Below, one piece after another: positions 1 through 64,000 of a stretch of 64,000 nt of DNA; position 1 is the first letter of the stretch; each line of letters begins with the position of its first letter. The notes beneath the pieces were generated by a model. The model had not been told where the DNA came from and ran no database searches. It saw only the letters and a program-made list of their open reading frames with translations. This stretch comes from Aeromicrobium sp. Leaf245 (GTDB taxonomy: Bacteria > Actinomycetota > Actinomycetes > Propionibacteriales > Nocardioidaceae), in the NCBI RefSeq assembly GCF_942548115.1, contig NZ_OW824151.1, positions 1,736,001 through 1,800,000 on the forward strand. The letters are read 5' to 3'. The position numbers and the translations under genes were made by a program.

Positions 1-1
1 G

Positions 2-685
2 ACGGCCGAGGTCCGCCGCTCCTTCGGCTACATGCCCGAGGAGCGCGGCCTCTACCCGCGCATGAAGCTGCGCGACCAGCTCGTGTACTTCGCCCGGCTG
101 CACGGCATGACCCCCGACGAGGGACGCAGCCGCACCGACGAGCTGCTCGGCCACTTCGGCCTCGAGAGCCGCGCCGACGACCTCCTCGACGAGCTGTCGC
201 TCGGCAACCAGCAGCGCATCCAGATCGCTGCCTCCCTCGTCCACCGGCCCGCAGCCCTCGTGCTCGACGAGCCGTTCAGCGGTCTCGACCCGCTGGCCGT
301 CGACTCCATGGTCGACCTGCTCCAGCGTGAGGCGGGCGACCTGCCCCTGCTGTTCTCCAGCCACCAGCTCGACCTCGTCGAGCGCCTCTGTGACGACCTC
401 GTCATCCTGTCCGGCGGTCGCCTCGTCGCCGCCGGCCCCGTCGAGGAGCTCCGTGGACGCGGCGCCGACCGCTATCGCGTGGTCCTCGACGGCGAGGACG
501 CCGCCTGGCTCCGCGACCTGCGTGGCGTCGTCGTCCGCGACGTCGACGGCCCGACCGCCCTGCTCGACCTCGACGGCCTCACCGCGCCCGAGCTCGTCCG
601 CCACGTGGGGGAGCGCAGCGCCGTGATCGAGATCGCCCGCGACCACCAGCCCCTCTCCGAGATCTTCAAGGAGTCCGTCCGATGA
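2..685 (+). CDS. ABC transporter ATP-binding protein (NatA-like), 5' end cut by window edge
   Basis: This is the nucleotide-binding subunit of an ABC-2 exporter; it hydrolyses ATP at the cytoplasmic face for the permease encoded next. The reading frame is open to the left edge, so the gene begins before the window and the Walker A loop is not visible. What remains shows the region after the Q-loop (FGYMPEERGLYP), the ABC signature (ELSLGNQQR), Walker B with the D-loop (ALVLDEPFSGLD) and the switch histidine (SSHQ). The C-terminal 70 residues are the regulatory extension usual in NatA/YhaQ-type subunits. The stop overlaps the permease start by 4 bp (ATGA), so the two are translationally coupled. 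The substrate is unknown; Na+ export is only one option for this family. Confidence 0.9.
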   Translation, partial: TAEVRRSFGYMPEERGLYPRMKLRDQLVYFARLHGMTPDEGRSRTDELLGHFGLESRADDLLDELSLGNQQRIQIAASLVHRPAALVLDEPFSGLDPLAVDSMVDLLQREAGDLPLLFSSHQLDLVERLCDDLVILSGGRLVAAGPVEELRGRGADRYRVVLDGEDAAWLRDLRGVVVRDVDGPTALLDLDGLTAPELVRHVGERSAVIEIARDHQPLSEIFKESVR

Positions 686-1875
686 GCACCTCCAGCCCCC
701 GCGGCACGCGCAACCTCTGGCGCGTCGTCGCCCAGCGAGAGATCACCACCCGCGTGTGGGAGAAGTCGTTCCTGATCACCACGGTCCTGTCCTTCGTCAT
801 CATCCTGGGCGGCATCATCGGTGCCGACTTCTTCCAGGGACGCGACCAGGACCGCACCGTCGCCGTCGTGGACCCGGCCGCCGCCGAGGTGGTCGACGCC
901 GCGTCGGCGGTCGCGACCAACCTCGACGACCGCGTGACGATCAAGGCCGACCGGGTCGACGACGCCAGGGCGGCCGAGCGTCTGGTCGAGGACGGGGACG
1001 CCGACGCGGCGCTCCTGGCCACCAACGACGGCTACGAGGTCGTGGGCGACCGCGACGTCGACTCCACCGTCTCCCAGGCCCTCGAGATCGCCGTGTCCTC
1101 GCAGGCGCTGGAGAGCAACGCCGCCGCGCAGGAGGTCGACCTGAGCGCCCTGCAGTCCGGGACGACCACGCAGGAGCGTCTGCTCGACCCCGCGTCGAAG
1201 GACGCGGGCCTGCGGCAGGCGGCCGCCTTCGGCTTCATCCTGCTGTTCTTCCTGACGGCGATCGGCTTCGGCATGGCCATCGCGGGCAGCGTGACGCAGG
1301 AGAAGGAGAGCCGCGTCGTGGAGATCCTCGCCGCCGCCGTCCCGATCCGGCAGCTGCTGTGGGGCAAGATCGCCGGCAGCACCGTGCTGGCGATCGGGCA
1401 GATCGTCCTGTTCGTCGCCGCCGCGGCGATCGGGCTCGCGGTCACGGGCCAGCTGTCCGGGCTCGAGGTCGTGGCCCCGGCGATGATCAGCTACATCGGC
1501 TTCTTCGTGATCGGCTTCGCCGCGCTGGCGAGCCTCTGGGCCGTCGCCGGCTCCCTGGCGTCGCGCCAGCAGGACCTGCAGTCGACCACCATGCCCGCGC
1601 AGATGCTGCTGATGGTGCCGTACTTCGTGTACTTCTTCGCCGGGGACGCGGTCAAGGAGGTCCTGTCGATGGTCCCGATCATCTCCACGATGCTCATGCC
1701 GGCGCGGATGGCCGAAGGAGCGGTCCCGGCCTGGCAGATCGCGCTCGCGCTCGGCGGCACGATCGTGGTCGCCGCGGTCATGGTCCGGGTCGGGGCCGCC
1801 GTCTACGAGCGGACCCTGCTGCGCACCGGGGACAAGATCTCCTACCGCGAGGCGCTGGCCAGCTCCGACGCCTGA
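682..1875 (+). CDS. ABC transporter permease (NatB/YhaP-like, ABC-2 family)
   Basis: Membrane subunit of the exporter whose ATPase lies immediately upstream. The protein has 397 residues: one transmembrane segment near residues 25-45, a large extracytoplasmic domain (about 50-175), then a block of five to six hydrophobic segments from about residue 180 to 375. This is the ABC2_membrane_3 layout. The motif TQEKESRVVEILAA after the second membrane segment is typical of NatB/YhaP proteins. It ends in convergence with lipB, and a strong hairpin that lies inside the lipB 3' end probably terminates both. The substrate cannot be read from the sequence. Confidence 0.9.
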   Translation: MSTSSPRGTRNLWRVVAQREITTRVWEKSFLITTVLSFVIILGGIIGADFFQGRDQDRTVAVVDPAAAEVVDAASAVATNLDDRVTIKADRVDDARAAERLVEDGDADAALLATNDGYEVVGDRDVDSTVSQALEIAVSSQALESNAAAQEVDLSALQSGTTTQERLLDPASKDAGLRQAAAFGFILLFFLTAIGFGMAIAGSVTQEKESRVVEILAAAVPIRQLLWGKIAGSTVLAIGQIVLFVAAAAIGLAVTGQLSGLEVVAPAMISYIGFFVIGFAALASLWAVAGSLASRQQDLQSTTMPAQMLLMVPYFVYFFAGDAVKEVLSMVPIISTMLMPARMAEGAVPAWQIALALGGTIVVAAVMVRVGAAVYERTLLRTGDKISYREALASSDA

Positions 1876-1886
1876 GTCGTCAGCGG

Positions 1887-2606
1887 CTAGCCGGGAAGAC
1901 CGAGCACGGGCACCTCCGGGGGGTGCCCGTGCTCGGCCGTCTGCAGGTCCGGCGACGGCGTGTAGGGCTCCCACGCGAGCAGGTCCACCAGGTGCGGGCG
2001 GACGGCCGCCGCGGCCTCGGGGACGGTCACGTCGCGCCCGAGCTCCTTCGACAGCGTGGTGACCCCGGCGTCGGCGATGCCGCAGGGGACGAACCGGTCG
2101 TACCAGTCGAGGTCGACGTCGGCGTTGAGCGAGAAGCCGTGCATCGTGACGCCGCGGGTCACGCGGATGCCGATCGCCGCGACCTTGCGCTCCGGGCCAC
2201 GGGCGTCGGCCGCGAGCCACACGCCCGAGCGGCCCTGGACCCGACCGGCCGCGACGCCGAGGTCGGCGACCGCGCGGATGAGGGCCTCCTCCACGCGCCG
2301 GACGTAGTCGACGACGAGCACGTGCGACGGGAGCTTCGTGATCGGGTACCCGACCAGCTGGCCCGGGCCGTGGAAGGTGATCTTGCCGCCGCGGTCGACG
2401 TCGACGACGGGGGTGCCGTCGAACGGACGCTCGTGCGGCTCGGTGCGCTTGCCTGCCGTGTAGACGGGCGGGTGCTCGAGGAAGAGGGCGGTGTCGTCGA
2501 TCTCGCCGGCCACGCGCTGGGCGTGCAGCTCGCGCTGCAGCTCCCAGGCCGCCTCGTAGTCCAGAGCGCGCTCGCCGTACCAGTCGTCGATGATCTCCAG
2601 GGTCAC
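1887..2606 (-). CDS. lipB: Octanoyl-[acyl-carrier-protein]:protein octanoyltransferase LipB
   Basis: Transfers the octanoyl group from ACP to lipoyl domains, the first step of endogenous lipoate synthesis. The 239-residue protein has the family motif [17 protein letters not shown] and the catalytic pair expected for LipB: Cys in VPCGI and Lys in [11 protein letters not shown]. The GTG start at 2606 is preceded by TACCGT seven bases upstream, which suggests leaderless transcription, although AGGAGG also lies directly before the GTG. lipA, which often follows lipB, is not adjacent because the next gene is the convergent ABC permease. Likely clients are the E2 protein SucB encoded nearby, the glycine cleavage H protein and pyruvate dehydrogenase E2. 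Confidence 0.95.
1900..1936. terminator. Bidirectional terminator hairpin inside the lipB 3' end
   Basis: A perfect 15-bp inverted repeat (arms 1900-1914 and 1922-1936, 7-nt loop) lies between two convergent genes. It is within the last codons of lipB, whose stop is at 1887, and 25 bp past the stop of the ABC permease. There is no U-tract, as is common in actinobacteria. Termination is inferred from the position and the stem strength. Confidence 0.6.
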
Positions 2607-2674
2607 GCCTCCTACGGTAGCCCGCCTGTGGACACGCGTTCGACCCTCGTGGCCGCGCTGGGCACGCTGCGGGG

Positions 2675-3100
2675 ATGACTGCGTGGTTCGCTGCCCTCGT
2701 CACCTGGTGGGGCACCCTGCTCGGGCCGGGCGACACCGCCGAGGAGTGCCTGCTGCTCGGTCGTCTCGACGCGGAGCGGGCGCACGCGTTCGTGCACGCC
2801 GACGTCGACCGGCTCGCTGCGGTCTACGCGTCCGACGGCCTGCGCGAGCGCGACGTCGAGGTGCTGGAGGACTACGCCGAGCGCTCGCTGAGGCTCGAGG
2901 GCATGGCCCAGCTGCGGTCGTCGTGCCGGGTGGTCGAGCGCGACGCCGACCGCGTCGCCCTCGACGTGGTCGACCGGCTCGGGCCCACGAGGGCCGTGAA
3001 CGCGGGCGGGGCCGTGCCGCTGCCGACGGACGAGCCCACCCGACGTCGGGTCACCCTCGAGGAGACCGCGAGCGGCTGGCGGGTCGTGGCCTCACGCTGA
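2675..3100 (+). CDS. Hypothetical protein, NTF2-like size
   Basis: A 141-residue protein that I do not recognise. The N-terminus has a short hydrophobic stretch ([16 protein letters not shown]) that could be a weak signal or anchor. The rest is charged with alternating helices and strands: [26 protein letters not shown], then a hydrophobic strand, then [16 protein letters not shown] at the end. The closing pattern, a strand ending in GWRV, resembles the C-terminus of small secreted proteins predicted to fold like NTF2 or TIM44. It is transcribed divergently from lipB. Its stop overlaps the stop of the convergent DinB-like gene by 9 bp. Start codon ATG at 2675; only a weak ribosome binding site (GCGGGG). 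Confidence 0.6.
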
Positions 3101-3598
3101 CGCGTCCTCGCCCACCGCGCCGTCGACCAGCTCGCGCACCACGTCGAGATGACCCGCGTGCCGGGCGTACTCCTGCAGCACGTGGAAGCCGATGGTGTGC
3201 AACGTGGGCGGGTCCGCGTCGAAGCGACCACCGAGGGCTGCTCGTGCGTCGAGCGGGTGCTCGCGCAGCACGGACTCGGTGCGCACCGCGCCCGCCTCGA
3301 GCCGTGCGAGCAGCGACTCCGGCGAGTCCGTGGTCGACCAGCGTCCGTCCGGTCCCTGGTCGCCCCAGGGGTCGGGCAGCGGCTCGCCGAGGAAGCCCCA
3401 CACGAACCACCGTCGCTCCATGTGCACGAGGTGCGACAGGAGCTCGAGCGGCGTCCAGCCCGACGGCAGCACGGTCGTGCGGAGCGCGTCCGGCTCGAGA
3501 CCGTCGAGCTTGCGCCGGACCTCGGCCCGGAAGAAGGCGAGGTACCGGACCAGCGACCCAGCGGTGTCGGGGTGCGTCCCGGTGGGCTCAGGAAGCAC
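3092..3598 (-). CDS. DinB family protein (DUF664)
   Basis: A four-helix-bundle protein of the DinB/DUF664 superfamily, probably a metal-dependent thiol transferase or hydrolase of unknown substrate. Supporting segments are SGWTPLELLSHLVHMERRW in the second helix (histidine ligand) and LQEYARHAGHLDVVREL near the C-terminus (the HxxH ligands). I place the start at GTG 3598, just upstream of the stop of the preceding epimerase-like gene (11-bp overlap). A further in-frame GTG at 3628 would give ten more residues. Neither has a clear Shine-Dalgarno, so translation probably depends on coupling. It is the last gene of the minus-strand run lpdA-sucB-epimerase-dinB. Confidence 0.8.
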   Translation of the reverse strand: MLPEPTGTHPDTAGSLVRYLAFFRAEVRRKLDGLEPDALRTTVLPSGWTPLELLSHLVHMERRWFVWGFLGEPLPDPWGDQGPDGRWSTTDSPESLLARLEAGAVRTESVLREHPLDARAALGGRFDADPPTLHTIGFHVLQEYARHAGHLDVVRELVDGAVGEDASA

Positions 3599-4493
3599 GG
3601 TCGTCGGCGAGTGCCGACGCGAGTGCACTGCGCAGGTCGGGGTCCTCGAAGACGAACCCGGCCGCCTGCAGGGCGGCGGGCGCCATGCGCAGCGAGCCCA
3701 GCAGGTCGTCGGACAGCGCTCCGAGCGCCACCTTCAGTGCGGGCGCCGGGGCGACGAGGAACGTCGGCCGTCCCAGGGCGTCGCCGAGGGCGTCGGTGAA
3801 CTCCGCGTTGGTGGGGGCGTCGGGCAGGGAGAGGTTGACGGGACCGGAGAGGTCGTCGCGCTCGAGCAGGAACGCCACGGCCCGCACCCAGTCGCGCCGC
3901 GACATGACCGACATGCGCTGCGTGCCCTTGCCCAGCCGCGGACCCAGCCCGGCCTTGAACGGCAGCAGCATGGGGCCGAGCAGGCCGCCCTCGTCGTCGA
4001 GGGGCAGGCCGGTGCGCAGCAGGCAGACCCGCTGACCGGCCTGGACGGCAGGCTCGGCGGCGGCCTCCCACGCGACGCACAGGTCGGCGAGGAAGCCGTC
4101 GCCGTGGGCAGCGCCCTCGGTGAGCGGCTCCTGACCACGGTCGGCGCCGTAGATCCCCATGGCCGAGCCCGACAGCAGCACGGTGGGGGAGTCGGAGGCG
4201 GCCACGGCCTTGGCCAGCGTGGTGGTGGCGTCGACGCGCGACGACCACAGCTCCTTCTTGTAGGAGCTGGTGCGCGGCCACCGGGCGATGGACGCCCCGG
4301 ACAGGTTGACGACCGCGTCGGCCCGGTCGATCAGCACCTGGTCGACCCGACCCTGGCTCGGGTCCCACAGGGAGGCGTCCGGGCCGGGGCTTCCCGACCG
4401 GACGAGGCGGGTCACCTGGTGACCCTCGTCCCGCAGGTGCGAGACGAGGGCCGAGCCCAGGAAGCCCGAGGCACCGCCGATGACGACGTGCAT
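3588..4493 (-). CDS. TIGR01777 family NAD(P)-dependent epimerase-like protein (YfcH/SDR39U1)
   Basis: Extended short-chain dehydrogenase of 301 residues. The N-terminus carries the Rossmann motif MHVVIGGASGFLGSAL. The family-specific segments NLSGASIARWP and LSGSAMGIYG follow, and the C-terminal DUF1731 region is present (LGRPTFLVAPAPALKVALG). The biochemical function of the family is not established. It lies 9 bp downstream of sucB in the same orientation. In mycobacteria the homologous gene also follows the E2 gene, so the linkage to 2-oxoacid dehydrogenase genes is conserved. Confidence 0.88.
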   Translation of the reverse strand: MHVVIGGASGFLGSALVSHLRDEGHQVTRLVRSGSPGPDASLWDPSQGRVDQVLIDRADAVVNLSGASIARWPRTSSYKKELWSSRVDATTTLAKAVAASDSPTVLLSGSAMGIYGADRGQEPLTEGAAHGDGFLADLCVAWEAAAEPAVQAGQRVCLLRTGLPLDDEGGLLGPMLLPFKAGLGPRLGKGTQRMSVMSRRDWVRAVAFLLERDDLSGPVNLSLPDAPTNAEFTDALGDALGRPTFLVAPAPALKVALGALSDDLLGSLRMAPAALQAAGFVFEDPDLRSALASALADDRAS

Positions 4494-4502
4494 GTCAGCC
4501 GA

Positions 4503-6425
4503 TCACAGCTCGCCCTCGAACGAGCCGCTCTGCAGCCGCTCCTTGACCGCGGTCAGGAACCGGCCGGCGTCGGCACCGTCGATGAGGCGGTGGTCGTAGG
4601 TGAGCGCGAGGTAGGCCATGCTGCGCACCGCGATGCTGTCGCTGCCCTGCGCGTCGGTGATGACGACCGGACGCTTGACCACGGCACCGACACCCAGGAT
4701 CGCGACCTGCGGCTGGTTGATGATCGGCGTGTCGAACAGGGCGCCGTTGCTGCCCAGGTTCGTGATCGAGAACGTGCCACCGGAGAGCTCGTCGGGCGAG
4801 ATCTTGTTGGTGCGCGTGCGCTCCGCGACGTCGGCGATCTTGCGGGCGAGGCCTGCGATCGAGAGGTCGCCGGCGTCCTTGATCGTCGGGACGAGCAGAC
4901 CGCGCTCGGTGTCGACCGCGATGCCCAGGTGCTCACCGGACGGGTAGGTCACGGTGCCCTCCTCGAGGTCGAGGGCGGCGTTGAGCGTCGGGTGGGCCTT
5001 GAGCGCCTCGACGACGGCCTTCGCGAAGAACGGCAGGAACGTCAGCTTGACGCCCTCGCGCTCGAGGAACGCGTTCTTGTGCTTGGCGCGCAGCCGCGCG
5101 ATCTCGGTGACGTCGACCTCGTGCACCTGCGTGAGCTGGGCCGAGATCTGCAGCGACTCGGTGAGCCGCGAGGCGATGACCTTGCGCAGACGGCTGACCT
5201 TCTCGGTCTTGCCGCGCAGGGGCGACGGCTCGGTCGAGGCGGCGGCCGCCGCGGGTGCCGAAGCGGCCGCAGGCGCCTGCTCCGCGGGCTTGCTCTGCTC
5301 CTCGGCCTTCTTGGCCGCGTCGAGCACGTCCTGCTTGCGGATGCGACCGCCCACGCCACTGCCGGTGACGGCGGCGAGGTCGACGCCGTGCTCCTTGGCC
5401 AGCTTGCGCACGATCGGCGTCACGTAGGTGTCGCCGCCGCTCTGGGTCGAGGCACCGGAGCTCTGCTGCGGGGCGTCCTTCGTCGGCTCGGGGCGGGCCT
5501 CGTTCTCGGGGTGGGCCTGCTTCTCCGGCTCTGCGGTCGGGGCGGGTGCGCTGGAGCCCGAGTCGGACTTCGCGACCTCGTCGGCCTTCTCCGGCTGGCT
5601 CTTCTCGGCCTCGGCGGCCTCCTCGAGCTCCTCGGCCTTCTGCGGGTCCTCTGCGGGGTCGGTCTCGCCGGAGTCGGCCGGAGCCTCGTCCTTCGACGAG
5701 CCGGAGTCGCCACCGGACGAACCGGCCGCGGAGGCGTCGCCGACGATGGCGAGCACGGCACCCACCTCGACGGTCTCGTCCTCGTCGACCTTGATCTCGA
5801 GGATCGTGCCGGCGACCGGGGAGGGGATCTCGGTGTCGACCTTGTCGGTGGAGATCTCGAGCAGGGGCTCGTCGACCTCGACGGTGTCGCCGACGGCCTT
5901 CAGCCACGTGGTGACGGTGCCCTCGGTGACGCTCTCGCCGAGCTCGGGCAGCTTGACCTCGGTGCCCTCGCCGGTCTGGTTCGTCTCCAGGTGGGGCTCC
6001 TCGCCGTCCTGGTTGGTGGGCGTGCCGTCGGACTCGCGGGCCGGCTCCTCGCCGGGCTGCTCGGCCTGTGCCTGGTCGTCGGACGAGCCCTCGTCGTCGG
6101 AGGAACCCACCTCGACGTCGGCGTCCTCGGTGTCCTCCGGCTCGGCGGGCGCCTCGTCGGAACCACCGTCGTCCGACGGGCTCTCGTCGGCGTCACCGAT
6201 CACGGCGAGGTCGGCGCCGACCTCGACGGTCTCGTCCTCCTCGACCTTGATCTCGAGGATGGTGCCGGCGACGGGGGAGGGGATCTCCGTGTCGACCTTG
6301 TCGGTGGAGATCTCGAGCAGGGGCTCGTCGACCTCGACGGTGTCGCCGACGGCCTTGAGCCACGTGGTGACGGTGCCCTCGGTGACGCTCTCGCCGAGCT
6401 CGGGAAGGGTGACGGTCGTTGCCAT
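4503..6425 (-). CDS. sucB: 2-oxoacid dehydrogenase E2 (dihydrolipoyl succinyl/acetyltransferase) with two lipoyl domains
   Basis: Core acyltransferase of a 2-oxoacid dehydrogenase complex, 640 residues. Two lipoyl domains lie at about residues 3-77 and 155-229, with lipoyl-lysines K43 and K195 in [10 protein letters not shown]. They are nearly identical and are joined by long acidic Pro/Ala/Glu-rich linkers. A peripheral E3-binding domain lies at about 335-375 ([19 protein letters not shown]). The C-terminal catalytic domain ends with [12 protein letters not shown], giving H612 and D616 as the active-site HxxxD. In actinobacteria this E2 (DlaT/AceF-like) usually serves pyruvate dehydrogenase and the hybrid ODH complex, so the substrate cannot be fixed from sequence. 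The gene sits 19 bp downstream of lpdA and overlaps nothing. No E1 gene is in the window. Confidence 0.93.
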
Positions 6426-6444
6426 GGTGTCGTCCTCGTTCGGG

Positions 6445-7872
6445 TCAGGCGTGCGAGTGGAGGGGCTTGCCGGCCAGGGCGAGTGCAGCCTCGCCGAGAG
6501 CCTCGTTCTGCGTGGGGTGCGCGTGGATCAGCTGCGCGACGTCCTCGGGGTAGGCCTCCCAGTTGACGATCAGCGAGGCCTCACCGACCTGCTCGCCGTA
6601 GCGGGCGCCGATCATGTGGACGCCGACGATCGGGCCGTCCTTCTCGCGCACCAGCTTGATGACGCCGGCGGTGCCGAGGATCTGGCTCTTGCCGTTGCCG
6701 CCGAGGTTGTACTCGACGGTCTCGACGTTGTCGTCGCCGTACTTCTCCTTGGCCTGCGGCTCGGTGATGCCCACCGAGGCGAGCTCGGGGTCGCAGTAGG
6801 TGACGCGCGGGATGCCCGGGTCGAGCACGGGCTGGGGGTTGAGGCCGGCGATCTCCTCGGCCACGAAGATGCCGTGGGCGAAGCCGCGGTGGGCCAGCTG
6901 GAGACCGGGCACGAGGTCACCCACGGCGTAGACGCCGTCGACGTTGGTGTGCAGGCGCTCGTCGGTGGGCACCCAGCCGCGGTCGACGGTGACACCGACC
7001 TCCTCGAAGCCGTTGCCGTTGCCGTTCGGGCCTCGGCCGACCGCCACGAGGACGAGGTCGGTCTCGATGGTCTTGCCGTCCTCGAGGGTCACGATCACGC
7101 CGGAGTCGGTCTGCTCGACACCGGAGAACTTGGTGCCGGTCTTGAAGGCGATCTTGCGCTTGCGGAACGCGCGCTCGAGGTTCTTCGAGAGCGTCGGGTC
7201 CTCGAGGGGCACGAGCGTGGGGAGGGCCTCGATGATCGTGACGTCGGCCCCGAAGGACTTCCAGACGGAGGCGAACTCGACGCCGATGACGCTGCCGCCG
7301 ATGATCACGACACGCTCGGGGACCTCGCTCATCGTGAGGGCCTCCTCGCTCGTGACGACGCGACCGCCGATCTCGAGACCGGGCAGGCTGCGGGCGTAGG
7401 AGCCGGTCGCCAGCACGACGTTCTTGCCGGTGTACCGCTGGCCGTCGACCTCGACGGTGTCCTTGGCAACGAGCACGCCCTCGCCCTCGACGACCGTGAT
7501 GCCGCCGGACTTGATGAGGCCCTGCAGACCCTTGTAGAGACGGTCGATGACGCCGTCCTTGTAGGCGTTGACGGCGGCCATGTCGATGCCCTCGAACGTG
7601 GCCTTGACGCCGTAGTTCTCGCTGTGGCGGGTCTCGTCGGCGACCTCGGCCGAGTGCAGGAGCGCCTTGGTGGGGATGCAGCCGTTGTGCAGGCAGGTTC
7701 CCCCGACCTTGCCCTTCTCGATCAGCGCGACGCTGAGGCCGAGCTGCACCGCGCGGAGGGCGCAGGCGTAGCCGCCGCTGCCGCCGCCCAGGATGACGAT
7801 GTCGAAGGTGTTCTGGTCGCCCGGGCTGTCCGCCACAGTGTCCTCCCGCGTGGATGAGTCGTTCTCCGTCAT
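6445..7872 (-). CDS. lpdA: Dihydrolipoyl dehydrogenase (E3)
   Basis: FAD enzyme that reoxidises dihydrolipoyl groups and passes electrons to NAD+. 475 residues from the ATG at 7872, chosen because GAGGGTGA lies just upstream; the open frame extends further, to 7998, but that part has no family similarity. Visible motifs: FAD-binding ILGGGSGGY near residue 28, redox disulfide C60/C65 in [16 protein letters not shown]-binding [16 protein letters not shown] motif YAVGDL, and the catalytic H452/E457 pair in HPTQNE. It heads the minus-strand operon with sucB. The E3 may be shared with glycine cleavage, because gcvT is also in the window. Confidence 0.95.
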
Positions 7873-8021
7873 CTTGTCACCCTCGCGTGCGACCGCACCA
7901 CGGGGGGAGCGACCGGCGAGTAGGTTGCGGTGTGACCCGTGGGGCGCCGCCCGACGACCTGCCGCGCGGGTCCCTGCGCGATTCTCCCGGTCGTCCACCA
8001 GTCGTCGGGCAGAATGTCGCC

Positions 8022-8624
8022 ATGGCTCTGTTCGGCCGCCGACGCGGCAGCTCCGATCGTCGCGCGACGCGTGACGACATGGCCACGCTGCGCGCCTGGG
8101 CGGGGGAGCGTGACGGCGTCGAGGCGTACGTCGAGCCGCGCACGTCGTTCAACGAGCCGACGGTCGTCCTCGTGGCGTCGGACGGTGAGTCCATCCGCCG
8201 TCGGGTCGAGTCGCCCAAGGCGGCCGCCGACCTCGCCCGCAAGCTGGCGATCCCCGTCTACGACGCCAACCGGGTGGGGTACCCGCAGCGCATGCGCGAC
8301 TACGCCGTGCGCAAGCAGGCCCGCGACACCGGTCGGGCGCGCTCGTCCGCGCCGGGCCCGCGTCGCTCCACGCCCGGTGGCTCCACGGCGCCGGCGCCGT
8401 CGGGCCCGCGTCCGCTCTCGCCGCGCGAGCGCGACGCGATCGCCACCCTCCAGGTGTCGGCCGACGTCACGGGCGACGCCACCGTCCGCCCCGACGACGA
8501 GGTGCTCCGTCGCTGGTGGAAGCAGGCGCGTGCCCGCTCCCACCCCGACCGCCGCGGTGGCGACCGCAGCGAGTGGGACGAGGTCGAGCAGGCCGCCCGC
8601 ACCCTCGGCCTCGCCGGCGACTGA
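8022..8624 (+). CDS. Hypothetical protein with C-terminal J-domain-like HPD segment
   Basis: A 200-residue protein, cytoplasmic by composition. The N-terminal 110 residues form an alpha/beta domain (VEAYVEPRTSFNEPTVVLVA, then a basic stretch SIRRRVESPKAAADLARKL). A low-complexity Ser/Pro/Gly linker covers about 110-140. The C-terminus contains LRRWWKQARARSHPD, then an Arg/Gly loop, then a helix ending at the stop. This helix-HPD-helix order matches helices II and III of a J domain, with H174 as the HPD histidine. I do not recognise the protein family. It is divergent from lpdA across 149 bp. The ATG at 8022 is preferred over the earlier in-frame ATG at 7854 because homology-like composition begins at MALFGRR. 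Confidence 0.7.
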   Translation: MALFGRRRGSSDRRATRDDMATLRAWAGERDGVEAYVEPRTSFNEPTVVLVASDGESIRRRVESPKAAADLARKLAIPVYDANRVGYPQRMRDYAVRKQARDTGRARSSAPGPRRSTPGGSTAPAPSGPRPLSPRERDAIATLQVSADVTGDATVRPDDEVLRRWWKQARARSHPDRRGGDRSEWDEVEQAARTLGLAGD

Positions 8625-8634
8625 CCCGCACGCC

Positions 8635-9084
8635 TCAGTCGGCGTGCTCGGGGGGCCAGACGACCGTGAACCGCTCGAAGACGACCTCGACGTGGTCGAC
8701 ATCGGCGTCGTCGGCCAGCCCGAGTCCGCGCGCCACGTAGCGGCGGTGCTCCCGCAGCCAGGAGTCACGGGTGCGGTCGTCCTCGCCCTCGTCCCATGCG
8801 AAGACGTCGTCGACGGAGTCGAGCCGTCCCGAGCGCACGTCGGTGGTGCGCAGCACGACGCGTGACCGCCCGGAGCCGTCCTCCACCACCCAGTGGCCGC
8901 CCAGCACGACGGGCTCGTCGGGGTCGGGCAGTCCGCAGGTGGCCCGCTTCGGGCCGTGGAGCACGTAGTCGAGGAGCCGGTCCGCCATCGCGGCCGAGCT
9001 GCCGAACGGTCCGACGGCGGGCACCTCGTCGCGGTGCTGCGGGTGCGCGGCGACGTAGGCGGCCCAGAGCGGATCGTCGCTCAC
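8635..9084 (-). CDS. ASCH domain-containing protein
   Basis: A 149-residue PUA-fold protein of the ASCH superfamily. Motifs are LLDYVLHGPKRATCGL (the conserved G-x-K loop), VFAWDEGEDDRTRDSWLREH and the central strand VLRTTDV. ASCH proteins bind RNA, and some are ribonucleases or N4-acetylcytidine amidohydrolases; the exact role here is unknown. The GTG start at 9084 overlaps the stop of the upstream serine hydrolase by 4 bp (GTGA), so it is translationally coupled to it. It is convergent with the J-domain-like gene, with only 10 bp between the stops. Confidence 0.88.
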   Translation of the reverse strand: MSDDPLWAAYVAAHPQHRDEVPAVGPFGSSAAMADRLLDYVLHGPKRATCGLPDPDEPVVLGGHWVVEDGSGRSRVVLRTTDVRSGRLDSVDDVFAWDEGEDDRTRDSWLREHRRYVARGLGLADDADVDHVEVVFERFTVVWPPEHAD

Positions 9085-10502
9085 GACCAGCCCGCCTCGT
9101 CGAGTGCGCCCGGGACCTCGACGTCGGGCGACGCGTCGTACGGGGTCCGGGTGAACGCGAACGTGGCGAGGTCCAGCTGGACGGGCCGGCCGTCGGCGTC
9201 GCGGCGCACCGTGAGCCGCTCGTTCTCGTAGTAGCCCTCGAGACCGACCCACGCACCGTCGGCGGTGGAGGCGAAGCGCGCACCGCGGCCCTGCCCGGGC
9301 TCGCCGAGGACGAGCCGGTCCCCGTCGAGCCGGACGGTGTAGCGGGACGTCCCCCAGAACCAGTCACCCACGAGGTCGAGCCTCTCCCGCTGGGCAGTCG
9401 CACGGCGCCACGGCGGCGAGGCGACCGGCTCGCGATCGCGCACGAGGTCCAGCAGGTCGGTCCCGACCGGGCCCAGACCCGAGGTGGTGTTGGCCAGCAC
9501 CACGACGCCGTCGCCTGACTCGACGTCGACGCGCAGCGAGGCCAGGAAGCCCGGCATGGATCCGCCGTGGCCGACGTACCGGCGGCCCGCGACGTTCCAG
9601 ACCTGCCACCCGAGCGCGTGGGCGCCTGTCCACGGCTGTCCGGTGACGTCGCTCACCGCGACGGGCCGGAGCATCTCGCGCAGCGTGGCGTCATCGAGCA
9701 GCCCGGCGGTGTGGCCGGCGGCGAAGGCGGCCCACCGGGCCAGGTCCTCGGCGCTGGACCAGAGCTGGCCGGCCGGGGCCAGGGCGGCGGCGTCGTGCTC
9801 GGGCTCGACGTGCGCCAGGTCGGCGAACGGGTGGACCGCGAGTCCGGGGGCGGCGTCGTCGGTCGGCCGGTGGCTGGTGGCCACCATGCCGAGGGGATCG
9901 AGCAGGTCCTCGTGCACGGTGTCGTGCCAGGGCCGACCCCGCAGCCGGGAGACGAGCTCGCCGAGCACGCCGAAGCCGGTGTTGGAGTAGTGGAAGCGGG
10001 TGCCGGGCGTGAACAGCAGGCGCGGTCCCGACGCCAGCAGCTCGTCCCAGGCCTGGCCGGGCGTCCGCTCCCACCACGGTCCGTTGGTCTCGGCCTGCAG
10101 GCCCGACGTGTGGCTCAGGAGCTGGGCGACCCTGACCGGTAGGTCGGTGCCGCTCGCCGCCCGGGGCCCGTCACCCCCGCCGAGCTCCGGCAGGTGGTCG
10201 CCGATCCGGTCGTTCAGGTCGAGCAGGCCGGCGTCGCGCAGCTGCAGCACCTGGGTGCCGACGAACGTCTTGGTGATGGACCCGATCCGGTACTGGGTCC
10301 GCGGCGTGGCGAGCGGGGAGTCCGCCTTGCCGTCGAGGTGGCCGGCCGCACCGCTCCACACCACCGCACCTCCGCGCACGACGGCCGCGGTGACCGAGGG
10401 GACGCGGCGGCGGACCTGCTCCTCGGCGAGACGGGCGTCGAGCGCGCGCCGGGTGCCCTCCAGCAGTGGTCCGTCGTCGGTGGCGGGTCGGTCCTCAGGC
10501 AC
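9081..10502 (-). CDS. Serine hydrolase, beta-lactamase / class C PBP-like family
   Basis: 473 residues. The catalytic motifs of the family are all present: SITK (nucleophile Ser and general-base Lys, in YRIGSITKTFVG), YSNTGF (the YxN motif) and GHGGSMPGF (the HxG motif). There is no clear signal peptide, so it is probably cytoplasmic, as are many LACTB/EstB-like esterases. A C-terminal lipocalin-like beta domain of about 100 residues follows the hydrolase domain (WGTSRYTVRLDGDRL onward). GTG start at 10502, overlapping the pepA stop by 8 bp. The natural substrate is unknown; esterase or peptidase activity on D-amino-acid peptides is possible. Confidence 0.88.
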   Translation of the reverse strand: MPEDRPATDDGPLLEGTRRALDARLAEEQVRRRVPSVTAAVVRGGAVVWSGAAGHLDGKADSPLATPRTQYRIGSITKTFVGTQVLQLRDAGLLDLNDRIGDHLPELGGGDGPRAASGTDLPVRVAQLLSHTSGLQAETNGPWWERTPGQAWDELLASGPRLLFTPGTRFHYSNTGFGVLGELVSRLRGRPWHDTVHEDLLDPLGMVATSHRPTDDAAPGLAVHPFADLAHVEPEHDAAALAPAGQLWSSAEDLARWAAFAAGHTAGLLDDATLREMLRPVAVSDVTGQPWTGAHALGWQVWNVAGRRYVGHGGSMPGFLASLRVDVESGDGVVVLANTTSGLGPVGTDLLDLVRDREPVASPPWRRATAQRERLDLVGDWFWGTSRYTVRLDGDRLVLGEPGQGRGARFASTADGAWVGLEGYYENERLTVRRDADGRPVQLDLATFAFTRTPYDASPDVEVPGALDEAGWS

Positions 10503-11988
10503 CGGCGGCGGCCAGGTCGCTCGCCAGACGCACGAGCGTGCGGACCGACACCCCGGTCCCGCCCGACGGCGTGTAGCCGTGCTCGGCCCCGTCGTTGAAC
10601 GACGGACCGGCGATGTCCAGGTGCGCCCACGGGGTCTCGCCGACGAACTCGCGCAGGAAGGCGGCCGCGAACAGGGTCCCGCCGTACGGCTTCGGGTTGT
10701 GCTGGCGGATGTCGGCGATCTTGGAGGACGTGACGGCGGACTTCATCTCCTCGACGATCGGCAGCGGCCACATCGACTCCCCGGTGGCCTTCGCGGCGTC
10801 GAGCACCGACTCGCTCAGCGCGTCGTCGTTGCCGAGCACGCCGCTGGTGCGCTCACCGAGCGCCACGACGCACGCACCGGTCAGCGTCGCGACGTCGATG
10901 ATGTGGTCGGCGCCGGCCTCCACCGCCAGGGAGAGACCGTCGGCGAGCACGAGGCGACCCTCGGCGTCGGTGTTGTGCACCTCGACGGTGGAGCCGGAGC
11001 GCATCGTGAGCACGTCGCCGGGGCGGGTGGCCGAGCCGCTCGGCATGTTCTCGGCGAGGCAGGCGAACGCCGTGACCTTGATCGGCAGCCCGAGCTCGGC
11101 GATGGCCAGGGTCGCGGCCACGACCGCGGCCGCGCCCGCCATGTCGATCTTCATGGTCTGCATGCCGGCGCCGCTCTTGATCGAGAGGCCGCCCGAGTCG
11201 AAGGTGATGCCCTTGCCCACGAGGGCGAGGTGGGTGACGGGCTTGCGGGGCTCGTAGCTGAGGCGCACCAGGCGGGGCGGCGCGTCGGACCCGGCGCCCA
11301 CGCCGAGGATGCCGCCGCAGTGCTCCTTCTCGAGGCGCTTCTCGTCCCACACCGAGACCTTGACGGGGGTGCCACCGGCGCGCTCGACGATCTGCTCGGC
11401 GAAGGCCGGCGGACGCAGGTCGCCGGGCGGGGTGTTCACCCAGTCACGCGCCAGGGCCGTGGCACGGACCACCACGGCGGCGCGCTCGACGGCGTCGACG
11501 ACCGTCGACTGGCGGGCGAAGGCGGACAGCACGGTCAGGGTCCGCACGCGATCGTCGTCGGACGTCGGCTTGGTCTTGTAGGCCTCGTAGCGGTAGGAGC
11601 CGAGCAGGGCGCCCTCCGCCACGGCCGTGACCTCGTCGCCCTCGGCCGGGTGCAGGGCCAGCGCCACGGACGTGGCCTTGGTGCGGGCCGCCGCACGCAC
11701 GCCGCTCGCGGCCGCACGGCGCAGCTCCTCCGCATCGGGCTCGGCGCTCAGGCCCACGGCCACCACCGTCGAGACCTTGGCGGCCTCGCCGGCAGGGACG
11801 GTGACGACCTGGCCCTTCTCGCCGGTGAAGCCCAGCAGGGCCAGCGTCGAGGCGTGGTCGCCGGCGTCGTCGTCGTTGCGCACGCCCAGCACGAGGACGT
11901 CGGCCTTGACCGACGACGGCTTGGCTGTGCTGACCGAGACGTCAGGCAGAAGGGACTCGTTCACGCGCGACGGCGTCGAAGGGGCCAT
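10495..11988 (-). CDS. pepA: Leucyl aminopeptidase (cytosol aminopeptidase, M17)
   Basis: Two-metal peptidase that removes N-terminal residues in the cytoplasm; 497 residues, normal for M17. The C-terminal catalytic domain shows the metal and active-site segments GKGITFDSGGLSIK, AENMPSGSATRPGD and the M17 signature NTDAEGRLVLADGL. I chose the ATG at 11988; an ATG at 11997 (three extra residues) is equally possible and neither has a good ribosome binding site. The gene is divergent from gcvT with only about 30-40 bp between starts. The downstream hydrolase and ASCH genes overlap in series, forming a pepA-hydrolase-ASCH operon. Confidence 0.95.
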   Translation of the reverse strand: MAPSTPSRVNESLLPDVSVSTAKPSSVKADVLVLGVRNDDDAGDHASTLALLGFTGEKGQVVTVPAGEAAKVSTVVAVGLSAEPDAEELRRAAASGVRAAARTKATSVALALHPAEGDEVTAVAEGALLGSYRYEAYKTKPTSDDDRVRTLTVLSAFARQSTVVDAVERAAVVVRATALARDWVNTPPGDLRPPAFAEQIVERAGGTPVKVSVWDEKRLEKEHCGGILGVGAGSDAPPRLVRLSYEPRKPVTHLALVGKGITFDSGGLSIKSGAGMQTMKIDMAGAAAVVAATLAIAELGLPIKVTAFACLAENMPSGSATRPGDVLTMRSGSTVEVHNTDAEGRLVLADGLSLAVEAGADHIIDVATLTGACVVALGERTSGVLGNDDALSESVLDAAKATGESMWPLPIVEEMKSAVTSSKIADIRQHNPKPYGGTLFAAAFLREFVGETPWAHLDIAGPSFNDGAEHGYTPSGGTGVSVRTLVRLASDLAAAGA

Positions 11989-12027
11989 GGATCCCATGTA
12001 ATCACGCAGGCCGCTAGGTTGAGTCGC

Positions 12028-13143
12028 ATGGACCTGCTCCGCTCGCCGCTGCACGACCACCACGTGGCCCTGGGGGCCAAGATGGCCGAGTTCGGCGGGT
12101 GGACGATGCCGCTGGAGTATCCCTCGGAGTCCGGCGGCGGGGTGCTCGCCGAGCACGCGGCCGTGCGGGAGGCTGCGGGCCTGTTCGACGTGAGCCACCT
12201 GGGCAAGGCGAGCGTGCGGGGGGCGGGCGCCCTCGACCACGTGAACGCCGTCCTCACCAACGACCTGCGGCGCATCGGCCCCGGACAGGCGCAGTACACG
12301 CTCTGCTGCGACGAGACCGGTGGCACGGTCGACGACCTCATCGCCTACGTCCGCAGCGAGTTCGACGTCTTCCTCGTGCCGAACGCCGCGAACACCGCCG
12401 CCGTGGTCGCGCAGCTGCAGGCGTCGGCCCCGGAGGGGGTCGAGGTCGTCGACCGGCACCGCGAGCTCGCCGTGCTGGCGGTGCAGGGTCCGTCGAGCGA
12501 GGCCGTCCTCGAGGCGGTCGGCGTGCCCGTCGACCACGCGTACATGTCGTTCGTCGAGGCGCCCGTGGGTGGGGCCGAGGCCATCGTGTGCCGCACCGGC
12601 TACACCGGCGAGAAGGGCTACGAGCTCGTGGTCCGGGCCGACGACGCCCCCGCGGTGTGGGAGGCGCTCCTGGCGGCCGGCGCGCCGCACGGTCTGCGGC
12701 CCTGCGGCCTCGGTGCCCGCGACACGCTCCGAACCGAGATGGGGTATCCGCTGCACGGCCACGAGCTGTCCCTCGAGATCTCGCCGGTCATGGCGCGCGC
12801 GGGCTGGGCGGTCGGCTGGGACAAGCCCACGTTCGCCGGCAAGGACGCCCTGACCCGCCAGCGCGAGGAGAAGACCGTTCCCCTGGTGCGCGGCCTCGTC
12901 GCCGCAGGACGCGGCATCCCGCGTCCCGGCATGGTCGTGCGGTCCGTCGGCCCCGACGGCGAGCCCGGCGACGTGGTCGGCGAGGTCACGTCGGGCACCT
13001 TCTCGCCGACGCTGCGCCAGGGTGTCGGCCTGGCCCTCCTGGACCGGTCCGTCGGCGACGGTGACGACGTGGTCGTGGAGGTCCGCCGGCGTGCGGAGCG
13101 CTTCACGGTGACCAAGCCGCCGTTCGTGACGACCTCGACCTGA
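12028..13143 (+). CDS. gcvT: Glycine cleavage system aminomethyltransferase (T protein)
   Basis: Transfers the methylene group from the aminomethyl-lipoyl H protein to tetrahydrofolate, releasing ammonia. 371 residues with the family pattern: RSPLHDHHVALGAKMAEFGGW at the N-terminus, AGLFDVSHLGK, the folate-binding region VCRTGYTGEKGYEL, and GLGARDTLRTEMGYPLHG. A C-terminal GCV_T_C domain follows. The ATG at 12028 is preceded by TAGGTT at 12015-12020 with a seven-base gap and no Shine-Dalgarno, which is the signature of a leaderless mRNA. gcvH and gcvP are not in the window. No glycine riboswitch is visible upstream; the 39-bp gap is too short for one. Confidence 0.95.
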   Translation: MDLLRSPLHDHHVALGAKMAEFGGWTMPLEYPSESGGGVLAEHAAVREAAGLFDVSHLGKASVRGAGALDHVNAVLTNDLRRIGPGQAQYTLCCDETGGTVDDLIAYVRSEFDVFLVPNAANTAAVVAQLQASAPEGVEVVDRHRELAVLAVQGPSSEAVLEAVGVPVDHAYMSFVEAPVGGAEAIVCRTGYTGEKGYELVVRADDAPAVWEALLAAGAPHGLRPCGLGARDTLRTEMGYPLHGHELSLEISPVMARAGWAVGWDKPTFAGKDALTRQREEKTVPLVRGLVAAGRGIPRPGMVVRSVGPDGEPGDVVGEVTSGTFSPTLRQGVGLALLDRSVGDGDDVVVEVRRRAERFTVTKPPFVTTST

Positions 13144-13221
13144 CGACTTCCGACGCGACACGGGCCGTGGCCTGCGCGACGATGACCGGACCGACTGCTG
13201 GACCGAACGAGGAGGACGGCG

Positions 13222-13416
13222 ATGAGCTGGAGCTGGGTGCTGGAGACCGCCGACGGGCAGGACAAGGGCCGGTCGGAGGAGTTCGACAGCCGCGGTGACG
13301 CGGAGTCGTGGGTGGGGGAGACGTTCTCCGAGCTGATCGACCAGGGCGTCGACCAGGTCCGGCTGCTCGACGGCGACACCGAGGTCTACGGACCGATGTC
13401 GCTGCACAGCGCGTAG
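13222..13416 (+). CDS. Small conserved-type hypothetical protein, 64 residues
   Basis: Short acidic protein (WSWVLETADGQDKG, then ESWVGETFSELIDQGVDQV, ending near residue 58 in EVYGPMSLH). The pattern of aromatic residues and a single central helix suggests a small compact fold, with strands at both ends. The ATG at 13222 has a strong ribosome binding site, GAGGAGG, eight bases upstream, and codon use has the strong third-position GC of neighbouring genes, so I regard it as real. I do not know a function. Confidence 0.7.
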   Translation: MSWSWVLETADGQDKGRSEEFDSRGDAESWVGETFSELIDQGVDQVRLLDGDTEVYGPMSLHSA

Positions 13417-13465
13417 CCGTCGAGCCGCTCGCCGCCCGGGGCGTGCGACGCGGGACCCGGCCGCT

Positions 13466-14452
13466 TCACGGTTGGGCGGACGCGCCGCCGGCCCGGTCGT
13501 AGCACTCCGCGAGGAGGGCGAAGGCCGAGACCAGCTCCGGCGGACCGACGACGTCCATCGCCGACTCGAACCTCCCGAACCAGGCGGCCAGCGCGCCCCA
13601 GGACCAGGAGCCGGTCTCGATGCTGCAGCGGTGGTCGTCGAGTGCGACGAGCACCCCGTCGTCCACGAAGGGGCGTACCTCGTGCGCCGGCCGGTGCAGC
13701 ACGACCGTGCCGCGGCAGGGCCACGCGTCCAGGTCCGACCCCTTGAACCGTGCCGACACGAACGCCTGCACGTCGCTGCCCGGCACGGACCGTGGCCGGA
13801 ACCGCGGCCCGGTCGGCGTGCGCGGGCCGACGCGGTTGGCGCTGAAGATCCGCCAGTCCTCGCGGTCGAGGTCCCACCCGACGAGGTACCACCGTCCGGA
13901 GGAGCTGACCAGGTGGTGCGGCTCGACACGTCGCGCCGCAGGGACGTCGTCACCCGCGTCCGGTGCTCCTCTCGCGACGTAGTCGAAGCGGAGGACCTCG
14001 CGATCCCGTATCGCATTGGCGAGGGTGACGAGGACGTCGACCGCCACGCTCGGGCGTGCCGTGCCCCCGGGTCGGATCGTGGTCACCTGCAGCGCGTCAA
14101 GGCGGTGCCGCAGCCGCGCGGGCATCACCTGACGGATCGTGACGAGGGCGCGGACCGCGGCCTCCTCGATGCCGACGCCGGAGGCCGGTGCGGTCTGCAG
14201 CGCGACGGCCACCGCGACGGTCTGGTCGTCGTCGAAGAGCAACGGCGGCAGCTCGGAACCGGCAGCGAGCCGGTAGCCGCCGTCCGGCCCCGTGGCGGCC
14301 TGGATGGTGTAGCCCATCTCCCGGAGTCTCTCGACGTCGCGGCGCACCGTGCGGTCGCTGACCTCCAGCCGCGAGGCGAGGAGGGGACCCGGCCAGTCCC
14401 GCCGTGCCTGGAGCAGCGACAGCAGACGCAGGAGTCTGGCGGTCGTGGTCAC
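13466..14452 (-). CDS. WYL-domain transcriptional regulator (HTH_11, YafY/PafC type)
   Basis: 328-residue DNA-binding regulator. The N-terminal winged helix lies at about residues 6-60 (LLSLLQARRDWPGPLLASRL then VSDRTVRRDVERLREMG). The WYL domain lies at about 140-210, with the core SSGRWYLVGWDLDREDWR, and a WCX extension follows. Such regulators sense small ligands or nucleic acid through the WYL domain. GTG start at 14452 with TAATCT seven bases upstream, so leaderless. A 25-bp palindrome 20 bp upstream, shared with the divergent VOC gene, is the likely operator for self-control and VOC control. It ends close to the small gene at 13222 without overlap. Confidence 0.92.
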   Translation of the reverse strand: MTTTARLLRLLSLLQARRDWPGPLLASRLEVSDRTVRRDVERLREMGYTIQAATGPDGGYRLAAGSELPPLLFDDDQTVAVAVALQTAPASGVGIEEAAVRALVTIRQVMPARLRHRLDALQVTTIRPGGTARPSVAVDVLVTLANAIRDREVLRFDYVARGAPDAGDDVPAARRVEPHHLVSSSGRWYLVGWDLDREDWRIFSANRVGPRTPTGPRFRPRSVPGSDVQAFVSARFKGSDLDAWPCRGTVVLHRPAHEVRPFVDDGVLVALDDHRCSIETGSWSWGALAAWFGRFESAMDVVGPPELVSAFALLAECYDRAGGASAQP

Positions 14453-14471
14453 AGGATCGAGATTACGTGGA

Positions 14472-14496
14472 GTTCAGGACAGAATCTGACCTGAAC
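14472..14496. promoter_or_regulatory. Palindromic operator between WYL regulator and VOC gene
   Basis: Twenty-five bases forming an almost perfect palindrome: half site GTTCAGG-A-CAGA, mirrored as TCTG-A-CCTGAAC. The 11 paired positions on each side match; only the three A positions at the axis and the two hinges do not pair. It lies immediately upstream of the -10 of the WYL gene (TAATCT on the minus strand, 14460-14465) and 57 bp before the VOC start, where a bound dimer would block both promoters. The binding protein is inferred from position. Confidence 0.6.
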
Positions 14497-14552
14497 GGGT
14501 GCCACGGTGGGTCCACCGGCCGACGCGGCCGGCCACCACCGAAGGAGAAGAC

Positions 14553-15008
14553 ATGACCATCCAGACCGTCACCCACCTGAACTTCCGCGGCGACGCCCGC
14601 GCGGCGCTGGAGCTCTACCAGTCCGTGTTCGGCGGCCACCTCGCCATCACCACCTACGCCGACGCCGGCATGCCGGCCGACGCGCCCGGGGCGGATGCAG
14701 TCCTCTTCGGCCTGGTGTCCGCCGACAACGGGTTCCGCGTGATGGGCTACGACGTCCCCGGCCGGACCGAGGGCATGCTCGTCGGCGGAGGCACCACCCG
14801 CCGGGAGAACCACACGACGCTCACCGACCAGGCGGTGTTCGTCTCGGTCGCGTCGGACACCCTCGAGGAGCTCCAGGGCTACTGGGACGACCTCGCGGTG
14901 CAGGGCGTCGTCGTCGAGGCGCTCGCGGCCTCGGCCTGGAGCGCAGGGTTCGGCATGCTCACCGACCGGTTCGGCGTCACGTGGAGCTTCAGCGTCGTGC
15001 CGTCCTGA
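14553..15008 (+). CDS. VOC family protein (PhnB / YihL-type glyoxalase-fold)
   Basis: 151-residue glyoxalase-fold protein of the PhnB-like subfamily. It starts with TIQTVTHLNFRGDARAALEL and has YQSVFGGHLAITTY, then DTLEELQGYWDDLA and a C-terminal RFGVTWSFSVV, all typical of the group once labelled 3-demethylubiquinone methyltransferase. Enzyme activity for this subfamily is not established. The ATG at 14553 has GAAGGAGA upstream, unlike the leaderless regulator gene opposite. The pairing of a PhnB-like gene with a divergent WYL regulator suggests that the regulator controls it. Confidence 0.9.
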   Translation: MTIQTVTHLNFRGDARAALELYQSVFGGHLAITTYADAGMPADAPGADAVLFGLVSADNGFRVMGYDVPGRTEGMLVGGGTTRRENHTTLTDQAVFVSVASDTLEELQGYWDDLAVQGVVVEALAASAWSAGFGMLTDRFGVTWSFSVVPS

Positions 15009-15039
15009 CCGCGTCGCGGCGGCGCTGCGACCTGGTGGT

Positions 15040-15606
15040 CTAGTAGCGGTCCCGCAACGGGGCGCCGCGATCGATGGAGACGGCCGGCAGCCGGAAGCGA
15101 CGCAGCTGGGTGCTGCGCAGCACCGAGTAGCCGACGGCACCCTTCGTGGGGGTGTCCGGGAACCGCTCACGCAGACCGCGCTTGAGGCCGCGGACCATGA
15201 CCACCTCGTCGAGGATCGTGAGCAGCAGCATGACCGCCCAGGCGTAGAAGACGACGAGCTGGGCCCAGGGCTGGTTGATGAAGCTCAGCACCAGCACGAG
15301 CAGCAGGATCGGGAGCAGGTACTCGGCGACGTTGCGACGGCGGTCGACGAAGTCCCGGGCGAAGGCGCGGACCGGTCCGCGGTCACGGGGCGGCAGGTCG
15401 GAGCCCTTGCCGGCGCGGAGCGCCTCCTGCTGCCGCTGGCGCAGCTGCGCGCGGGCGTCGCGCTCTCGACGCATCTGCTCCTTGCGCGTCAGGGGCGTCT
15501 TCATGGCCTTCTTGCGGGCGGCCTCGGCCTCCTTGCGACTGGGAGTCGCGCGGCCCTTGGCGTTGTTGCTCTGGCGGTCGTCCGGGGCGGCGTTGTCCTG
15601 CGTCAC
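15040..15606 (-). CDS. DUF3043 domain-containing membrane protein
   Basis: 188 residues, actinobacteria-specific family. The N-terminal half is highly charged and helical (TPSRKEAEAARKKAMKTPLT, then a long Arg/Gln-rich helix), and two transmembrane helices follow at about residues 96-115 and 120-140 (EYLLPILLLVLVLSFINQPW and LVVFYAWAVMLLLTILD). The C-terminus is basic (FRLPAVSIDRG). The function is unknown. In mycobacteria a related gene lies in the same broad respiratory/wall region. GTG start at 15606 with TAGGGT six bases upstream, so leaderless. It is convergent with the VOC gene. Confidence 0.88.
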   Translation of the reverse strand: MTQDNAAPDDRQSNNAKGRATPSRKEAEAARKKAMKTPLTRKEQMRRERDARAQLRQRQQEALRAGKGSDLPPRDRGPVRAFARDFVDRRRNVAEYLLPILLLVLVLSFINQPWAQLVVFYAWAVMLLLTILDEVVMVRGLKRGLRERFPDTPTKGAVGYSVLRSTQLRRFRLPAVSIDRGAPLRDRY

Positions 15607-15639
15607 GGCGTCACCCTACACAGGAGGACCTCGCCATCC

Positions 15640-16248
15640 TCACCCCTGCAGGCGGTCGTCCACGTCGCGCGCGATGGTCGCCTGCTCCTGCGTCGGGACC
15701 GACGTGTCACCCGTCGCGACGAGGACCACGACGACCTCGGCGCGCCGGAACACGACCACGCGGAACCGGTTGCCGGCGCCGTCGTCGTAGTCCCAGCCCA
15801 CCTGCTGGTCGCCGAGCCCGTCGAGCTCGTCCTCGGGGACGGGCTCGGTCGTGAACCCCTCCTCCTCGCACGTGGTCCGGACCGCCACGAGAGCGTCGAG
15901 GGTGTCGGTGGCGGCCTGCTCGTCCGCGACCATCCCGTACTCGAGCACGGAGCGCGGCAGCCCCTCCTGCTCGTAGTAGGAGACGCGACCCTCCTTGACG
16001 TCTGCGGGCTCCGCGGGGACGCCGCAGTAGCGGGGCTTGCCGGGGTTGCCCGAGATGCGCTCGCTGGCCGGCACGCGGACCCAGCCCTTCGGCAGCCCGT
16101 CCTCCGGCAGGATCGTGAGGTCGGCGCGCTGGTCGGCGGACGTGCGCTCGGGCGCGGCGGGCTCGTCGCCGCCCGTGCAGCCGCTCACCGTCACCAGGAG
16201 GGTGACGGCGAGCAGCGACGCGACGCGGGTGAACGGGTCACGGACCAT
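15640..16248 (-). CDS. Predicted lipoprotein
   Basis: 202 residues. A lipoprotein signal peptide is clear: basic start, hydrophobic ASLLAVTLLVTV and lipobox VSGC, giving mature C24. The mature protein is acidic with two or three cysteines (YCGVPAE, RTTCEEEG) and a beta-rich pattern such as RFRVVVFRRAEVVVVLVATG, resembling secreted sensor or PknH-sensor-like folds; I cannot name a family. The ATG at 16248 has GAGGAGG upstream and overlaps the stop of the SGNH hydrolase gene by 11 bp, so the two are co-transcribed and probably act together at the cell surface. Confidence 0.8.
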   Translation of the reverse strand: MVRDPFTRVASLLAVTLLVTVSGCTGGDEPAAPERTSADQRADLTILPEDGLPKGWVRVPASERISGNPGKPRYCGVPAEPADVKEGRVSYYEQEGLPRSVLEYGMVADEQAATDTLDALVAVRTTCEEEGFTTEPVPEDELDGLGDQQVGWDYDDGAGNRFRVVVFRRAEVVVVLVATGDTSVPTQEQATIARDVDDRLQG

Positions 16249-17455
16249 TGCGGATCGCCTCCTCGAGGATGGCGGCCATCTCCTCGTGTCCTCGGTCGTT
16301 GGGGTGGTAGCTGCCGTTCTTGTCGGGCTTGCCGTCGGCGATGCGGACCTCGATGTTGTTCATGCAGGCGTTGGAGGTGCCGATCTCGCACCCGTTGAAG
16401 GCGTCGTACATGTCGACGTACTGGAAGGCACCGGGGTTCTCCTCGTTGAGCTCGTTCACGAGGTCCTCGATCTGGCCGTCCATGTCCTCGACCAGGTCGT
16501 TGATGGCCAGGATGTCATCGGTGTCGATCTGCGTGCCGTCGCTCCACGCGCTGCCCGGGTCCTCGGGGAAGAAGCGCGGGTAGCCGAGCACCAGGATCCT
16601 CGCGTTGGGAGCCTGCTCGCGGATCTGCGGCAGCAGCTCGCGCATGTTCTCGATGGCCTGGGCGATGTTCTCGTCGGCCTCGTCGCGCTCGGACTGGTTG
16701 TCGAAGCAGCTGTGGAACGGGTTCATCCCGTCCTTGATGCACTGCTCGAGCGTGTTCGCGAACTTCGCGTCGTTGCCACCGATGGTGAAGGTGACCAGGC
16801 TGGTGTCCTCGTCGAGGTTGTCCAGCTGCGCCGGTTCATCGTCGTTGTCGCTGTTGGGCTCGGTGAAGTCCTCGGTGACGGCACCGGAGCAGGCCGCGAA
16901 GGTGTAGCCGCCGGCGAAGTCGAACGTGTCGTTGATCTGCTGGGAGTACGCGCCCTCGGACCGGTGGCACATGTTGTTGTACGGCGCCTCGGTCTGGGTG
17001 ACCGGGACCTCGACGCAGCCGTACTGGTGGCAGTAGAGCTGCGGCTGGGGATTGCCGTCCTCGTCGAGGTTCTCGTAGTAGTCCTCGGCCTCGGAGGCGT
17101 AGTTCTCGTCGGTGTCGGGGTCGTACTCCGAGCCGCCCTCCCCGGAGGAGAAGGAGTCGCCGAGGGCGACGTACTCGCCGGCCTCGGCCTGCTCCTGCGG
17201 TGTGAGCGACGGGTCGAGATAGGTCGGCACCGTCGAGTCGCCGGGCAGGGGTGCCGTGGGCTCCGGCACCTCGCCGCAGTCGCTGCCGCCGGTGATCTCG
17301 CAGATCTTCGTGCTGACGGTGGCCCTGATGGGCTCGCTGTTGGCCGTGATGGTCCAGACGATCCCGCCGACCAGGATCGCGGCGAGGACGATGACGCCCA
17401 CGAGCTCGAGCGAGCCTTGGCCCCGCTCGAAGCGTCGTGGTCGCACTGTCTGCAT
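16238..17455 (-). CDS. SGNH/GDSL hydrolase with prepilin-like N-terminal signal
   Basis: 405 residues from the ATG at 17455, just before a basic stretch and a hydrophobic segment. The N-terminus reads RPRRFERG, QGSLE, LVGVIVLAAILVGG. This fits a class III (type IV prepilin / TadE-like) signal: basic leader, Gly at -1, Glu at +5, then a 20-residue hydrophobic helix. The catalytic domain has SGNH block I GDSFSSGEGG (Ser), block III TIGGND (Gly, Asn) and block V SYHPNDRGH (Asp/His). Several cysteine pairs suggest disulfides and an extracellular location. Acidic inserts (DPDTDENYASEAEDYYEN) resemble those of secreted actinobacterial esterases. Substrate unknown; lipid or carbohydrate esters are typical for the fold. 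Confidence 0.88.
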   Translation of the reverse strand: MQTVRPRRFERGQGSLELVGVIVLAAILVGGIVWTITANSEPIRATVSTKICEITGGSDCGEVPEPTAPLPGDSTVPTYLDPSLTPQEQAEAGEYVALGDSFSSGEGGSEYDPDTDENYASEAEDYYENLDEDGNPQPQLYCHQYGCVEVPVTQTEAPYNNMCHRSEGAYSQQINDTFDFAGGYTFAACSGAVTEDFTEPNSDNDDEPAQLDNLDEDTSLVTFTIGGNDAKFANTLEQCIKDGMNPFHSCFDNQSERDEADENIAQAIENMRELLPQIREQAPNARILVLGYPRFFPEDPGSAWSDGTQIDTDDILAINDLVEDMDGQIEDLVNELNEENPGAFQYVDMYDAFNGCEIGTSNACMNNIEVRIADGKPDKNGSYHPNDRGHEEMAAILEEAIRNGP

Positions 17456-17573
17456 GGCTCCATGGAAGCGAGACGGGTACCCGGGCGCCCAGGGCCCTGG
17501 GACCCAGATGCTCCGCTGCGGCGTCCGTCGGTCGTGCAGCCCCGGTCGTGCACGGTGCCCGTACTCTGGCGCC

Positions 17574-18287
17574 ATGGGGATCGGACGCAGGATTCGCGAC
17601 ATCTGGCGGTCGCGGTCGCACCAGGAGCTCGACGGCGACGCGTTGCGCAGCTCGCTCGACGACACCTACCGCGGTCAGCTGGCCCACCTGCAGCGCGTGC
17701 GTCGCGGCGTCGCGGACGTCACCACGAGCCGCAAGCGCGTCGAGGTGCGGCTCCGCCAGCTCGAGCAGCAGTCCAGCACCTTCGAGGGCCAGGCGCGCGA
17801 GGCCGTCGCCCGGGGTGACGACGACGCGGCCCGCGCGGCACTCGGGCGCAAGGTCGGGCTCGAGGAGGCCCTGGCGGACCTGCGCGAGCGGCACGCCGCC
17901 CTCCAGAAGGAGGAGGCCACGATCACCGACGCGGCGACCCGCCTGGAGCAGAACATCGAGGACTTCCGGCTCCGCAAGGACACGCTCACGGCCCGCCAGT
18001 CCGCGGCCGAGGCCCGTTCGCAGCTGACCAGCGCCGACTCCGGCATCACCTCCTCGCTCAGCACCGTCAACCAGCAGATGGAGGCGGCCGAGCGGCACAC
18101 CCGAGAGCTCGAGGCCAAGGCCGACGCCGTGGACGAGCTCGTCGCCGACGGGGTCGTCGCGCGGCCGGGCGAGGACACCGCCGACCTCGAGGCGCGCCGC
18201 TTCGACCGCGAGCTCGGGATCGACCCGTCCTCCACGGACACCGAGTCAGGGGAGGATGGCCGTGGCCCGCACCAGATTCAGGCCTGA
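17574..18287 (+). CDS. pspA: PspA/IM30 family membrane-stress protein
   Basis: 237-residue coiled-coil protein. It is almost entirely helical with heptad-like Leu/Ala/Arg spacing between residues 15 and 200 (for example YRGQLAHLQRVRRGVADV and LEEALADLRERHAALQKEE), as in PspA/Vipp1 proteins that coat stressed membranes. It is followed without a gap by htpX and pspAB, the actinobacterial Psp set (in other species called pspA-pspM/pspN or pspAA/pspAB). The ATG at 17574 is preceded by TACTCT six bases upstream, so leaderless. The 3' end overlaps htpX by 26 bp. Confidence 0.85.
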   Translation: MGIGRRIRDIWRSRSHQELDGDALRSSLDDTYRGQLAHLQRVRRGVADVTTSRKRVEVRLRQLEQQSSTFEGQAREAVARGDDDAARAALGRKVGLEEALADLRERHAALQKEEATITDAATRLEQNIEDFRLRKDTLTARQSAAEARSQLTSADSGITSSLSTVNQQMEAAERHTRELEAKADAVDELVADGVVARPGEDTADLEARRFDRELGIDPSSTDTESGEDGRGPHQIQA

Positions 18288-19155
18288 CGCGGGGCTCTCC
18301 CGACGGATGTTCGGGGTGAGCCTCGGGCTCGGCGCCCTCTACGTCGCCTTCGGCGCGATCCTGATCGCAAACACGAACCTCGTGCTCGGGCTCGTCATCG
18401 TCCTCGGTATGTCGTGGGGCCAGTGGTACTTCTCCGACAAGCTCGCCCTGCGGTCCATGGGCGCGAAGGTCGTGACCCCGGAGCAGGCCCCCGAGCTGCA
18501 CGCCATGATCGACCGGCTGTGCGTCATGGCCGACATGCCCAAGCCGACGGTGGCCGTCGCGGTCACCGACATGCCGAACGCCTTCGCGACCGGCCGCACG
18601 CCCAGCCACTCCGCGGTGTGCGTCACGACCGGCATCATGCAGCGCCTCGACGCCGACGAGCTCGAGGGCGTGCTCGCGCACGAGCTGGCCCACGTTGCCA
18701 ACCGCGACGTCTCGGTCATGACGGTCGCCTCGTCGCTCGGGCTGCTGGCCGGATTCATCACCCGCTGGGGCCTGTACTTCGGCCGGGGCGGCAGCAACCG
18801 CAACGGCAACAACCTGCCCTTCATCGCCGTGTTCCTCGTGAGCATGGTGGTGTACTTCATCAGCTTCCTGCTGACCCGGGCGCTGTCGCGGTACCGCGAG
18901 CTCAGCGCGGACCGCAGCGGCGCGTACCTCACGGGGCGTCCCTCGAAGCTGGCGTCGGCCCTCACCAAGATCTCGGGCGACATGAGCCGCATCCCCAACA
19001 AGGACCTGCGCGACTCCCAGGCCCTGAGCGCGTTCTTCTTCGCGCCGGCCATCAGCCGCGCGTCGGCCGGTGCCCTCATGGCCACCCACCCGCCGCTGGA
19101 GCAGCGCCTGGCGCAGCTGGCCAAGGTCGGCGCCGAGCTCTCGGATCCGATCTGA
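18262..19155 (+). CDS. htpX: Membrane zinc metalloprotease HtpX
   Basis: M48B protease that degrades misfolded membrane proteins. 297 residues from GTG 18262; an ATG at 18256 is also in frame, but the AGGGGAGG sequence is then too close, so GTG is preferred. Two N-terminal membrane helices (GVSLGLGALYVAFGAILI; LVLGLVIVLGMSWGQWYF), the zinc motif LAHELAHVANRDV, a further hydrophobic pair at about residues 150-210, and the third metal ligand in LSRYRELSADRSGAYL. The C-terminus carries ATHPPLEQRLAQLAKVG, typical of HtpX. It overlaps pspA and is followed by pspAB, so it is part of an envelope-stress operon. Confidence 0.93.
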   Translation: MARTRFRPDAGLSRRMFGVSLGLGALYVAFGAILIANTNLVLGLVIVLGMSWGQWYFSDKLALRSMGAKVVTPEQAPELHAMIDRLCVMADMPKPTVAVAVTDMPNAFATGRTPSHSAVCVTTGIMQRLDADELEGVLAHELAHVANRDVSVMTVASSLGLLAGFITRWGLYFGRGGSNRNGNNLPFIAVFLVSMVVYFISFLLTRALSRYRELSADRSGAYLTGRPSKLASALTKISGDMSRIPNKDLRDSQALSAFFFAPAISRASAGALMATHPPLEQRLAQLAKVGAELSDPI

Positions 19156-19174
19156 TGGGCCCGATCTGATGGGC
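19147..19174. repeat. 14-bp exact tandem duplication at the htpX-pspAB junction
   Basis: The 14-mer CCGATCTGATGGGC occurs twice in direct succession (19147-19160 and 19161-19174). It spans the htpX stop (TGA 19153-19155) and the pspAB start (ATG 19169). With a single copy, the stop and start would overlap as TGATG. Confidence 0.9.
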
Positions 19175-19741
19175 TGGCTCGACGGGATCCTCGGGCGCTC
19201 CAAGCCGCCGGAGGCCGACCTCGACGTGCTGTTCGGCGTGCCCCAGGCGGGGTTGTCGCTGCAGGCTGCCGGCTTCACGGCCACGGGGGCCGGAGCCGTG
19301 TGCTTCCGCGACGTCGATGGCGTGAGCGACGACCAGGTCGTGGCCGAGGTGCAGCAGGTCATCGGGACCGACGCCTCGGCGGCGGTCGAGCTGAGCGACG
19401 ACGGGCGAGGCTTCCGCTGGATGCAGGTGACCCGGTCGCCGGGCGACCTCACCGGCCTGGTCACCGACCTTCACGCGGCGAACTCCTCGCTCGCCGACGC
19501 CGGGTACGGACCCCAGCTCCTGTGCTCCACGGTCCTGTTCACGGCACCTTCCGGCGGAGCGCTGGCGCTGGTCTACCTGTTCAAGCAGGGCACCTTCTAC
19601 CCGTTCGCGCCGGTCGCCGGCCAGCGTCGGGACAACCCGGTCGAGATCCAGGTCCGCGCGCTCGTCGAGGGTGACGTCCCGGTCGAGCCGAAGCTCGAGC
19701 GGTGGCTCGCGCTGTGGGGTGCGCCGGGCCTGTCCGTCTAG
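19169..19741 (+). CDS. pspAB: PspA-associated protein PspAB
   Basis: 190 residues beginning MGWLDGILGRSKPPEADLD, which is the hallmark start of the PspAB family. The rest is an alpha/beta domain with a C-terminal segment GTFYPFAPVAGQRRDNPVEI that I associate with this family. It is found beside pspA/htpX in actinobacteria and is thought to help the membrane-stress response; no catalytic motif is visible. The start ATG lacks a proper ribosome binding site, and its spacing to the htpX stop was changed by the 14-bp duplication, so translation may rely on re-initiation. An out-of-frame ATG at 19155 sits in the first repeat copy. Confidence 0.85.
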   Translation: MGWLDGILGRSKPPEADLDVLFGVPQAGLSLQAAGFTATGAGAVCFRDVDGVSDDQVVAEVQQVIGTDASAAVELSDDGRGFRWMQVTRSPGDLTGLVTDLHAANSSLADAGYGPQLLCSTVLFTAPSGGALALVYLFKQGTFYPFAPVAGQRRDNPVEIQVRALVEGDVPVEPKLERWLALWGAPGLSV

Positions 19742-19795
19742 GGCACTCGGGCGCGCACTGCGGCTGGGGCGTCCGGGTCGGCCGGTCTTGGGTAG

Positions 19796-21073
<1,278 letters not shown>

Positions 21074-21078
21074 CGACC

Positions 21079-22179
21079 GTGCGGGTGCTCGTGGCGCCGG
21101 ACAAGTTCGCCGGGACGCTGGGCGCCCCCGAGGCGGCCAGGGCGATCGCGCGCGGCTGGGCCCGTGCGGCGCCCCACGACGAGATCGTGCGGCTGCCCAT
21201 GGCCGACGGTGGCCCCGGCTTCGTCGACGCGCTCCACGACGCCCTCGGCGGTCACCTCCACGTCGTGACGGTGACCGGGTCGACCGGGGTCGACGTCCCG
21301 ATGACGGTCCTCGTCGTCGACGACGTCGCGTACCTGGAGTCGGCACAGGCCTGCGGGCTCCAGCTCGGACCGCCGTCGGCGAGGTCGGCGAGCACGTGGG
21401 GCGTGGGTCAGGCGATCGCGGCCGCCGTGGAGCTCGGCGTCGAGTCGGTGGTCGTGGGTCTGGGCGGCAGCGCCACCAACGACGGGGGCGCCGGACTGCT
21501 GGGCGCGCTCGGAGCGGTGGCCGACCGCCCGCTCGACGCCGGGCCCGACGGGCTCAGCGGCATCACACGGGTCGACCTCGAGCCGGCTCGCGCGGCAGTC
21601 GGCCAGGTGCGCCTCGTGGCGGCGAGCGACGTCGACGTGCCCCTGCTCGGGATGTTCGGTGCGACCAAGACCTTCGGGCCGCAGAAGGGCCTCTCCGACG
21701 CCGACGTGGTCGAGGTCGACGGACTGCTCGACCGGTTCGTCGAGGCGGCCTGCGGCTCGACCCCGGCGGAACGGCGGGTCGCGGACTCGCCGGGTGCCGG
21801 CGCTGCGGGCGGCCTCGGGCTCGCGCTCCTCCTCCTGGGCGCGGAGCGCCGGCCCGGTGTCGCGGTCGTGGCCGACGCCGTGGGTCTGGACGCCGCGTGC
21901 GCCGCGGCCGACCTGGTGGTCTCGGGGGAGGGTGCCTACGACCACACGTCGCGCAGCGGCAAGGTCGTGCACGGCGTGGCGCAGGTGGCAGCACGCCATG
22001 CCCGTCCGTGCGTGGCGATCGCCGGCCAGGTCACGGTGGGCGCGCGCGAGATGCGCGCCATGGGCGTGGAGTCGGCGTACGCGGTGCTCGACGTCGTGGG
22101 GGAGGAGCGTGCCTTCGCCGATCCGGCCGGCTCGCTGAGCGAGGTGGCCGAGCGGGTCGCCCGCACCTGGTCCAGGTGA
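21079..22179 (+). CDS. Glycerate kinase (GlxK/GarK family)
   Basis: Phosphorylates D-glycerate, feeding it into glycolysis. 366 residues with the GarK-type signature: VRVLVAPDKFAGTLGAPEAA, RLPMADGGPGFVDAL, GLGGSATNDGGAGLLGALG and SGEGAYDHTSRSGKVVHGVA near the end. GTG at 21079 lies 5 bp after the aminotransferase stop. In mycobacteria the homologue likewise lies near the HesB-like and adenosine kinase genes, so the order is conserved. Whether the product is 2- or 3-phosphoglycerate cannot be told from sequence. Confidence 0.92.
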   Translation: MRVLVAPDKFAGTLGAPEAARAIARGWARAAPHDEIVRLPMADGGPGFVDALHDALGGHLHVVTVTGSTGVDVPMTVLVVDDVAYLESAQACGLQLGPPSARSASTWGVGQAIAAAVELGVESVVVGLGGSATNDGGAGLLGALGAVADRPLDAGPDGLSGITRVDLEPARAAVGQVRLVAASDVDVPLLGMFGATKTFGPQKGLSDADVVEVDGLLDRFVEAACGSTPAERRVADSPGAGAAGGLGLALLLLGAERRPGVAVVADAVGLDAACAAADLVVSGEGAYDHTSRSGKVVHGVAQVAARHARPCVAIAGQVTVGAREMRAMGVESAYAVLDVVGEERAFADPAGSLSEVAERVARTWSR

Positions 22180-22291
22180 GCCCGCGGCGGAGCACGTGGT
22201 GATCGCGCCCAGGTCGAGCACGTACGATGGAACAGAACCGGCCTCCTCCTGGTTTGCACCAGGGAGACCACCCGAGACCGACGGAGATGAC

Positions 22292-22684
22292 ATGAGCGTC
22301 GACAGCAGCACGACCCCCGACACGGCCACCACCGCCACCGACGGCGTCACCGCGCCCGCCGAGGGCGTGACGTTGTCCGCCAACGCCGCCGACAAGGTCC
22401 GGAGCCTGCTCGCGCAGGAGGGTCGCGACGACCTCGCCCTGCGGATCGCCGTGCAGCCCGGTGGCTGCTCCGGCCTGCGCTACCAGCTCTTCTTCGACGA
22501 GCGCACGCTCGACGGCGACGAGGTCCGCGACTTCGACGGCGTCAACGTCGTCGTCGACCGCATGAGCCTGCCCTACCTGGGCGGAGCCACCATCGACTTC
22601 GTCGACACGATCGAGAAGCAGGGCTTCACCATCGACAACCCGATGGCCACCGGTTCCTGCGCCTGCGGCGACTCGTTCCACTGA
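22292..22684 (+). CDS. erpA: A-type Fe-S cluster insertion protein (HesB/IscA/ErpA)
   Basis: Carrier that delivers Fe-S clusters to apo-proteins. 130 residues with the three conserved cysteines: QPGGCSGLRYQ and, at the end, GSCACGDSFH. The N-terminal 25 residues form a Thr/Ala-rich extension common in actinobacterial homologues. The ATG at 22292 is preceded by GGAGATGAC. A TACGAT box at 22223-22228 would give an untranslated leader of about 55 bases containing a small hairpin (CCTGGT/ACCAGG, 22248-22263). Its place next to the respiratory cluster, with its Rieske protein, makes the bc1 complex a likely client. Confidence 0.92.
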   Translation: MSVDSSTTPDTATTATDGVTAPAEGVTLSANAADKVRSLLAQEGRDDLALRIAVQPGGCSGLRYQLFFDERTLDGDEVRDFDGVNVVVDRMSLPYLGGATIDFVDTIEKQGFTIDNPMATGSCACGDSFH

Positions 22685-22741
22685 CCTTTCGAGGGGTCGC
22701 CCACGAGCGGCGACGCCCGAGGTCACGCACGACCTCCTCAC

Positions 22742-22775
22742 ACGACGGCCTCCTGCGCACGCAGGGGGCCGTCGT
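22742..22775 (+). terminator. Terminator hairpin after erpA
   Basis: Inverted repeat with 16-bp arms (22742-22757 and 22760-22775, one G-T pair, 2-nt loop) just downstream of erpA. No U-tract follows. The -10 of the next gene (TAGTCT, 22777-22782) starts one base after the stem, so the end of one transcript and the start of the next are almost touching. Confidence 0.7.
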
Positions 22776-22788
22776 CTAGTCTCGTCGG

Positions 22789-23772
22789 GTGCATCTCGCG
22801 ATCGCCGGTTCCGTGGCCACCGACCACCTGCAGGTCTTCACGGGAAGGTTCTCGGACTCCCTGGTCCCCGACCAGCTGGACAAGCTGTCCGTCTCCTTCC
22901 TCGTCGAGGACCTCGACATCCGCCGAGGAGGGTGTGCGGCGAACATCTCCTTCGCCCTGGCCGCACTCGGCCACCGACCGACGCTCGTGGCCTCGGTCGG
23001 CACCGACTTCGTGGAGCAGGGCTACCGCACCTGGCTCGAGGACGCGGGCGTCGACTGCTCCCTCGTCCACGTCTCGCCCACGGCCCACACGGCCCTGTGC
23101 ACCATCACGACGGACGACGCCCACGCGCAGATCGTCACGTTCTACCCCGGTGCCATGGCCGAGGCGCGGCGCATCGACGTGGGGGAGATCCACCGCGAGC
23201 GGCCGATCGACCTGCTGCTCATCGGACCGGACGACCCGGCCGGCATGCAGCGCCACACCGAGACGGCCCGGTCGCTCGGCATCCCGTTCGCCGCGGACCC
23301 CTCGCAGCAGCTCGCCTGGGCCGGCGGCGACCTGATCCGTGACCTCGTCGACGGTGCCGCCTACCTGTTCAGCAACGACTACGAGGACGCCCTCATCCAG
23401 AGCAAGACCGGCTGGTCGGCCGACGACGTGCAGGCGCGCGTCGGCACCCGCGTCGTCACGCGCGGCAAGGACGGCGTCACGGTGTACCCGTCCGAGGGCC
23501 CGGCCGTCGAGGTCGCGGCCATCCCGGGCGTGACGTCGGTCGACCCGACCGGTGTGGGCGACAGCTTCCGCGCCGGGTTCCTCGCCGGTGTGGCCGCGGG
23601 TCTGACCCTCGAGCGGTGCGCCCAGATCGGCTGCACCATCGCTGCGAGCGTCGTCGAGACGACCGGCACGCAGGAGTACCGCCTGACCCGCGAGGCGTTC
23701 CTCGGACGACTCGAGGGAGCCTACGGCGAGGCCGCCCGGGTCGAGGTCGGCGCCGCCCTGAGCCTGGTGTGA
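22789..23772 (+). CDS. adoK: PfkB-family carbohydrate/nucleoside kinase, probable adenosine kinase
   Basis: 327-residue ribokinase-fold enzyme. Features: N-terminal IAGSVATDHLQVF, the PfkB1-like glycine motif RRGGCAANISFALAALGH, the anion hole and catalytic Asp in DPTGVGDSFRAGFLAG, and a preceding VTRGKDGVTVY strand. The synteny (glycerate kinase, HesB-like gene, this kinase, ctaC) equals the region of Mycobacterium adenosine kinase, which is why I favour adenosine over sugars. GTG start at 22789 with TAGTCT six bases upstream, so leaderless. A clean hairpin terminator follows the gene. Confidence 0.82.
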   Translation: MHLAIAGSVATDHLQVFTGRFSDSLVPDQLDKLSVSFLVEDLDIRRGGCAANISFALAALGHRPTLVASVGTDFVEQGYRTWLEDAGVDCSLVHVSPTAHTALCTITTDDAHAQIVTFYPGAMAEARRIDVGEIHRERPIDLLLIGPDDPAGMQRHTETARSLGIPFAADPSQQLAWAGGDLIRDLVDGAAYLFSNDYEDALIQSKTGWSADDVQARVGTRVVTRGKDGVTVYPSEGPAVEVAAIPGVTSVDPTGVGDSFRAGFLAGVAAGLTLERCAQIGCTIAASVVETTGTQEYRLTREAFLGRLEGAYGEAARVEVGAALSLV

Positions 23773-23784
23773 GCTCACCCCGTG

Positions 23785-23808
23785 AGGGCACCCTAGGAAG
23801 GGTGCCCT
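23785..23808. terminator. Terminator hairpin between adoK and ctaC
   Basis: Perfect 10-bp inverted repeat AGGGCACCCT / AGGGTGCCCT with loop AGGA, 13 bp after the adoK stop and followed by TTACC. It isolates adoK from the ctaC operon. A promoter for ctaC probably lies just beyond, with TACTGT at about 23837-23842. Confidence 0.65.
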
Positions 23809-23885
23809 TACCTCCTCGTCACGGACGACGTCGGGGTACTGTTCTTGTGTCATCGCATGACTGGTGTGGACTAGAAAGGCGCCTC

Positions 23886-24740
23886 GTGGGTCGGATGAAG
23901 TTGGCGGCTGCTGTCGTCCTCGCGGTTCTCCTCAGTGCTTGCTCGCCCGTCGCGGACAACGACATCGAGCGGCTCGCGCTGCCGGTCGCCGCGAGTGATC
24001 GGTCGCAGCCCGTGTGGGACCTGTGGCTCGGCGCCTGGATCGCCGTCCTCGTCGTGTTCGTGCTCGTCTTCGGCCTGATCGTCTACGCGTCGGTCCGGTA
24101 CCGGCGTCGCAGCGACGACGAGATCCCGACGCAGGTGCGCTACAACCTCCCGCTGGAGGCGCTGTACACGATCGCACCGGTCGTGGTCGTCGCGGTCTTC
24201 TTCTTCCACACCGTCACGAGCCAGAACGAGGTGCTCGAGGAGGTCGAGAACCCCGATCACACGATCCAGGTCGTCGGCTCCAAGTGGCAGTGGGCCTTCA
24301 ACTACCTCGACGAGCAGGCCACGCAGGGCGAGGACGTGTACGACTTCGGCACGCCCGCCCAGCCGGCCGAGCTGTGGCTCCCGCTGGGTGAGTCGGTGCG
24401 GTTCAACCTGACGAGCCCCGACGTGATCCACTCGTTCTGGATCCCGGAGTTCTACTTCAAGATGGACGTCGTGCCGGGCCGTGAGAACAGCTTCGACATG
24501 ACGCCGACCCGCGAGGGCACGTTCACGGGCCGCTGCGCAGAGCTCTGCGGCCTGTACCACTCGCGCATGATCTTCAAGGTGAACGTCGTGTCGCCCGAGG
24601 AGTACGAGGCGCACCTGCAGGACCTGGTCGAGATCGGCCAGGTGGGTGCACCCGCCGGACAGAAGGAGGCCGACACGGTCGCCGGCCTGCGCGGCGAGGA
24701 GAGCGGCGACGAGAGCGTCCAGGAAGGTGCGGGTAACTGA
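23886..24740 (+). CDS. ctaC: Cytochrome c oxidase subunit II
   Basis: Carries the Cu(A) centre that accepts electrons from the bc1-bound cytochrome c of the actinobacterial supercomplex. 284 residues; GTG 23886 is chosen because GAAAGGCG lies at the right distance, with an internal ATG three codons later. A lipoprotein signal with lipobox LLSAC is followed by two membrane helices ([38 protein letters not shown]). The Cu(A) ligands are in the periplasmic cupredoxin domain ([13 protein letters not shown]-x3-C-x3-H-x2-M, plus H in VIHSFW). The stop overlaps the ctaD start as TGATG. Confidence 0.95.
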
Positions 24741-26494
24741 TGGCTACGACTGCGGCATTCGACGACGGTCGGGAGACCACCGTCATCCGTGAGACGACGC
24801 TCGGCCAGAAGGTCGTGGGCGTGCTGACGACGACCGATCACAAGGTGATCGGCAACATGTACCTCGTCACGTCGTTCATCTTCTTCCTCATCGGCGGCGT
24901 CCTGGCGCTGGCGATCCGCGCGAACCTCGCGCAGCCGGGATCGAACCTGCTGAGCGACGAGGCCTACAACCAGGCCTTCACCATGCACGGCACGATCATG
25001 CTGCTGATGTTCGCGACGCCGCTGTTCTTCGGCTTCGGCAACGCGATCATGCCGCTGCAGATCGGTGCGCCCGACGTCGCCTTCCCGCGCCTGAACATGT
25101 TCAGCTACTGGCTGTACCTGTTCGGCTCCACCATCGTGGTCGGCGGACTGTTCGTCCCCGGCGGCGCCGCCAGCTTCGGCTGGTTCGCGTACGCCCCGCT
25201 GTCCGACGGCGTGAACTCGCCCGGCATGGGCGGCGACCTCTGGGTCATGGGCCTGTGGATGTCGGGCCTGGGCACGATCCTGGGTGCGGTCAACTTCATC
25301 ACCACGATCTTCTGCATGCGCGTGCCCGGCATGACGATGTTCCGGATGCCGATCTTCGTCTGGAACACGCTCGTCACCAGCCTGCTGGTGCTCATCGCGT
25401 TCCCGATCTTCGCCGCCGCGCTGCTCACCCTCGCGGCCGACCGCATGCTCGGGGCCCACGTGTTCGACGCGGCCAACGGGGGGCCGATCCTCTGGCAGCA
25501 CCTGTTCTGGTTCTTCGGGCACCCAGAGGTCTACATCATCGCCCTGCCGTTCTTCGGCATCATCTCCGAGATCCTGCCGGTCTTCAGCCGCAAGCCGATC
25601 TTCGGCTACGTCGGCCTGGTGGCCGCCACGCTGCTCATCGCGGCGCTCTCGGTCGCCGTCTGGGCGCACCACATGTTCGTCACCGGGGCGGTCGATCTCG
25701 CCTTCTTCAGCTTCATGACGTTCTTGATCGCAGTGCCGACAGGCGTGAAGTTCTTCAACTGGATCGGCACGTTGTGGGGCGGAAGTCTGTCCTTCGACAC
25801 CCCGATGATCTTCTCGATCGGCTTCCTCACGACCTTCCTCTTCGGTGGTCTGACCGGCGTCATCCTGGCCTCGCCCACGCTCGACTTCCCGCTGTCGGAC
25901 TCCTACTTCGTGGTGGCGCACTTCCACTACGTGGTCTTCGGCACCGTGGTGTTCGCGATGTTCGCGGGCTTCTACTTCTGGTGGCCCAAGCTCACGGGTC
26001 GGATGCTCGACGAGAAGCTGGGCAAGATCCACTTCTGGCTGCTGTTCATCGGCTTCCACCTGACGTTCCTCGTCCAGCACTGGCTGGGCGTGGAGGGCAT
26101 GCCGCGTCGCTACGCCGACTACGGCCCGAACGACGGCTTCACGACGCTCAACGAGATCTCCTCGATCGGCGCGTTCCTGCTCGGCGCCTCCACGCTGCCG
26201 TTCTTCTGGAACGTCTGGAAGTCGCGCAAGAACCCGCTCGTCAAGCTCGACGACCCGTGGGGCTGGGGACGGTCGCTGGAGTGGGCCACGAGCTCGCCCC
26301 CGCCGCGCCACAACTTCCACTCGCTGCCGCGCGTGCGCAGCGAGAGCCCCGCGTTCGACCTGCACCACCCGGAGATCGCGGAGCTGGAGCTGCTGCACAA
26401 CCCCGACGAGGGCGGTGTGTTCGCGGACGCTCCCAACACCAACGGCAAAGAGTCGGCCATAAGAGATGCCAAGCAGCAGAAGGACGGTCACTGA
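24740..26494 (+). CDS. ctaD: Cytochrome c oxidase subunit I (aa3 type)
   Basis: Catalytic subunit with haem a, haem a3 and Cu(B); reduces O2 to water and pumps protons. 584 residues, twelve transmembrane helices. Haem a ligand in [12 protein letters not shown], the Cu(B) His-Tyr pair in [14 protein letters not shown], further Cu(B) histidines in [10 protein letters not shown], the K-channel region and the haem a/a3 ligand pair in [12 protein letters not shown]. Overlaps ctaC by one base and is followed after 3 bp by ctaF. The C-terminal 60 residues are hydrophilic, typical of actinobacterial CtaD. Confidence 0.97.
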
Positions 26495-26497
26495 GCC

Positions 26498-26902
26498 ATG
26501 AAGGGCATGAAGGCCGAGTACTGGACGATCATCTCCTGCGGGATCTTCTTCGTCTTCATCGCGCCGGTGTACTGGGTGCTCACCGAGGACCCCACAGGCA
26601 CCACGGCGCTCGTCATGACGTTCCTGCTGTGCGCCCTGCTGGGCTTCTACCTGTACGTGGTGGCCAAGCAGATCCCGAGCCGTCCGGAGGACCTGGACGA
26701 CGCCGAGATCGCCGACGGCGCCGGCGAGCTGGGCTTCTTCCCGCCCTACAGCTGGTGGCCGCTCTACTGCGCCCTGGCGCTCGGCACGATCGTGCTCGGC
26801 GTGGTCATCGGCTGGTGGCTGTTCATCATCGGCGCGACGATCGGTGCCGTGACCCTCTGCGGCTGGATCTTCGAGTACTACCGCGGCGTCCACGCCCACT
26901 GA
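26498..26902 (+). CDS. ctaF: Cytochrome c oxidase subunit IV (actinobacterial CtaF)
   Basis: 134 residues with four transmembrane helices: YWTIISCGIFFVFIAPVYWV, ALVMTFLLCALLGFYLYVVA, then after a hydrophilic loop YCALALGTIVLGVVIGWWLF and IGATIGAVTLCGWIFEYYRG. The charged loop (EDLDDAEIADGAGELGFFPP) and the preceding SRPED are characteristic of CtaF, a subunit needed for aa3 oxidase assembly. It lies 3 bp after ctaD, so it is translated from the same mRNA. Confidence 0.93.
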   Translation: MKGMKAEYWTIISCGIFFVFIAPVYWVLTEDPTGTTALVMTFLLCALLGFYLYVVAKQIPSRPEDLDDAEIADGAGELGFFPPYSWWPLYCALALGTIVLGVVIGWWLFIIGATIGAVTLCGWIFEYYRGVHAH

Positions 26903-26941
26903 TCAGCCTGGATGTTGGTCCCCGCCGCGTAGGATGACGCG

Positions 26942-28126
26942 GTGAGGTCAACGTTCTTGGGGCACCGCGTCGTGCTCGTCGTCGTGGCGATCGCGTCGCT
27001 CCTGGCAGCCTGCACCTCGGGCGGATCGCTCCGTGAGGCCGTGGCCCCCAAGGAGCCGGCCGTCGTCACGGCCAACGTCAAGGACAAGGCGGCCGACGTG
27101 CCCGTCGACACCCTCGTGGAGGTCGACGTCGAGCACGGGACGATCGTCGAGGCCTCCCTGTCCACCGAGGACGGCGCCGACGCCATCGAGGGCGAGGGTG
27201 GCGAGTCCGGCTGGACGGCGGCCTCGCGGCTCGAGCCCGGCACGGCCTACACGCTCACCGCGCAGGTCCGTGGCGACGACGGCAAGGACGTCGACCTCGT
27301 GCGCACGTTCACGACCCAGACGCTGACCCTGGACGACCAGACCTATCCGTCGGTGGCTCCGCTCAAGGGCGAGACGGTCGGCGTGGGCATGCCGGTCATC
27401 GTCACCTTCGACATCCCCGTGAAGAACCGGGAGCTGTTCGAGGAGAACATGCACGTCCGGTCCACCCCCGAGGTCGAGGGGTCGTGGCACTGGATCAGCG
27501 ACTCCGTCGTGCACTACCGCCCCGAGCGCTACTGGCCCGCCGGGACGAAGGTGACGGTGGACCTCGACCTCAACAGCCTTCCCGCCGGGGGAGGGGTGTA
27601 CGGCCAGCAGGACCAGGACATCCCCTTCACGATCGGCAAGAAGGTCGTGACCACGGTCGACGTCGCCAAGCACACGCTGACGATGAGCGTCGACGACGAG
27701 AAGCTGCGCACGATCCCGGTGTCCACCGGCAAGCCCGGGAACGAGACCCGGCGCGGCACCAAGGTGATCATGGAGAAGTTCTCCTCGGTCGACATGGACG
27801 CCGCCACCACCGGCGTGGACTCCTCCGATCCCGACTACTACGACATCAGCGACGTCCGCTGGGCCATGCGGGTCACGAACTCCGGCGAGTTCCTGCACGC
27901 CGCCCCCTGGTCGGTCGGTTCGCAGGGCCGCGAGAACGTGAGCCACGGCTGCGTGGGCATGAGCACCGCCGATGCCAAGTGGGTCTACGACCGCTCGCGC
28001 CGCGGCGACGTCGTGCGCTTCGTGAACAGCCCCCGGTCCCTCGAGGACAACAACGGCTGGACCGACTGGAACGTCGACTGGAGCGAGTGGACCAAGGGGT
28101 CGGCGCTGAGCTCCGCGGCGTCCTGA
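26942..28126 (+). CDS. L,D-transpeptidase (YkuD) lipoprotein with Ig-like domains
   Basis: Cross-links peptidoglycan stems (3-3 links) outside the membrane. 394 residues: lipoprotein signal (hydrophobic VVLVVVAIASLLAA then lipobox LLAAC), two Ig-like domains (about residues 40-150 and 130-240; ETVGVGMPVIVTFDIPVKNR marks the second), then the catalytic YkuD domain with HAAPWSVGSQGRENVSHGCV, where the Cys of SHGCV is the nucleophile and the His completes the pair. A C-terminal Trp-rich tail (NGWTDWNVDWSEW) follows. GTG start at 26942 with TAGGAT six bases upstream, so leaderless. It is followed by a 1.1-kb repeat region without genes. Confidence 0.93.
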   Translation: MRSTFLGHRVVLVVVAIASLLAACTSGGSLREAVAPKEPAVVTANVKDKAADVPVDTLVEVDVEHGTIVEASLSTEDGADAIEGEGGESGWTAASRLEPGTAYTLTAQVRGDDGKDVDLVRTFTTQTLTLDDQTYPSVAPLKGETVGVGMPVIVTFDIPVKNRELFEENMHVRSTPEVEGSWHWISDSVVHYRPERYWPAGTKVTVDLDLNSLPAGGGVYGQQDQDIPFTIGKKVVTTVDVAKHTLTMSVDDEKLRTIPVSTGKPGNETRRGTKVIMEKFSSVDMDAATTGVDSSDPDYYDISDVRWAMRVTNSGEFLHAAPWSVGSQGRENVSHGCVGMSTADAKWVYDRSRRGDVVRFVNSPRSLEDNNGWTDWNVDWSEWTKGSALSSAAS

Positions 28127-28264
28127 GGGGCGTTCTGAGCCGCTGAGGGCGCTCTGGGGGGTCCTGGTTGCCGCACTCGGCTCTGGCGCTTTGCGCATGC
28201 TGCTGCGCCACTGCAGTGGGCTTTCGGGTGGTGCTGCGTCGCTGGCGGTGGGGCTTCACCTGCT

Positions 28265-28482
28265 GCTGCGTCGCTGGGGCTGCGAGTCGGGGTGGTCTCC
28301 GAGAGGGTCTCGACCTGAGCGGTGGGTCTCGAGTCGGCTGGGTCTGCTGGGCGCGGCGGGGTTCTCGCTCGATGCTGCGTCGCTGTGGCTTCGAGGCGGG
28401 GCGGCCTCCGAAAGGTCCTCGACCGGAGCGGGGGGTCTCGGTCCGGGTGGGTCTGCGGGGCGCGGCCACGATTCTCCATCTG
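28265..28482 (+). repeat. Two diverged tandem units of about 109 bp
   Basis: Unit one starts at 28265 and unit two at 28374 (both GCTGCGTCGCTG). The shared elements in order are TCTCCGA or CCTCCGA, TCTCGACC or CCTCGACC, GAGCGG, GGGTCTCG, TGGGTCTGC and GGGCGCGGC, roughly three quarters identical by eye. Inverted counterparts occur at 28770-28880 and 37310-37400. Confidence 0.75.
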
Positions 28483-28495
28483 CGCGGGATCCACG

Positions 28496-28543
28496 CACGA
28501 TTCTTCCTTCGCGTGGACCGTGCCACGCGAAGGAAGAATCGTG
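28496..28543. repeat. Perfect 21-bp inverted repeat (hairpin), 6-nt loop
   Basis: Left arm 28496-28516 begins CACGATTCTTCC and ends CGCGTGG; loop ACCGTG; right arm 28523-28543 is its exact reverse complement. A second, imperfect version follows at about 28574-28615 with loop ACCGTC. No gene overlaps it and it is far (over 360 bp) from the upstream stop codon, so it is an unlikely simple terminator. Confidence 0.85.
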
Positions 28544-28683
28544 GCGACGAAAAGGTGCCCGTACGGGCAGGGATTCTCCCTTCTCGTGGACCGTCCCACG
28601 CAAAGGAAGAATCTCTGCCCATCCGCCGCGCACCGGCGCCCCGGCGGACGCAGGATTCTGCCTTCGCGTGCTGAAGCCCGAAC

Positions 28684-28755
28684 GATGCTGCGTTGGTGAC
28701 GGGATCCCGTAGCGAAGGCAGCATCCTTCGACCCTTCACACACCAACGCAGCATC
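28684..28755. repeat. 15-bp perfect inverted repeat enclosing a GGGATCCC palindrome
   Basis: Arms GATGCTGCGTTGGTG (28684-28698) and CACCAACGCAGCATC (28741-28755). The 42 bases between contain GGGATCCC (28701-28708) and a second repeat-core GCGAAGGCAGCATCC, itself a near reverse complement of 28653-28667. The same arrangement recurs in locus 2, where the right arm has diverged. Confidence 0.8.
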
Positions 28756-29165
28756 TTGCGTCCCCCCGAACCACGCCCCGAGAACCCGACCGACCCCGGA
28801 CCCCGCCGCCGGTCGAGGCCCATTCGGAGAGCAGGTCGACTCGCAGCCACAGCGACGCAGCCGCGAGTGAAGAGCCGGCCGGGGCGACGCAGCAGCAAGG
28901 AGCGACCCGTTCACGACGAAGCAGCCTCAGGGCGAAGCTTCGTCGAGTCGGCCGCACCCGGCGATTCGCCCAGGTTCACCTGTCGTCGCACCCACGCAGA
29001 CGTCACCCCGCCGGACGCAGGATTCTGCCTTCGCGTGCAGAAGCCCGAACGATGCTGCGTTCACGACGGGATACCGCCACGAACGCAGAATCCTTCGACC
29101 TCCCACGCACGAACGCAGAATTCTGCGTCGCCCGGGAACGCAGAATCCTGCGTCCCCCGGGAACG

Positions 29166-29197
29166 ACGAAGGCCCCCGCCGGAGCGGGGGCCTTCGT
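29166..29197. terminator. Strong terminator hairpin next to qcrB
   Basis: Perfect 14-bp stem (29166-29179 and 29184-29197) with loop CGGA, 14 bp beyond the qcrB stop on the minus strand. It would end the ctaE-qcrCAB transcript; for the plus strand it would also stop read-through from the L,D-transpeptidase side. Confidence 0.8.
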
Positions 29198-29210
29198 GCG
29201 GTGATGGTGC

Positions 29211-30914
29211 TCAGTGCGACTTCGGGATGCCGGTCTCCGACACGCCCTGGAAGTCCTCACCGAGGTGCACGGGGTGCCCCTCGATCTCACCGAGGTGCTC
29301 CTCGGCGTGCTCGACCTCGGCCACGGTCGGCTTGTCGATCGCGCCGTGGTAGTAGAACGAGCGAGCCTTGTGGCGCAGCTTGGCCTTGCGTCCGGCCGGA
29401 GCAGCCACACCGTTCTCGTCCGTCTCGGCCGGGGCCTCGAGAGCCGGGACCCGGTCGTGGGCCGTGAGGCGGTACTGCTCGAGGACCGGGAGCGGAGCGT
29501 GACGCTCGGCGTAGCTGCCGTCGGGCGAGCGCTCGATGACACCCGTCTCGTAGCCGTGCAGGATCTTGTTCTGGTCGGCCCGCTGCAGCCCGATGCAGAT
29601 GCGACGGGTGATGAAGAACGCCGCGACCGGGAAGAGGAACAGGCCGAACCGGAAGATCCAGGTCAGGGCCATGATGTCGAGACCGAACTGGGTGGCGATG
29701 ATGTCGTTGCCGCCCGCCGCCCAGCCGACGCCGTAGAACGTCATGCCGGCCACGCCGAACGCGGTGCGCGTCGGGGCGTTGCGCGGACGCTCGAGCAGGT
29801 GGTGCTCACGCTCGTCGCCGGTGATCCAGCGCTCGATGAACGGCCACAGGAAGAGCGTCGTGAACAGGACGCCCAAGCCACCCACGCCGGGGATGAAGAC
29901 GTTCCAGCTCCAGGTGTAGCCGAGGAACGTGGTCTCGAGCGCCGGCATGAGGCGCACGAGGCCCTCGGAGAAGCCCATGTACCAGTCCGGCTGGGAGCCC
30001 GCCGTGACTTCCGACGGGTTGTACGGGCCGTACGCCCACACCGGGTTGATCTGGATGATGGCACCCATGAGGGCGGTGAAGCCGAAGACGACGAAGAAGA
30101 AGCCGCCGGCCTTGGCCGCGTACACGGGGAGCATCGGGTAGCCCACGACGTTGTCGTTGGTGCGTCCGGCGCCGGGCCACTGCGTGTGCTTGTGGTAGAT
30201 CAGCAGCAGCATGTGCGCGGCGATGAGGCCGAGCAGCAGCGCCGGGATCAGCAGGATGTGCGCCATGTACAGACGGGGGATGATCTCCTCGCCCGGGAAC
30301 TCGCCGCCGAAGATGAAGAACTCCACGTAGGAGCCCACGATCGGGACCGAGCGGATCATGCCGTCGACGAACCGCAGGCCCGTGCCCGACAGCAGGTCGT
30401 CGGGCAGGGAGTAGCCGGCGAAGCCTTCGACCATGCCGAGCGTCAGCAGGCCGACGCCGATGACCCAGTTGATCTCACGCGGCTTGCGGTACGCGCCCGT
30501 GAAGAACACGCGGAGCATGTGGGCGATCATCGCGCCGACGAACAGCGCCGCCGCCCAGTGGTGGATCTGCCGCATGAGCAGACCGCCACGGATGTCGAAG
30601 GAGATGTGCAGCGTCGAGGCGTAGGCCTGCGACATCTCCAGGCCCCGGAAGGGGGCGTAGGAGCCGTCGTAGACGACCTCGGCCATGCTCGGCTGGAACC
30701 AGAACGTCAGGAAGACGCCGGTCAGCAGCAGGACGACGAAGCTCCAGAGCGCGATCTCTCCGAGCATGAAGGACCAGTGCTCGGGGAAGACCTTGCGCAG
30801 GTTCTTCTTCGCCACACCGGCGAGCCCCAGACGGTCGTCGAGCCAGCCCACCGGACCGGCGGCCTTCTTGCCGAAGGCCGTGTCCTCGACCGGGGTGTAG
30901 GTGTCGTTGCTCAT
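29211..30914 (-). CDS. qcrB: Cytochrome bc1 complex cytochrome b subunit
   Basis: Haem b subunit with the quinol oxidation and reduction sites. 567 residues: eight or more transmembrane helices between about residues 45 and 430, haem-binding histidines in IHHWAAALFVGAMIAHMLR and in ALLLGLIAAHMLLLIYHKH, and a long hydrophilic C-terminal tail typical of actinobacteria. The start ATG (30914) overlaps the qcrA stop by 4 bp (ATGA). Last gene of the run; the bc1 complex forms a supercomplex with the aa3 oxidase encoded on the other strand. Confidence 0.97.
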   Translation of the reverse strand: MSNDTYTPVEDTAFGKKAAGPVGWLDDRLGLAGVAKKNLRKVFPEHWSFMLGEIALWSFVVLLLTGVFLTFWFQPSMAEVVYDGSYAPFRGLEMSQAYASTLHISFDIRGGLLMRQIHHWAAALFVGAMIAHMLRVFFTGAYRKPREINWVIGVGLLTLGMVEGFAGYSLPDDLLSGTGLRFVDGMIRSVPIVGSYVEFFIFGGEFPGEEIIPRLYMAHILLIPALLLGLIAAHMLLLIYHKHTQWPGAGRTNDNVVGYPMLPVYAAKAGGFFFVVFGFTALMGAIIQINPVWAYGPYNPSEVTAGSQPDWYMGFSEGLVRLMPALETTFLGYTWSWNVFIPGVGGLGVLFTTLFLWPFIERWITGDEREHHLLERPRNAPTRTAFGVAGMTFYGVGWAAGGNDIIATQFGLDIMALTWIFRFGLFLFPVAAFFITRRICIGLQRADQNKILHGYETGVIERSPDGSYAERHAPLPVLEQYRLTAHDRVPALEAPAETDENGVAAPAGRKAKLRHKARSFYYHGAIDKPTVAEVEHAEEHLGEIEGHPVHLGEDFQGVSETGIPKSH

Positions 30915-31975
30915 GACTCACCATCCAGTCTCTTCTGGTCGCGCGCAAGCTCGGGGTAGCTCGGCGCCACGATGTCGGGGAAGTCGCTCATGGCGATGAT
31001 GTAGCCCTCGGAGTCGACACCCAGCGGCAGCTGGGGGAGAGGGCGGTGCGCCGGGCCGAAGATGACCTTGCCGTTGTCGGCCAGGTCGAACGTCGACTGG
31101 TGGCACGGGCAGAGCAGGTGGTGCGTCTGCTGCTCCCACAGGGAGATCGGGCATCCGACGTGCGTGCAGATCTTGGAGTAGCAGAGGATCCCGTCGATGC
31201 CCCAGTTCTCCTTGCCCTGCTCGGGCGTGATGTCCTCCGGGCGCATGCGCACGACGATGATCGCGGCCTTGGACTTCGCGGCCAGGAGCTCGTGGCCGTG
31301 GTACTCGGCCTCCTCCTCGCCCTCGGCGGGGAAGAACACGGCCGGCTCGGCGTTGATGAGCTGACCGACCTCGATCTCCTCCGGACGCATCGGCAGGCCG
31401 GACACGTCGTTGACGACCCGCATGCCCTTCTTCCACACCGTCTCGTCCTGGCCGTGGGGGAGCGGACCGAGGTCACGCAGGAGCACCACGGACGGCAGCG
31501 CCAGCGCGCCGACGGAGAGGAACAGGCTGTTGCGGATGAGCGGGCGTCGGCCGAAGGTCGACTCCTCGATGCCGGCATTGATGTCGGCCATGACCGCCGC
31601 GCGGTCCTCGTCGGAGGACTTGGCGGGGTGGCGCATCTCGACCATCTCGTGGTCGCCCATGAGCTTCTTGGCCCACTGGATGATGCCGACGCCGATGAGC
31701 AGCATGCCGCCGCCGAGGGTGGCGCCCAGCGCGAAGTTCGAGGCGGACCAGTTGAGGAACGTCTGGTCCTCGTCGATCAGGAAGTAGGAGAAGCAGAACA
31801 CCACGAAGAGCAGGGCCGCGGCGAAGAACATGCCCGAGACCTGACGCTCGGCGCGGCGCTCCTGCGCCGGGTCGACGTCGGTCGGACGCCACTGGTGCGG
31901 CTGCAGGCCCGGGTCCTGGATGGGCTCCGTGGTGGCGGGGGTGCTGCTGCCGTGCTGCTCGAGGTCGTCGCTCAT
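30911..31975 (-). CDS. qcrA: Cytochrome bc1 complex Rieske iron-sulfur subunit
   Basis: Transfers electrons from quinol to the dihaem cytochrome c. 354 residues. The Rieske cluster motifs are ICTHVGCPISLW and LCPCHQSTFD (C-x-H and C-x2-H boxes plus the disulfide cysteines). Unlike canonical Rieske proteins with one anchor, it has three hydrophobic segments near residues 50-115 and 165-190 (for example VSGMFFAAALLFVVFCFSYF), as known for actinobacterial QcrA. The start overlaps the qcrC stop by 4 bp, and its own stop overlaps the qcrB start. Confidence 0.96.
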   Translation of the reverse strand: MSDDLEQHGSSTPATTEPIQDPGLQPHQWRPTDVDPAQERRAERQVSGMFFAAALLFVVFCFSYFLIDEDQTFLNWSASNFALGATLGGGMLLIGVGIIQWAKKLMGDHEMVEMRHPAKSSDEDRAAVMADINAGIEESTFGRRPLIRNSLFLSVGALALPSVVLLRDLGPLPHGQDETVWKKGMRVVNDVSGLPMRPEEIEVGQLINAEPAVFFPAEGEEEAEYHGHELLAAKSKAAIIVVRMRPEDITPEQGKENWGIDGILCYSKICTHVGCPISLWEQQTHHLLCPCHQSTFDLADNGKVIFGPAHRPLPQLPLGVDSEGYIIAMSDFPDIVAPSYPELARDQKRLDGES

Positions 31976-32820
31976 GCTGCCTTCTTCTTGGTCTTCACGC
32001 GCGCGCCGTGGGCGCCGATCCAGATGGCGAATCCGACGAGGCCGCCGATGCCGACGACCCAGACGAAGACGCCGTCGACCACGGGACCGAGGCCGCCGCC
32101 ACCGACGCCGCCGTAGTTCGGCTGCTCCTGGACGTTCTTGATGTAGGCGATGATGTTGCGCTTGTCCTCAGGCGTGACGATGTCGTCGTTGAAGACAGGC
32201 ATCTGCTGCGGGCCGGTCTGCATGGCCTCGTAGAGGTGCTTGGCGCTCACACCCTTCAGGGTAGGCGCGTATCGGCCGTTCGGCAGGGCACCGCCGGCGC
32301 CGACGGAGTTGTGGCAGGCGGTGCAGTTGGTGCGGAAGAACTCGCCGCCCTCCTTGAGGCCCTCCTCGTCGACGTTCTCGTAGTCGAGGACGTCCTCGGC
32401 GGGGATGGCCGGGCCGGGGGCCAGCGAGGCGATGTAGGCCGCCAGCTGCTTGGTCTCCTCGGCGTCGTACTCCGGTGCCTTGCGCGGCGCCTGGGGGCCC
32501 GACTGCGCCATCGGCATGCGGCCGGTGCCGACCTGGAAGTCGACCGCGGCGGCGCCCACGCCGATCAGCGACGGACCGTAGTTCCCGCCGTCCTTCGTCG
32601 TGATGCCCTCGGCGTTCTGGCCGTGGCAGCTCGCGCAGCCGATGAGGAAGAGCTCGCGCCCGACCTCGACGTCGCGCGCGGTGTACTCCTCGGCCTGTGC
32701 GGCCTTGGGTGCGGCGGCGGCCCAGAGGGCTCCTACCGTCACGAGTCCCAGCAGCAGGACAGCGAGTCCGGCGAGGGGATGACGGCGGCGGGTCGACAGA
32801 GTGCGCACCGAGAACCTCAT
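31972..32820 (-). CDS. qcrC: Cytochrome bc1 complex dihaem cytochrome c subunit
   Basis: 282 residues with a signal/anchor (GLAVLLLGLVTVGALWAA) and a C-terminal transmembrane helix (GVFVWVVGIGGLVGFAIWIG). Two CXXCH haem sites: IGCASCHGQN and TNCTACHNSVG. The two haems replace a separate soluble cytochrome c and pass electrons directly to the Cu(A) subunit CtaC. Gene order is ctaE-qcrC-qcrA-qcrB, with an 85-bp gap after ctaE in which an IdeR-like box lies. Confidence 0.96.
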   Translation of the reverse strand: MRFSVRTLSTRRRHPLAGLAVLLLGLVTVGALWAAAAPKAAQAEEYTARDVEVGRELFLIGCASCHGQNAEGITTKDGGNYGPSLIGVGAAAVDFQVGTGRMPMAQSGPQAPRKAPEYDAEETKQLAAYIASLAPGPAIPAEDVLDYENVDEEGLKEGGEFFRTNCTACHNSVGAGGALPNGRYAPTLKGVSAKHLYEAMQTGPQQMPVFNDDIVTPEDKRNIIAYIKNVQEQPNYGGVGGGGLGPVVDGVFVWVVGIGGLVGFAIWIGAHGARVKTKKKAA

Positions 32821-32869
32821 TCCTGTCAGGGGTGTCCAGCGTACCTAGCGATGTCGCAGGTCCGCAGGG

Positions 32870-32888
32870 TTAGGTTGGGCTAACGCCG
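32870..32888. promoter_or_regulatory. Candidate IdeR/DtxR-like iron box upstream of qcrC
   Basis: TTAGGTTGGGCTAACGCCG matches the known DtxR/IdeR consensus (TTAGGTTAGSCTAACCTAA) at positions 1-7 and 9-15, and fails in the last four. It includes the core inverted repeat GTTAG/CTAAC. It sits about 50-68 bp upstream of the qcrC start, between ctaE and qcrC. Identification is by eye, so it is tentative. Confidence 0.4.
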
Positions 32889-32905
32889 TGCCGGTGAGCG
32901 AGGCG

Positions 32906-33544
32906 TCAGCGGATCAGGTAGATCGTCGCGAAGAGAGCGACCCAGACGATGTCGACGAAGTGCCAGTAGTAGGACACGACGATCGCCGAGATGGCCTGCT
33001 CGTGGGTGAAGCGGCGCGCGACGAAGGTGCGGCCGATCACGAGCAGGAAGGCCAGCAGACCGCCCACGACGTGGATGCCGTGGAAGCCGGTGGCGAGGTA
33101 GAAGAGCGAGCCGTAGGCCGAGGACGGGATCGTCACGCCCTCGTGCACGAGCTCGGCGTACTCGGTGGCCTGGCCGCCGATGAAGATCGCGCCCATGACG
33201 TACGTGAGGACGAACCACTCACGCATGCCCCACTTGCCCATCTGCAGCAACGTGCCGGTGCGTCCGGCGCGACCGCGCTCGGCGGCGAAGACGCCGAACT
33301 GGCAGGTCAGGGACGACAGCACCAGGATCGCGGTGTTGATCGTCGCGAACGGCACGTTCAGCAGCTGCGTCTCCTGGGCCCACAGCTCCGGGGTCACGTT
33401 CTTGACCGTGAAGTAGGCGGCGAACAGTCCGGCGAAGAACATCAGCTCGCTGGAGAGCCAGACGATCGTGCCGACGGTCACCATCGAGGGACGTCCCTCG
33501 GTGCCGTGGAGTCGGGACGCGGGGATCACGGAAGTAGTGGCCAC
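32906..33544 (-). CDS. ctaE: Cytochrome c oxidase subunit III
   Basis: 212 residues, five transmembrane helices ([97 protein letters not shown]). The signature GFHGIHV and [10 protein letters not shown] near the end are standard for subunit III. GTG 33544 is chosen because the protein then starts [20 protein letters not shown] lies six bases upstream, so probably leaderless. It is divergent from the receiver protein gene with 24 bp between start codons. In actinobacteria ctaE usually leads qcrCAB as seen here. Confidence 0.95.
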
Positions 33545-33568
33545 GCGCTCATTATGTACGATTCGAAC

Positions 33569-33976
33569 GTGACCGAGAGCAGCAGGTTCCACGTCCTCGT
33601 CTACAGCGACGACCGAGACGTCAGGAATGCCGTCATCACAGCGCTCGGCACGCGTCCGCACCCGGACCTTCCGCCCTTCGAGTACGTGGAGTGCGCCACC
33701 GAGCCGGTCGTGTGGCAGCACCTCGACGACACCCGCCGCCGACCCGACCTCGTGATCCTCGACGGCGAGGCCAACCCGGCCGGTGGGCTGGGCGTGGCGC
33801 GCCAGATGAAGGACGAGATCTTCCAGGCGCCGCCGGTGCTCGTGCTCACGGGTCGGCCGCAGGACGCCTGGCTCGCGACGTGGTCGCGGGCCGAGGCCGC
33901 CGTCTCGCACCCGATCGACCCGCTGCGGCTGGCCGAGGCGGTCATCGGGCTCGCGCGGTCCGTGCTCACGGCGTGA
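33569..33976 (+). CDS. Response-regulator receiver-like protein, single domain
   Basis: 135-residue CheY-like domain without an output domain. Beta-1 with the acidic pair ([13 protein letters not shown]), the phospho-acceptor Asp in [11 protein letters not shown] and the beta-4 Thr in VLVLTGRPQ are present. The conserved beta-5 lysine is replaced by histidine ([11 protein letters not shown] instead of the usual KP), so it may be an atypical receiver. GTG 33569 with TACGAT six bases upstream suggests a leaderless start; an ATG five codons earlier is possible. The stop overlaps the trpD start by 4 bp (GTGA). Role unknown; co-transcribed with trpD. Confidence 0.75.
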
Positions 33977-35019
33977 GCGCCCACACCTGGCCCGACGTGC
34001 TCGACGCGCTCGTGCTCGGGCACGACCTCGACGCCCGGTCGACGGCGTGGGCCATGGCCTCGATCCTGGACGGGGAGAGCACGCCCGCGCAGATCGCGGC
34101 CTTCGCGGTCGCGCTGCGCGCCAAGGGGATCTCCCAGCCCGAGCTGCAGGGCCTGGTCGACGCCCTCCTGTCGAAGGCCGTCCTCGTCGACGTGCCCGGC
34201 CGGGTCGTCGACATCGTCGGCACCGGCGGAGACCGGGCCAAGACGGTGAACATCTCCTCGATGTCGGCGGTCACGGCAGCCGGTGCGGGCGTGCCCGTGG
34301 TCAAGCACGGCAACCGGGCGGCCTCCAGCGACAGCGGCACGGCCGACGTCTTCGAGGTGCTGCAGATCCGTCTCGACGTTCCGGCCGAGGCGGTGCCGAC
34401 GGTGCTGGAGCGCGCCGGCATCACCTTCTGCTTCGCCCCCCTGTTCCACCCCGGGCTGCGCTTCACGGGGCCGCCGCGACGCGAGATCGGCATCGCGACC
34501 CCGTTCAACGTGCTCGGCCCGCTCGTGAACCCGGCCCGCCCGGCGGCGTCGGCCGTGGGGTGCTCGGACCTGCGGACCGCTCCGCTCATGGCGCAGGTGT
34601 TCGCCGACCGCGGTGACGACGCGTTCGTCTTCCGGGGCGACGACGGTCTGGACGAGATCACCACCACCTCCACGACGCGGGTCTGGACCGTCGCGGACGG
34701 ACAGGTCGTCGAGGGGCTGCTGGACCCGCGAGACCTCGGCGTCGCCCTCTCCTCGCCCGAGGCATTGCGTGGAGGAGACCCGACCTACAACGCCGACGTG
34801 TTCCGGCGCGTGCTCGACGGTGAGACCTCACCCGTGCGCGACGCCGTGCTGCTCAACGCCGGAGCGGCCCTGGCGGCCCACGCCGGGGGGAGCGGGCCGC
34901 TGCTCGAGCGGCTGGGGGCCGGGATGGAGCAGGCGCGCACGTCGATCGACAGCGGCGCAGCGCGCGAGGTGCTGGCGCGCTGGTCGACCGTGACGCAGGA
35001 GCTCGCGCCCCCTCGCTGA
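33973..35019 (+). CDS. trpD: Anthranilate phosphoribosyltransferase
   Basis: Second step of tryptophan synthesis: couples anthranilate to PRPP. 348 residues. Family motifs: N-terminal helices with [15 protein letters not shown], the PRPP-binding [20 protein letters not shown], the [18 protein letters not shown] segment and [17 protein letters not shown] start overlapping the receiver-protein stop by 4 bp, so coupled. It stands alone, with no trp operon around it, as in mycobacteria where trpD also lies by ctaE. Confidence 0.95.
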
Positions 35020-35043
35020 CGGTGCGTCGTGCGCGTTCGGACG

Positions 35044-35319
35044 TCAGAGGCCGATGCTGAACGCGTCCTCGAGGTCGTGGCGGCTGAACGTCTGGAACGC
35101 GATCTGGGTCTGCGTCGACAGCACGCCCTCGACCTTGTTGAGCCGGTCGGCCACGACGGCGGCGACGTCGTCGATGCGCTGCACCCGCACCATGGCCACG
35201 AGGTCGTGGTCGCCGGTGACGGAGTAGACCTCGCTGACGCCGTCGAGGTCGGCGATCTGGGCGGCGGTCTCGGGAAGCCGCGAGACCTCGGCCTGGATGA
35301 AGACGATGGCGGTGATCAC
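35044..35319 (-). CDS. Stand-alone Lrp/AsnC ligand-binding domain protein
   Basis: 91 residues forming only the RAM/AsnC_trans_reg sensor fold: ITAIVFIQAEVSRLPETAAQ, GVSEVYSVTGDHDLVAMVRV, and the C-terminal TQTQIAFQTFSRHD. There is no DNA-binding domain. Such proteins can bind amino acids or act as partners for full Lrp proteins. GTG start at 35319 overlaps the stop of the exonuclease gene by 4 bp (GTGA), so it is coupled to it. Function is unproven. Confidence 0.88.
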   Translation of the reverse strand: MITAIVFIQAEVSRLPETAAQIADLDGVSEVYSVTGDHDLVAMVRVQRIDDVAAVVADRLNKVEGVLSTQTQIAFQTFSRHDLEDAFSIGL

Positions 35320-37043
35320 GCCGTCAGCCTAGACCGGTTCGCCCGGTGGACGTCGGACTCGACCGGCAGGTCGGCGACGTGCCGCGCGGCGCCGGCGACA
35401 GGCACGTGCCAGCTGCCTCGCACCATGCGCACGCCGGGCGTCTCGAGCCACCGCAGGAGGGTCTCGGTCTCCTCGACCGAGGCGACCGGGGCGGGGTGGG
35501 CGGCGTGCGCAGGAGCGGCTACCTCCTCGGCGGTGGCCAGGAGTGCCTCGACCCACGCGGACGGGTGGACCGTGCGGGGCAGGAGCCCGGCGGCGGCGAG
35601 GCGACCGTGCCGAACCACGTGGACCTCCCAGCCCCGCTCGCCGGGCGCCGCCGCCACGAGCTCGTCGACCTCGGTGAGCTGGCGCAGCCGCTGGGTGCGG
35701 TCGACCGCCCGCAGGGACGCGGTGAGCCGGTCGCGAACGGCAGCGGCGTCCTCGTAGCGCTGCTGGTCGCCCAGCTCGGTCATCCGCAGGCGCAGCCGGT
35801 CGACGACCTCGAGCGGGTCGCCGGTGAGCGCCTCGCGCAGGCGTGCGACCTCGGCGTCGTAGATGGCGGGGTCGAGGTCGCCGGTGCAGGGCGCGAGACA
35901 GCGGCCGAGGTCGGCGAGGGCGCACGTGCTGCCGCGCGGGCGTCGGCCCATGCGGGTGGTGCACTGACGCACGAGGAAGGTCTCGTGCAGCGCGGCGAGG
36001 GCGAGCTCGCTCTGGCGTCGGTTGCCGAACGGCCCGACGTAGTCGGCATCGTCGTCGAGGACGCGGCGCACCACCGACAGTCGGGGCCAGGGCTCGCGGG
36101 TGAGCTTGATCCACGTGAGGCGCTCGGGAAACCGCGAGCGGCGGTTGTACGGGGGACGGTGCGCCGCGATGAGGCGGAGCTCGCGCACGTGCGCCTCGAG
36201 CGCCGTGGCGCAGACGACGGAGTCGACCCGCTCGGCGAGGCGGACCATCTCGCCCATGCGGGTGCGGGTCTCCGACGCCGTGAAGTAGCTCGCGACCCGC
36301 TTGCGCAGGTCGCGTGACGTGCCGACGTAGAGCACGTGGTCGCGGACGTCGCGGAACAGGTAGACGCCGGGCTCGTGCGGCAGGTGCTGCGCCAGGTGGC
36401 GCTTGCGACGCTGCTCGGGGGAGACCCGCGACGTGAACGTGACGGCGTCCTCGAGGGAGTTCACGCCGAGGGAGCCGAGCCGCTCGAACAGGCCGTGCAG
36501 CACGTCGACGGTGGCGCGCGCGTCGTGCAGGGCCCGGTGGTCGGGCGTGGTGGTGGCGCCGAAGTGGGCGGCGAGGGTGGAGAGCTTGACGTTGCGCACC
36601 TCGTCGCGCAGCAGCGCCCGCCGGGCCAGCACGGCCGTGTCGAGCACCTCGAAGCGCGGCCAGGGGATCCCGAGCTCCTGCGCGGCGTGCTTGAGGAAGC
36701 CGACGTCGAAGGGGGCGTTGTGCGCCACGAGCACGCTGCCGGCGGCCAGCTCGAGGAAGCTGGGGAGAACCTCGGCGATGCGGGGCGCCTCGACGACCAT
36801 CGCGTCGGTGATCCCGGTGAGCACCGTGATGAACGCCGGGATGCTCTCCTCGGGGTTCACCAGCGTCTGGAGCTCGCCCAGCACCTCGCCACCGCGCACC
36901 TTGACCGCACCGATCTCGGTGATGCGCGATCCTGTCTTCGGCGAGCCGCCCGTGGTCTCGAGGTCGACGACGCAGAACGTGACGTCGCTCAGTGCTCGAC
37001 CGAGGTCGTCGAAGCTGGCCTGGTGGGGGAAGGGGCTCGTCAC
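35316..37043 (-). CDS. DEDDh exonuclease fused to UvrC-like GIY-YIG endonuclease domain
   Basis: 575 residues from GTG 37043. N-terminal DnaQ-type 3'-5' exonuclease with all three motifs: DLETTGG (Exo I), AHNAPFDVGFLK (Exo II) and HRALHDARATVD (Exo III, His). Next a GIY-YIG domain (PGVYLFRDVRDHVLYVGTSR, with later TFTA-like and RSRFPERLTW elements), then a C-terminal region with a Cys cluster (CTTRMGRRPRGSTCALADLG) as in UvrC-like proteins. The same fusion exists next to trpD in mycobacteria. TAGCGT with a seven-base gap precedes the GTG, so leaderless. DNA repair or 3' end trimming is likely. Confidence 0.9.
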   Translation of the reverse strand: MTSPFPHQASFDDLGRALSDVTFCVVDLETTGGSPKTGSRITEIGAVKVRGGEVLGELQTLVNPEESIPAFITVLTGITDAMVVEAPRIAEVLPSFLELAAGSVLVAHNAPFDVGFLKHAAQELGIPWPRFEVLDTAVLARRALLRDEVRNVKLSTLAAHFGATTTPDHRALHDARATVDVLHGLFERLGSLGVNSLEDAVTFTSRVSPEQRRKRHLAQHLPHEPGVYLFRDVRDHVLYVGTSRDLRKRVASYFTASETRTRMGEMVRLAERVDSVVCATALEAHVRELRLIAAHRPPYNRRSRFPERLTWIKLTREPWPRLSVVRRVLDDDADYVGPFGNRRQSELALAALHETFLVRQCTTRMGRRPRGSTCALADLGRCLAPCTGDLDPAIYDAEVARLREALTGDPLEVVDRLRLRMTELGDQQRYEDAAAVRDRLTASLRAVDRTQRLRQLTEVDELVAAAPGERGWEVHVVRHGRLAAAGLLPRTVHPSAWVEALLATAEEVAAPAHAAHPAPVASVEETETLLRWLETPGVRMVRGSWHVPVAGAARHVADLPVESDVHRANRSRLTA

Positions 37044-37099
37044 GGCGCCGACGCTAGGCGCGGCGTCCGACAGAGTGGGCGATTCCGTTGGTGTCGTCG

Positions 37100-37545
37100 G
37101 TGGGGTGGGTCTTCTCCTCGACGCAGCCGCAGGGTGGGTCTGCGGGGCGCGGCCACGATTCTTCATCTGTGCGGGATCCACGCACGATTCTGCTTTCGCG
37201 TGCTGAAGCCCGAACGATGCTGCGTTGGTGACGGGATCCGGTAGCGAACGCAGCATCCTTCGCCCCCTCACGCACGAACGCAGAATCTTGCGTCCCCCCG
37301 AGCCACGCTCCGAGAGGCCGACCGAGCCCGGACTCGTCCGCCGGTCGAGGCCCTTTCGGAGAGCAGGTCGACGACGAGCCACAGCGACGCATGAGCAAGG
37401 AACGACCTATCCGGAGCAATGCAGCCGCAGGTCGAGACCGAGCCAGAGCGACGCAGCCGCAGGTCGAGACCCAGCCGGAGCGACGCAGCCGCAGGCGAAG
37501 ACCCACCCCGAAGCCCCGCAGCCGTCGGGGGACCACTCACGGCAA
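37100..37545. repeat. Repeat-filled intergenic locus 2 (no gene), related to locus 1
   Basis: The 559 bp between the exonuclease start (37043) and the small gene at 37603 have no credible gene. Three parts are visible. 37136-37191 is 56 bp matching 28449-28504 with two mismatches. From about 37186 to 37400 it aligns with 28653-28900 in the same order, including a 45-bp exact match (37195-37239 with 28663-28707) and GGTCGAGGCCC then TTCGGAGAGCAGGTCGAC. 37421-37524 contains three to four tandem 32-bp units starting GCAGCCGCAG, the reverse-complement form of the units at the left of locus 1. Locus 2 lacks the hairpin pair of 28505-28650, so it looks like the same element with an internal deletion. 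Confidence 0.85.
37421..37524. repeat. 32-bp tandem repeat, three and a part copies
   Basis: Units begin GCAGCCGCAG at 37421, 37453 and 37485, with a fourth start (GCAGCCG) at 37518. Each continues with GTCGAGACC or GCGAAGACC and then a Pro/Arg-coding-like CAGCCGGAGCGAC. Period 32, differing at a few bases per unit. The periodicity equals the 28233/28265 spacing in locus 1. Confidence 0.85.
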
Positions 37546-37602
37546 CCCCGACGCATGACGACTGAACGGTTTCTGTCGGGACGCCTGCCTAGCGTCGGCG
37601 AC

Positions 37603-37824
37603 ATGAACCCCGAATCCGTCGTGATCGACTGCGACAGCTGCCTCGTCCGCAGTCCCAGCGCGTGCGGCGACTGCGTGGTCAGCGTGCTGCTCGGCGGTCC
37701 GCCCCAGGGTGTCGAGGTCGACGCCGAGGAGATGGCCGCACTCACCGCCCTCGCCGACGAGGGTCTCGTGCCACCGCTGAGGCTCGTCACCCCCGTCTCC
37801 GGACCTGACGTCCAGGCCGGGTGA
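37603..37824 (+). CDS. Small cysteine-rich conserved-type protein, 73 residues
   Basis: Begins MNPESVVIDCDSCLVRSPSA and contains C10, C13, C21 and C24 in the order CDSC then CGDC, a possible zinc-binding knuckle. The rest is acidic (VEVDAEEMAALTALADEGL) and ends with PPLRLVTPVSGPD. I recognise the layout as a small actinobacterial protein often found near the NlpC/P60 gene, but no function is known. The ATG at 37603 has TAGCGT at 37590-37595 with seven bases between, the same box and flank as upstream of the divergent exonuclease gene, so leaderless. Confidence 0.75.
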   Translation: MNPESVVIDCDSCLVRSPSACGDCVVSVLLGGPPQGVEVDAEEMAALTALADEGLVPPLRLVTPVSGPDVQAG

Positions 37825-37899
37825 CGCACCTCACCCCGCACAGGGCCCACGCGGTCCGTCGAGGGGTCGGGTCGTCGCCCGCTTCCTCGCGCCCTCGGT

Positions 37900-37905
37900 T
37901 AGACT
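37900..37905 (+). promoter_or_regulatory. -10 element for the NlpC/P60 riboswitch transcript
   Basis: TAGACT in the sequence GGTTAGACTCGGCA. Transcription from about 37912 would start just before the riboswitch. No clear -35. Confidence 0.45.
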
Positions 37906-37914
37906 CGGCAACCG

Positions 37915-38098
37915 TGCGTCCGGAGCATGCTGCTCACCCAGAGCGACATCGGAGGCACCGCCGAACCGCCGCGGACGTGGGGAAGACGTCCAGGGCGGAC
38001 CGGGGAACCACGTTCCTGGGGTGAATCGCACGGGCGCCCGCGCCCGTGGGTAGGGCAGACCTTGGCCCGAACCCGTCAGCTCACCCGGTAGGCGTCGA
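37915..38098 (+). ncRNA. c-di-AMP riboswitch (ydaO-yuaA type) upstream of NlpC/P60 gene
   Basis: The leader carries the conserved blocks I know from the ydaO/yuaA class in actinobacteria: GGGGAACCACGTTCC at 38003, TGGGGTGAATC just after, and CCCGAACCCGTCAGC followed by ACCCGGTAGGCG at 38067-38094. It lies 18 bp before the start codon of a secreted cell-wall hydrolase, a standard target. The riboswitch responds to c-di-AMP, linking wall hydrolysis to osmotic or wall signals. The exact 5' boundary is estimated. Confidence 0.85.
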
Positions 38099-38116
38099 GG
38101 ACACTGGAGGGTGCAC

Positions 38117-39103
38117 GTGCACCGACGAGGCCTGGCCCGTACACGCAGCACACGATCGACCCTGGCCACCGCAGCGGTGGCGGCCCTGACCATCGGCGTC
38201 ACCGTCGGAGTGGTCGGCCCCGCGCAGGCGGACCCGGTGACCACCGAGGACGTCGAGGCCGCCTTCCACGACGTCGAGGTGGTGGCCGAGCAGGTCAACC
38301 AGCTCGACGAGGACGTCAAGGACACGCGCGCCGAGATCGCCGACCTCGACGACGACATCGCCGACCAGCTGGCCGTCTACCGCAAGCAGCGCGACGCGCT
38401 GGGCGCCTCGGTCGTGCAGCAGCAGCTCGACTCGCCGCTGGGCCCCACGGTGAGCCTGTTCGGCAGCCAGGACCCCGAGGAGTTCCTCGAGGGCCTCGGT
38501 GCGGTCCAGGCGCTCAACAGCACGCGCGCCGACGCCGTCGAGTCCTTCGCCGCAACGGCCAAGGAGCTCAAGAACCGACGCGCCAGCCTGAAGGACCGCA
38601 AGACCGAGCTCGAGCGCGATCGCAAGAAGGCTGACGCGAAGCGCGCCCAGATCAAGGCCAAGTACGAGGACGCCAAGGCCGAGCTGGCCCGTCTGACGGC
38701 CGCCGAGCAGGCCGCCTTCAACACCAGCGACGTCGAGATCGGCTTCGAGGTCGACGCGAGCGGCCGCGCCAAGGCCGCGATCGACTTCGCGACCGCCCAG
38801 CTGGGCAAGCCCTACATCTACGGCGGCACCGGGCCGAAGGGCTACGACTGCTCCGGCCTGGTCATGAAGGCCTTCGCCGCGGCCGGCGTCTCGCTGCCCC
38901 GCGTCGTGGGTCCGCAGTACGCCGCGTCGCGCAAGATCTCCATGAGCGAGCTCCAGCCCGGCGACATCGTCTTCTACGGCGACATGTCGCACGACGGCAT
39001 CTACATCGGCAACGGCAAGGTCATCCACGCGCCCCGGCCGGGCAAGAGCATCGAGGTCACGAGCGTGTCCTACGGGTTCACCAAGGCCGGACGCGTCGTC
39101 TGA
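38117..39103 (+). CDS. NlpC/P60 family secreted peptidoglycan hydrolase
   Basis: 328 residues. A signal peptide (RSTRSTLATAAVAALTIGVTV, cut near AQA), a long coiled-coil region at about residues 40-210 (VEAAFHDVEVVAEQVNQL and ASLKDRKTELERDRKKADAK), then the NlpC/P60 domain: KPYIYGGTGPKGYDCSGLV with the catalytic Cys, SHDGIYIG with the His, and VIHAPRPG for the third polar residue. The coil resembles RipA/PcsB-type regulatory domains. GTG 38117 is chosen because GGAGG is then six bases upstream; a GTG at 38111 is too close to it. Controlled by the c-di-AMP riboswitch. Confidence 0.93.
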   Translation: MHRRGLARTRSTRSTLATAAVAALTIGVTVGVVGPAQADPVTTEDVEAAFHDVEVVAEQVNQLDEDVKDTRAEIADLDDDIADQLAVYRKQRDALGASVVQQQLDSPLGPTVSLFGSQDPEEFLEGLGAVQALNSTRADAVESFAATAKELKNRRASLKDRKTELERDRKKADAKRAQIKAKYEDAKAELARLTAAEQAAFNTSDVEIGFEVDASGRAKAAIDFATAQLGKPYIYGGTGPKGYDCSGLVMKAFAAAGVSLPRVVGPQYAASRKISMSELQPGDIVFYGDMSHDGIYIGNGKVIHAPRPGKSIEVTSVSYGFTKAGRVV

Positions 39104-39153
39104 GCCGACCCGTGCCGGGTGTCGGATGACGGCGAGATCATGACGGGCGCCCC

Positions 39154-40395
39154 GTGAGGAGGCCTTCGGCCAACATCACGGCCGCGCTCGTCCTCCTCGG
39201 GGTCGCGCTCGCGGTGCTGCTCTGGCAGCGGCCCTGGTCAGGCGGGTCGGAGGACGCGGACGTCGTCGCGATCCCCGACGACGCACGTGTCGTGCTGGCG
39301 GACCAGCTGACCGCGCTCTCACGGGCCACGACGGAGCAGGAGTTCGTCGCCGCAGCCGGCGAGGGGTCCCGGGCGCGCACGTTCGCCGAGCAGGCCTGGC
39401 AGGCGCGCGAGGCGCTCTCGGTGACCGACGTGTCGCTGCGCTACGTCTCGGGCGGTGACGTGGCGGACCGCGCCGACGGCTCCACCCTCGCGACGGTCGA
39501 GGTCTCGTGGCGGGCCGGTGACGCGTCGCCCGTGGCCGGCACGAGCGTCCGGTCCACGCAGGTGGGGCTGCGCCTCGACCCCCGGGACGACGGCACCTTC
39601 GCCGTGCGCGGGGCCGCGGCCGTGGGGGACCGCCTCCCGCTCTGGCTGGCGGGCGACGTGCGTGTCCAGTCGGCAGGCGACGCGGTCCGCGTGGTGAGCA
39701 TCGACGGTGGCGTGCCCGACCTCGACGCCCTGGCCGCGGCCAGGGCTGCGGACCGCAGCGTGCGGGCGACGGTGCCGGAGGCCGACGGTCGGCTCACGGT
39801 GATCGCCCCCAGCAGCAGGGCCACGACCGCGGCGCTGGTGGGCCAGTCCCAGGAGGACGTGGCCGCGATCGCCGGTGTCACGACCACCGTCGACGGCTCC
39901 ACCGGGACCGCGCGGGTCGTGGTGCTCAACCCCGACCTCTTCGCCGGCATGGACGCCCGCGCCCGGCAGGTCGTCATCACGCACGAGGCCGCGCACCTGC
40001 TCACCGGAGCGGTCGGGACCTCGATGGTGACGTGGGTGGCCGAGGGCTTCGCCGACTACGTGGCGCTGCGCGACGACGACGCGCCGCTCGCGGTGAGCGC
40101 CGGGCAGATCCTCGCCCAGGTCCGTGCCGACGGCCCGCCCGACGCCCTTCCCGACGCCCAGGCCTTCGCCTCCGCCGGCGGGCACGGGCTCGGCGCGGTC
40201 TACGAGTCCGCATGGCTCGTCTTCGAGATGCTCGCCGACGAGACGTCGAACGACCGGATCGTGGCCTTCTACGAGGACGTGCGTGACGGTGGCGACGTCG
40301 CGGACGCCGCCCGGGAGCGCCTCGGGCTGAGCGTCGAGCAGATCACCGCCCGGTGGCGCGCCTACCTGGAGAAGAGCGCCTCGACCGTGTCGTGA
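39154..40395 (+). CDS. Membrane-anchored putative zinc metallopeptidase (gluzincin-like)
   Basis: 413 residues: a single N-terminal transmembrane anchor (ITAALVLLGVALAVLLWQ) and a large extracellular part. A metal site is visible: VVITHEAAHLL (HExxH), followed 18 residues later by WVAEGFADYVAL, whose Glu would be the third ligand, as in M1/M4-type gluzincins. The N-terminal half (residues 50-215) has repeated beta-strands without a known domain. GTG start at 39154; no strong ribosome binding site. The 3' end overlaps the 3' end of the convergent acyl-CoA ligase by 34 bp. It may be a processed surface protease; substrate unknown. Confidence 0.75.
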   Translation: MRRPSANITAALVLLGVALAVLLWQRPWSGGSEDADVVAIPDDARVVLADQLTALSRATTEQEFVAAAGEGSRARTFAEQAWQAREALSVTDVSLRYVSGGDVADRADGSTLATVEVSWRAGDASPVAGTSVRSTQVGLRLDPRDDGTFAVRGAAAVGDRLPLWLAGDVRVQSAGDAVRVVSIDGGVPDLDALAAARAADRSVRATVPEADGRLTVIAPSSRATTAALVGQSQEDVAAIAGVTTTVDGSTGTARVVVLNPDLFAGMDARARQVVITHEAAHLLTGAVGTSMVTWVAEGFADYVALRDDDAPLAVSAGQILAQVRADGPPDALPDAQAFASAGGHGLGAVYESAWLVFEMLADETSNDRIVAFYEDVRDGGDVADAARERLGLSVEQITARWRAYLEKSASTVS

Positions 40396-42149
40396 AGGTC
40401 GCGCAGCACCGCGGTCCGCTTGACCTTGAACGACGGCGTCAGGTAGCCGTTCTCCTCGGTCCAGTCGTCGTCGAGGATGACGAACTTGCGGATCGACTCC
40501 GCCTGCGAGACCAGGGCGTTGGCGTCGTCGACGGCCTGCTGGACCTGCGTCTCCAGCTCGGGGGAGTCCAGGGGTCCGGTCCAGGCCTCCCGGTCGATCG
40601 TCACGAGCGCGGCGATGAACGGCTTGCCGTCGCCGACCACGAGGCACTGGCTCACCAGCGGGTGGGCGCGGACCCGGTCCTCGAGCACCGCGGGGGCGAC
40701 GTTCTTGCCGCCGGCGGTCACGATGATCTCCTTCTTGCGACCGGTGATGCGGACGAAGCCGTCGTCGTCTACGTCGCCGAGGTCGCCGGTGGCGAACCAG
40801 CCGTCGGGGTCGAGCGCCCCGGCCGTGGCCTCGTCGTTGTTCCAGTACCCGGTGAACACCTGGGGGCCGCGGAACAGCAGCTCGCCGTCGTCGCCAACCC
40901 GTACCTCGGTCTCGGGGAACGGACGCCCGACCGTCCCGATGCGCTGGTCGGACGGCGTGTTCACGCACAGTGCTGCCGTGGTCTCGGTGAGGCCGTAGCC
41001 CTCGAGCACCGTGACGCCGATGCCCCGGTAGAAGTGCGCCAGCCGGTCGCCGAGCGGCGCGCCGCCGGAGATCGCCCACTCGGCGTGGCCACCCAGCGCC
41101 TGACGCAGCTTGGCGAACACCAGCCGGTCGAAGAGGGCGTGCTTGGCGCGCAGGGCCGCCCCCACCCGCTTGGGCTTCCCGCGCCTCGTCGTCGCGTCCT
41201 GGGCCTTGCTGTAGGCGATCGCCGTCGCCACGGCCCGGTCGAAGATCGGACCCTTGCCGTCGGCGTAGGCCTTGGTGCTCGCGGAGTTGAAGACCTTCTC
41301 GAAGACGCGGGGGACCGCCAGGACGAACGTGGGCTGGTACTCGCCGAGGTCGGCCACCAGGTCCTTCACGTCGGCCGTGTGGCCCAGCCGGGTGCCGGAG
41401 CGGATGGCGCCGACCTGGATGATCCGCGCGAACACGTGCGCCAGCGGCAGGAAGAGCAGTGTCGAGGCGTTCTCGCGGCCGAACAGATCGGGCAGCTGCT
41501 CGAGCGCCCCGGAGAGCTCGGCCCGGAAGTTGCCGTGCGTGAGCCGGCAGCCCTTGGGACGGCCCGTGGTGCCCGACGTGTAGATGAGGGTGGCGAGCGA
41601 GTCCGACGTGAGGGTCGCCCTGGCCTGCTCGAGCTGTGCGTCGCTGACGCCCGCGGCGGCGGAGCGGACCTCGTCGAGGCCGCCCTCGTCGATGGTCCAC
41701 ACGTGCTTCAGGTCCGGGGCGTCGCGACGGGCCTCGTCGACCCGTCCGAGGTGCTGTGCGCTCTCCACGACGGCTGCGACGGCGCCGGAGTCGGAGAGGA
41801 TCCACGCCACCTGGTCGGTCGAGGACGTCTCGTAGATGGGCACGGTGACCGCTCCGGCCCACCACACGGCGTAGTCCACGAGCGTCCACTCGTACCGCGT
41901 GCGCGACAGGAGGGCGACCCGGTCGCCCGGCCGGACGCCTGCCGCGAGGAGTCCCTTGGCGACGGTGACGACGTCGGCGTGGAACGCGCCGATCGTCACG
42001 TCGGACCAGCCGTCCGGCCCACGTCGGGCGAGGGCCACGGCCTCCGGATCGGCCGCGAGGCGGTCGAGCACGTCGTCGGTCAGGTTGCCCCGGTCGGGGC
42101 GTCCGTCCGACGCGGCAGGGTCAGGTCGGTCACCGTCCGCAGCGTTCAC
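40362..42149 (-). CDS. Long-chain acyl-CoA ligase, FadD15 type
   Basis: AMP-forming ligase of 595 residues that activates fatty acids. Motifs: LATLIYTSGTTGRPKGCRLT (P-loop-like A3), the GYGLTETTAAL segment, DGWFATGDLGDVDDDG and the C-terminal ITGRKKEIIVTAGGKNV. The cytoplasmic FadD15-like group includes fatty acyl-CoA ligases associated with wall lipid supply, and in mycobacteria the homologue is at the same position relative to trpD and the PASTA kinase. GTG start at 42149 with TAGCCT seven bases upstream, so leaderless. Confidence 0.9.
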   Translation of the reverse strand: MNAADGDRPDPAASDGRPDRGNLTDDVLDRLAADPEAVALARRGPDGWSDVTIGAFHADVVTVAKGLLAAGVRPGDRVALLSRTRYEWTLVDYAVWWAGAVTVPIYETSSTDQVAWILSDSGAVAAVVESAQHLGRVDEARRDAPDLKHVWTIDEGGLDEVRSAAAGVSDAQLEQARATLTSDSLATLIYTSGTTGRPKGCRLTHGNFRAELSGALEQLPDLFGRENASTLLFLPLAHVFARIIQVGAIRSGTRLGHTADVKDLVADLGEYQPTFVLAVPRVFEKVFNSASTKAYADGKGPIFDRAVATAIAYSKAQDATTRRGKPKRVGAALRAKHALFDRLVFAKLRQALGGHAEWAISGGAPLGDRLAHFYRGIGVTVLEGYGLTETTAALCVNTPSDQRIGTVGRPFPETEVRVGDDGELLFRGPQVFTGYWNNDEATAGALDPDGWFATGDLGDVDDDGFVRITGRKKEIIVTAGGKNVAPAVLEDRVRAHPLVSQCLVVGDGKPFIAALVTIDREAWTGPLDSPELETQVQQAVDDANALVSQAESIRKFVILDDDWTEENGYLTPSFKVKRTAVLRDLHDTVEALFSR

Positions 42150-42250
42150 GTACGGCAGGCTACTCGGCGTCGAACGGGCACGGGAGCCGCGGGGCGGACG
42201 TGGAGCGGCGTCCCACTACGATGAGGATCCCGAGGAAGCGAGGAGGGCCC

Positions 42251-42703
42251 ATGGCGCGCACCACGAGCGACATCGTCATCGATGCCGCACCGTCGGACGT
42301 CATGGCCGTGATCGCCGACTTCGACGCCTATCCGTCGTGGGCCACCGGCGTCCGCAGCGCCGAGGTGGTCGAGCCGGGAGCTGCCGGCGACTCCGTCGGC
42401 GATCGGGCCGACCGGGTCCGTTTCACCCTCGACGCCGCACCCATCCGCGACACCTACGAGCTGCTCTACACCTGGGACGGCGACCGGTCGGTGTCGTGGA
42501 GCCTGGCGGAGAAGGCCACGGTGCTGACCGCGCTCGACGGCACGTACGCGCTGGCCGAGGTGGCCGGCGGGACGCGGGTGACCTACCAGCTCGCCGTCGA
42601 CGTCGCCGTGCCGCTGCTCGGCACGCTCAAGCGCAAGGCCGAGAAGGTCATCATCGACGCGGCCCTGAGCGGCTTGAAGCAACGGGTCGAGACTCTTGGC
42701 TGA
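42251..42703 (+). CDS. SRPBCC (polyketide cyclase/START-like) family protein
   Basis: 150 residues with the START/Bet v 1 fold pattern: SDIVIDAAPSDVMAVIADFD, YPSWATGVRSAEVV, then VTYQLAVDVAVPLLG and a C-terminal helix VIIDAALSGLKQRV. Such proteins bind hydrophobic ligands; the mycobacterial homologue lies in the same neighbourhood (near fadD15). ATG at 42251 with GAGGAGG upstream. The next gene starts inside its last codons. Confidence 0.87.
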   Translation: MARTTSDIVIDAAPSDVMAVIADFDAYPSWATGVRSAEVVEPGAAGDSVGDRADRVRFTLDAAPIRDTYELLYTWDGDRSVSWSLAEKATVLTALDGTYALAEVAGGTRVTYQLAVDVAVPLLGTLKRKAEKVIIDAALSGLKQRVETLG

Positions 42704-43034
42704 CGACGAGGTGGGGTCGCTGGGACAGGAGACCCTCAAGCTGTTGCGAGCGCTCGCCGTCGACGCCGACACCACGGCGCCCCGGCGGAACGACGCCGAC
42801 GCCGGGTCGCCCGACGCCGACGCCGACGCGCACGTGTGCACCACGTCGTGGTGCCCGGTGTGCCAGGTGGTGGGCTTCGTGAAGACCAACCCCGACGTGG
42901 TCGAGGAGGTCGCCGTGGCGGCGCTGCACTTCGCGCGCACCGTGCGCGACGCGTTCGAGACCGCGTTGCGCCAGGGCGACGGCACCCACGACACGAGCGA
43001 CCGACGTACCGACGAGGGAGAGGCGAGCCGATGA
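42696..43034 (+). CDS. Conserved-type hypothetical protein with CTTSWCPVC motif
   Basis: 112 residues starting at TTG 42696 within the end of the SRPBCC gene (8-bp overlap). Its main feature is HVCTTSWCPVCQVVGFVKTN (three Cys, two of them CPVC), which could bind metal or be redox active, and a following helix VVEEVAVAALHFARTVRDAF. Both ends are disordered Asp/Thr/Arg-rich. Translationally coupled on both sides (overlaps the next gene by 4 bp). Function unknown. Confidence 0.75.
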   Translation: MADDEVGSLGQETLKLLRALAVDADTTAPRRNDADAGSPDADADAHVCTTSWCPVCQVVGFVKTNPDVVEEVAVAALHFARTVRDAFETALRQGDGTHDTSDRRTDEGEASR

Positions 43035-44050
43035 GCTCGACGCACGACCACGACACGCGCCTCGGCGTGGGGGTCGACATCGGCGGCACCAAGATCGCCG
43101 CCGGCCTCGTGGGGCCCGACGGCACCATCCTGGCCAGCGTCTCGGAGCCCACGCCCGACGCCGACGCCATCGCCGGGCTCGTGGCCGACCTGGTGGGCCG
43201 GCTCCGTGCGCAGGCCCAGCACCCGGTCGCCGGGATCGGTGTGGGTGCGGCGGGGTTCGTCGCGGCGGACCGGTCCACGGTCACCTTCGCCCCCAACATC
43301 GACTGGCGCGACGAGCCGCTGGGCGAGCGGATCGCCCAGCTGGTCGAGCTGCCCGTCGTCGTCGAGAACGACGCCAACGCCGCGGCCTGGGGCGAGTACC
43401 GGTTCGGCGCCGGCGCCGACTCCGACGACCTGCTGCTCGTGACCATCGGTACCGGGGTCGGTGGTGGCGTGATCCAGGACGGCGACCTCATGCGCGGCGG
43501 GTTCGGCGCGGCGGCCGAGATCGGGCACCTGCGGCTCGTCCGCGACGGGCGCCTGTGCGGGTGCGGTCAGCACGGGTGCTTCGAGAAGTACGCGAGCGGC
43601 AGCGCCCTCGTGGCCGAGGCACGTGAACGGGCTGCGAGCGACGACCCGGCAGCGGCGGCCCTCGTGGCCCGCGCCGGTGGCGTCGCGAAGATCAAGGGTC
43701 CGCTGGTCACCGACCTCGCCCAGGAGGGCGACCCGTTCGCGGTGGACCTGCTGCGCGACCTCGGGGCCTGGATCGGCGAGGGCTGCGCCTCGCTCGCCGC
43801 CGTGCTCGACCCGAGCGTCATCGTGATCGGGGGCGGGGTCGGGGCAGCCGCCGACCTCCTGCTCGACCCCGTGCGGGAGGCCTTCGAGGAGCACCTGCCC
43901 GCGCGCTTCCACCGTCGTGTGGCCGAGGTGCGCCTCGCGACCCTCGGCAACGACGCCGGCATCGTCGGCGCCGCCGACCTCGGCCGCTCCGCCCGCAGTG
44001 CGACGGCGCAGAGGGTCGGCTCCGCACCCGGCTCAGGAACAGGGGACTGA
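43031..44050 (+). CDS. ROK family kinase (glucokinase-like), copy 1
   Basis: 339 residues. ATP-binding VGVDIGGTKIAAGLV at the start, catalytic EIGHLRL with Asp/His context in VVVENDANAAAWGE, and the zinc-binding C-x-C-G-x2-G-C motif in LCGCGQHGCFEKYASG. Likely a glucose or related sugar kinase. It is next to a second ROK gene in the same orientation (1-bp gap), with which it shares the same domain order; they look like an old tandem duplication with clear divergence. ATG overlaps the upstream gene by 4 bp. Confidence 0.88.
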   Translation: MSSTHDHDTRLGVGVDIGGTKIAAGLVGPDGTILASVSEPTPDADAIAGLVADLVGRLRAQAQHPVAGIGVGAAGFVAADRSTVTFAPNIDWRDEPLGERIAQLVELPVVVENDANAAAWGEYRFGAGADSDDLLLVTIGTGVGGGVIQDGDLMRGGFGAAAEIGHLRLVRDGRLCGCGQHGCFEKYASGSALVAEARERAASDDPAAAALVARAGGVAKIKGPLVTDLAQEGDPFAVDLLRDLGAWIGEGCASLAAVLDPSVIVIGGGVGAAADLLLDPVREAFEEHLPARFHRRVAEVRLATLGNDAGIVGAADLGRSARSATAQRVGSAPGSGTGD

Positions 44051-44051
44051 C

Positions 44052-45086
44052 ATGGCGGACAGGTTGGCCGTCGGCATCGACATCGGCGGCACCAAGATCG
44101 CGGCCGGCGTGGTCGACGAGGACGGACGGGTCGTCGCCCGCACCCGCCGCGAGACGCCCACGACCGAGCCGGAGGCCGTGCTCGACGCGATCACCGAGAT
44201 CACGGCGGAGTTCCGCGCCGAGCTCCCGGTCAAGGCCGTGGGCATCGGCGCCGCAGGCTTCGTCGACGCGTCGCAGTCGACCGTCCTCTTCGCGCCGCAC
44301 CTGGCGTGGCGGCACGAGCCGCTGCGCGACCGGGTCGCCCGCCGGACGATGCTGCCCGTGATGGTCGACAACGACGCCAACACCAGCGGTTGGGCCGAGT
44401 GGCGGTTCGGGGCCGCGCAGAACGAGCCCGACCTGGTCCTCATCACGCTCGGCACCGGCATCGGCGGCGCGCTCGTCATCGACGGACTGCCGTACCGCGG
44501 CCACTTCGGCATCGCGGGGGAGTTCGGGCACATGCAGGTCGTGCCCGGCGGCAACCGGTGCGAGTGCGGGAACCTCGGTTGCTGGGAGCAGTACGCCAGC
44601 GGGCGCGTGCTCGGACGTCGGGCGGCGGCGGCGGTGGCCGAGGGCTCGCCCATCGGCCGCCGGCTGGCCGAGGCCGCCGGTGGGGCCGATCGCGTCGAGG
44701 GGGCGCACGTCACTCCGCTCGCGCAGGACGGCGACGAGGAGGCGATCTCCTGGATCGCCGACGTCGGCGACTGGCTCGGCGTCGGCATGGCCAACCTCGC
44801 CGCGGCGCTCGACCCCGGTCTGTTCGTCGTCGGCGGAGGGGTGAGCGACGCCGGCGAGATGCTGCTGGGCCCGGCACGCGAGGCCTACTCGCGCACGCTG
44901 ACGGGTCGCGGCTACCGGTCCGAGGCCCGGATCGTCCGCGCGCACCTCGGCCCCGAGGCCGGGCTGATCGGCGCGGCCGACATGGCCCGACTCACAGCGC
45001 GGCGCCGTCGTCCGGCCAATCCCGCTGCGAGGGTCCGTGTTCGGGCAGCTGCGCGATCAAGTAGATCGCCGAGGCGACGAAGGTGA
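44052..45086 (+). CDS. ROK family kinase (glucokinase), copy 2
   Basis: 344 residues; start ATG 44052, one base after copy 1. Motifs: VGIDIGGTKIAAGVV, MVDNDANTSGWAEWRFG, GIAGEFGHMQVVPGG and the ROK zinc site RCECGNLGCWEQYASG. Glucokinase is the most likely activity, matching the nearby phosphofructokinase. The final 25 residues are a basic Arg/Ser/Pro tail with no homology; this part overlaps the convergent membrane-protein gene by 95 bp, so the natural stop codon could be challenged. Confidence 0.88.
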   Translation: MADRLAVGIDIGGTKIAAGVVDEDGRVVARTRRETPTTEPEAVLDAITEITAEFRAELPVKAVGIGAAGFVDASQSTVLFAPHLAWRHEPLRDRVARRTMLPVMVDNDANTSGWAEWRFGAAQNEPDLVLITLGTGIGGALVIDGLPYRGHFGIAGEFGHMQVVPGGNRCECGNLGCWEQYASGRVLGRRAAAAVAEGSPIGRRLAEAAGGADRVEGAHVTPLAQDGDEEAISWIADVGDWLGVGMANLAAALDPGLFVVGGGVSDAGEMLLGPAREAYSRTLTGRGYRSEARIVRAHLGPEAGLIGAADMARLTARRRRPANPAARVRVRAAARSSRSPRRRR

Positions 45087-45483
45087 GGGCCGCGCCGAGC
45101 AGGACGGGGCTGGACAACCACTGACCCGCCAGCGAGGCGAACATGAGCAGCAGCGGCGATCCCACCAGGCCGCCCCAGGCGACGGCTCGCCCACGGTGCA
45201 TGGGCCGACCCGGACCCGGGTCGACCCGACGGTAGAACTGCTCGTCCACCGGGTCGGGCTCGTCGTCGAGCTCGAACGGCTCGGGCTCGGCAGGCTCCTC
45301 GACCGGTGCCGGGTCGGGCTCGTCGGCCTCCGCGGGGAAGGGCAGGTCGAGGTCGAGGCGGCTGACGATGTCGTCGAACGCGTCGCGCCCGCCCTCGTCG
45401 GGACCGTCGCCCGGTGCGTTCCCGTCCGGTCCTGTGTCGCCCGGCCCTCGCCCGCCCGAGCCGGGGCCGCCCACGTCAGCCAC
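44992..45483 (-). CDS. Predicted membrane protein with acidic N-terminus
   Basis: 163 residues. The first 100 are disordered and rich in Asp/Glu/Pro (EPAEPEPFELDDEPDPVDEQ), then two transmembrane helices (WGGLVGSPLLLMFASLAG and SPVLLGAALTFVASAIYLIAQL). I have no family name. It overlaps the convergent ROK gene by 95 bp, and its start (ATG 45483) overlaps the alpha/beta hydrolase gene by 8 bp, indicating co-transcription. The codon pattern favours this frame in the membrane part. Confidence 0.7.
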   Translation of the reverse strand: MADVGGPGSGGRGPGDTGPDGNAPGDGPDEGGRDAFDDIVSRLDLDLPFPAEADEPDPAPVEEPAEPEPFELDDEPDPVDEQFYRRVDPGPGRPMHRGRAVAWGGLVGSPLLLMFASLAGQWLSSPVLLGAALTFVASAIYLIAQLPEHGPSQRDWPDDGAAL

Positions 45484-46276
45484 CGGCGCGTCCCGGCCCT
45501 GCGTGCTCGGCGATGAAGGCGGCGGAGCGCTCGAAGATCTGCGGAGCGTCGTTGTCGAGGGTGGCCACGTGGTAGCTGTTCTCGAGCGTGACGAACTCCC
45601 CGAGCCCGGGGCGCAGCCCTTCGCGCACCAGCGACAGGGTGCTGTCGTCGACGACGTGGTCGTCGGTGGAGCGGAAGAAGAGCACCGGGGCCTTGATCCG
45701 TCCGAGGTCGGCCCGCACGTCGCCCCAGAGCTGCATCATCGAGTGCAGGGCCCTCAGCGGCGTGCGGTCGTACGCGTTCTCCTCGATCCCCGGCTTCTTG
45801 ATGTCGCCACCGATCGCCTCGAGCGAGGGGACGACCCACTTGAGGAGGGGGACGGCCTTCAGTCGCGGGTCGCGCGAGGCGATGGCGGGATTGACCACGA
45901 CCACCGCGTCGACGTCGTGCGGACGCTGCTCGGCCAGCCGCAGGGCGAGGCAGCCGCCCATGGAGAGCCCACCTACGACGACCCGCTCGCAGGTGTCGCG
46001 CAGGATGTCCAGCTCGGTCTCGAGCGCGCCGTACCAGTCCGACCAGGTGGTGCGGTTCATCTGCTGCCACGTCGTGCCGTGGCCGGGCAGACGGGGCACC
46101 CGCACCGTGTAGCCCCGGTCGGCGAGGTCGCGACCCCAGGGGACCATCGAGTACGGCGAGCCGGTGAAGCCGTGGCTCAGCAGGACCCCGACGGGTCCGC
46201 CGTCGCTCGTGAAGGGCTCGGCTCCCGGCACGACGGAGGGCTGCGACGCGCTGGATCCGGAGGAGGTGGGGCTCAT
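45476..46276 (-). CDS. Alpha/beta hydrolase (carboxylesterase / monoacylglycerol lipase type)
   Basis: 266 residues from the ATG at 46276 (GGGAGG eight bases upstream). Serine hydrolase motifs: HGFTGSPYSM (oxyanion turn), nucleophile elbow VVGGLSMGGCLALR, a catalytic Asp in FFRSTDDHVVDD and the His in NSYHVATLDND. The size and the YSM-like lid resemble EstD/BD-FAE esterases that cleave monoacylglycerols. It lies between the membrane-protein gene and the divergent plsC-like gene. Confidence 0.87.
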   Translation of the reverse strand: MSPTSSGSSASQPSVVPGAEPFTSDGGPVGVLLSHGFTGSPYSMVPWGRDLADRGYTVRVPRLPGHGTTWQQMNRTTWSDWYGALETELDILRDTCERVVVGGLSMGGCLALRLAEQRPHDVDAVVVVNPAIASRDPRLKAVPLLKWVVPSLEAIGGDIKKPGIEENAYDRTPLRALHSMMQLWGDVRADLGRIKAPVLFFRSTDDHVVDDSTLSLVREGLRPGLGEFVTLENSYHVATLDNDAPQIFERSAAFIAEHAGPGRAGG

Positions 46277-46356
46277 GGATGCATCCTCCCTCACGGTGTC
46301 GCCACCGTGCACCCCCCTGAGCGCGGTAGTGTCCGGGTGACGCTGAGGAGGCGACG

Positions 46357-47109
46357 TTGTTCTACTGGTTCCTGAAGTTCCTGGCGCTGGGTCCGCTGTT
46401 GAAGCTGATCTTCCGGCCCTGGGCCGAGGGCACCGAGAACGTGCCCAAGGACGGGGCGGTCATCCTGGCCAGCAACCACCTGTCCTACAGCGACTGGCTC
46501 TTCATGCCGCTGGTCATCCCGCGTCGCGTGACCTTCGTGGCCAAGGCCGAGTACTTCGAGTCGCCCGGCATCAAGGGCTGGTTCCAGAAGAAGTTCTTCT
46601 CCGGTGCAGGCCAGGTCCCGATCGACCGGTCGAGCGGCTCCGCCGCCGCCGGCGCCATCGCGACCCAGCTGCGGCTGCTCTCCGAGGGCGAGGTGTGCGG
46701 GATCTACCCCGAGGGCACCCGCTCCCACGACGGCAAGCTGTACCGCGGTCGCACGGGCGTCGCGCGGATCGCGCTGGAGGCGGGCGTACCGGTCATCCCG
46801 CTCGCCGTCATCAACACCGACGTCGTCGCGCCCCCCGGCAAGGTCTTCGGCAAGATGGCTCGCCCGGGCGTCCGCTTCGGCGAGCCGCTCGACTTCAGCC
46901 GCTACGAGGGCCTCGAGGGCGATCGCTTCATCCTGCGCGCCGTCACCGACGAGATCATGTACGAGATCATGCGCCTCTCCGGCCAGGAGTACGTCGACCT
47001 CTACGCCCAGGACGCCAAGAAGCGCGACAAGGAGTCGGAGCGCGCGGCCGCCAAGGCGGTCGAGCGCGCCGAGTCCGACGAGGTGTGGGACCAGATCAAG
47101 CCCGAGTGA
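46357..47109 (+). CDS. 1-acyl-glycerol-3-phosphate acyltransferase (PlsC-like)
   Basis: 250 residues with the acyltransferase blocks: ILASNHLSYSDWLFM (NHxxxD), GQVPIDRSSGSAAAGAI, and CGIYPEGTRSHDG (block III EGTRS). The N-terminal stretch FYWFLKFLALGPLLKLIF suggests peripheral membrane binding. TTG start at 46357 with GAGGAGG upstream and TAGTGT at about 46327 as -10. The C-terminus is a charged helix (DAKKRDKESERAAAKAVERA). In mycobacteria related genes lie near aroG. Confidence 0.9.
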   Translation: MFYWFLKFLALGPLLKLIFRPWAEGTENVPKDGAVILASNHLSYSDWLFMPLVIPRRVTFVAKAEYFESPGIKGWFQKKFFSGAGQVPIDRSSGSAAAGAIATQLRLLSEGEVCGIYPEGTRSHDGKLYRGRTGVARIALEAGVPVIPLAVINTDVVAPPGKVFGKMARPGVRFGEPLDFSRYEGLEGDRFILRAVTDEIMYEIMRLSGQEYVDLYAQDAKKRDKESERAAAKAVERAESDEVWDQIKPE

Positions 47110-47163
47110 GGCCCACCCCGGCACGAGGCGGGCACGACGTCGGTACCGACGAAGGAGCGAGCC

Positions 47164-48201
47164 ATGCGGATCGGAGTACTGACCGGGGGCGGTGACTGCC
47201 CCGGACTCAACGCGGTGATCCGGGCGGTGGTCCGCAAGGGGGTCCAGACGTTCGATGACGAGTTCATCGGCTTCCGTGACGGCTGGCGCGGCCCGCTCGA
47301 GGACGACGCCCGCGAGCTGGGCGTCGCCGACGTCCGGGGCATCCTGCCGCGTGGCGGCACCATCCTGGGCTCGTCGCGGACCAACCCGTTCGCCGTCGAG
47401 GGCGGCGTGGAGCGGATCCGCGCGACGCTCGAGTCCCGCGGCTGCGACGCACTGATCGCCATCGGTGGCGAGGACACCCTCGGGGTCGCCACCCGCCTCG
47501 CCGAGCTCGGCGTGGCCGTCGTCGGCGTGCCGAAGACCATCGACAACGACCTGTCGGGGACCGACTTCACGTTCGGCTTCGACACCGCCGTCAACATCGC
47601 CACCGAGGCGATCGACCGGCTGCACACGACGGCCGAGTCGCACCACCGGGTGCTGGTGGTGGAGGTCATGGGGCGCCACGCCGGCTGGATCGCCCTGCAC
47701 TCCGGGCTCGCCGGGGGCGCGAACATCATCCTGATCCCGGAACGGCCGTTCGACATCGACAAGGTCTGCGCGCAGGTGGAGAGCCGGTTCGCCACAAGGT
47801 TCTCGCCCATCGTGGTCGTGTCCGAGGGAGCAGTGCCGATCGCCTCGCCCGACGGCACGGGCATGACGCTGCAGTCCGGCGAGAAGGATGCCTTCGGCCA
47901 CGTGCGGCTCGGTGGCGTGGGGGAGCGGCTGGCGCAGGAGATCGAGGAGCGCACCGGCAAGGAGGCGCGGGCCGTGGTGCTGGGCCACGTGCAGCGCGGC
48001 GGCACCCCGACCGCGTTCGACCGGTGGCTCGCCACCCGCCTGGGGCTGCACGCCATCCAGGCCGTGCACGACGGCGACTTCGGCATGATGATGGCGTTGC
48101 GTGGCACCGACATCGTCCGGGTCCCGCTCAGCGAGGGGACCGGTGAGCTCAAGCTCGTCCGGCCCGAGCTCTACGAGGAGGCCGAGGTGCTGTTCGGATG
48201 A
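47164..48201 (+). CDS. pfkA: 6-phosphofructokinase, actinobacterial PPi-type signature residues
   Basis: 345 residues. Motifs: IGVLTGGGDCPGLNAVIRAV, then LIAIGGEDTLGVATRLAELG (Glu-Asp where ATP enzymes have GGDGS), VGVPKTIDNDLSGTDFTFG and the C-terminal VQRGGTPTAFDRWLATRLG. Asp at the Gly104 position and Lys in PKTIDN are hallmarks of PPi-dependent PFK, as known from Amycolatopsis. The cofactor is thus probably pyrophosphate, but activity is not proven here. Stop overlaps DUF427 by 4 bp. Good ribosome binding site AAGGAGCG. Confidence 0.9.
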   Translation: MRIGVLTGGGDCPGLNAVIRAVVRKGVQTFDDEFIGFRDGWRGPLEDDARELGVADVRGILPRGGTILGSSRTNPFAVEGGVERIRATLESRGCDALIAIGGEDTLGVATRLAELGVAVVGVPKTIDNDLSGTDFTFGFDTAVNIATEAIDRLHTTAESHHRVLVVEVMGRHAGWIALHSGLAGGANIILIPERPFDIDKVCAQVESRFATRFSPIVVVSEGAVPIASPDGTGMTLQSGEKDAFGHVRLGGVGERLAQEIEERTGKEARAVVLGHVQRGGTPTAFDRWLATRLGLHAIQAVHDGDFGMMMALRGTDIVRVPLSEGTGELKLVRPELYEEAEVLFG

Positions 48202-48677
48202 GTGAAGGACGCGACGTCGAGGACGTCTGGAGCTACCCGCGACCGCCTGCAGTCGAGCCCAGCGACGAGCTGGTCGTCGTCGAGCTCGGTGGTGTCGAGA
48301 TCCTGCGGACCACGCACAGCTACCGCGTGCTCGAGACCAGTCACCCGCCGACCTACTACCTGCCCGTCGACGCCGTGGCCGAGGGCGTGCTCCGGCCGAT
48401 CGCCGGCACCACGGTCTGCGAGTTCAAGGGTGAGGCGAGCTACTGGGACCTCGTCGTCGGCGACCGCGTCGTCCCCGCCGGAGCCTGGACCTACCCCCGG
48501 CCCCGGCCCGGCTACGAGATGCTCCTCGACCACCTGGCCCTCTACCCCGGCCGCATGGACCGCTGCACCGTCGACGGCGAGGTCGTCCAGGCCCAGGACG
48601 GCGACTTCTACGGCGGCTGGATCACCTCGCGCGTGAGCGGACCGTTCAAGGGGGCTCCGGGAACGCTGGGATGGTAG
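48198..48677 (+). CDS. DUF427 family protein
   Basis: 159 residues, ATG overlapping the pfkA stop by 4 bp. Typical of DUF427: VELGGVEILRTTHSYRVLET, PVDAVAEGVLRPI, TVCEFKGEASYWDLVVG and the C-terminal GAPGTLGW. The fold is a small beta barrel with unknown activity. Coupling to a glycolytic gene has no known explanation. Confidence 0.88.
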   Translation: MSEGRDVEDVWSYPRPPAVEPSDELVVVELGGVEILRTTHSYRVLETSHPPTYYLPVDAVAEGVLRPIAGTTVCEFKGEASYWDLVVGDRVVPAGAWTYPRPRPGYEMLLDHLALYPGRMDRCTVDGEVVQAQDGDFYGGWITSRVSGPFKGAPGTLGW

Positions 48678-48867
48678 GCGGCTCGCGGCTCGTTCCTCGC
48701 CGCTTCGGCGGCTCCTTCGTCGCCGCCCTGGGCTCCGCCCAGCCGCCTGTCTCGCTTCGCTCGACCTGTGGTGGCTGGGGTCGCCGACCTGGGCTTCGGC
48801 CGGCAGCGTGTCGCCCCGGCGGCGTCCACGTGCGCGTGGGTGGTCGTGGGCGCGGACGGGGTCCCCG
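48678..48867. other. Intergenic repeat-like GC-rich stretch between DUF427 and aroG
   Basis: About 190 bp with no gene, beginning at the DUF427 stop (TGGTAGGCGG). It is composed of repeated CTCG/CTTCG/CGGC blocks (CTCGTTCCTCGCCGC, GGCGGCTCC, CTTCGTCGCC). The gene-free stretch after ftsI at 61896 begins with the same TGGTAGGCGG and CGTTCCTC blocks. The aroG promoter box TATCCT lies at the right end (48868-48873). Confidence 0.5.
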
Positions 48868-48879
48868 TATCCTTGACCG

Positions 48880-50214
48880 GTGAGCATTCCGAGCCTTGAC
48901 GACCTCCATGCGATGGGTGCTGCCCAGCAGCCCACGTATGCCGACCCTGCTGCGCGCGAGCGTGCGCTCGGGCAGCTGCGCCGGATGCCACCGCTCGTGT
49001 TTGCCGGCGAGTGCGACGACCTCCGCGACCGGATGGCCGCCGTGGCGCGCGGCGAGGCCTTCCTGCTGCAGGGCGGCGACTGCGCCGAGACGTTCGAGGG
49101 CGTCACCGCCGAGAACGTCCGCAACAAGCTGCGGGTGCTGCTGTCGATGGCCGTCGTGCTGACCTACGCGGCGAGCGTGCCGGTCGTCAAGCTCGGTCGC
49201 CTCGGTGGCCAGTACGCCAAGCCGCGGTCCCGCGACACCGAGACCCGTGACGGCATCACGCTGCCGGCGTACCGCGGTGACGCCGTCAACGGCTTCGACT
49301 TCACCCCCGAGTCGCGCGTGCACGACCCGCAGCGACTCGTCGACGTCTACAACGCCTCCAGTGCCACCCTGAACCTCGCCCGTGCCTTCACCACCGGTGG
49401 CTACGCGGACCTTCGCCAGATGCACGAGTGGAACAAGGACTTCGTCAAGAACAGCCCGGTCGGCGTCAGCTACGAGAAGGTCGGCGGCGAGATCGACCGC
49501 GCCCTCGCCTTCATGGACGCCATCGGCGTGGAGCCCGACGCCTTCCGCTCGGTCGACTTCTACTCCTCGCACGAGGCCCTGATCCTCGAGTACGAGCACG
49601 CCCTCACCCGCATCGACTCACGCACCGAGCAGCCGTACGACGTCTCCGGCCACTTCGTGTGGATCGGCGAGCGCACCCGTCAGCTCGACGGCGCCCACGT
49701 GGAGCTGCTGAGCCACATCGCCAACCCCATCGGCGTCAAGCTCGGCCCCACCACCTCGGCCGACGACGCGATCGCCCTCTACGAGAAGCTCAACCCCGAG
49801 CGCACGCCCGGCAAGGTCACGTTCATCACGCGGTTCGGCGCCGGCAAGATCCGCGACCTCCTGCCCGCCCTCGTCGAGAAGGTCACCGCTGCCGGGCTCG
49901 ACGTCGCGTGGGTGTGCGACCCGATGCACGGCAACACGTTCGAAGCGTCCACCGGCTACAAGACGCGGGAGTTCGACGACGTCATCGACGAGACCCGCGG
50001 CTTCTTCGAGGTGCACCGCTCGCTCGGCACGTGGCCGGGTGGCCTGCACGTCGAGCTCACCGGCGACGACGTCACCGAGTGCGTCGGTGGCGGGCGTCGG
50101 CTGTCGGCCGAGGACCTCGCGACGCGCTACGAGACGCTGTGCGACCCGCGGCTCAACCGGGAGCAGTCGCTCGAGCTCGCGTTCCTCGTCGCCGACATGC
50201 TGCGCGAGCGCTGA
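48880..50214 (+). CDS. aroG: 3-deoxy-D-arabino-heptulosonate 7-phosphate synthase, class II
   Basis: First enzyme of the shikimate pathway; 444 residues, plant-type class II. N-terminal SLDDLHAMGAAQQPTYADPA, then FLLQGGDCAETFEGVTAENV, the manganese/PEP site segments VKLGRLGGQYAKPRS and AWVCDPMHGNTFEAS, and the C-terminal GGLHVELTGDDVTECVGGGR. In mycobacteria this enzyme is regulated allosterically and works with chorismate mutase. GTG 48880 with TATCCT six bases upstream, so leaderless. The gene order (acyltransferase, aroG, PASTA kinase) matches mycobacteria. Confidence 0.95.
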   Translation: MSIPSLDDLHAMGAAQQPTYADPAARERALGQLRRMPPLVFAGECDDLRDRMAAVARGEAFLLQGGDCAETFEGVTAENVRNKLRVLLSMAVVLTYAASVPVVKLGRLGGQYAKPRSRDTETRDGITLPAYRGDAVNGFDFTPESRVHDPQRLVDVYNASSATLNLARAFTTGGYADLRQMHEWNKDFVKNSPVGVSYEKVGGEIDRALAFMDAIGVEPDAFRSVDFYSSHEALILEYEHALTRIDSRTEQPYDVSGHFVWIGERTRQLDGAHVELLSHIANPIGVKLGPTTSADDAIALYEKLNPERTPGKVTFITRFGAGKIRDLLPALVEKVTAAGLDVAWVCDPMHGNTFEASTGYKTREFDDVIDETRGFFEVHRSLGTWPGGLHVELTGDDVTECVGGGRRLSAEDLATRYETLCDPRLNREQSLELAFLVADMLRER

Positions 50215-50229
50215 CCGACCCCTCGGCGG

Positions 50230-50805
50230 TCAGCGACCGTCGAGCGGCACCCGCAGCGTCATGAGCGTGGTGGCGAGCGCGTCGTACTGCCCGCACAGCA
50301 TGAGCAGCTCGATCGCGGTCGCCTCGTCGAGGTGCTCGCGCACGCGGGCCCACGTGGCGTCGTCGAGGTCGCGGTCGTGCACCAGTGACGCCGTCGCGTC
50401 CAGCAGCACGCGCTGACGATCGGTCCAGCCGTCCCACGTGGCGTCACCGACGTGCTCGACCTGCTCGGGCGTCAGTCCCACCTTGCGGCCGATCCGTCGG
50501 TGGTGGTCGAGCTCGTAGTCGCACCCGCGCAGGGTCGCGACGTGCAGGATGACCAGCTCGGTCTCGGTGCGCGGGAGTCGTCCGAACGGCATGAGGGCCG
50601 CGCTGAACATCAGCCAGGCGCGGAACAGTCGCCGCTGGCGCCCGAGCGTGGTGAACACGTTCGGGCGGTGGCCACCGATGACGCGGCCCGCGATGCTGCT
50701 GATGCCGTGGTTGACGAGGCCGAGGTCGCGTCGGTCACCCGGACCGATGCGCGGCGCGGTGTCGATGGGCTCGGGGGAGGCAGGCGGCGTCGGGGAGGCG
50801 GTCAC
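50230..50805 (-). CDS. Carboxymuconolactone decarboxylase family (AhpD-like) protein
   Basis: 191 residues in the CMD fold: SAALMPFGRLPRTETELVIL, then HVATLRGCDYELDHHRRIG (the single Cys and the His/Glu motif), GLTPEQVEHVGDATWDG and a following helix pair. AhpD-like members are peroxidase partners, others are decarboxylases. The classic CXXC is reduced to one Cys (Cys-Asp-Tyr-Glu), so peroxidase activity is doubtful. GTG start at 50805 with TAGGCT six bases upstream, so leaderless. It is convergent with aroG. Confidence 0.85.
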   Translation of the reverse strand: MTASPTPPASPEPIDTAPRIGPGDRRDLGLVNHGISSIAGRVIGGHRPNVFTTLGRQRRLFRAWLMFSAALMPFGRLPRTETELVILHVATLRGCDYELDHHRRIGRKVGLTPEQVEHVGDATWDGWTDRQRVLLDATASLVHDRDLDDATWARVREHLDEATAIELLMLCGQYDALATTLMTLRVPLDGR

Positions 50806-50909
50806 GAGGCCAGCCTAGAGGTGCAACTGGGACGAGTGCACCAGAAACGTGCTGTGGGGTGCGTCGCCCTCGAGCCCGCGGGTGTGGATGCAGGCGCCCG
50901 ACCGCGAGG

Positions 50910-52970
50910 TCAGACGTAGATCGTGACGGTCGAGCCGACCTTGGCCTCGCCCGAGCCGGGCTCCTGGAACACGACGCGGTCGGCCCCGGGGATGCGGTTC
51001 TTCACGTCGACCTTGAAGCCGGCCTTCTCGAGAGCGGCCACGGCCTCGGTGCGGGGGCGGCCCATGACGTCGGGGACGTCGACGTTCTCGGGCCCGCGGG
51101 AGACGACGATCGTGATCGTGTCGCCCTTGAAGCGGGTGCCGTCGGACGGGGACTGGCTGATGACCACGCCCTTGTCGACGTCGTCGGAGAAGCGCTGGGT
51201 CACGTTCACGTCGAAGGAGGCGTCCTCCAGCGCCTTCACCGCGTCGGCCTGCGACTTCCCGGTCTGGTCGACCACGTCGATCGGCTGGCGACCGCGACTC
51301 ACGACGAGGTCGATCACGGTGCCGCGCTTGACCTGCTGACCGACCTTCTGGTCCACGGCGCGGACGATGCGACCCTCGGGGATCTTCTCGCTGTAGGCCT
51401 CGGTCACGTCGCCGACCTGCAGCGTCAGCTCCTCGAACGCGACGCGCGCCTGGTCCACGGTCTGTCCCTGGACGTTGGGGATCGCGTAGCGCTCCTTGCC
51501 CTTGGAGACCACGGCGTGGATCGTGTCGCCCGGCAGCAGGCGGTCGCCGGCCGCGGGGTCGGTGGAGAGCACCGTGCCGAGCGGGGCGGTCTCGGAGAAG
51601 GCTCGACGGGTGACGTCGAGCGTGAAGCCTGCGGCCTCGGCCTCCTCGGCGGCCTGGGCCTCCGCCTGGCCCACCAGCTGGGGCGTGTCGGCGTAGCGGC
51701 CCACGCCCAGCCAGTAGCCGAACGCGGCCAAAAGCAGTGCGGCGACGACCGCTGCGACCAGGAGCACGCGTCCGCGCCTGCTCGAACGGTCCTGGTCGCG
51801 GGACTGCTGGTAGTCCTCGGCGGTCATGGCGGGGTGGAGGCCCGGTGCCGCGGCGGCCGTCGCCGTCCGGCTGTCGGTCCACGTCTCGCTGCTCCACCGC
51901 ATGGTGGGCTCGGCGCGCGCGACGACCTCGCCGGTCTCGCGGTCGACGAGCACGGTCTCGCCGCCGTCGTCGAGGTCACTCGCCTCGGCCGGCGTCATCG
52001 GGCCCGTGAGCTCGCCGTCCGGTGCCTCGTGCTCGAGGTCGACGGGACGGGTCGGCTCCTCGTCGGCGGCCATCGGACGGGGCCGCAGGTCGGCGGTCAG
52101 GTCGGGGTCGTCGTCGAGCCCCTCGGCCAGGGCGCGTTCGACGAGACGCACCTGCCGCAGCAGCACGCCGGCGTCCTGCGACCGCTGGGAGCGGTCGCGG
52201 ACGGTCGCGCGGGCGACCAGGGCGTCGACGTAGGGCGGGAGGTCAGGACGCACCGCCGACGGGGCGGCGATGTCCTCGTGCACGTGCTTGTAGGCCACCT
52301 GGATGGGGGAGTCGCCCGTGTGCGGCTTGGTGCCCGTGAGCATCTCGTAGAGCAGCGCGCCGCACGCGTACACGTCGGACCGTGCGTCGGCGCCCTCGTT
52401 GACCACGATCTCGGGCGCCAGGTAGGAGACGGTGCCGATGAGCGTCCCGCCGGTGGCGGTGGTCGCGGCGCTCACGGCCCGCGCCAGGCCGAAGTCGGCG
52501 ACCTTGACCTCGCCGTCAGGCGTGATGAGGACGTTCTCGGGCTTGACGTCGCGGTGCACCAGGTGGGCCCGGTGGGCCGCCGAGAGCGCGGTGAGCACGT
52601 CGGCCAGCAGGTGCAGGGCTCGCAGGGGAGGCATCGGCGTCTCCGCGCGCATGACGTCGCGCAGGGTGCTGCCGGGGACGTACTCCATGACGAGGTAGGT
52701 GACGTCGCCGTCGCGCCCCTGGTCGAAGACCGCCACCACGCCACGGTGGTTCAGCTTGGCCGCGGCGCGGGCCTCGCGCTCGAAGCGCTGGGAGAACTCG
52801 TCGTCGTCGCCGAGGCCGGCGTGCATGACCTTGATCGCGACGGGGCGGTCGAGCCGCTCGTCGTGACCGTGGAACACGCTGGCCATGCCGCCACGGGCGA
52901 TCCGTTCGCCCACGCGGTAGCGACCGTCGAGGACGCGTCCGACGAGGGCGTCGTCGCGGATGACCGTCAC
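50910..52970 (-). CDS. Serine/threonine protein kinase with PASTA domains (PknB/PknL-like)
   Basis: 686 residues from GTG 52970, which has AGGAGG at the right distance; a GTG at 52985 is too early. Kinase domain: glycine loop IARGGMASVFHG, Lys47 in VAIKVM, catalytic VHRDVKPENVLI and KVADFGLARAV, activation segment ending SYLAPEIV. A juxtamembrane linker, one transmembrane helix (LLVAAVVAALLLAAFGYWLG) and four PASTA repeats follow, the last two with VDVPDVMGRPRTEAVAAL and a C-terminal GSTVTIYV. The PASTA repeats bind muropeptides, so the kinase senses wall state and controls growth or division. A -10 TACACT lies at 53018-53023 (minus strand). Confidence 0.93.
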   Translation of the reverse strand: MTVIRDDALVGRVLDGRYRVGERIARGGMASVFHGHDERLDRPVAIKVMHAGLGDDDEFSQRFEREARAAAKLNHRGVVAVFDQGRDGDVTYLVMEYVPGSTLRDVMRAETPMPPLRALHLLADVLTALSAAHRAHLVHRDVKPENVLITPDGEVKVADFGLARAVSAATTATGGTLIGTVSYLAPEIVVNEGADARSDVYACGALLYEMLTGTKPHTGDSPIQVAYKHVHEDIAAPSAVRPDLPPYVDALVARATVRDRSQRSQDAGVLLRQVRLVERALAEGLDDDPDLTADLRPRPMAADEEPTRPVDLEHEAPDGELTGPMTPAEASDLDDGGETVLVDRETGEVVARAEPTMRWSSETWTDSRTATAAAAPGLHPAMTAEDYQQSRDQDRSSRRGRVLLVAAVVAALLLAAFGYWLGVGRYADTPQLVGQAEAQAAEEAEAAGFTLDVTRRAFSETAPLGTVLSTDPAAGDRLLPGDTIHAVVSKGKERYAIPNVQGQTVDQARVAFEELTLQVGDVTEAYSEKIPEGRIVRAVDQKVGQQVKRGTVIDLVVSRGRQPIDVVDQTGKSQADAVKALEDASFDVNVTQRFSDDVDKGVVISQSPSDGTRFKGDTITIVVSRGPENVDVPDVMGRPRTEAVAALEKAGFKVDVKNRIPGADRVVFQEPGSGEAKVGSTVTIYV

Positions 52971-53097
52971 GCCGGACCTCCTCACGTCCGCTCCCAGGGC
53001 CGGCTGACCCTGCGACGAGTGTAGAGAACGCCCGCGCGCCGGGCGTGCTCCGCCGCCCGTGTCCTGCCCCGCTGTTCGGCCCGGACCCCCTTGCGGG

Positions 53098-54144
53098 TCA
53101 GGAGGTGCGGCGGGTCGCGCTCAGGGCCAGAGGGCCGAGGACGGACCGGGCGTGGTCGCCGAGCGCGGTGATCGCGGCGTCGGCCTCGTCCTCGAGGCGC
53201 GCGATGTCACGCTCGACGGCCGCGAGGGCGCCCGTGCGCACCATCAGGTCCGTGAGCGGCTCCACCCCTTCGCGGGTGCCGAGGAGGCGGGAGAGGAGGG
53301 CGCGGTCGTCGTCGCTGCCGAGCTCGGTGGCCCGGGCGACGAGAACGGTGCGCTTGCCCTCTCGGAGGTCGTCCCCGGCGGGCTTGCCGGTGACCGCGGG
53401 GTCGCCGAAGACCCCGAGCACGTCGTCGCGCAGCTGGAAGGCCTGGCCGAGAGGCAGGGCGACGGCGCTCAGCCCGTCGATGAGGTCGGCGTCGGCGCCG
53501 GCGAGGGCCGCCCCGATGTGCAGGGGCCGCTCCACCGTGTAGGAGGCCGCCTTGAACCGCACGATGGTCATGGCCTCCTCAACCGTCACGGTCGGACGGG
53601 TCTGGGCGAGGACGTCGAGGTACTGGCCCGCCACGACCTCGGACCGGCACAGGTCGAGGAAGTGCAACGCCTCCGGGACGCGCGGCAGGCCGGACGAGCG
53701 CAGCTGCTCGTCGGCCCACGACAGCATCAAATCGCCCAGGAGCACCGCCGTCGACAGGCCGAAGCGCTCGGCGTCCCCCACGGCGTCCTGGCCCCCGGCC
53801 CGGTGCTGCGCCTCGAAGGCACGGTGGACGCTGGGGTTCCCTCGGCGGGTGTCCGAGCCGTCCATGAGGTCGTCGTGCACCAGCGCGCTGCCCTGCAGCC
53901 ACTCCAGCGAGGCGGAGGCCGTGACCACGGCGGGGTCGTCGGGGTCACCACCTGCCACCAGCCAGCCCGCCCGGCAGAACGCCGCCCGCAACCGCTTGCC
54001 CCCGGCCACGAACGAGGTCGCCGCGTCGAGGAAGGGGGCCAGGTCGGGGCCCACCGAGACGAGGGCCGCGCGCCGATCGTCGCCGAAGCGAGAGAGCTCA
54101 CGTGCGACGTCGTCCCGAAATCGGTCAAGGTCGGCTGCTCCCAC
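53098..54144 (-). CDS. Polyprenyl diphosphate synthase (geranylgeranyl type, IdsA2-like)
   Basis: Trans-prenyltransferase of 348 residues. First aspartate-rich motif VHDDLMDGSDTRRG with GGKRLRAAF before it, second motif FQLRDDVLGVFGDPAVTGKP. The KTASYT-like RFKAASYTVERPL helix is present. Product length cannot be read with confidence. GTG 54144 is chosen because TATCGT lies seven bases upstream (leaderless); the frame stays open upstream into metF. The start codons of this gene and metF are only 23 bp apart. Confidence 0.88.
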   Translation of the reverse strand: MGAADLDRFRDDVARELSRFGDDRRAALVSVGPDLAPFLDAATSFVAGGKRLRAAFCRAGWLVAGGDPDDPAVVTASASLEWLQGSALVHDDLMDGSDTRRGNPSVHRAFEAQHRAGGQDAVGDAERFGLSTAVLLGDLMLSWADEQLRSSGLPRVPEALHFLDLCRSEVVAGQYLDVLAQTRPTVTVEEAMTIVRFKAASYTVERPLHIGAALAGADADLIDGLSAVALPLGQAFQLRDDVLGVFGDPAVTGKPAGDDLREGKRTVLVARATELGSDDDRALLSRLLGTREGVEPLTDLMVRTGALAAVERDIARLEDEADAAITALGDHARSVLGPLALSATRRTS

Positions 54145-54167
54145 CGTTCGGACGATACCGTTGGCCC
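54145..54167. promoter_or_regulatory. Back-to-back leaderless promoters of prenyl synthase and metF
   Basis: Between the two start codons lie only 23 bp. The plus-strand -10 TACCGT is at 54156-54161 (six bases to the metF GTG) and the minus-strand -10 TATCGT is at 54152-54157 (seven bases to the prenyl synthase GTG). They share two bases, so RNA polymerase could occupy only one at a time. Confidence 0.6.
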
Positions 54168-55076
54168 GTGACTGACGGTCCTGCGCCCACGTCCTCGCGA
54201 TCGCTTCTCGAGGACCTCCGCCACCCACGCCCGTGCGTGTCGTTCGAGTTCTTCCCGCCGAAGGACGATGCGGGCGAGGAGGTGCTGTGGCGCACCATCG
54301 CCGACCTCGAGCCGCTCCAGCCCACGTTCGTCTCGGTGACCTACGGGGCCGGCGGCACGAGCCAGGAGCGCACGGTGCGCGTGACGTCGCGCATCGCCGA
54401 GCAGTCCCGCATCCGCGCGATCGGGCACCTCACCCTCGTGGGGCAGAGCCGCGCGGAGATCGAGCAGGTGCTCAAGCAGTACGCGAGCGCCGGCATCCAC
54501 CACGTCCTCGCGCTGCGCGGCGACCCGAAGGGTGGCCCGCGGGAGCCCTGGGAGCCGCACCCCGGGGGCATGGACCACGCGATCGAGCTGGTGGAGCTGG
54601 CACGCGACCTGGGTGACTTCTCGATCGGCGTCGCGGCCTTCCCCGAGGGCCACCCCGATGCCGGGGGCCGCGACCCGGACGCCGACGTCCTGGTCGCCAA
54701 GCACCGGGCGGGCGCGGAGTTCGCGATCACGCAGTTCTTCTTCCGCGTGCAGGACTACGTCGACCTCGTCGAGCGCACGCGGGCGCGAGGTAGCGACCTG
54801 CCGATCGTGCCGGGCATCATGCCGATCCTGAACTTCGGCCAGGTCGCGCGCATGGCCGAGCTCTCGGGGGCGGAGATCCCGCGCGAGGTGCTCGACGTCA
54901 TCGAGCCGGTCGCCGACGACAAGGACGCCGTGCGCACGCGCGGCATCGAGCTCGCGACGCAGCTGTGCCGCGACCTGCTGGCCGCCGGTGCCCCCGGGCT
55001 GCACTTCATCACGCTCAACCGGTCCAAGGCGACGCGCGAGATCTTCGAGACCCTGCGGGGCGAGGGCCTGGTCTGA
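54168..55076 (+). CDS. metF: Methylenetetrahydrofolate reductase
   Basis: Flavoprotein that makes 5-methyl-THF for methionine synthesis. 302 residues: CVSFEFFPPKDDAGEEVLWR at the start of the TIM barrel, TYGAGGTSQERTVRVT, HLTLVGQSRAEIEQVL, AGIHHVLALRGDPKGG, and C-terminal GAPGLHFITLNRSKATREI. GTG start with a six-base gap to the TACCGT box. Folate metabolism also links it to gcvT in this window. Confidence 0.95.
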   Translation: MTDGPAPTSSRSLLEDLRHPRPCVSFEFFPPKDDAGEEVLWRTIADLEPLQPTFVSVTYGAGGTSQERTVRVTSRIAEQSRIRAIGHLTLVGQSRAEIEQVLKQYASAGIHHVLALRGDPKGGPREPWEPHPGGMDHAIELVELARDLGDFSIGVAAFPEGHPDAGGRDPDADVLVAKHRAGAEFAITQFFFRVQDYVDLVERTRARGSDLPIVPGIMPILNFGQVARMAELSGAEIPREVLDVIEPVADDKDAVRTRGIELATQLCRDLLAAGAPGLHFITLNRSKATREIFETLRGEGLV

Positions 55077-55083
55077 GGTCTGC

Positions 55084-56352
55084 TCAGGTGGCGGGACGAC
55101 GGGGCACGGGACCGAGACGTTCGGCCAGGGCCTCGGTGGCCAGGCCGATCTCCTCGAGGGAGCCGCCCGGGTAGGCGTGGGCCCCGGCCATGAGCAGACC
55201 CGGTGGCAGGCGCGGCCCCGGTCGCTCGAGCATCGTGCGCCAGCCCCTCCACTGCCAGCCCCAGTGGCCGAGACGCACCAGGTCGGCCGGTCGCAGGTCG
55301 TGGCGCTCGACGACGTGCTCGCGCAGGTCGACGCCCACTCGGACGAGTGCGACGAGGGGGTCCTCGGCGTTGTGGTGCGTGATCGTCCAGCAGCCGGGCG
55401 AGGACTCCCACAGCTGCATGGGCGGGTCCGAGTGGATCGCCACGTCCCGGGGGAGGTCGGGGGCGTCCGCCGCCAGGCGGACCAGCGTGCGGTGCGCCGG
55501 GATCCGCGGGTGGAGCGTCGGCTCCGGCAGGCCGTCGGGCCACCACGGCGCGCACCAGGCGACGACGTCGGCCTCGACCGGACCGCCGTCGGTGGTCACG
55601 CCGGTCACGGACCCCCGGTCGCGGGTGATCCCCGAGGCCGCGGTGTGCAGGCGGACCTCGACCCGACGCTCCTGCAGGCGGGTCGTCAGGGCGTCGGCCA
55701 GCGCGGGCATCCCACCGTCGACGGCCCACCGCCCGAAGCCCCTCTCCACGTGGTGGACGACGGCTGCGGCGGCGGGCACCAGGCGGGGGTCGTCGCCGGC
55801 CAGGACCACGGGGTCCAGCACGATGCGCCGCAGCTGCCGGTCGTCGAGGACCCGCTGGGTCTCGCGACGCAGCGTGCGCCGCGCCTCGAGGATCCGGCGG
55901 GTGGAGCGGTCGAGCGCGTCCTCGTCCGGGACCTGGTTGAGCAGACGTCGGCGCACCGTGTCCCAACGGTCCGACATCGTGTCGAGCCAGGGGCTCCACG
56001 GGTCGACCCCGAAGGCCTCGACGAAGGCGTCGACCTGGCCCGACCGTCGGCCCATGGGCAGGTCCATCACCGTTCGGTCGGCGAACACGTGGCGTCGCCC
56101 GGGGACGGTCTCGATGGTCAGTGCGGCGTCCAGGGGGCGGCCGGACTTGCGGAACAGGTCCCGCAGCACCCCCGGGAGGGTGAACGTGTCGGGGTCGAGC
56201 TGCCACACGCCGTCACCGACCCGGTGACCGCGCAGACGACCGCCGAGCCGGTCGGAGGCCTCGAGCAGCACCACCTCGTGCCGCAGCTTCGCGAGACGCG
56301 CCGCGAGCGAGGTGCCGGCGAAGCCCCCGCCGACCACCACGATCCTCGCCAT
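55084..56352 (-). CDS. FAD-dependent amine oxidase / phytoene-dehydrogenase-like protein
   Basis: 422 residues. N-terminal dinucleotide motif IVVVGGGFAGTSLAARLAKL, then LLEASDRLGGRLRG, which is the GG-doublet hallmark of the amine oxidase/phytoene desaturase superfamily, and a C-terminal substrate region with LMAGAHAYPGGSLEEIGLA, the closing FAD-contact segment. Isoprenoid-related oxidation is possible because a prenyl synthase is nearby, but they are not in one operon. ATG 56352 has TAGGGT six bases upstream, so leaderless. Substrate unknown. Confidence 0.85.
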   Translation of the reverse strand: MARIVVVGGGFAGTSLAARLAKLRHEVVLLEASDRLGGRLRGHRVGDGVWQLDPDTFTLPGVLRDLFRKSGRPLDAALTIETVPGRRHVFADRTVMDLPMGRRSGQVDAFVEAFGVDPWSPWLDTMSDRWDTVRRRLLNQVPDEDALDRSTRRILEARRTLRRETQRVLDDRQLRRIVLDPVVLAGDDPRLVPAAAAVVHHVERGFGRWAVDGGMPALADALTTRLQERRVEVRLHTAASGITRDRGSVTGVTTDGGPVEADVVAWCAPWWPDGLPEPTLHPRIPAHRTLVRLAADAPDLPRDVAIHSDPPMQLWESSPGCWTITHHNAEDPLVALVRVGVDLREHVVERHDLRPADLVRLGHWGWQWRGWRTMLERPGPRLPPGLLMAGAHAYPGGSLEEIGLATEALAERLGPVPRRPAT

Positions 56353-56418
56353 GCCCGCACCCTAGGTCATGCGCGAGGAGCCTCGGTGCGGACCGAGGCG
56401 CTGTGACACAGTGGCGCC

Positions 56419-57150
56419 ATGCGTCCGGTGCGTCAGGAGATCATGTGGCAGGCGGTCCTCGACGCGATCGCGGCCGTGCCGGGGGAGGGTCCCTTCGACG
56501 TGCTCGACGTCGGAGGAGGAACCGGCGGTGACGCCGTCCGCCTGGCGGCGCTGGGCCACCGGGTGACCGTCGTGGACCCCAGCCCAGACGCCCTGGCGTC
56601 CCTCGGTCGTCGGGCCGCCGAGGCCGGCGTCGAGGACCACGTGGTCGGCGTCCTGGCCGACACCTCCGACCTGGGCGAGCACGTCGCCGCCGCCTCCACC
56701 GACCTCGCGGTCCTGCACGGCGTGCTCGAGTACGTCGACGATCCCGCGGAGGCCCTGGCCGCGGTGGCCGGCGTCCTGCGCCCGTCGGGCGTGGTGAGCG
56801 TGGTCGTGGCCGGACGGCCGGCAGCGGTGCTCGCCCGCGCGATCACCGGTGACTTCGACGGTGCCGCCACGATCCACGGCTCGACGGCGCCGACCTGGGA
56901 CCTGCGCGCCCAAGGGCCTCGGCGGTACGTCGAGAGCGAGCTCGCGGCCGAGCTGGAGGGAGCCGGGTTCGCCCTCTCCTCCGTGTCGGGACTGCGGACC
57001 TTCGCCGACCTCGTGCCCAGTGCGGTGGTCGACACCGAGCCCGGCGCGCGGGAGCGGCTGTACGCTCTCGAGCGACTCGTCCGGTCGTCCAGCGAGTTCT
57101 CAGGGATCTCGGGTGGTCTGCACACCATCGCCCGCCTAGACTTGACGTAG
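56419..57150 (+). CDS. Class I SAM-dependent methyltransferase
   Basis: 243 residues. SAM-binding motif I FDVLDVGGGTGGDAVRLAAL, motif II region HRVTVVDPSPDALASLGRR and post-II DLAVLHGVLEYVDDPAEAL; C-terminal cap with GAGFALSSVSGLRTFADLVP. Related to the small methyltransferases found before DUF3040/mraZ in actinobacteria; target unknown. Divergent from the FAD protein gene. No strong ribosome binding site at ATG 56419. Confidence 0.87.
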   Translation: MRPVRQEIMWQAVLDAIAAVPGEGPFDVLDVGGGTGGDAVRLAALGHRVTVVDPSPDALASLGRRAAEAGVEDHVVGVLADTSDLGEHVAAASTDLAVLHGVLEYVDDPAEALAAVAGVLRPSGVVSVVVAGRPAAVLARAITGDFDGAATIHGSTAPTWDLRAQGPRRYVESELAAELEGAGFALSSVSGLRTFADLVPSAVVDTEPGARERLYALERLVRSSSEFSGISGGLHTIARLDLT

Positions 57151-57173
57151 TTCCACCTGACCAGGAGGCCCCC

Positions 57174-57557
57174 GTGCCACTCTCCGACGAAGAAGCCCGC
57201 CTGCTCCAGCAGCTCGAGCAGTCCCTTGCGGCCGAGGATCCCGACTTCGCCTCGACGCTGCGCGGGTCCAAGCAGGCGGCGCGCAACCGCAAGATCGCCG
57301 TCCTGGCGGGCCTCGGCTTCCTGGTGGGCCTGGGCGTCATGTTCGCCGGTGCGGTCACCGCCACCACCTGGCTCGGTGTCGCCGGGTTCCTCGTGATGCT
57401 GGTCGGCGCCTACTTCTTCGTCACGGCCTGGCGCCACGGCCTGGCCGCGTCGCCCGACGCCGCGCCCTCGCGCCCGTCCTCGCCCAAGCCCTCCGGGTCG
57501 TTCGTCGACCGCATGGAGGAGCGCTGGCAGCGTCGCCAGGAGGGCGACGACCTCTGA
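57174..57557 (+). CDS. DUF3040 domain-containing membrane protein
   Basis: 127 residues, actinobacterial family. N-terminus PLSDEEARLLQQLEQSLAAE is diagnostic, then two transmembrane helices (AVLAGLGFLVGLGVMFAGAV and GVAGFLVMLVGAYFFVTAWR) and a hydrophilic tail with SSPKPSGSFVDRMEERWQRR. It lies upstream of mraZ, as in mycobacteria and Streptomyces; role unknown. GTG 57174 with AGGAGG upstream. Confidence 0.9.
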   Translation: MPLSDEEARLLQQLEQSLAAEDPDFASTLRGSKQAARNRKIAVLAGLGFLVGLGVMFAGAVTATTWLGVAGFLVMLVGAYFFVTAWRHGLAASPDAAPSRPSSPKPSGSFVDRMEERWQRRQEGDDL

Positions 57558-57605
57558 CCCACCCGAGCCCGCGACGCTGAGTCGCCGGCCCTCGCACCAC
57601 CACCC

Positions 57606-57639
57606 GACGCCGGGTCCCGCACACGCGGGGCCCGGCGTC
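57606..57639 (+). terminator. Terminator hairpin after DUF3040
   Basis: 15-bp stem with one G-T pair (57606-57620 and 57625-57639), loop ACAC, 50 bp past the DUF3040 stop. It separates this gene from the dcw cluster. The rest of the 386-bp gap to mraZ (57640-57840) contains no gene. Confidence 0.65.
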
Positions 57640-57843
57640 GTCGTGCGTGCGGGGTCTCGTGCGTCCTCGAGCGGGCGTCGGGGCCCATGCGCCCTCCGTG
57701 GGGGCGATGTCGCTCCACCACGCTCCACCACGCGCCCCGGGTCGGCGCGCTTCCCGGTGCAGGGCTGCAATCCCAGCGCCGGACCGTCCTGGCGTCGGGG
57801 GAGAGGGCGGGCGGAAAGGTGCCGCGAAACCAGGCGAATCGGC

Positions 57844-57871
57844 TTGACGGTGGTGGAGTGTGGGGTACTGT
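57844..57871 (+). promoter_or_regulatory. Promoter of the mraZ (dcw) operon
   Basis: -35 TTGACG (57844-57849), 16-bp spacer, -10 TACTGT (57866-57871), the best sigma-70-like promoter in the window. The spacer and flank contain GTGG/TGGG repeats (GGTGGTGGAGTGTGGGG), comparable to the short repeated boxes that MraZ binds in other bacteria, so self-regulation is likely. Confidence 0.65.
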
Positions 57872-57943
57872 GGTGCGAAATGGAGCATTCGTGGCGCGGT
57901 GGTCGCACCACGGGGCACGTCGCAGAGGGCGAGGTGGAAGGAG

Positions 57944-58393
57944 GTGGGCATCGATGCGAACAACTTCTTCGGCACCTACACGCCGCGTCTGGACGACAAG
58001 TCCCGCCTGTTCCTGCCCGCCAAGTTCCGCCCCCGGCTCGAGGGCGGCATCGTGCTGACCCGCGGCCAGGAGAACTGCATCTACGGCTGGACGACCGACT
58101 CGTTCAGCGCGTTCACCGACCGCATCCGCGAGACGCCGTTCACGAACCGCGAGGCCCGCAACTTCGTGCGCATGCTCTACTCCGGGGCCTCCTCGGAGGT
58201 GCCGGACAAGCAGGGACGCATCTCCATCCCGCCGGTGCTCCGCAGCTGGGCCGGGCTCGAGCGCGACGTCGCGGTGGTCGGGGCCATGGACCGCCTCGAG
58301 ATCTGGGACGCCCGTCGCTGGGACGAGTACTCCTCGTCGCAGGAGGAGCAGTTCTCCGACATGTCGGACGAGGTGATGCCCGGCATCTTCTGA
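57944..58393 (+). CDS. mraZ: Division/cell wall cluster transcriptional repressor MraZ
   Basis: 149 residues. Twin AbrB-like DNA-binding halves: [20 protein letters not shown] and [20 protein letters not shown], each with the DxxR signature. It represses the dcw operon in other bacteria. The start is uncertain: the best ribosome binding site (AAGGAGG) fits an ATG at 57954 that is out of frame, while GTG 57944 is in frame but only one base past it. Sequence homology begins at NNFFGTYTP, so the true N-terminus may be 0-8 residues different. Confidence 0.9.
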
Positions 58394-58557
58394 CCACGCC
58401 CGCAGGGTCCGACCTCCGGCTGTCCGGTCCTGGCATCACTTCCCCGGTGCCAGAGCCGTACGGACGGGGATCAGGCCACACGGTCTCCACCACCCCGCTC
58501 CACGTCCAGCACGACCACCCCGCCACACCCCGACCCTCGAGCGCCCGAGGAGGTGCC

Positions 58558-58689
58558 ATGAACCAACGACGCCGTGTCCGCCACGAGGTCGCCGACGCTG
58601 CCGTGCTCATGGCCTTCTCCGCCGGCGTGTCCGTGGCGATCGCCGTGGTGCTGGGCGTCGTGGTCGCGCTGACGGCAGGCGCCTCGTGA
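58558..58689 (+). CDS. 43-residue membrane protein between mraZ and rsmH
   Basis: ATG 58558 preceded by GAGGAGGTGCC, a strong ribosome binding site. The sequence starts [20 protein letters not shown] and has one long hydrophobic helix, [20 protein letters not shown], so a single-span membrane protein with a basic cytoplasmic start. The stop overlaps the rsmH start by 4 bp (GTGA). No known family. Spacing, the ribosome binding site and the coupling support expression. Confidence 0.7.
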
Positions 58690-59678
58690 CGACCGAGGAG
58701 CCCGGCGGACCCGACGCCCGCCACGTCCCCGTCCTGCTCGACCGCGTGCTCGACCTGCTGGCCCCGGCCATCGAGTCGAACGCCACCACGGGCTCGGGCG
58801 GACGGACCCCGGTCGTCGTCGACGCGACGCTGGGCCTCGGCGGGCACACCGAGGCGATGCTGCGCCGCTTCGAGCACCTGCGGATCGTCGGGGTCGACCG
58901 CGACACCGAGGCGCTCAGCCGCGCTCGCGCCCGTCTCGCGGAGTTCGAGGACCGGGTCACCTACGCGCACGCGGTGTACGACGAGCTGCCCGAGGTGCTC
59001 GCCGACGCCGGCCTGCGCCACGTCGACGGCGTGCTCTTCGACCTCGGCGTCTCGTCGATGCAGCTCGACCTCGCCGATCGCGGCTTCGCCTACGCGCAGG
59101 ACGCGCCTCTCGACATGCGGATGACGCCGGGCGTGGGCATGACGGCCGCCGACATCCTGAACACCTATCCCGCGGACCGGCTCGCCCGTGTGCTGAGGGT
59201 CCACGGCGAGGAGAAGTTCGCCAAGCGCATCGCCGAGGCCGTCGTCGCCGCCCGGGACACCGAGCCGTTCACGCGCAGCGCTCGCCTGGTCGACCTCGTC
59301 CGCGACAGCATCCCCGCCGCGGCGCGGCGCACCGGCGGCCACCCCGCCAAGCGCACCTTCCAGGCGCTGCGCATCGAGGTGAACGACGAGCTCGCGGTCT
59401 ACGCCCGGGCCCTGCCGGCCGCCCTCGACGCGCTCACCGTCGGTGGCCGGGTCGTCGTGCTGGCCTACCACTCGCTCGAGGACCGCATCACCAAGCGGGC
59501 CCTGGCCGAGGTCACCACCCTCAAGGTCCCGCACGGCCTGCCCGTCGTCCCCGCCGAGCTGGAGCCGCGGTTCCGTCAGCTCACACGGGGTGCCGAGCAG
59601 GCGAGCGACGCGGAGTCCGCGGAGAACCCGCGCGCCCGCTCGGTGCGGCTGCGGGCCGTGGAACGGACCGCGGCATGA
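58686..59678 (+). CDS. rsmH: 16S rRNA (cytosine1402-N4)-methyltransferase RsmH (MraW)
   Basis: 330 residues. N-terminal [20 protein letters not shown]-binding [39 protein letters not shown], the ATP-grasp-like middle and C-terminal [20 protein letters not shown] 58686 overlaps the small membrane-protein stop. Part of the dcw operon: rsmH-ftsL-ftsI. Confidence 0.95.
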
Positions 59679-59712
59679 GAGGACACGACGTGGCGAAGGG
59701 GGAGGGAACGGC

Positions 59713-60138
59713 ATGAGCACGATGCACGCGGCACGTCCGCGCCAGAGGACCACCCGGCAGGCTCGACCCACGAGCCTGCCGCTGCGTCTCGTCGCGCCCG
59801 TGCGCAGCCGCGCGAGCCGGGCCCCCTTCGTGGTCGTCGTGCTGACGGTGCTCGGAGCGGGACTCGTGGGTCTGATCCTGCTGAGCACGGTCCTGCAGGC
59901 CCAGGCCTTCGAGATCGCGCGACTGTCGACCCGCGCCGACGCCCTGGGCGTCCAGCAGCAGGAGCTGCGCCGCGAGGTCGACCGCCTCCAGGCGCCGGCC
60001 GCGCTCGCCGAGCGAGCCATCCGCCTCGGGATGGTGCCCAACGCCAACCCGGCCTTCCTGCGGCCCAGCGACGGCGAGGTCATCGGTGACCCGGAGCCGG
60101 CGGAACCGCGCAGCAACGTGACGAGGGTGGACCGATGA
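59713..60138 (+). CDS. ftsL: Cell division protein FtsL
   Basis: 141 residues, small bitopic protein of the divisome. Basic N-terminus, transmembrane helix at about residues 37-60 (FVVVVLTVLGAGLVGLILLS), then a short coiled coil (TVLQAQAFEIARLSTRADAL and LGVQQQELRREVDRLQAPAA) and a hydrophilic tail. Identification rests on topology and position between rsmH and ftsI, because FtsL sequences diverge widely. ATG 59713 with GGAGGG upstream; stop overlaps ftsI by 4 bp. Confidence 0.88.
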   Translation: MSTMHAARPRQRTTRQARPTSLPLRLVAPVRSRASRAPFVVVVLTVLGAGLVGLILLSTVLQAQAFEIARLSTRADALGVQQQELRREVDRLQAPAALAERAIRLGMVPNANPAFLRPSDGEVIGDPEPAEPRSNVTRVDR

Positions 60139-61898
60139 AGCGCCAACGACTGACCCGCTCCCGGCTGCGCATCAGCCTCGTCCTGGTGGTGACGCTGTTC
60201 TGCCTCTTCGGCGTCCGGCTGTTCTGGATCCAGGGGCTCGACGCCCAGGCCTACGCGGCCATGGCGCGCCAGGCCGGGACGCACACGACGACCATCCCGG
60301 CCCCGCGCGGCGACATCCTCGACCGCAACGGCGAGGTGATCGCCACGAGCGTGGACGGTCTGACCCTCACCGCCGACCCGACGATGACGGCGGACAAGGC
60401 GCCCAAGATCGCCCGCATCCTCGTGACCTCGCTCGGCGAGGACCGGATCGACTACTTCGAGACGATCGAGAAGCTGCGCACCCCGAAGACCCAGTACGTG
60501 GTCCTCGAGAAGAACCTGCCCGCAGCCAAGGCCGACAAGGCGTTGAAGGCCGTCCGCAAGGCCGGACTGACCGGCGTGTTCGGCGAGAGCGTGACGCTGC
60601 GCAGCTACCCCGGAGGGAAGCTGGCCGCCAACCTCGTCGGCTACATGAGCCAGACCAAGGAGTCCGACAAGCCGGTCGGCGTCCAGGGCATCGAGCGGCA
60701 GTACGACGACCTGCTCACCGGCAAGGACGGCTCGGCCACCTACGAGGTGTCACCGAGCGGTCAGCGCATCCCCATGGCCGACAGCACCGTCGTCGAGATG
60801 GAGCCCGGCCAGGACGTCAAGACCACGATCGACCGGGACCTGCAGTGGTACGCCGACCAGCGGCTGGCCGACGCGGTGCGCTCGTCGAGCTCGGACTGGG
60901 GGCTCGCCATCACCATGGACGTGCGCACCGGACAGGTCGTCCAGCTCTCCCAGGCGCCGACCTTCGACCCCGAGACGCCCTCGACCCGCAACGACGGGAA
61001 CACCGTCTCGCGCTTCGTCCAGACCGTGTACGAGCCGGGCTCGGTGCTGAAGACCGTCACCATGGCGGCGCTGGCCGACCAGGGCAAGATCACGCCCGAG
61101 ACCCAGATCAAGGTCCCCGGCAGCATGACGATCGACAAGTATCCGATCGGCGACTACTGGAAGCACGGCACGATCAACCTGACCGCGGCCGGCGTCATCG
61201 CGAAGTCGTCCAACCTCGGCACGATCGTCGCGGCCCAGCAGATGGACAACCAGACGATGCACGACTACTTCCGGAAGTTCGGCTTCGGCGTCGGCTCCGG
61301 CGTGGAGCTGCCGGGCGAGTCCAAGGGCATCCTCAAGCCGGCCGCCGAGTGGACCAAGGCCAACCACGCCACGATCTCGTTCGGCCAGGGCATCTCGGTC
61401 ACCGCGCTGCAGGTGGTGCGAGCCGTCGGCGCCATCGCCAACGGAGGCGTCATGGTCGACCCGTCGGTCGTCAGCGGGTACGTGGACCAGGAGGGCGCCA
61501 CCACCAAGTCGCGGGAGACGCCCACCCGACGTGTGGTCTCCAAGAAGGCCGCCGCCCAGGTCACCCGCATGATGGAGGCGGTCACGGCCGACGACGGCAC
61601 CGCCCCCGCCGCGCAGATCCCCGGCTACCGCGTCGCAGGCAAGACGGGCACCGCCTGGCGCGTCAACCCCGTCACGGGACGCTACGTGCGCGGGCAGAAC
61701 ACCGTCTCCTTCATCGGCTTCGCCCCGGCCGACGAGCCCCGGTTCGTCACCTACGTCGTCCTCGACAAGCCCTTCAGCAACGCCGGCGGTGGCTCCACCG
61801 CCGCCCCGGTCTTCCACGACATCATGTCGATGGCCCTCGAGCGCTTCGGCGTCACGCCGACCGGGTCGAAGTCCCCGAAGGTCGAGCAGGAATGGTAG
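60135..61898 (+). CDS. ftsI: Peptidoglycan D,D-transpeptidase FtsI (PBP2/3)
   Basis: Septal cross-linking enzyme. 587 residues: one N-terminal membrane helix (ISLVLVVTLFCLFGVRLFW), PBP dimer domain with PAPRGDILDRNGEVIATS, and transpeptidase domain with SVLK (catalytic Ser in VYEPGSVLKTVTM), SSN (VIAKSSNLGTI) and KTG (VAGKTGTAW). Ends in EQEW. ATG overlaps ftsL by 4 bp. No further wall genes follow for 258 bp. Confidence 0.96.
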   Translation: MKRQRLTRSRLRISLVLVVTLFCLFGVRLFWIQGLDAQAYAAMARQAGTHTTTIPAPRGDILDRNGEVIATSVDGLTLTADPTMTADKAPKIARILVTSLGEDRIDYFETIEKLRTPKTQYVVLEKNLPAAKADKALKAVRKAGLTGVFGESVTLRSYPGGKLAANLVGYMSQTKESDKPVGVQGIERQYDDLLTGKDGSATYEVSPSGQRIPMADSTVVEMEPGQDVKTTIDRDLQWYADQRLADAVRSSSSDWGLAITMDVRTGQVVQLSQAPTFDPETPSTRNDGNTVSRFVQTVYEPGSVLKTVTMAALADQGKITPETQIKVPGSMTIDKYPIGDYWKHGTINLTAAGVIAKSSNLGTIVAAQQMDNQTMHDYFRKFGFGVGSGVELPGESKGILKPAAEWTKANHATISFGQGISVTALQVVRAVGAIANGGVMVDPSVVSGYVDQEGATTKSRETPTRRVVSKKAAAQVTRMMEAVTADDGTAPAAQIPGYRVAGKTGTAWRVNPVTGRYVRGQNTVSFIGFAPADEPRFVTYVVLDKPFSNAGGGSTAAPVFHDIMSMALERFGVTPTGSKSPKVEQEW

Positions 61899-62156
61899 GC
61901 GGGGCGCACTCGTCGTTCCTCCTCGTGCTCGGTCGCGGCTCCCTCGCTGGCGCTCGGTCACCGCTGCCCGCCTCGGCTGCGCTCGCTGGCGCTCGCTTGC
62001 CGTTGGAGGTGAGTCCTGCGTTCGGTGGAGCTCGCTGCCGTTGGGGGTGGGTTCTTCCTTCGCTGGTGCTGGGTTCGCGGCGGGTACCGCACGGTGGGGG
62101 TGGAACGGGTTCCGGGGCGGGGTGAGGAGATGGCGGGGACTCGCTACGTTGGAATC
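61899..62156. other. Intergenic region between ftsI and murE with repeat-like blocks
   Basis: 258 bp with no gene. Right after the ftsI stop it shows GTAGGCGG and a CGTTCCTCCTCG stretch similar to the region after DUF427. Farther on are TCCTGCGTTCGG (about 62007) and TTCTTCCTTCGC (about 62052), which resemble the repeat cores of loci 1 and 2. The murE box TACGTT is at 62145-62150. Confidence 0.5.
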
Positions 62157-63677
62157 GTGACGGACTCCGACGGCTCCACGGCGATCATGCGGACCCGGCC
62201 CAGGGAGGTTCGGGCGCTCACCCTCGCGGACGTGGCCGACCACCTCGGCGTGCCGGGGCCCGGGACGCCCGCGGACGCCACGGCGGTCACGGGCATCACG
62301 CTCAGCACGCGCACGGTGCGGCCCGGCGACCTCTACGCGGCCCTGCCCGGCGGCCGCGCGCACGGGGCCGACTTCGTCGACTCCGCCGAGACGGCAGGTG
62401 CGGTCGCCGTCCTGACCGACGCCGAGGGCGCGTCCCGCCTCTCCACGCTGCCCACGATCGTCGTGGACGGACCCCGGTCGCGACTCGCCGAGCTCAGCGC
62501 CTGGTTCCACGACCACCCGACCACGGCGTTCACGACCCTCGGCATCACCGGCACGCAGGGCAAGACCACCAGCACCTACCTGGCCGAGTCGGCCGTCGGC
62601 GCCGCCCGCAGCGCGGTCGTCGGCACCATCGGGACCCGGGTGCGGGGGATCGCGGCCGACTCGGCGCTGACGACCCCCGAGGCGCCGGACCTCCAGGCGC
62701 TCTTCGCGGTGATGCGCGAGGAGCAGGTCGAGCTCTGCGCGATGGAGGTCTCCAGCCACGCCCTCGTGCAGGGTCGCGTCGACGGCTTCGCCTTCGACGT
62801 CGCCACGTTCCTCAACCTCGGACGTGACCACCTCGACTTCCACCGCGACCTCGACGAGTACTTCGCGGCCAAGGCGAGCCTGTTCACCCCCGAGCACGCC
62901 CGGCGCGCCGTCGTGAACGTCGACGACGAGCACGGCCGACGCCTCGTCGAGCTGACCGCCCTGCCGGTCACGACCTTCTCGACGGAGGGACGGGTCGCCG
63001 ACTGGCGCGCGGCCAACGTGCGCCCGCACCGCCTCGGGACGGACCTGGAGGTCCTCGGCCCCGACGGCCTGGAGCTGGAGCTGCACGTCCCCCTGCCCGG
63101 CGTGTTCAACGTCGCGAACGCCCTCGCGGTCATCTCGTCGCTCGCGACGGTGGGCCACGACCCGGCCGCGCTCGCCGCCGGCATCGAGACCAGCCGGGGC
63201 GTCCCCGGCCGCATGGAGCGGGTCGAGGCCGGCCAGAGCTTCACGGCCGTCGTCGACTACGCGCACAAGCCCGACGCCGTCGAGGCGGTCCTGACGGCCC
63301 TTCGGCCGGTCACCGCAGGCCGGCTCGTCGTCGTGATCGGCGCCGGCGGCGACCGCGACCACGGCAAGCGGCCGCTCATGGGCGAGGTCGCGGCCCGCTA
63401 CGCCGACCTCGTGGTGGTCACCGACGACAACCCCCGCACCGAGGACCCTGCCGCGATCCGCCGTGCCGTGCTCTCCGGAGCCTCCGGTGGCGCTGCCGAG
63501 GTCGTCGAGGTTCCGGGACGTCGCGACGCGATCGCCCACGCCGTGTCCGTCGCCGAGCTCGGCGACACCGTCGTGGTGGCGGGCAAGGGACACGAGCAGG
63601 GCCAGGAGGTCGGCGACGTGGTCCACCCGTTCGACGACCGGGACGTGCTGCGTGCCCTCATCGAGGAGCACGCATGA
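62157..63677 (+). CDS. murE: UDP-N-acetylmuramoyl-tripeptide synthetase MurE
   Basis: Adds diaminopimelate to UDP-MurNAc-L-Ala-D-Glu. 506 residues from GTG 62157, preceded by TACGTT with a six-base gap (leaderless). ATP loop GITGTQGKTTSTYL, later SSHALVQGRVDGF and NLGRDHLDFHRDLDEYF, and the DNPR motif in TDDNPRTEDP that marks diaminopimelate (not lysine) addition. Stop overlaps murF start by 4 bp. Confidence 0.96.
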   Translation: MTDSDGSTAIMRTRPREVRALTLADVADHLGVPGPGTPADATAVTGITLSTRTVRPGDLYAALPGGRAHGADFVDSAETAGAVAVLTDAEGASRLSTLPTIVVDGPRSRLAELSAWFHDHPTTAFTTLGITGTQGKTTSTYLAESAVGAARSAVVGTIGTRVRGIAADSALTTPEAPDLQALFAVMREEQVELCAMEVSSHALVQGRVDGFAFDVATFLNLGRDHLDFHRDLDEYFAAKASLFTPEHARRAVVNVDDEHGRRLVELTALPVTTFSTEGRVADWRAANVRPHRLGTDLEVLGPDGLELELHVPLPGVFNVANALAVISSLATVGHDPAALAAGIETSRGVPGRMERVEAGQSFTAVVDYAHKPDAVEAVLTALRPVTAGRLVVVIGAGGDRDHGKRPLMGEVAARYADLVVVTDDNPRTEDPAAIRRAVLSGASGGAAEVVEVPGRRDAIAHAVSVAELGDTVVVAGKGHEQGQEVGDVVHPFDDRDVLRALIEEHA

Positions 63678-64000
63678 TCCCGATGAGCCTCTCCGCGGTG
63701 GCCCGGGTGGTCGACGGCGTGGTGCACGGCGACGGCGACGTGGTGGTCACCGGTCCGGCCACCCTCGACTCGCGTGCGGTCGAGGGCGGCGGCCTCTTCG
63801 TCGCCCTGGCCGGCGAGCACGTCGACGGCCACGACTTCGTCCAGTCCGCGCTCGACGGGGGAGCGGTCGCGGTCCTCGGGTCCCGGCCGGTCGAGGCACC
63901 GACCGTCGTGGTCGACGACGTCACGGCCGCGCTCGGACGTCTGGCGCGCCACGTGGCCGACGAGATCGACGCCGAGGTCGTCGCGATCACCGGGTCGCAG
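63674..64000 (+). CDS. murF: UDP-N-acetylmuramoyl-tripeptide--D-alanyl-D-alanine ligase MurF, cut by window edge
   Basis: First 109 residues of MurF: MIPMSLSAVARVVDGVVHGD, then the N-terminal domain elements LDSRAVEGGGLFVAL and DFVQSALDGGAVAVLG, and the beginning of the ATP loop ITGSQ at the very end of the window. ATG 63674 overlaps the murE stop by 4 bp. The remainder of the gene lies to the right. Confidence 0.95.
   Translation, partial: MIPMSLSAVARVVDGVVHGDGDVVVTGPATLDSRAVEGGGLFVALAGEHVDGHDFVQSALDGGAVAVLGSRPVEAPTVVVDDVTAALGRLARHVADEIDAEVVAITGSQ

Follow-up and report, generated by a model that had tools for sequence, protein, structure and literature searches.

The convergent genes ldt and qcrB of Aeromicrobium sp. 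Leaf245 are separated by about 1 kb of DNA rich in short inverted repeats, which raises the question of what kind of element fills this gap and how it came to be there. The window analysed here is a stretch of 64,000 nucleotides, corresponding to positions 1,736,001–1,800,000 of a single-contig genome of 3,463,989 bases (labelled G000). A previous reading, made from the letters of the window only, had proposed a mobile or amplified non-coding element, MITE- or BIME-like, or else a structured RNA. The answer put forward here, with a probability of roughly 0.6, is that the hairpins stacked in the gap are those found at the ends of AbiEi/DUF559-like nuclease genes, present here as dispersed copies, in a partnership resembling that of REP and RAYT but involving a different enzyme. 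Nuclease genes at other places in the genome are bracketed by the same types of module, a feature invisible to the sequence-only reading.

Region 28229–29160 of the window is a mosaic built from palindromic modules, and both of its neighbours face it, as had been recognised before (Table 1). The core GCAGAATC, GCAGCATC or GAAGAATC, or the reverse complement of these, occurs in 12 exact copies in both orientations from 28378 to 29147; together with three variants (28467, 28572 and 29113) this makes about 15, close to the fourteen or so counted previously. The tandem repetition of 109 bp described for the left part was recovered as well, and the two pairs of inverted arms place the centre of the large palindrome at about 28.56–28.62 kb, in agreement with the earlier estimate of 28.6 kb. 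Boundary module A is conserved over 20 copies in G000. A gene caller based on codon bias places no gene in the array, consistent with the former view that no open frame in it is credible, despite the mechanical ORFs of up to 341 amino acids that run across it. The related copy mentioned at 37.1–37.5 kb corresponds to a second array, which does not lie between convergent genes: the nearby minus-strand gene has its called 5′ end 78 bp away; about 650 bp beside it (37525–38176) carry no called gene. The hairpin at 29166–29196, which resembles the terminator of qcrB itself and is present in the gaps of most relatives, was left out of the repeat family.

Table 1. Features of the ldt–qcrB gap and of the second array, in window coordinates.
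Feature	Position	Strand	Remarks
ldt, L,D-transpeptidase (YkuD) gene	26942–28126	+	left neighbour of array
Outer left arm, GCTGCTGCGTCGCTG-type repeats and first boundary module A (28294–28313)	28229–28315		inverted partner 28811–28897, 77% complementary
Arm with boundary module A (GGTCTCCGAAAGGGCCTCGACCGG type), two tandem 94-nt copies	28264–28466		spacing 109
Tandem 94-nt copies	28264–28357, 28373–28466		84% identical, spacing 109
Inverted arms, pair 1	28354–28459 / 28776–28881		71%
Inverted arms, pair 2	28229–28315 / 28811–28897		77%
Lone core copy, CACGATTCTCC...	28467–28487	+	from direct-repeat comparison
E-type hairpin 1, GATTCTTCCTTCGCGTGG and inverse	28496–28543		21-bp perfect stem, 28496–28516 / 28523–28543
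E-type hairpin 2, GGGCAGGGATTCTCCCTTCTCGTGG...	28565–28620		ends read from sequence
Direct repeat, 133 nt	28634–28766 and 29001–29133		83%
D-type unit 1	28643–28766		four cores, two nested inverted pairs around GGATCC; 39 units aligned
Right arm (left arm inverted)	28776–28897		inverse boundary module A at about 28809–28830
D-type unit 2	29010–29133		83% identical to unit 1
Two palindromic 16-bp cores, ACGCAGAATTCTGCGT and ACGCAGAATCCTGCGT	29113–29153
qcrB, cytochrome b gene	29211–30914	−	right neighbour of array
Second array of the repeat family	37121–37524		one D-type unit and arm parts

Folded as single-stranded DNA, the 556-nt core reached −196.8 kcal/mol, compared with −132.7 ± 4.9 kcal/mol for 100 dinucleotide shuffles (z −13.1), and a z of −13.6 was obtained on folding it as RNA (20 shuffles). 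Compensatory covariation of the D hairpin found no support: RNAalifold returned a covariation term of 0.1 on the 39 aligned D units, with double changes in two of the 15 pairs. A known RNA family was rejected: the nine Rfam matches were all far below the gathering score, leaving unsupported that part of the earlier proposal which had invoked a structured RNA, as far as described Rfam families are concerned.

The copies are dispersed. A search of the own genome with 28449–28910, the check suggested by the sequence-only reading, returned at least 176 matches (the best 40 of 135 candidates were scored), about 20 of them near full length including that of the window itself, the others being 81–90% identical to it. 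A 13-base core pattern matched this genome 60 times, compared with 0 matches for the reversed control. With at most the best 11 candidates scored per genome, six of 58 genomes (own included) contained a match to 28449–28910: many copies were found in G000, G005 and G028 and a single weak match each in G014, G016 and G041, while one of the G005 copies, used as query, gave 191 matches in G005 and 183 in G028. Scanning of named genomes with a 20-base core pattern, a scan that may omit records of the window's own genome, detected 22 stretches, five in Aeromicrobium sp. CnD17-E and 17 in the Propionibacteriales MAG LacPavin_0920_WC90_MAG_72_22, the arrays of which are built like those of the window. 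Similar arrays are present in the own genome and in three relatives, at dozens of sites close to the ends of genes, in many cases where two genes converge. What stands of the earlier proposal is a dispersed, amplified, non-coding palindromic family with the looks of a BIME. Plasmid or phage copies were rejected, blastn having found no match to the array among 72,556 plasmid and 50,697 phage records. At two G000 loci (L098, 2430–3208; L100, 2475–3130) arms of module A surround another inverted-repeat family, GAGGTAGGTGRCGC.

Of 112 arrays with context in three genomes, 46 have convergent, 52 tandem and 14 divergent neighbours, as compared with 42 convergent pairs among 369 other gene pairs of the same loci; these counts, made with our own gene caller after dropping three arrays lacking context, are not independent because the fetched loci overlap. 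The median distance from array to nearest gene is 27.5 bp. Twelve G000 arrays, including both arrays of the window, have a flanking gene (at least 70% protein identity) in common with an array of G005 or G028. At the 25 loci common to G005 and G028, the array-free flanks are 93.9–97.9% identical (median 96.1) and the arrays 81–92%. When 48 arrays were compared, the orthologous array was the best match at four of these loci and not at the other 21, the ranking being made on local scores that depend on array length. Between these sister genomes array positions are conserved and sequence orthology is lost, and the ldt–qcrB gap itself is largely rearranged between them.

The genes ldt and qcrB are adjacent in 27 of 30 loci fetched from among the 42 genomes with a match. 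Seven relatives have a gap of only 16–110 bp free of repeats; in six species it measures 58–110 bp and keeps the terminator-like hairpin of qcrB, and in the seventh it is 16 bp long and without the hairpin. These short gaps suggest empty states of the site. The gaps of other relatives contain short inverted motifs of quite another kind, GACGTCATCAC, GAGTCACG, GATGATGC and GGTGAGCAACC among them. In G069 (L161) the corresponding gap carries a GGTCTCGATACG...ACTCGACC-type repeat, a further sort of gene-end repeat that is common in actinobacteria.

The link to a protein comes from the surroundings of particular genes. In G000 a single gene adjoining ndk (L105, 1848–2810, minus strand) has two D-type units next to it, one on either side. 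In a second lineage, one gene (P0002) lies between forward copies of GASGAGTCACGYASG and reverse copies of it; genes of this type give weak matches to MTES_1575 and DUF559. Homologues of P0002 and of the ndk-locus gene occur in 43 and 30, respectively, of 49 genomes of the genus, and most of those inspected are bracketed by inverted motif copies, the motif differing from gene to gene. The usual layout is a set of inverted motif copies, a TCCACAG box, the nuclease gene and again inverted motif copies; in G008 the motif is found solely upstream of the nuclease, where two GACGTCATCACGG-type hairpins are located.

Inverted 12-mers common to both 250-bp flanks were present at 37 of 44 nuclease loci (two short loci having been dropped) as compared with none of 116 control genes; the seven loci lacking them include L279 of G028 (gene at 1471–2424, minus strand), an example of E-type bracketing. 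Further nuclease loci were positive in 12 of 20 cases (450-bp flanks), and a third nuclease subfamily in nine of 11 (300-bp flanks). In a wider control, seven of 159 genes were positive, of which five turned out to be nucleases of the AbiEi/DUF559-like family, and the two that were not both lay in loci fetched because of the motif; among the genes of this control with intergenic DNA on both sides, three of 54 were positive, all of them nucleases. In G000 loci chosen as array-bearing, seven of 109 genes were positive with one to four common 12-mers, and three of 27 when only genes with intergenic DNA on both sides were considered. The repeats are very probably associated with the nuclease genes. 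A general tie of DUF559/MTES_1575 genes to the motifs scanned was rejected (of nine matches in four genomes, just the P0002 locus, in two genomes, bore these motifs), and later flank tests revealed that other nucleases carry other motifs.

TCCACAG or CTGTGGA, a heptamer resembling an actinobacterial DnaA box, was present within 150 bp upstream in 56 of 59 nuclease genes, L105, L273, L328 and L246 among them, and in four of 162 controls. Outside the genus, an annotated DUF559 gene on plasmid 9 of Tsukamurella tyrosinosolvens (L327, about 1430–2520) was seen by eye to lie inside a long inverted repeat with TTAACAGCGTTAGCCCAGG. A second match outside the genus, in Nonomuraea (L326), has no obvious bracketing inverted repeat.

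The modules of the window can be assigned to particular nuclease alleles. Its D units match both flanks of the ndk-locus nuclease of G000 with scores of 62–66 and those of the G005 orthologue (L277) with 47–51, and its E hairpins match the ndk-locus nuclease of G028 and G065 on either side with 30–38; random 200-mers, 200 in number and drawn from the window's first 26 kb, reach no more than 16 (D) and 13 (E). The E-type flanks of G065 also exceed the random maximum for D, scoring 21–27 against it, and D and E are therefore not wholly distinct. F-type hairpins stand on both sides of a further G000 nuclease (L328), the left one being identical at 47 of 54 positions to the F hairpin of array L109 and at 49 of 54 to that of L108; beyond these two arrays, F hairpins are frequent in G005, G028 and the MAG. 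The flanks of a third G000 nuclease (L273) match none of the window modules tested, and no nuclease with flanks matching module A was found.

Between G005 and G028, the ndk proteins are 99.3% identical and the adjoining nucleases 67.6%, with D-type flanks in the former genome and E-type flanks in the latter. Over four ndk-locus genomes, ndk proteins are 95–100% and nucleases 66–80% identical; gene and hairpins therefore change together at a fixed place. Furthermore, nuclease similarity correlates with flank-motif similarity (Mantel r 0.46 for 24 loci and 0.49 for 17 loci; 0 of 5000 permutations in each case), a correlation that partly reflects shared ancestry. The motif of the ldt–qcrB gap matches a nuclease motif of the same genome weakly (8 of 21, permutation p 0.035), and in G014, G019, G003, G016, G069, G033 and G061 it was absent beside the nucleases fetched, which form an incomplete set.

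A motif taken solely from the flanks of three nuclease genes (G032, G004 and G002), GAGAGACTTTGTT, was searched in the 49 genomes. It matched 41, 46 and 20 times, respectively, in these three, two matches in each being the copies at the nuclease itself, so that the flank-derived motif predicted dispersed repeats in three genomes out of three. There were 22 matches in G030, 0 in the remaining 45 genomes and one, in one genome, for the reversed control. G030, a genome 84% complete, is an exception: a search of it for a P0002-type nuclease of at least 50% identity found none, nor was a close nuclease present in ten of its contig stretches that were checked. Of 20 GAGAGACTTTGTT loci inspected, several of which belong to one site and two to the G004 nuclease, 18 map to DNA free of called genes and 17 have convergent neighbours. 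GASGAGTCACGYASG, first noticed in gaps, matched 53, 59, 43, 19, 8 and 3 times in G029, G012, G064, G015, G061 and G034, and at most twice in any other of the 49 genomes; these six are exactly the genomes having a P0002-type nuclease of at least 70% identity. The gap motif GACGTCATCACGG was rejected as a lineage marker, being thinly spread over 38 of the 49 genomes with maxima of 13 (G061), 12 (G033) and 10 (G030).

The proteins were compared in two alignments of 27 members each, A1 and A2, which are related to each other (hhalign probability 99.4%, E 2e-21). Invariant residues are D218, E229, G232, H235, D244 and R247 in A1 and D232, E243, D245, G246 and R262 in A2, the acidic ones being located in the nuclease-like half. 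While the L105 protein itself matched no Pfam family, mostly weak matches (E ≤ 0.01) were obtained for members of A1 (DUF559 in 6, AbiEi_4 in 5 and AbiEi_3_N in 1 of 27) and of A2 (MTES_1575 in 18, DUF559 in 10, AbiEi_4 in 6 and AbiEi_1 in 5 of 27). Profile matches to PDB entries were weak, the top ones being 3r3p ‘Mobile intron protein’ (E 0.0074), followed by 3hrl ‘Endonuclease-Like Protein’ (0.042), for A2 and PvuRts1I (E 0.049), followed by 3hrl (0.14), for A1; we take 3r3p to be I-Bth0305I. The nuclease as a plasmid gene was rejected, with two weak matches of P0002 and none of L105 among plasmids; among phages, P0002 had no match.

The observations may be brought together in a mechanism in which the nuclease gene resides elsewhere in the chromosome and its motif is scattered as non-coding copies at gene ends. 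The N-terminal AbiEi-like region would recognise the inverted motif, in units of about 21–24 bp, the C-terminal Vsr/EDxHD-type domain would nick or cut there, and repair from another copy would spread, swap and homogenise the modules by copying and gene conversion; convergent gene ends would be merely places that tolerate insertions. Cutting followed by repair from other copies would explain the fixed places, the lost orthology, the mosaics and the turnover of motifs. We infer binding, cutting and a causal role of the nuclease in spread and homogenisation from sequence comparison, and consider the complete mechanism somewhat better supported than an even chance. The pattern suggests a selfish or domesticated partnership of a nuclease with its own repeats, behaving like REP and RAYT with an unrelated enzyme.

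A regulatory network would account for part of the same data. The AbiEi-like protein would be an autoregulator, the hairpins by its gene operators, and the dispersed copies further sites or decoys with roles in chromosome organisation or in insulating transcription at gene ends, spread by ordinary recombination, with the nuclease domain being secondary. Such a reading is favoured by the AbiEi_4 and AbiEi_1 matches of some members, by the closeness of the arrays to gene ends and by the precedent of AbiEi and Rv2827c, each of which binds 23-bp inverted repeats lying upstream of its own gene and does not cross-bind (PMC7319586). Operators, however, need no motif copies downstream of the gene, where these are found too, and the conserved nuclease-type residues of A1 and A2 also speak against this reading, which is regarded as unlikely.

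That the repeats are MITE- or REP-like elements moved by some other transposase, with the nuclease genes as hitch-hikers or preferred insertion places, agrees with their being multi-copy, palindromic, intergenic and lineage-specific, but would explain neither a bracketing motif that switches with the nuclease allele nor the flank result of 37/44 against 0/116. Moreover, PF01797, the RAYT/Y1 family and the sole transposase family searched, was found in 0 of the 49 genus genomes, with the control positive in five of 14 named genomes. A RAYT/Y1 driver was rejected on this ground, and the label BIME-like fails in the strict sense of REP/BIME membership with its known enzyme; the transposase explanation as a whole is quite improbable. 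Plain gene-end hairpins, acting as bidirectional terminators or mRNA stabilisers and kept by selection and gene conversion without any partner enzyme, would suit the strong folding of the core and the excess of convergent neighbours in the overlapping loci (46/112 against 42/369). The 14 of 112 arrays between divergent genes, the separate terminator-like hairpin that qcrB keeps in relatives with a short repeat-free gap, and the bracketing of nucleases, which would go unexplained, make this the case only with very low probability.

The preferred reading, a nuclease partnered with its own terminal hairpins, can be set beside known systems. BOX, ERIC and other modular intergenic repeats are, like the present arrays, modular, palindromic and intergenic; to our knowledge, none has a cognate nuclease bracketed by its own repeats. 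The closest parallel is REP/REPIN/BIME with RAYT (TnpAREP), the ‘REPtron’, described in PMC8266576 and PMC8049555 as species-specific intergenic palindromes in inverted pairs and tandem clusters, with a cognate enzyme gene adjoining the same repeats and rarely or never found on plasmids; many-copy intergenic palindromes in inverted pairs are found here as well, and the nuclease is similarly scarce on plasmids. In contrast to that system, the enzyme is an AbiEi/DUF559-like nuclease and not an HUH (Y1) transposase, the modules are larger and mosaic, and GTAG is no constant foot: GTAG or CTAC occurs somewhere in 18 of 39 D units, in 13 centrally as CGTAG, and in none of E1, E2 and the three F hairpins checked.

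The weak profile match to 3r3p points to a likeness to EDxHD homing endonucleases. I-Bth0305I is an EDxHD enzyme that binds as a dimer to a target of nearly 60 bp (PMC3943268), about as long as the E and F hairpins; no intron or intein was seen here, however, and the putative targets are many dispersed palindromes instead of one allelic site. From the type IV antitoxin AbiEi and from Rv2827c, with which part of the family shares AbiEi-type matches, the present proteins differ in their nuclease-like C-terminus and in the genome-wide dispersal of the motif. No comparable system in print was found by a full-text search covering mostly literature other than subscription papers; in PMC12306157, RAYT and transposase have 0 mentions each.

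More tentatively, at slightly less than even odds, Vsr/EDxHD-fold nucleases with AbiEi-type DNA-binding domains could form a separate class of repeat enzymes which, by cutting and subsequent repair, spread and exchange the hairpins at their own gene ends and keep them alike, in the manner of a genome-internal gene drive, each allele defining a new motif and the same gene-end sites being repeatedly recolonised. The class may extend past one genus, as the bracketed DUF559 gene of Tsukamurella would indicate. If the reading is true, enzyme-paired extragenic palindromes would not be confined to HUH transposases, since in a high-GC Gram-positive genus a nuclease family unrelated to these would have come to live in the same manner. 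Nuclease genes belonging to a family whose function is unknown would thereby gain a suggested role, the occurrence of species-specific hairpins where genes end would be explained, and the genus would offer a natural system with many matched enzyme–motif pairs for testing sequence-specific nucleases and bacterial gene conversion.
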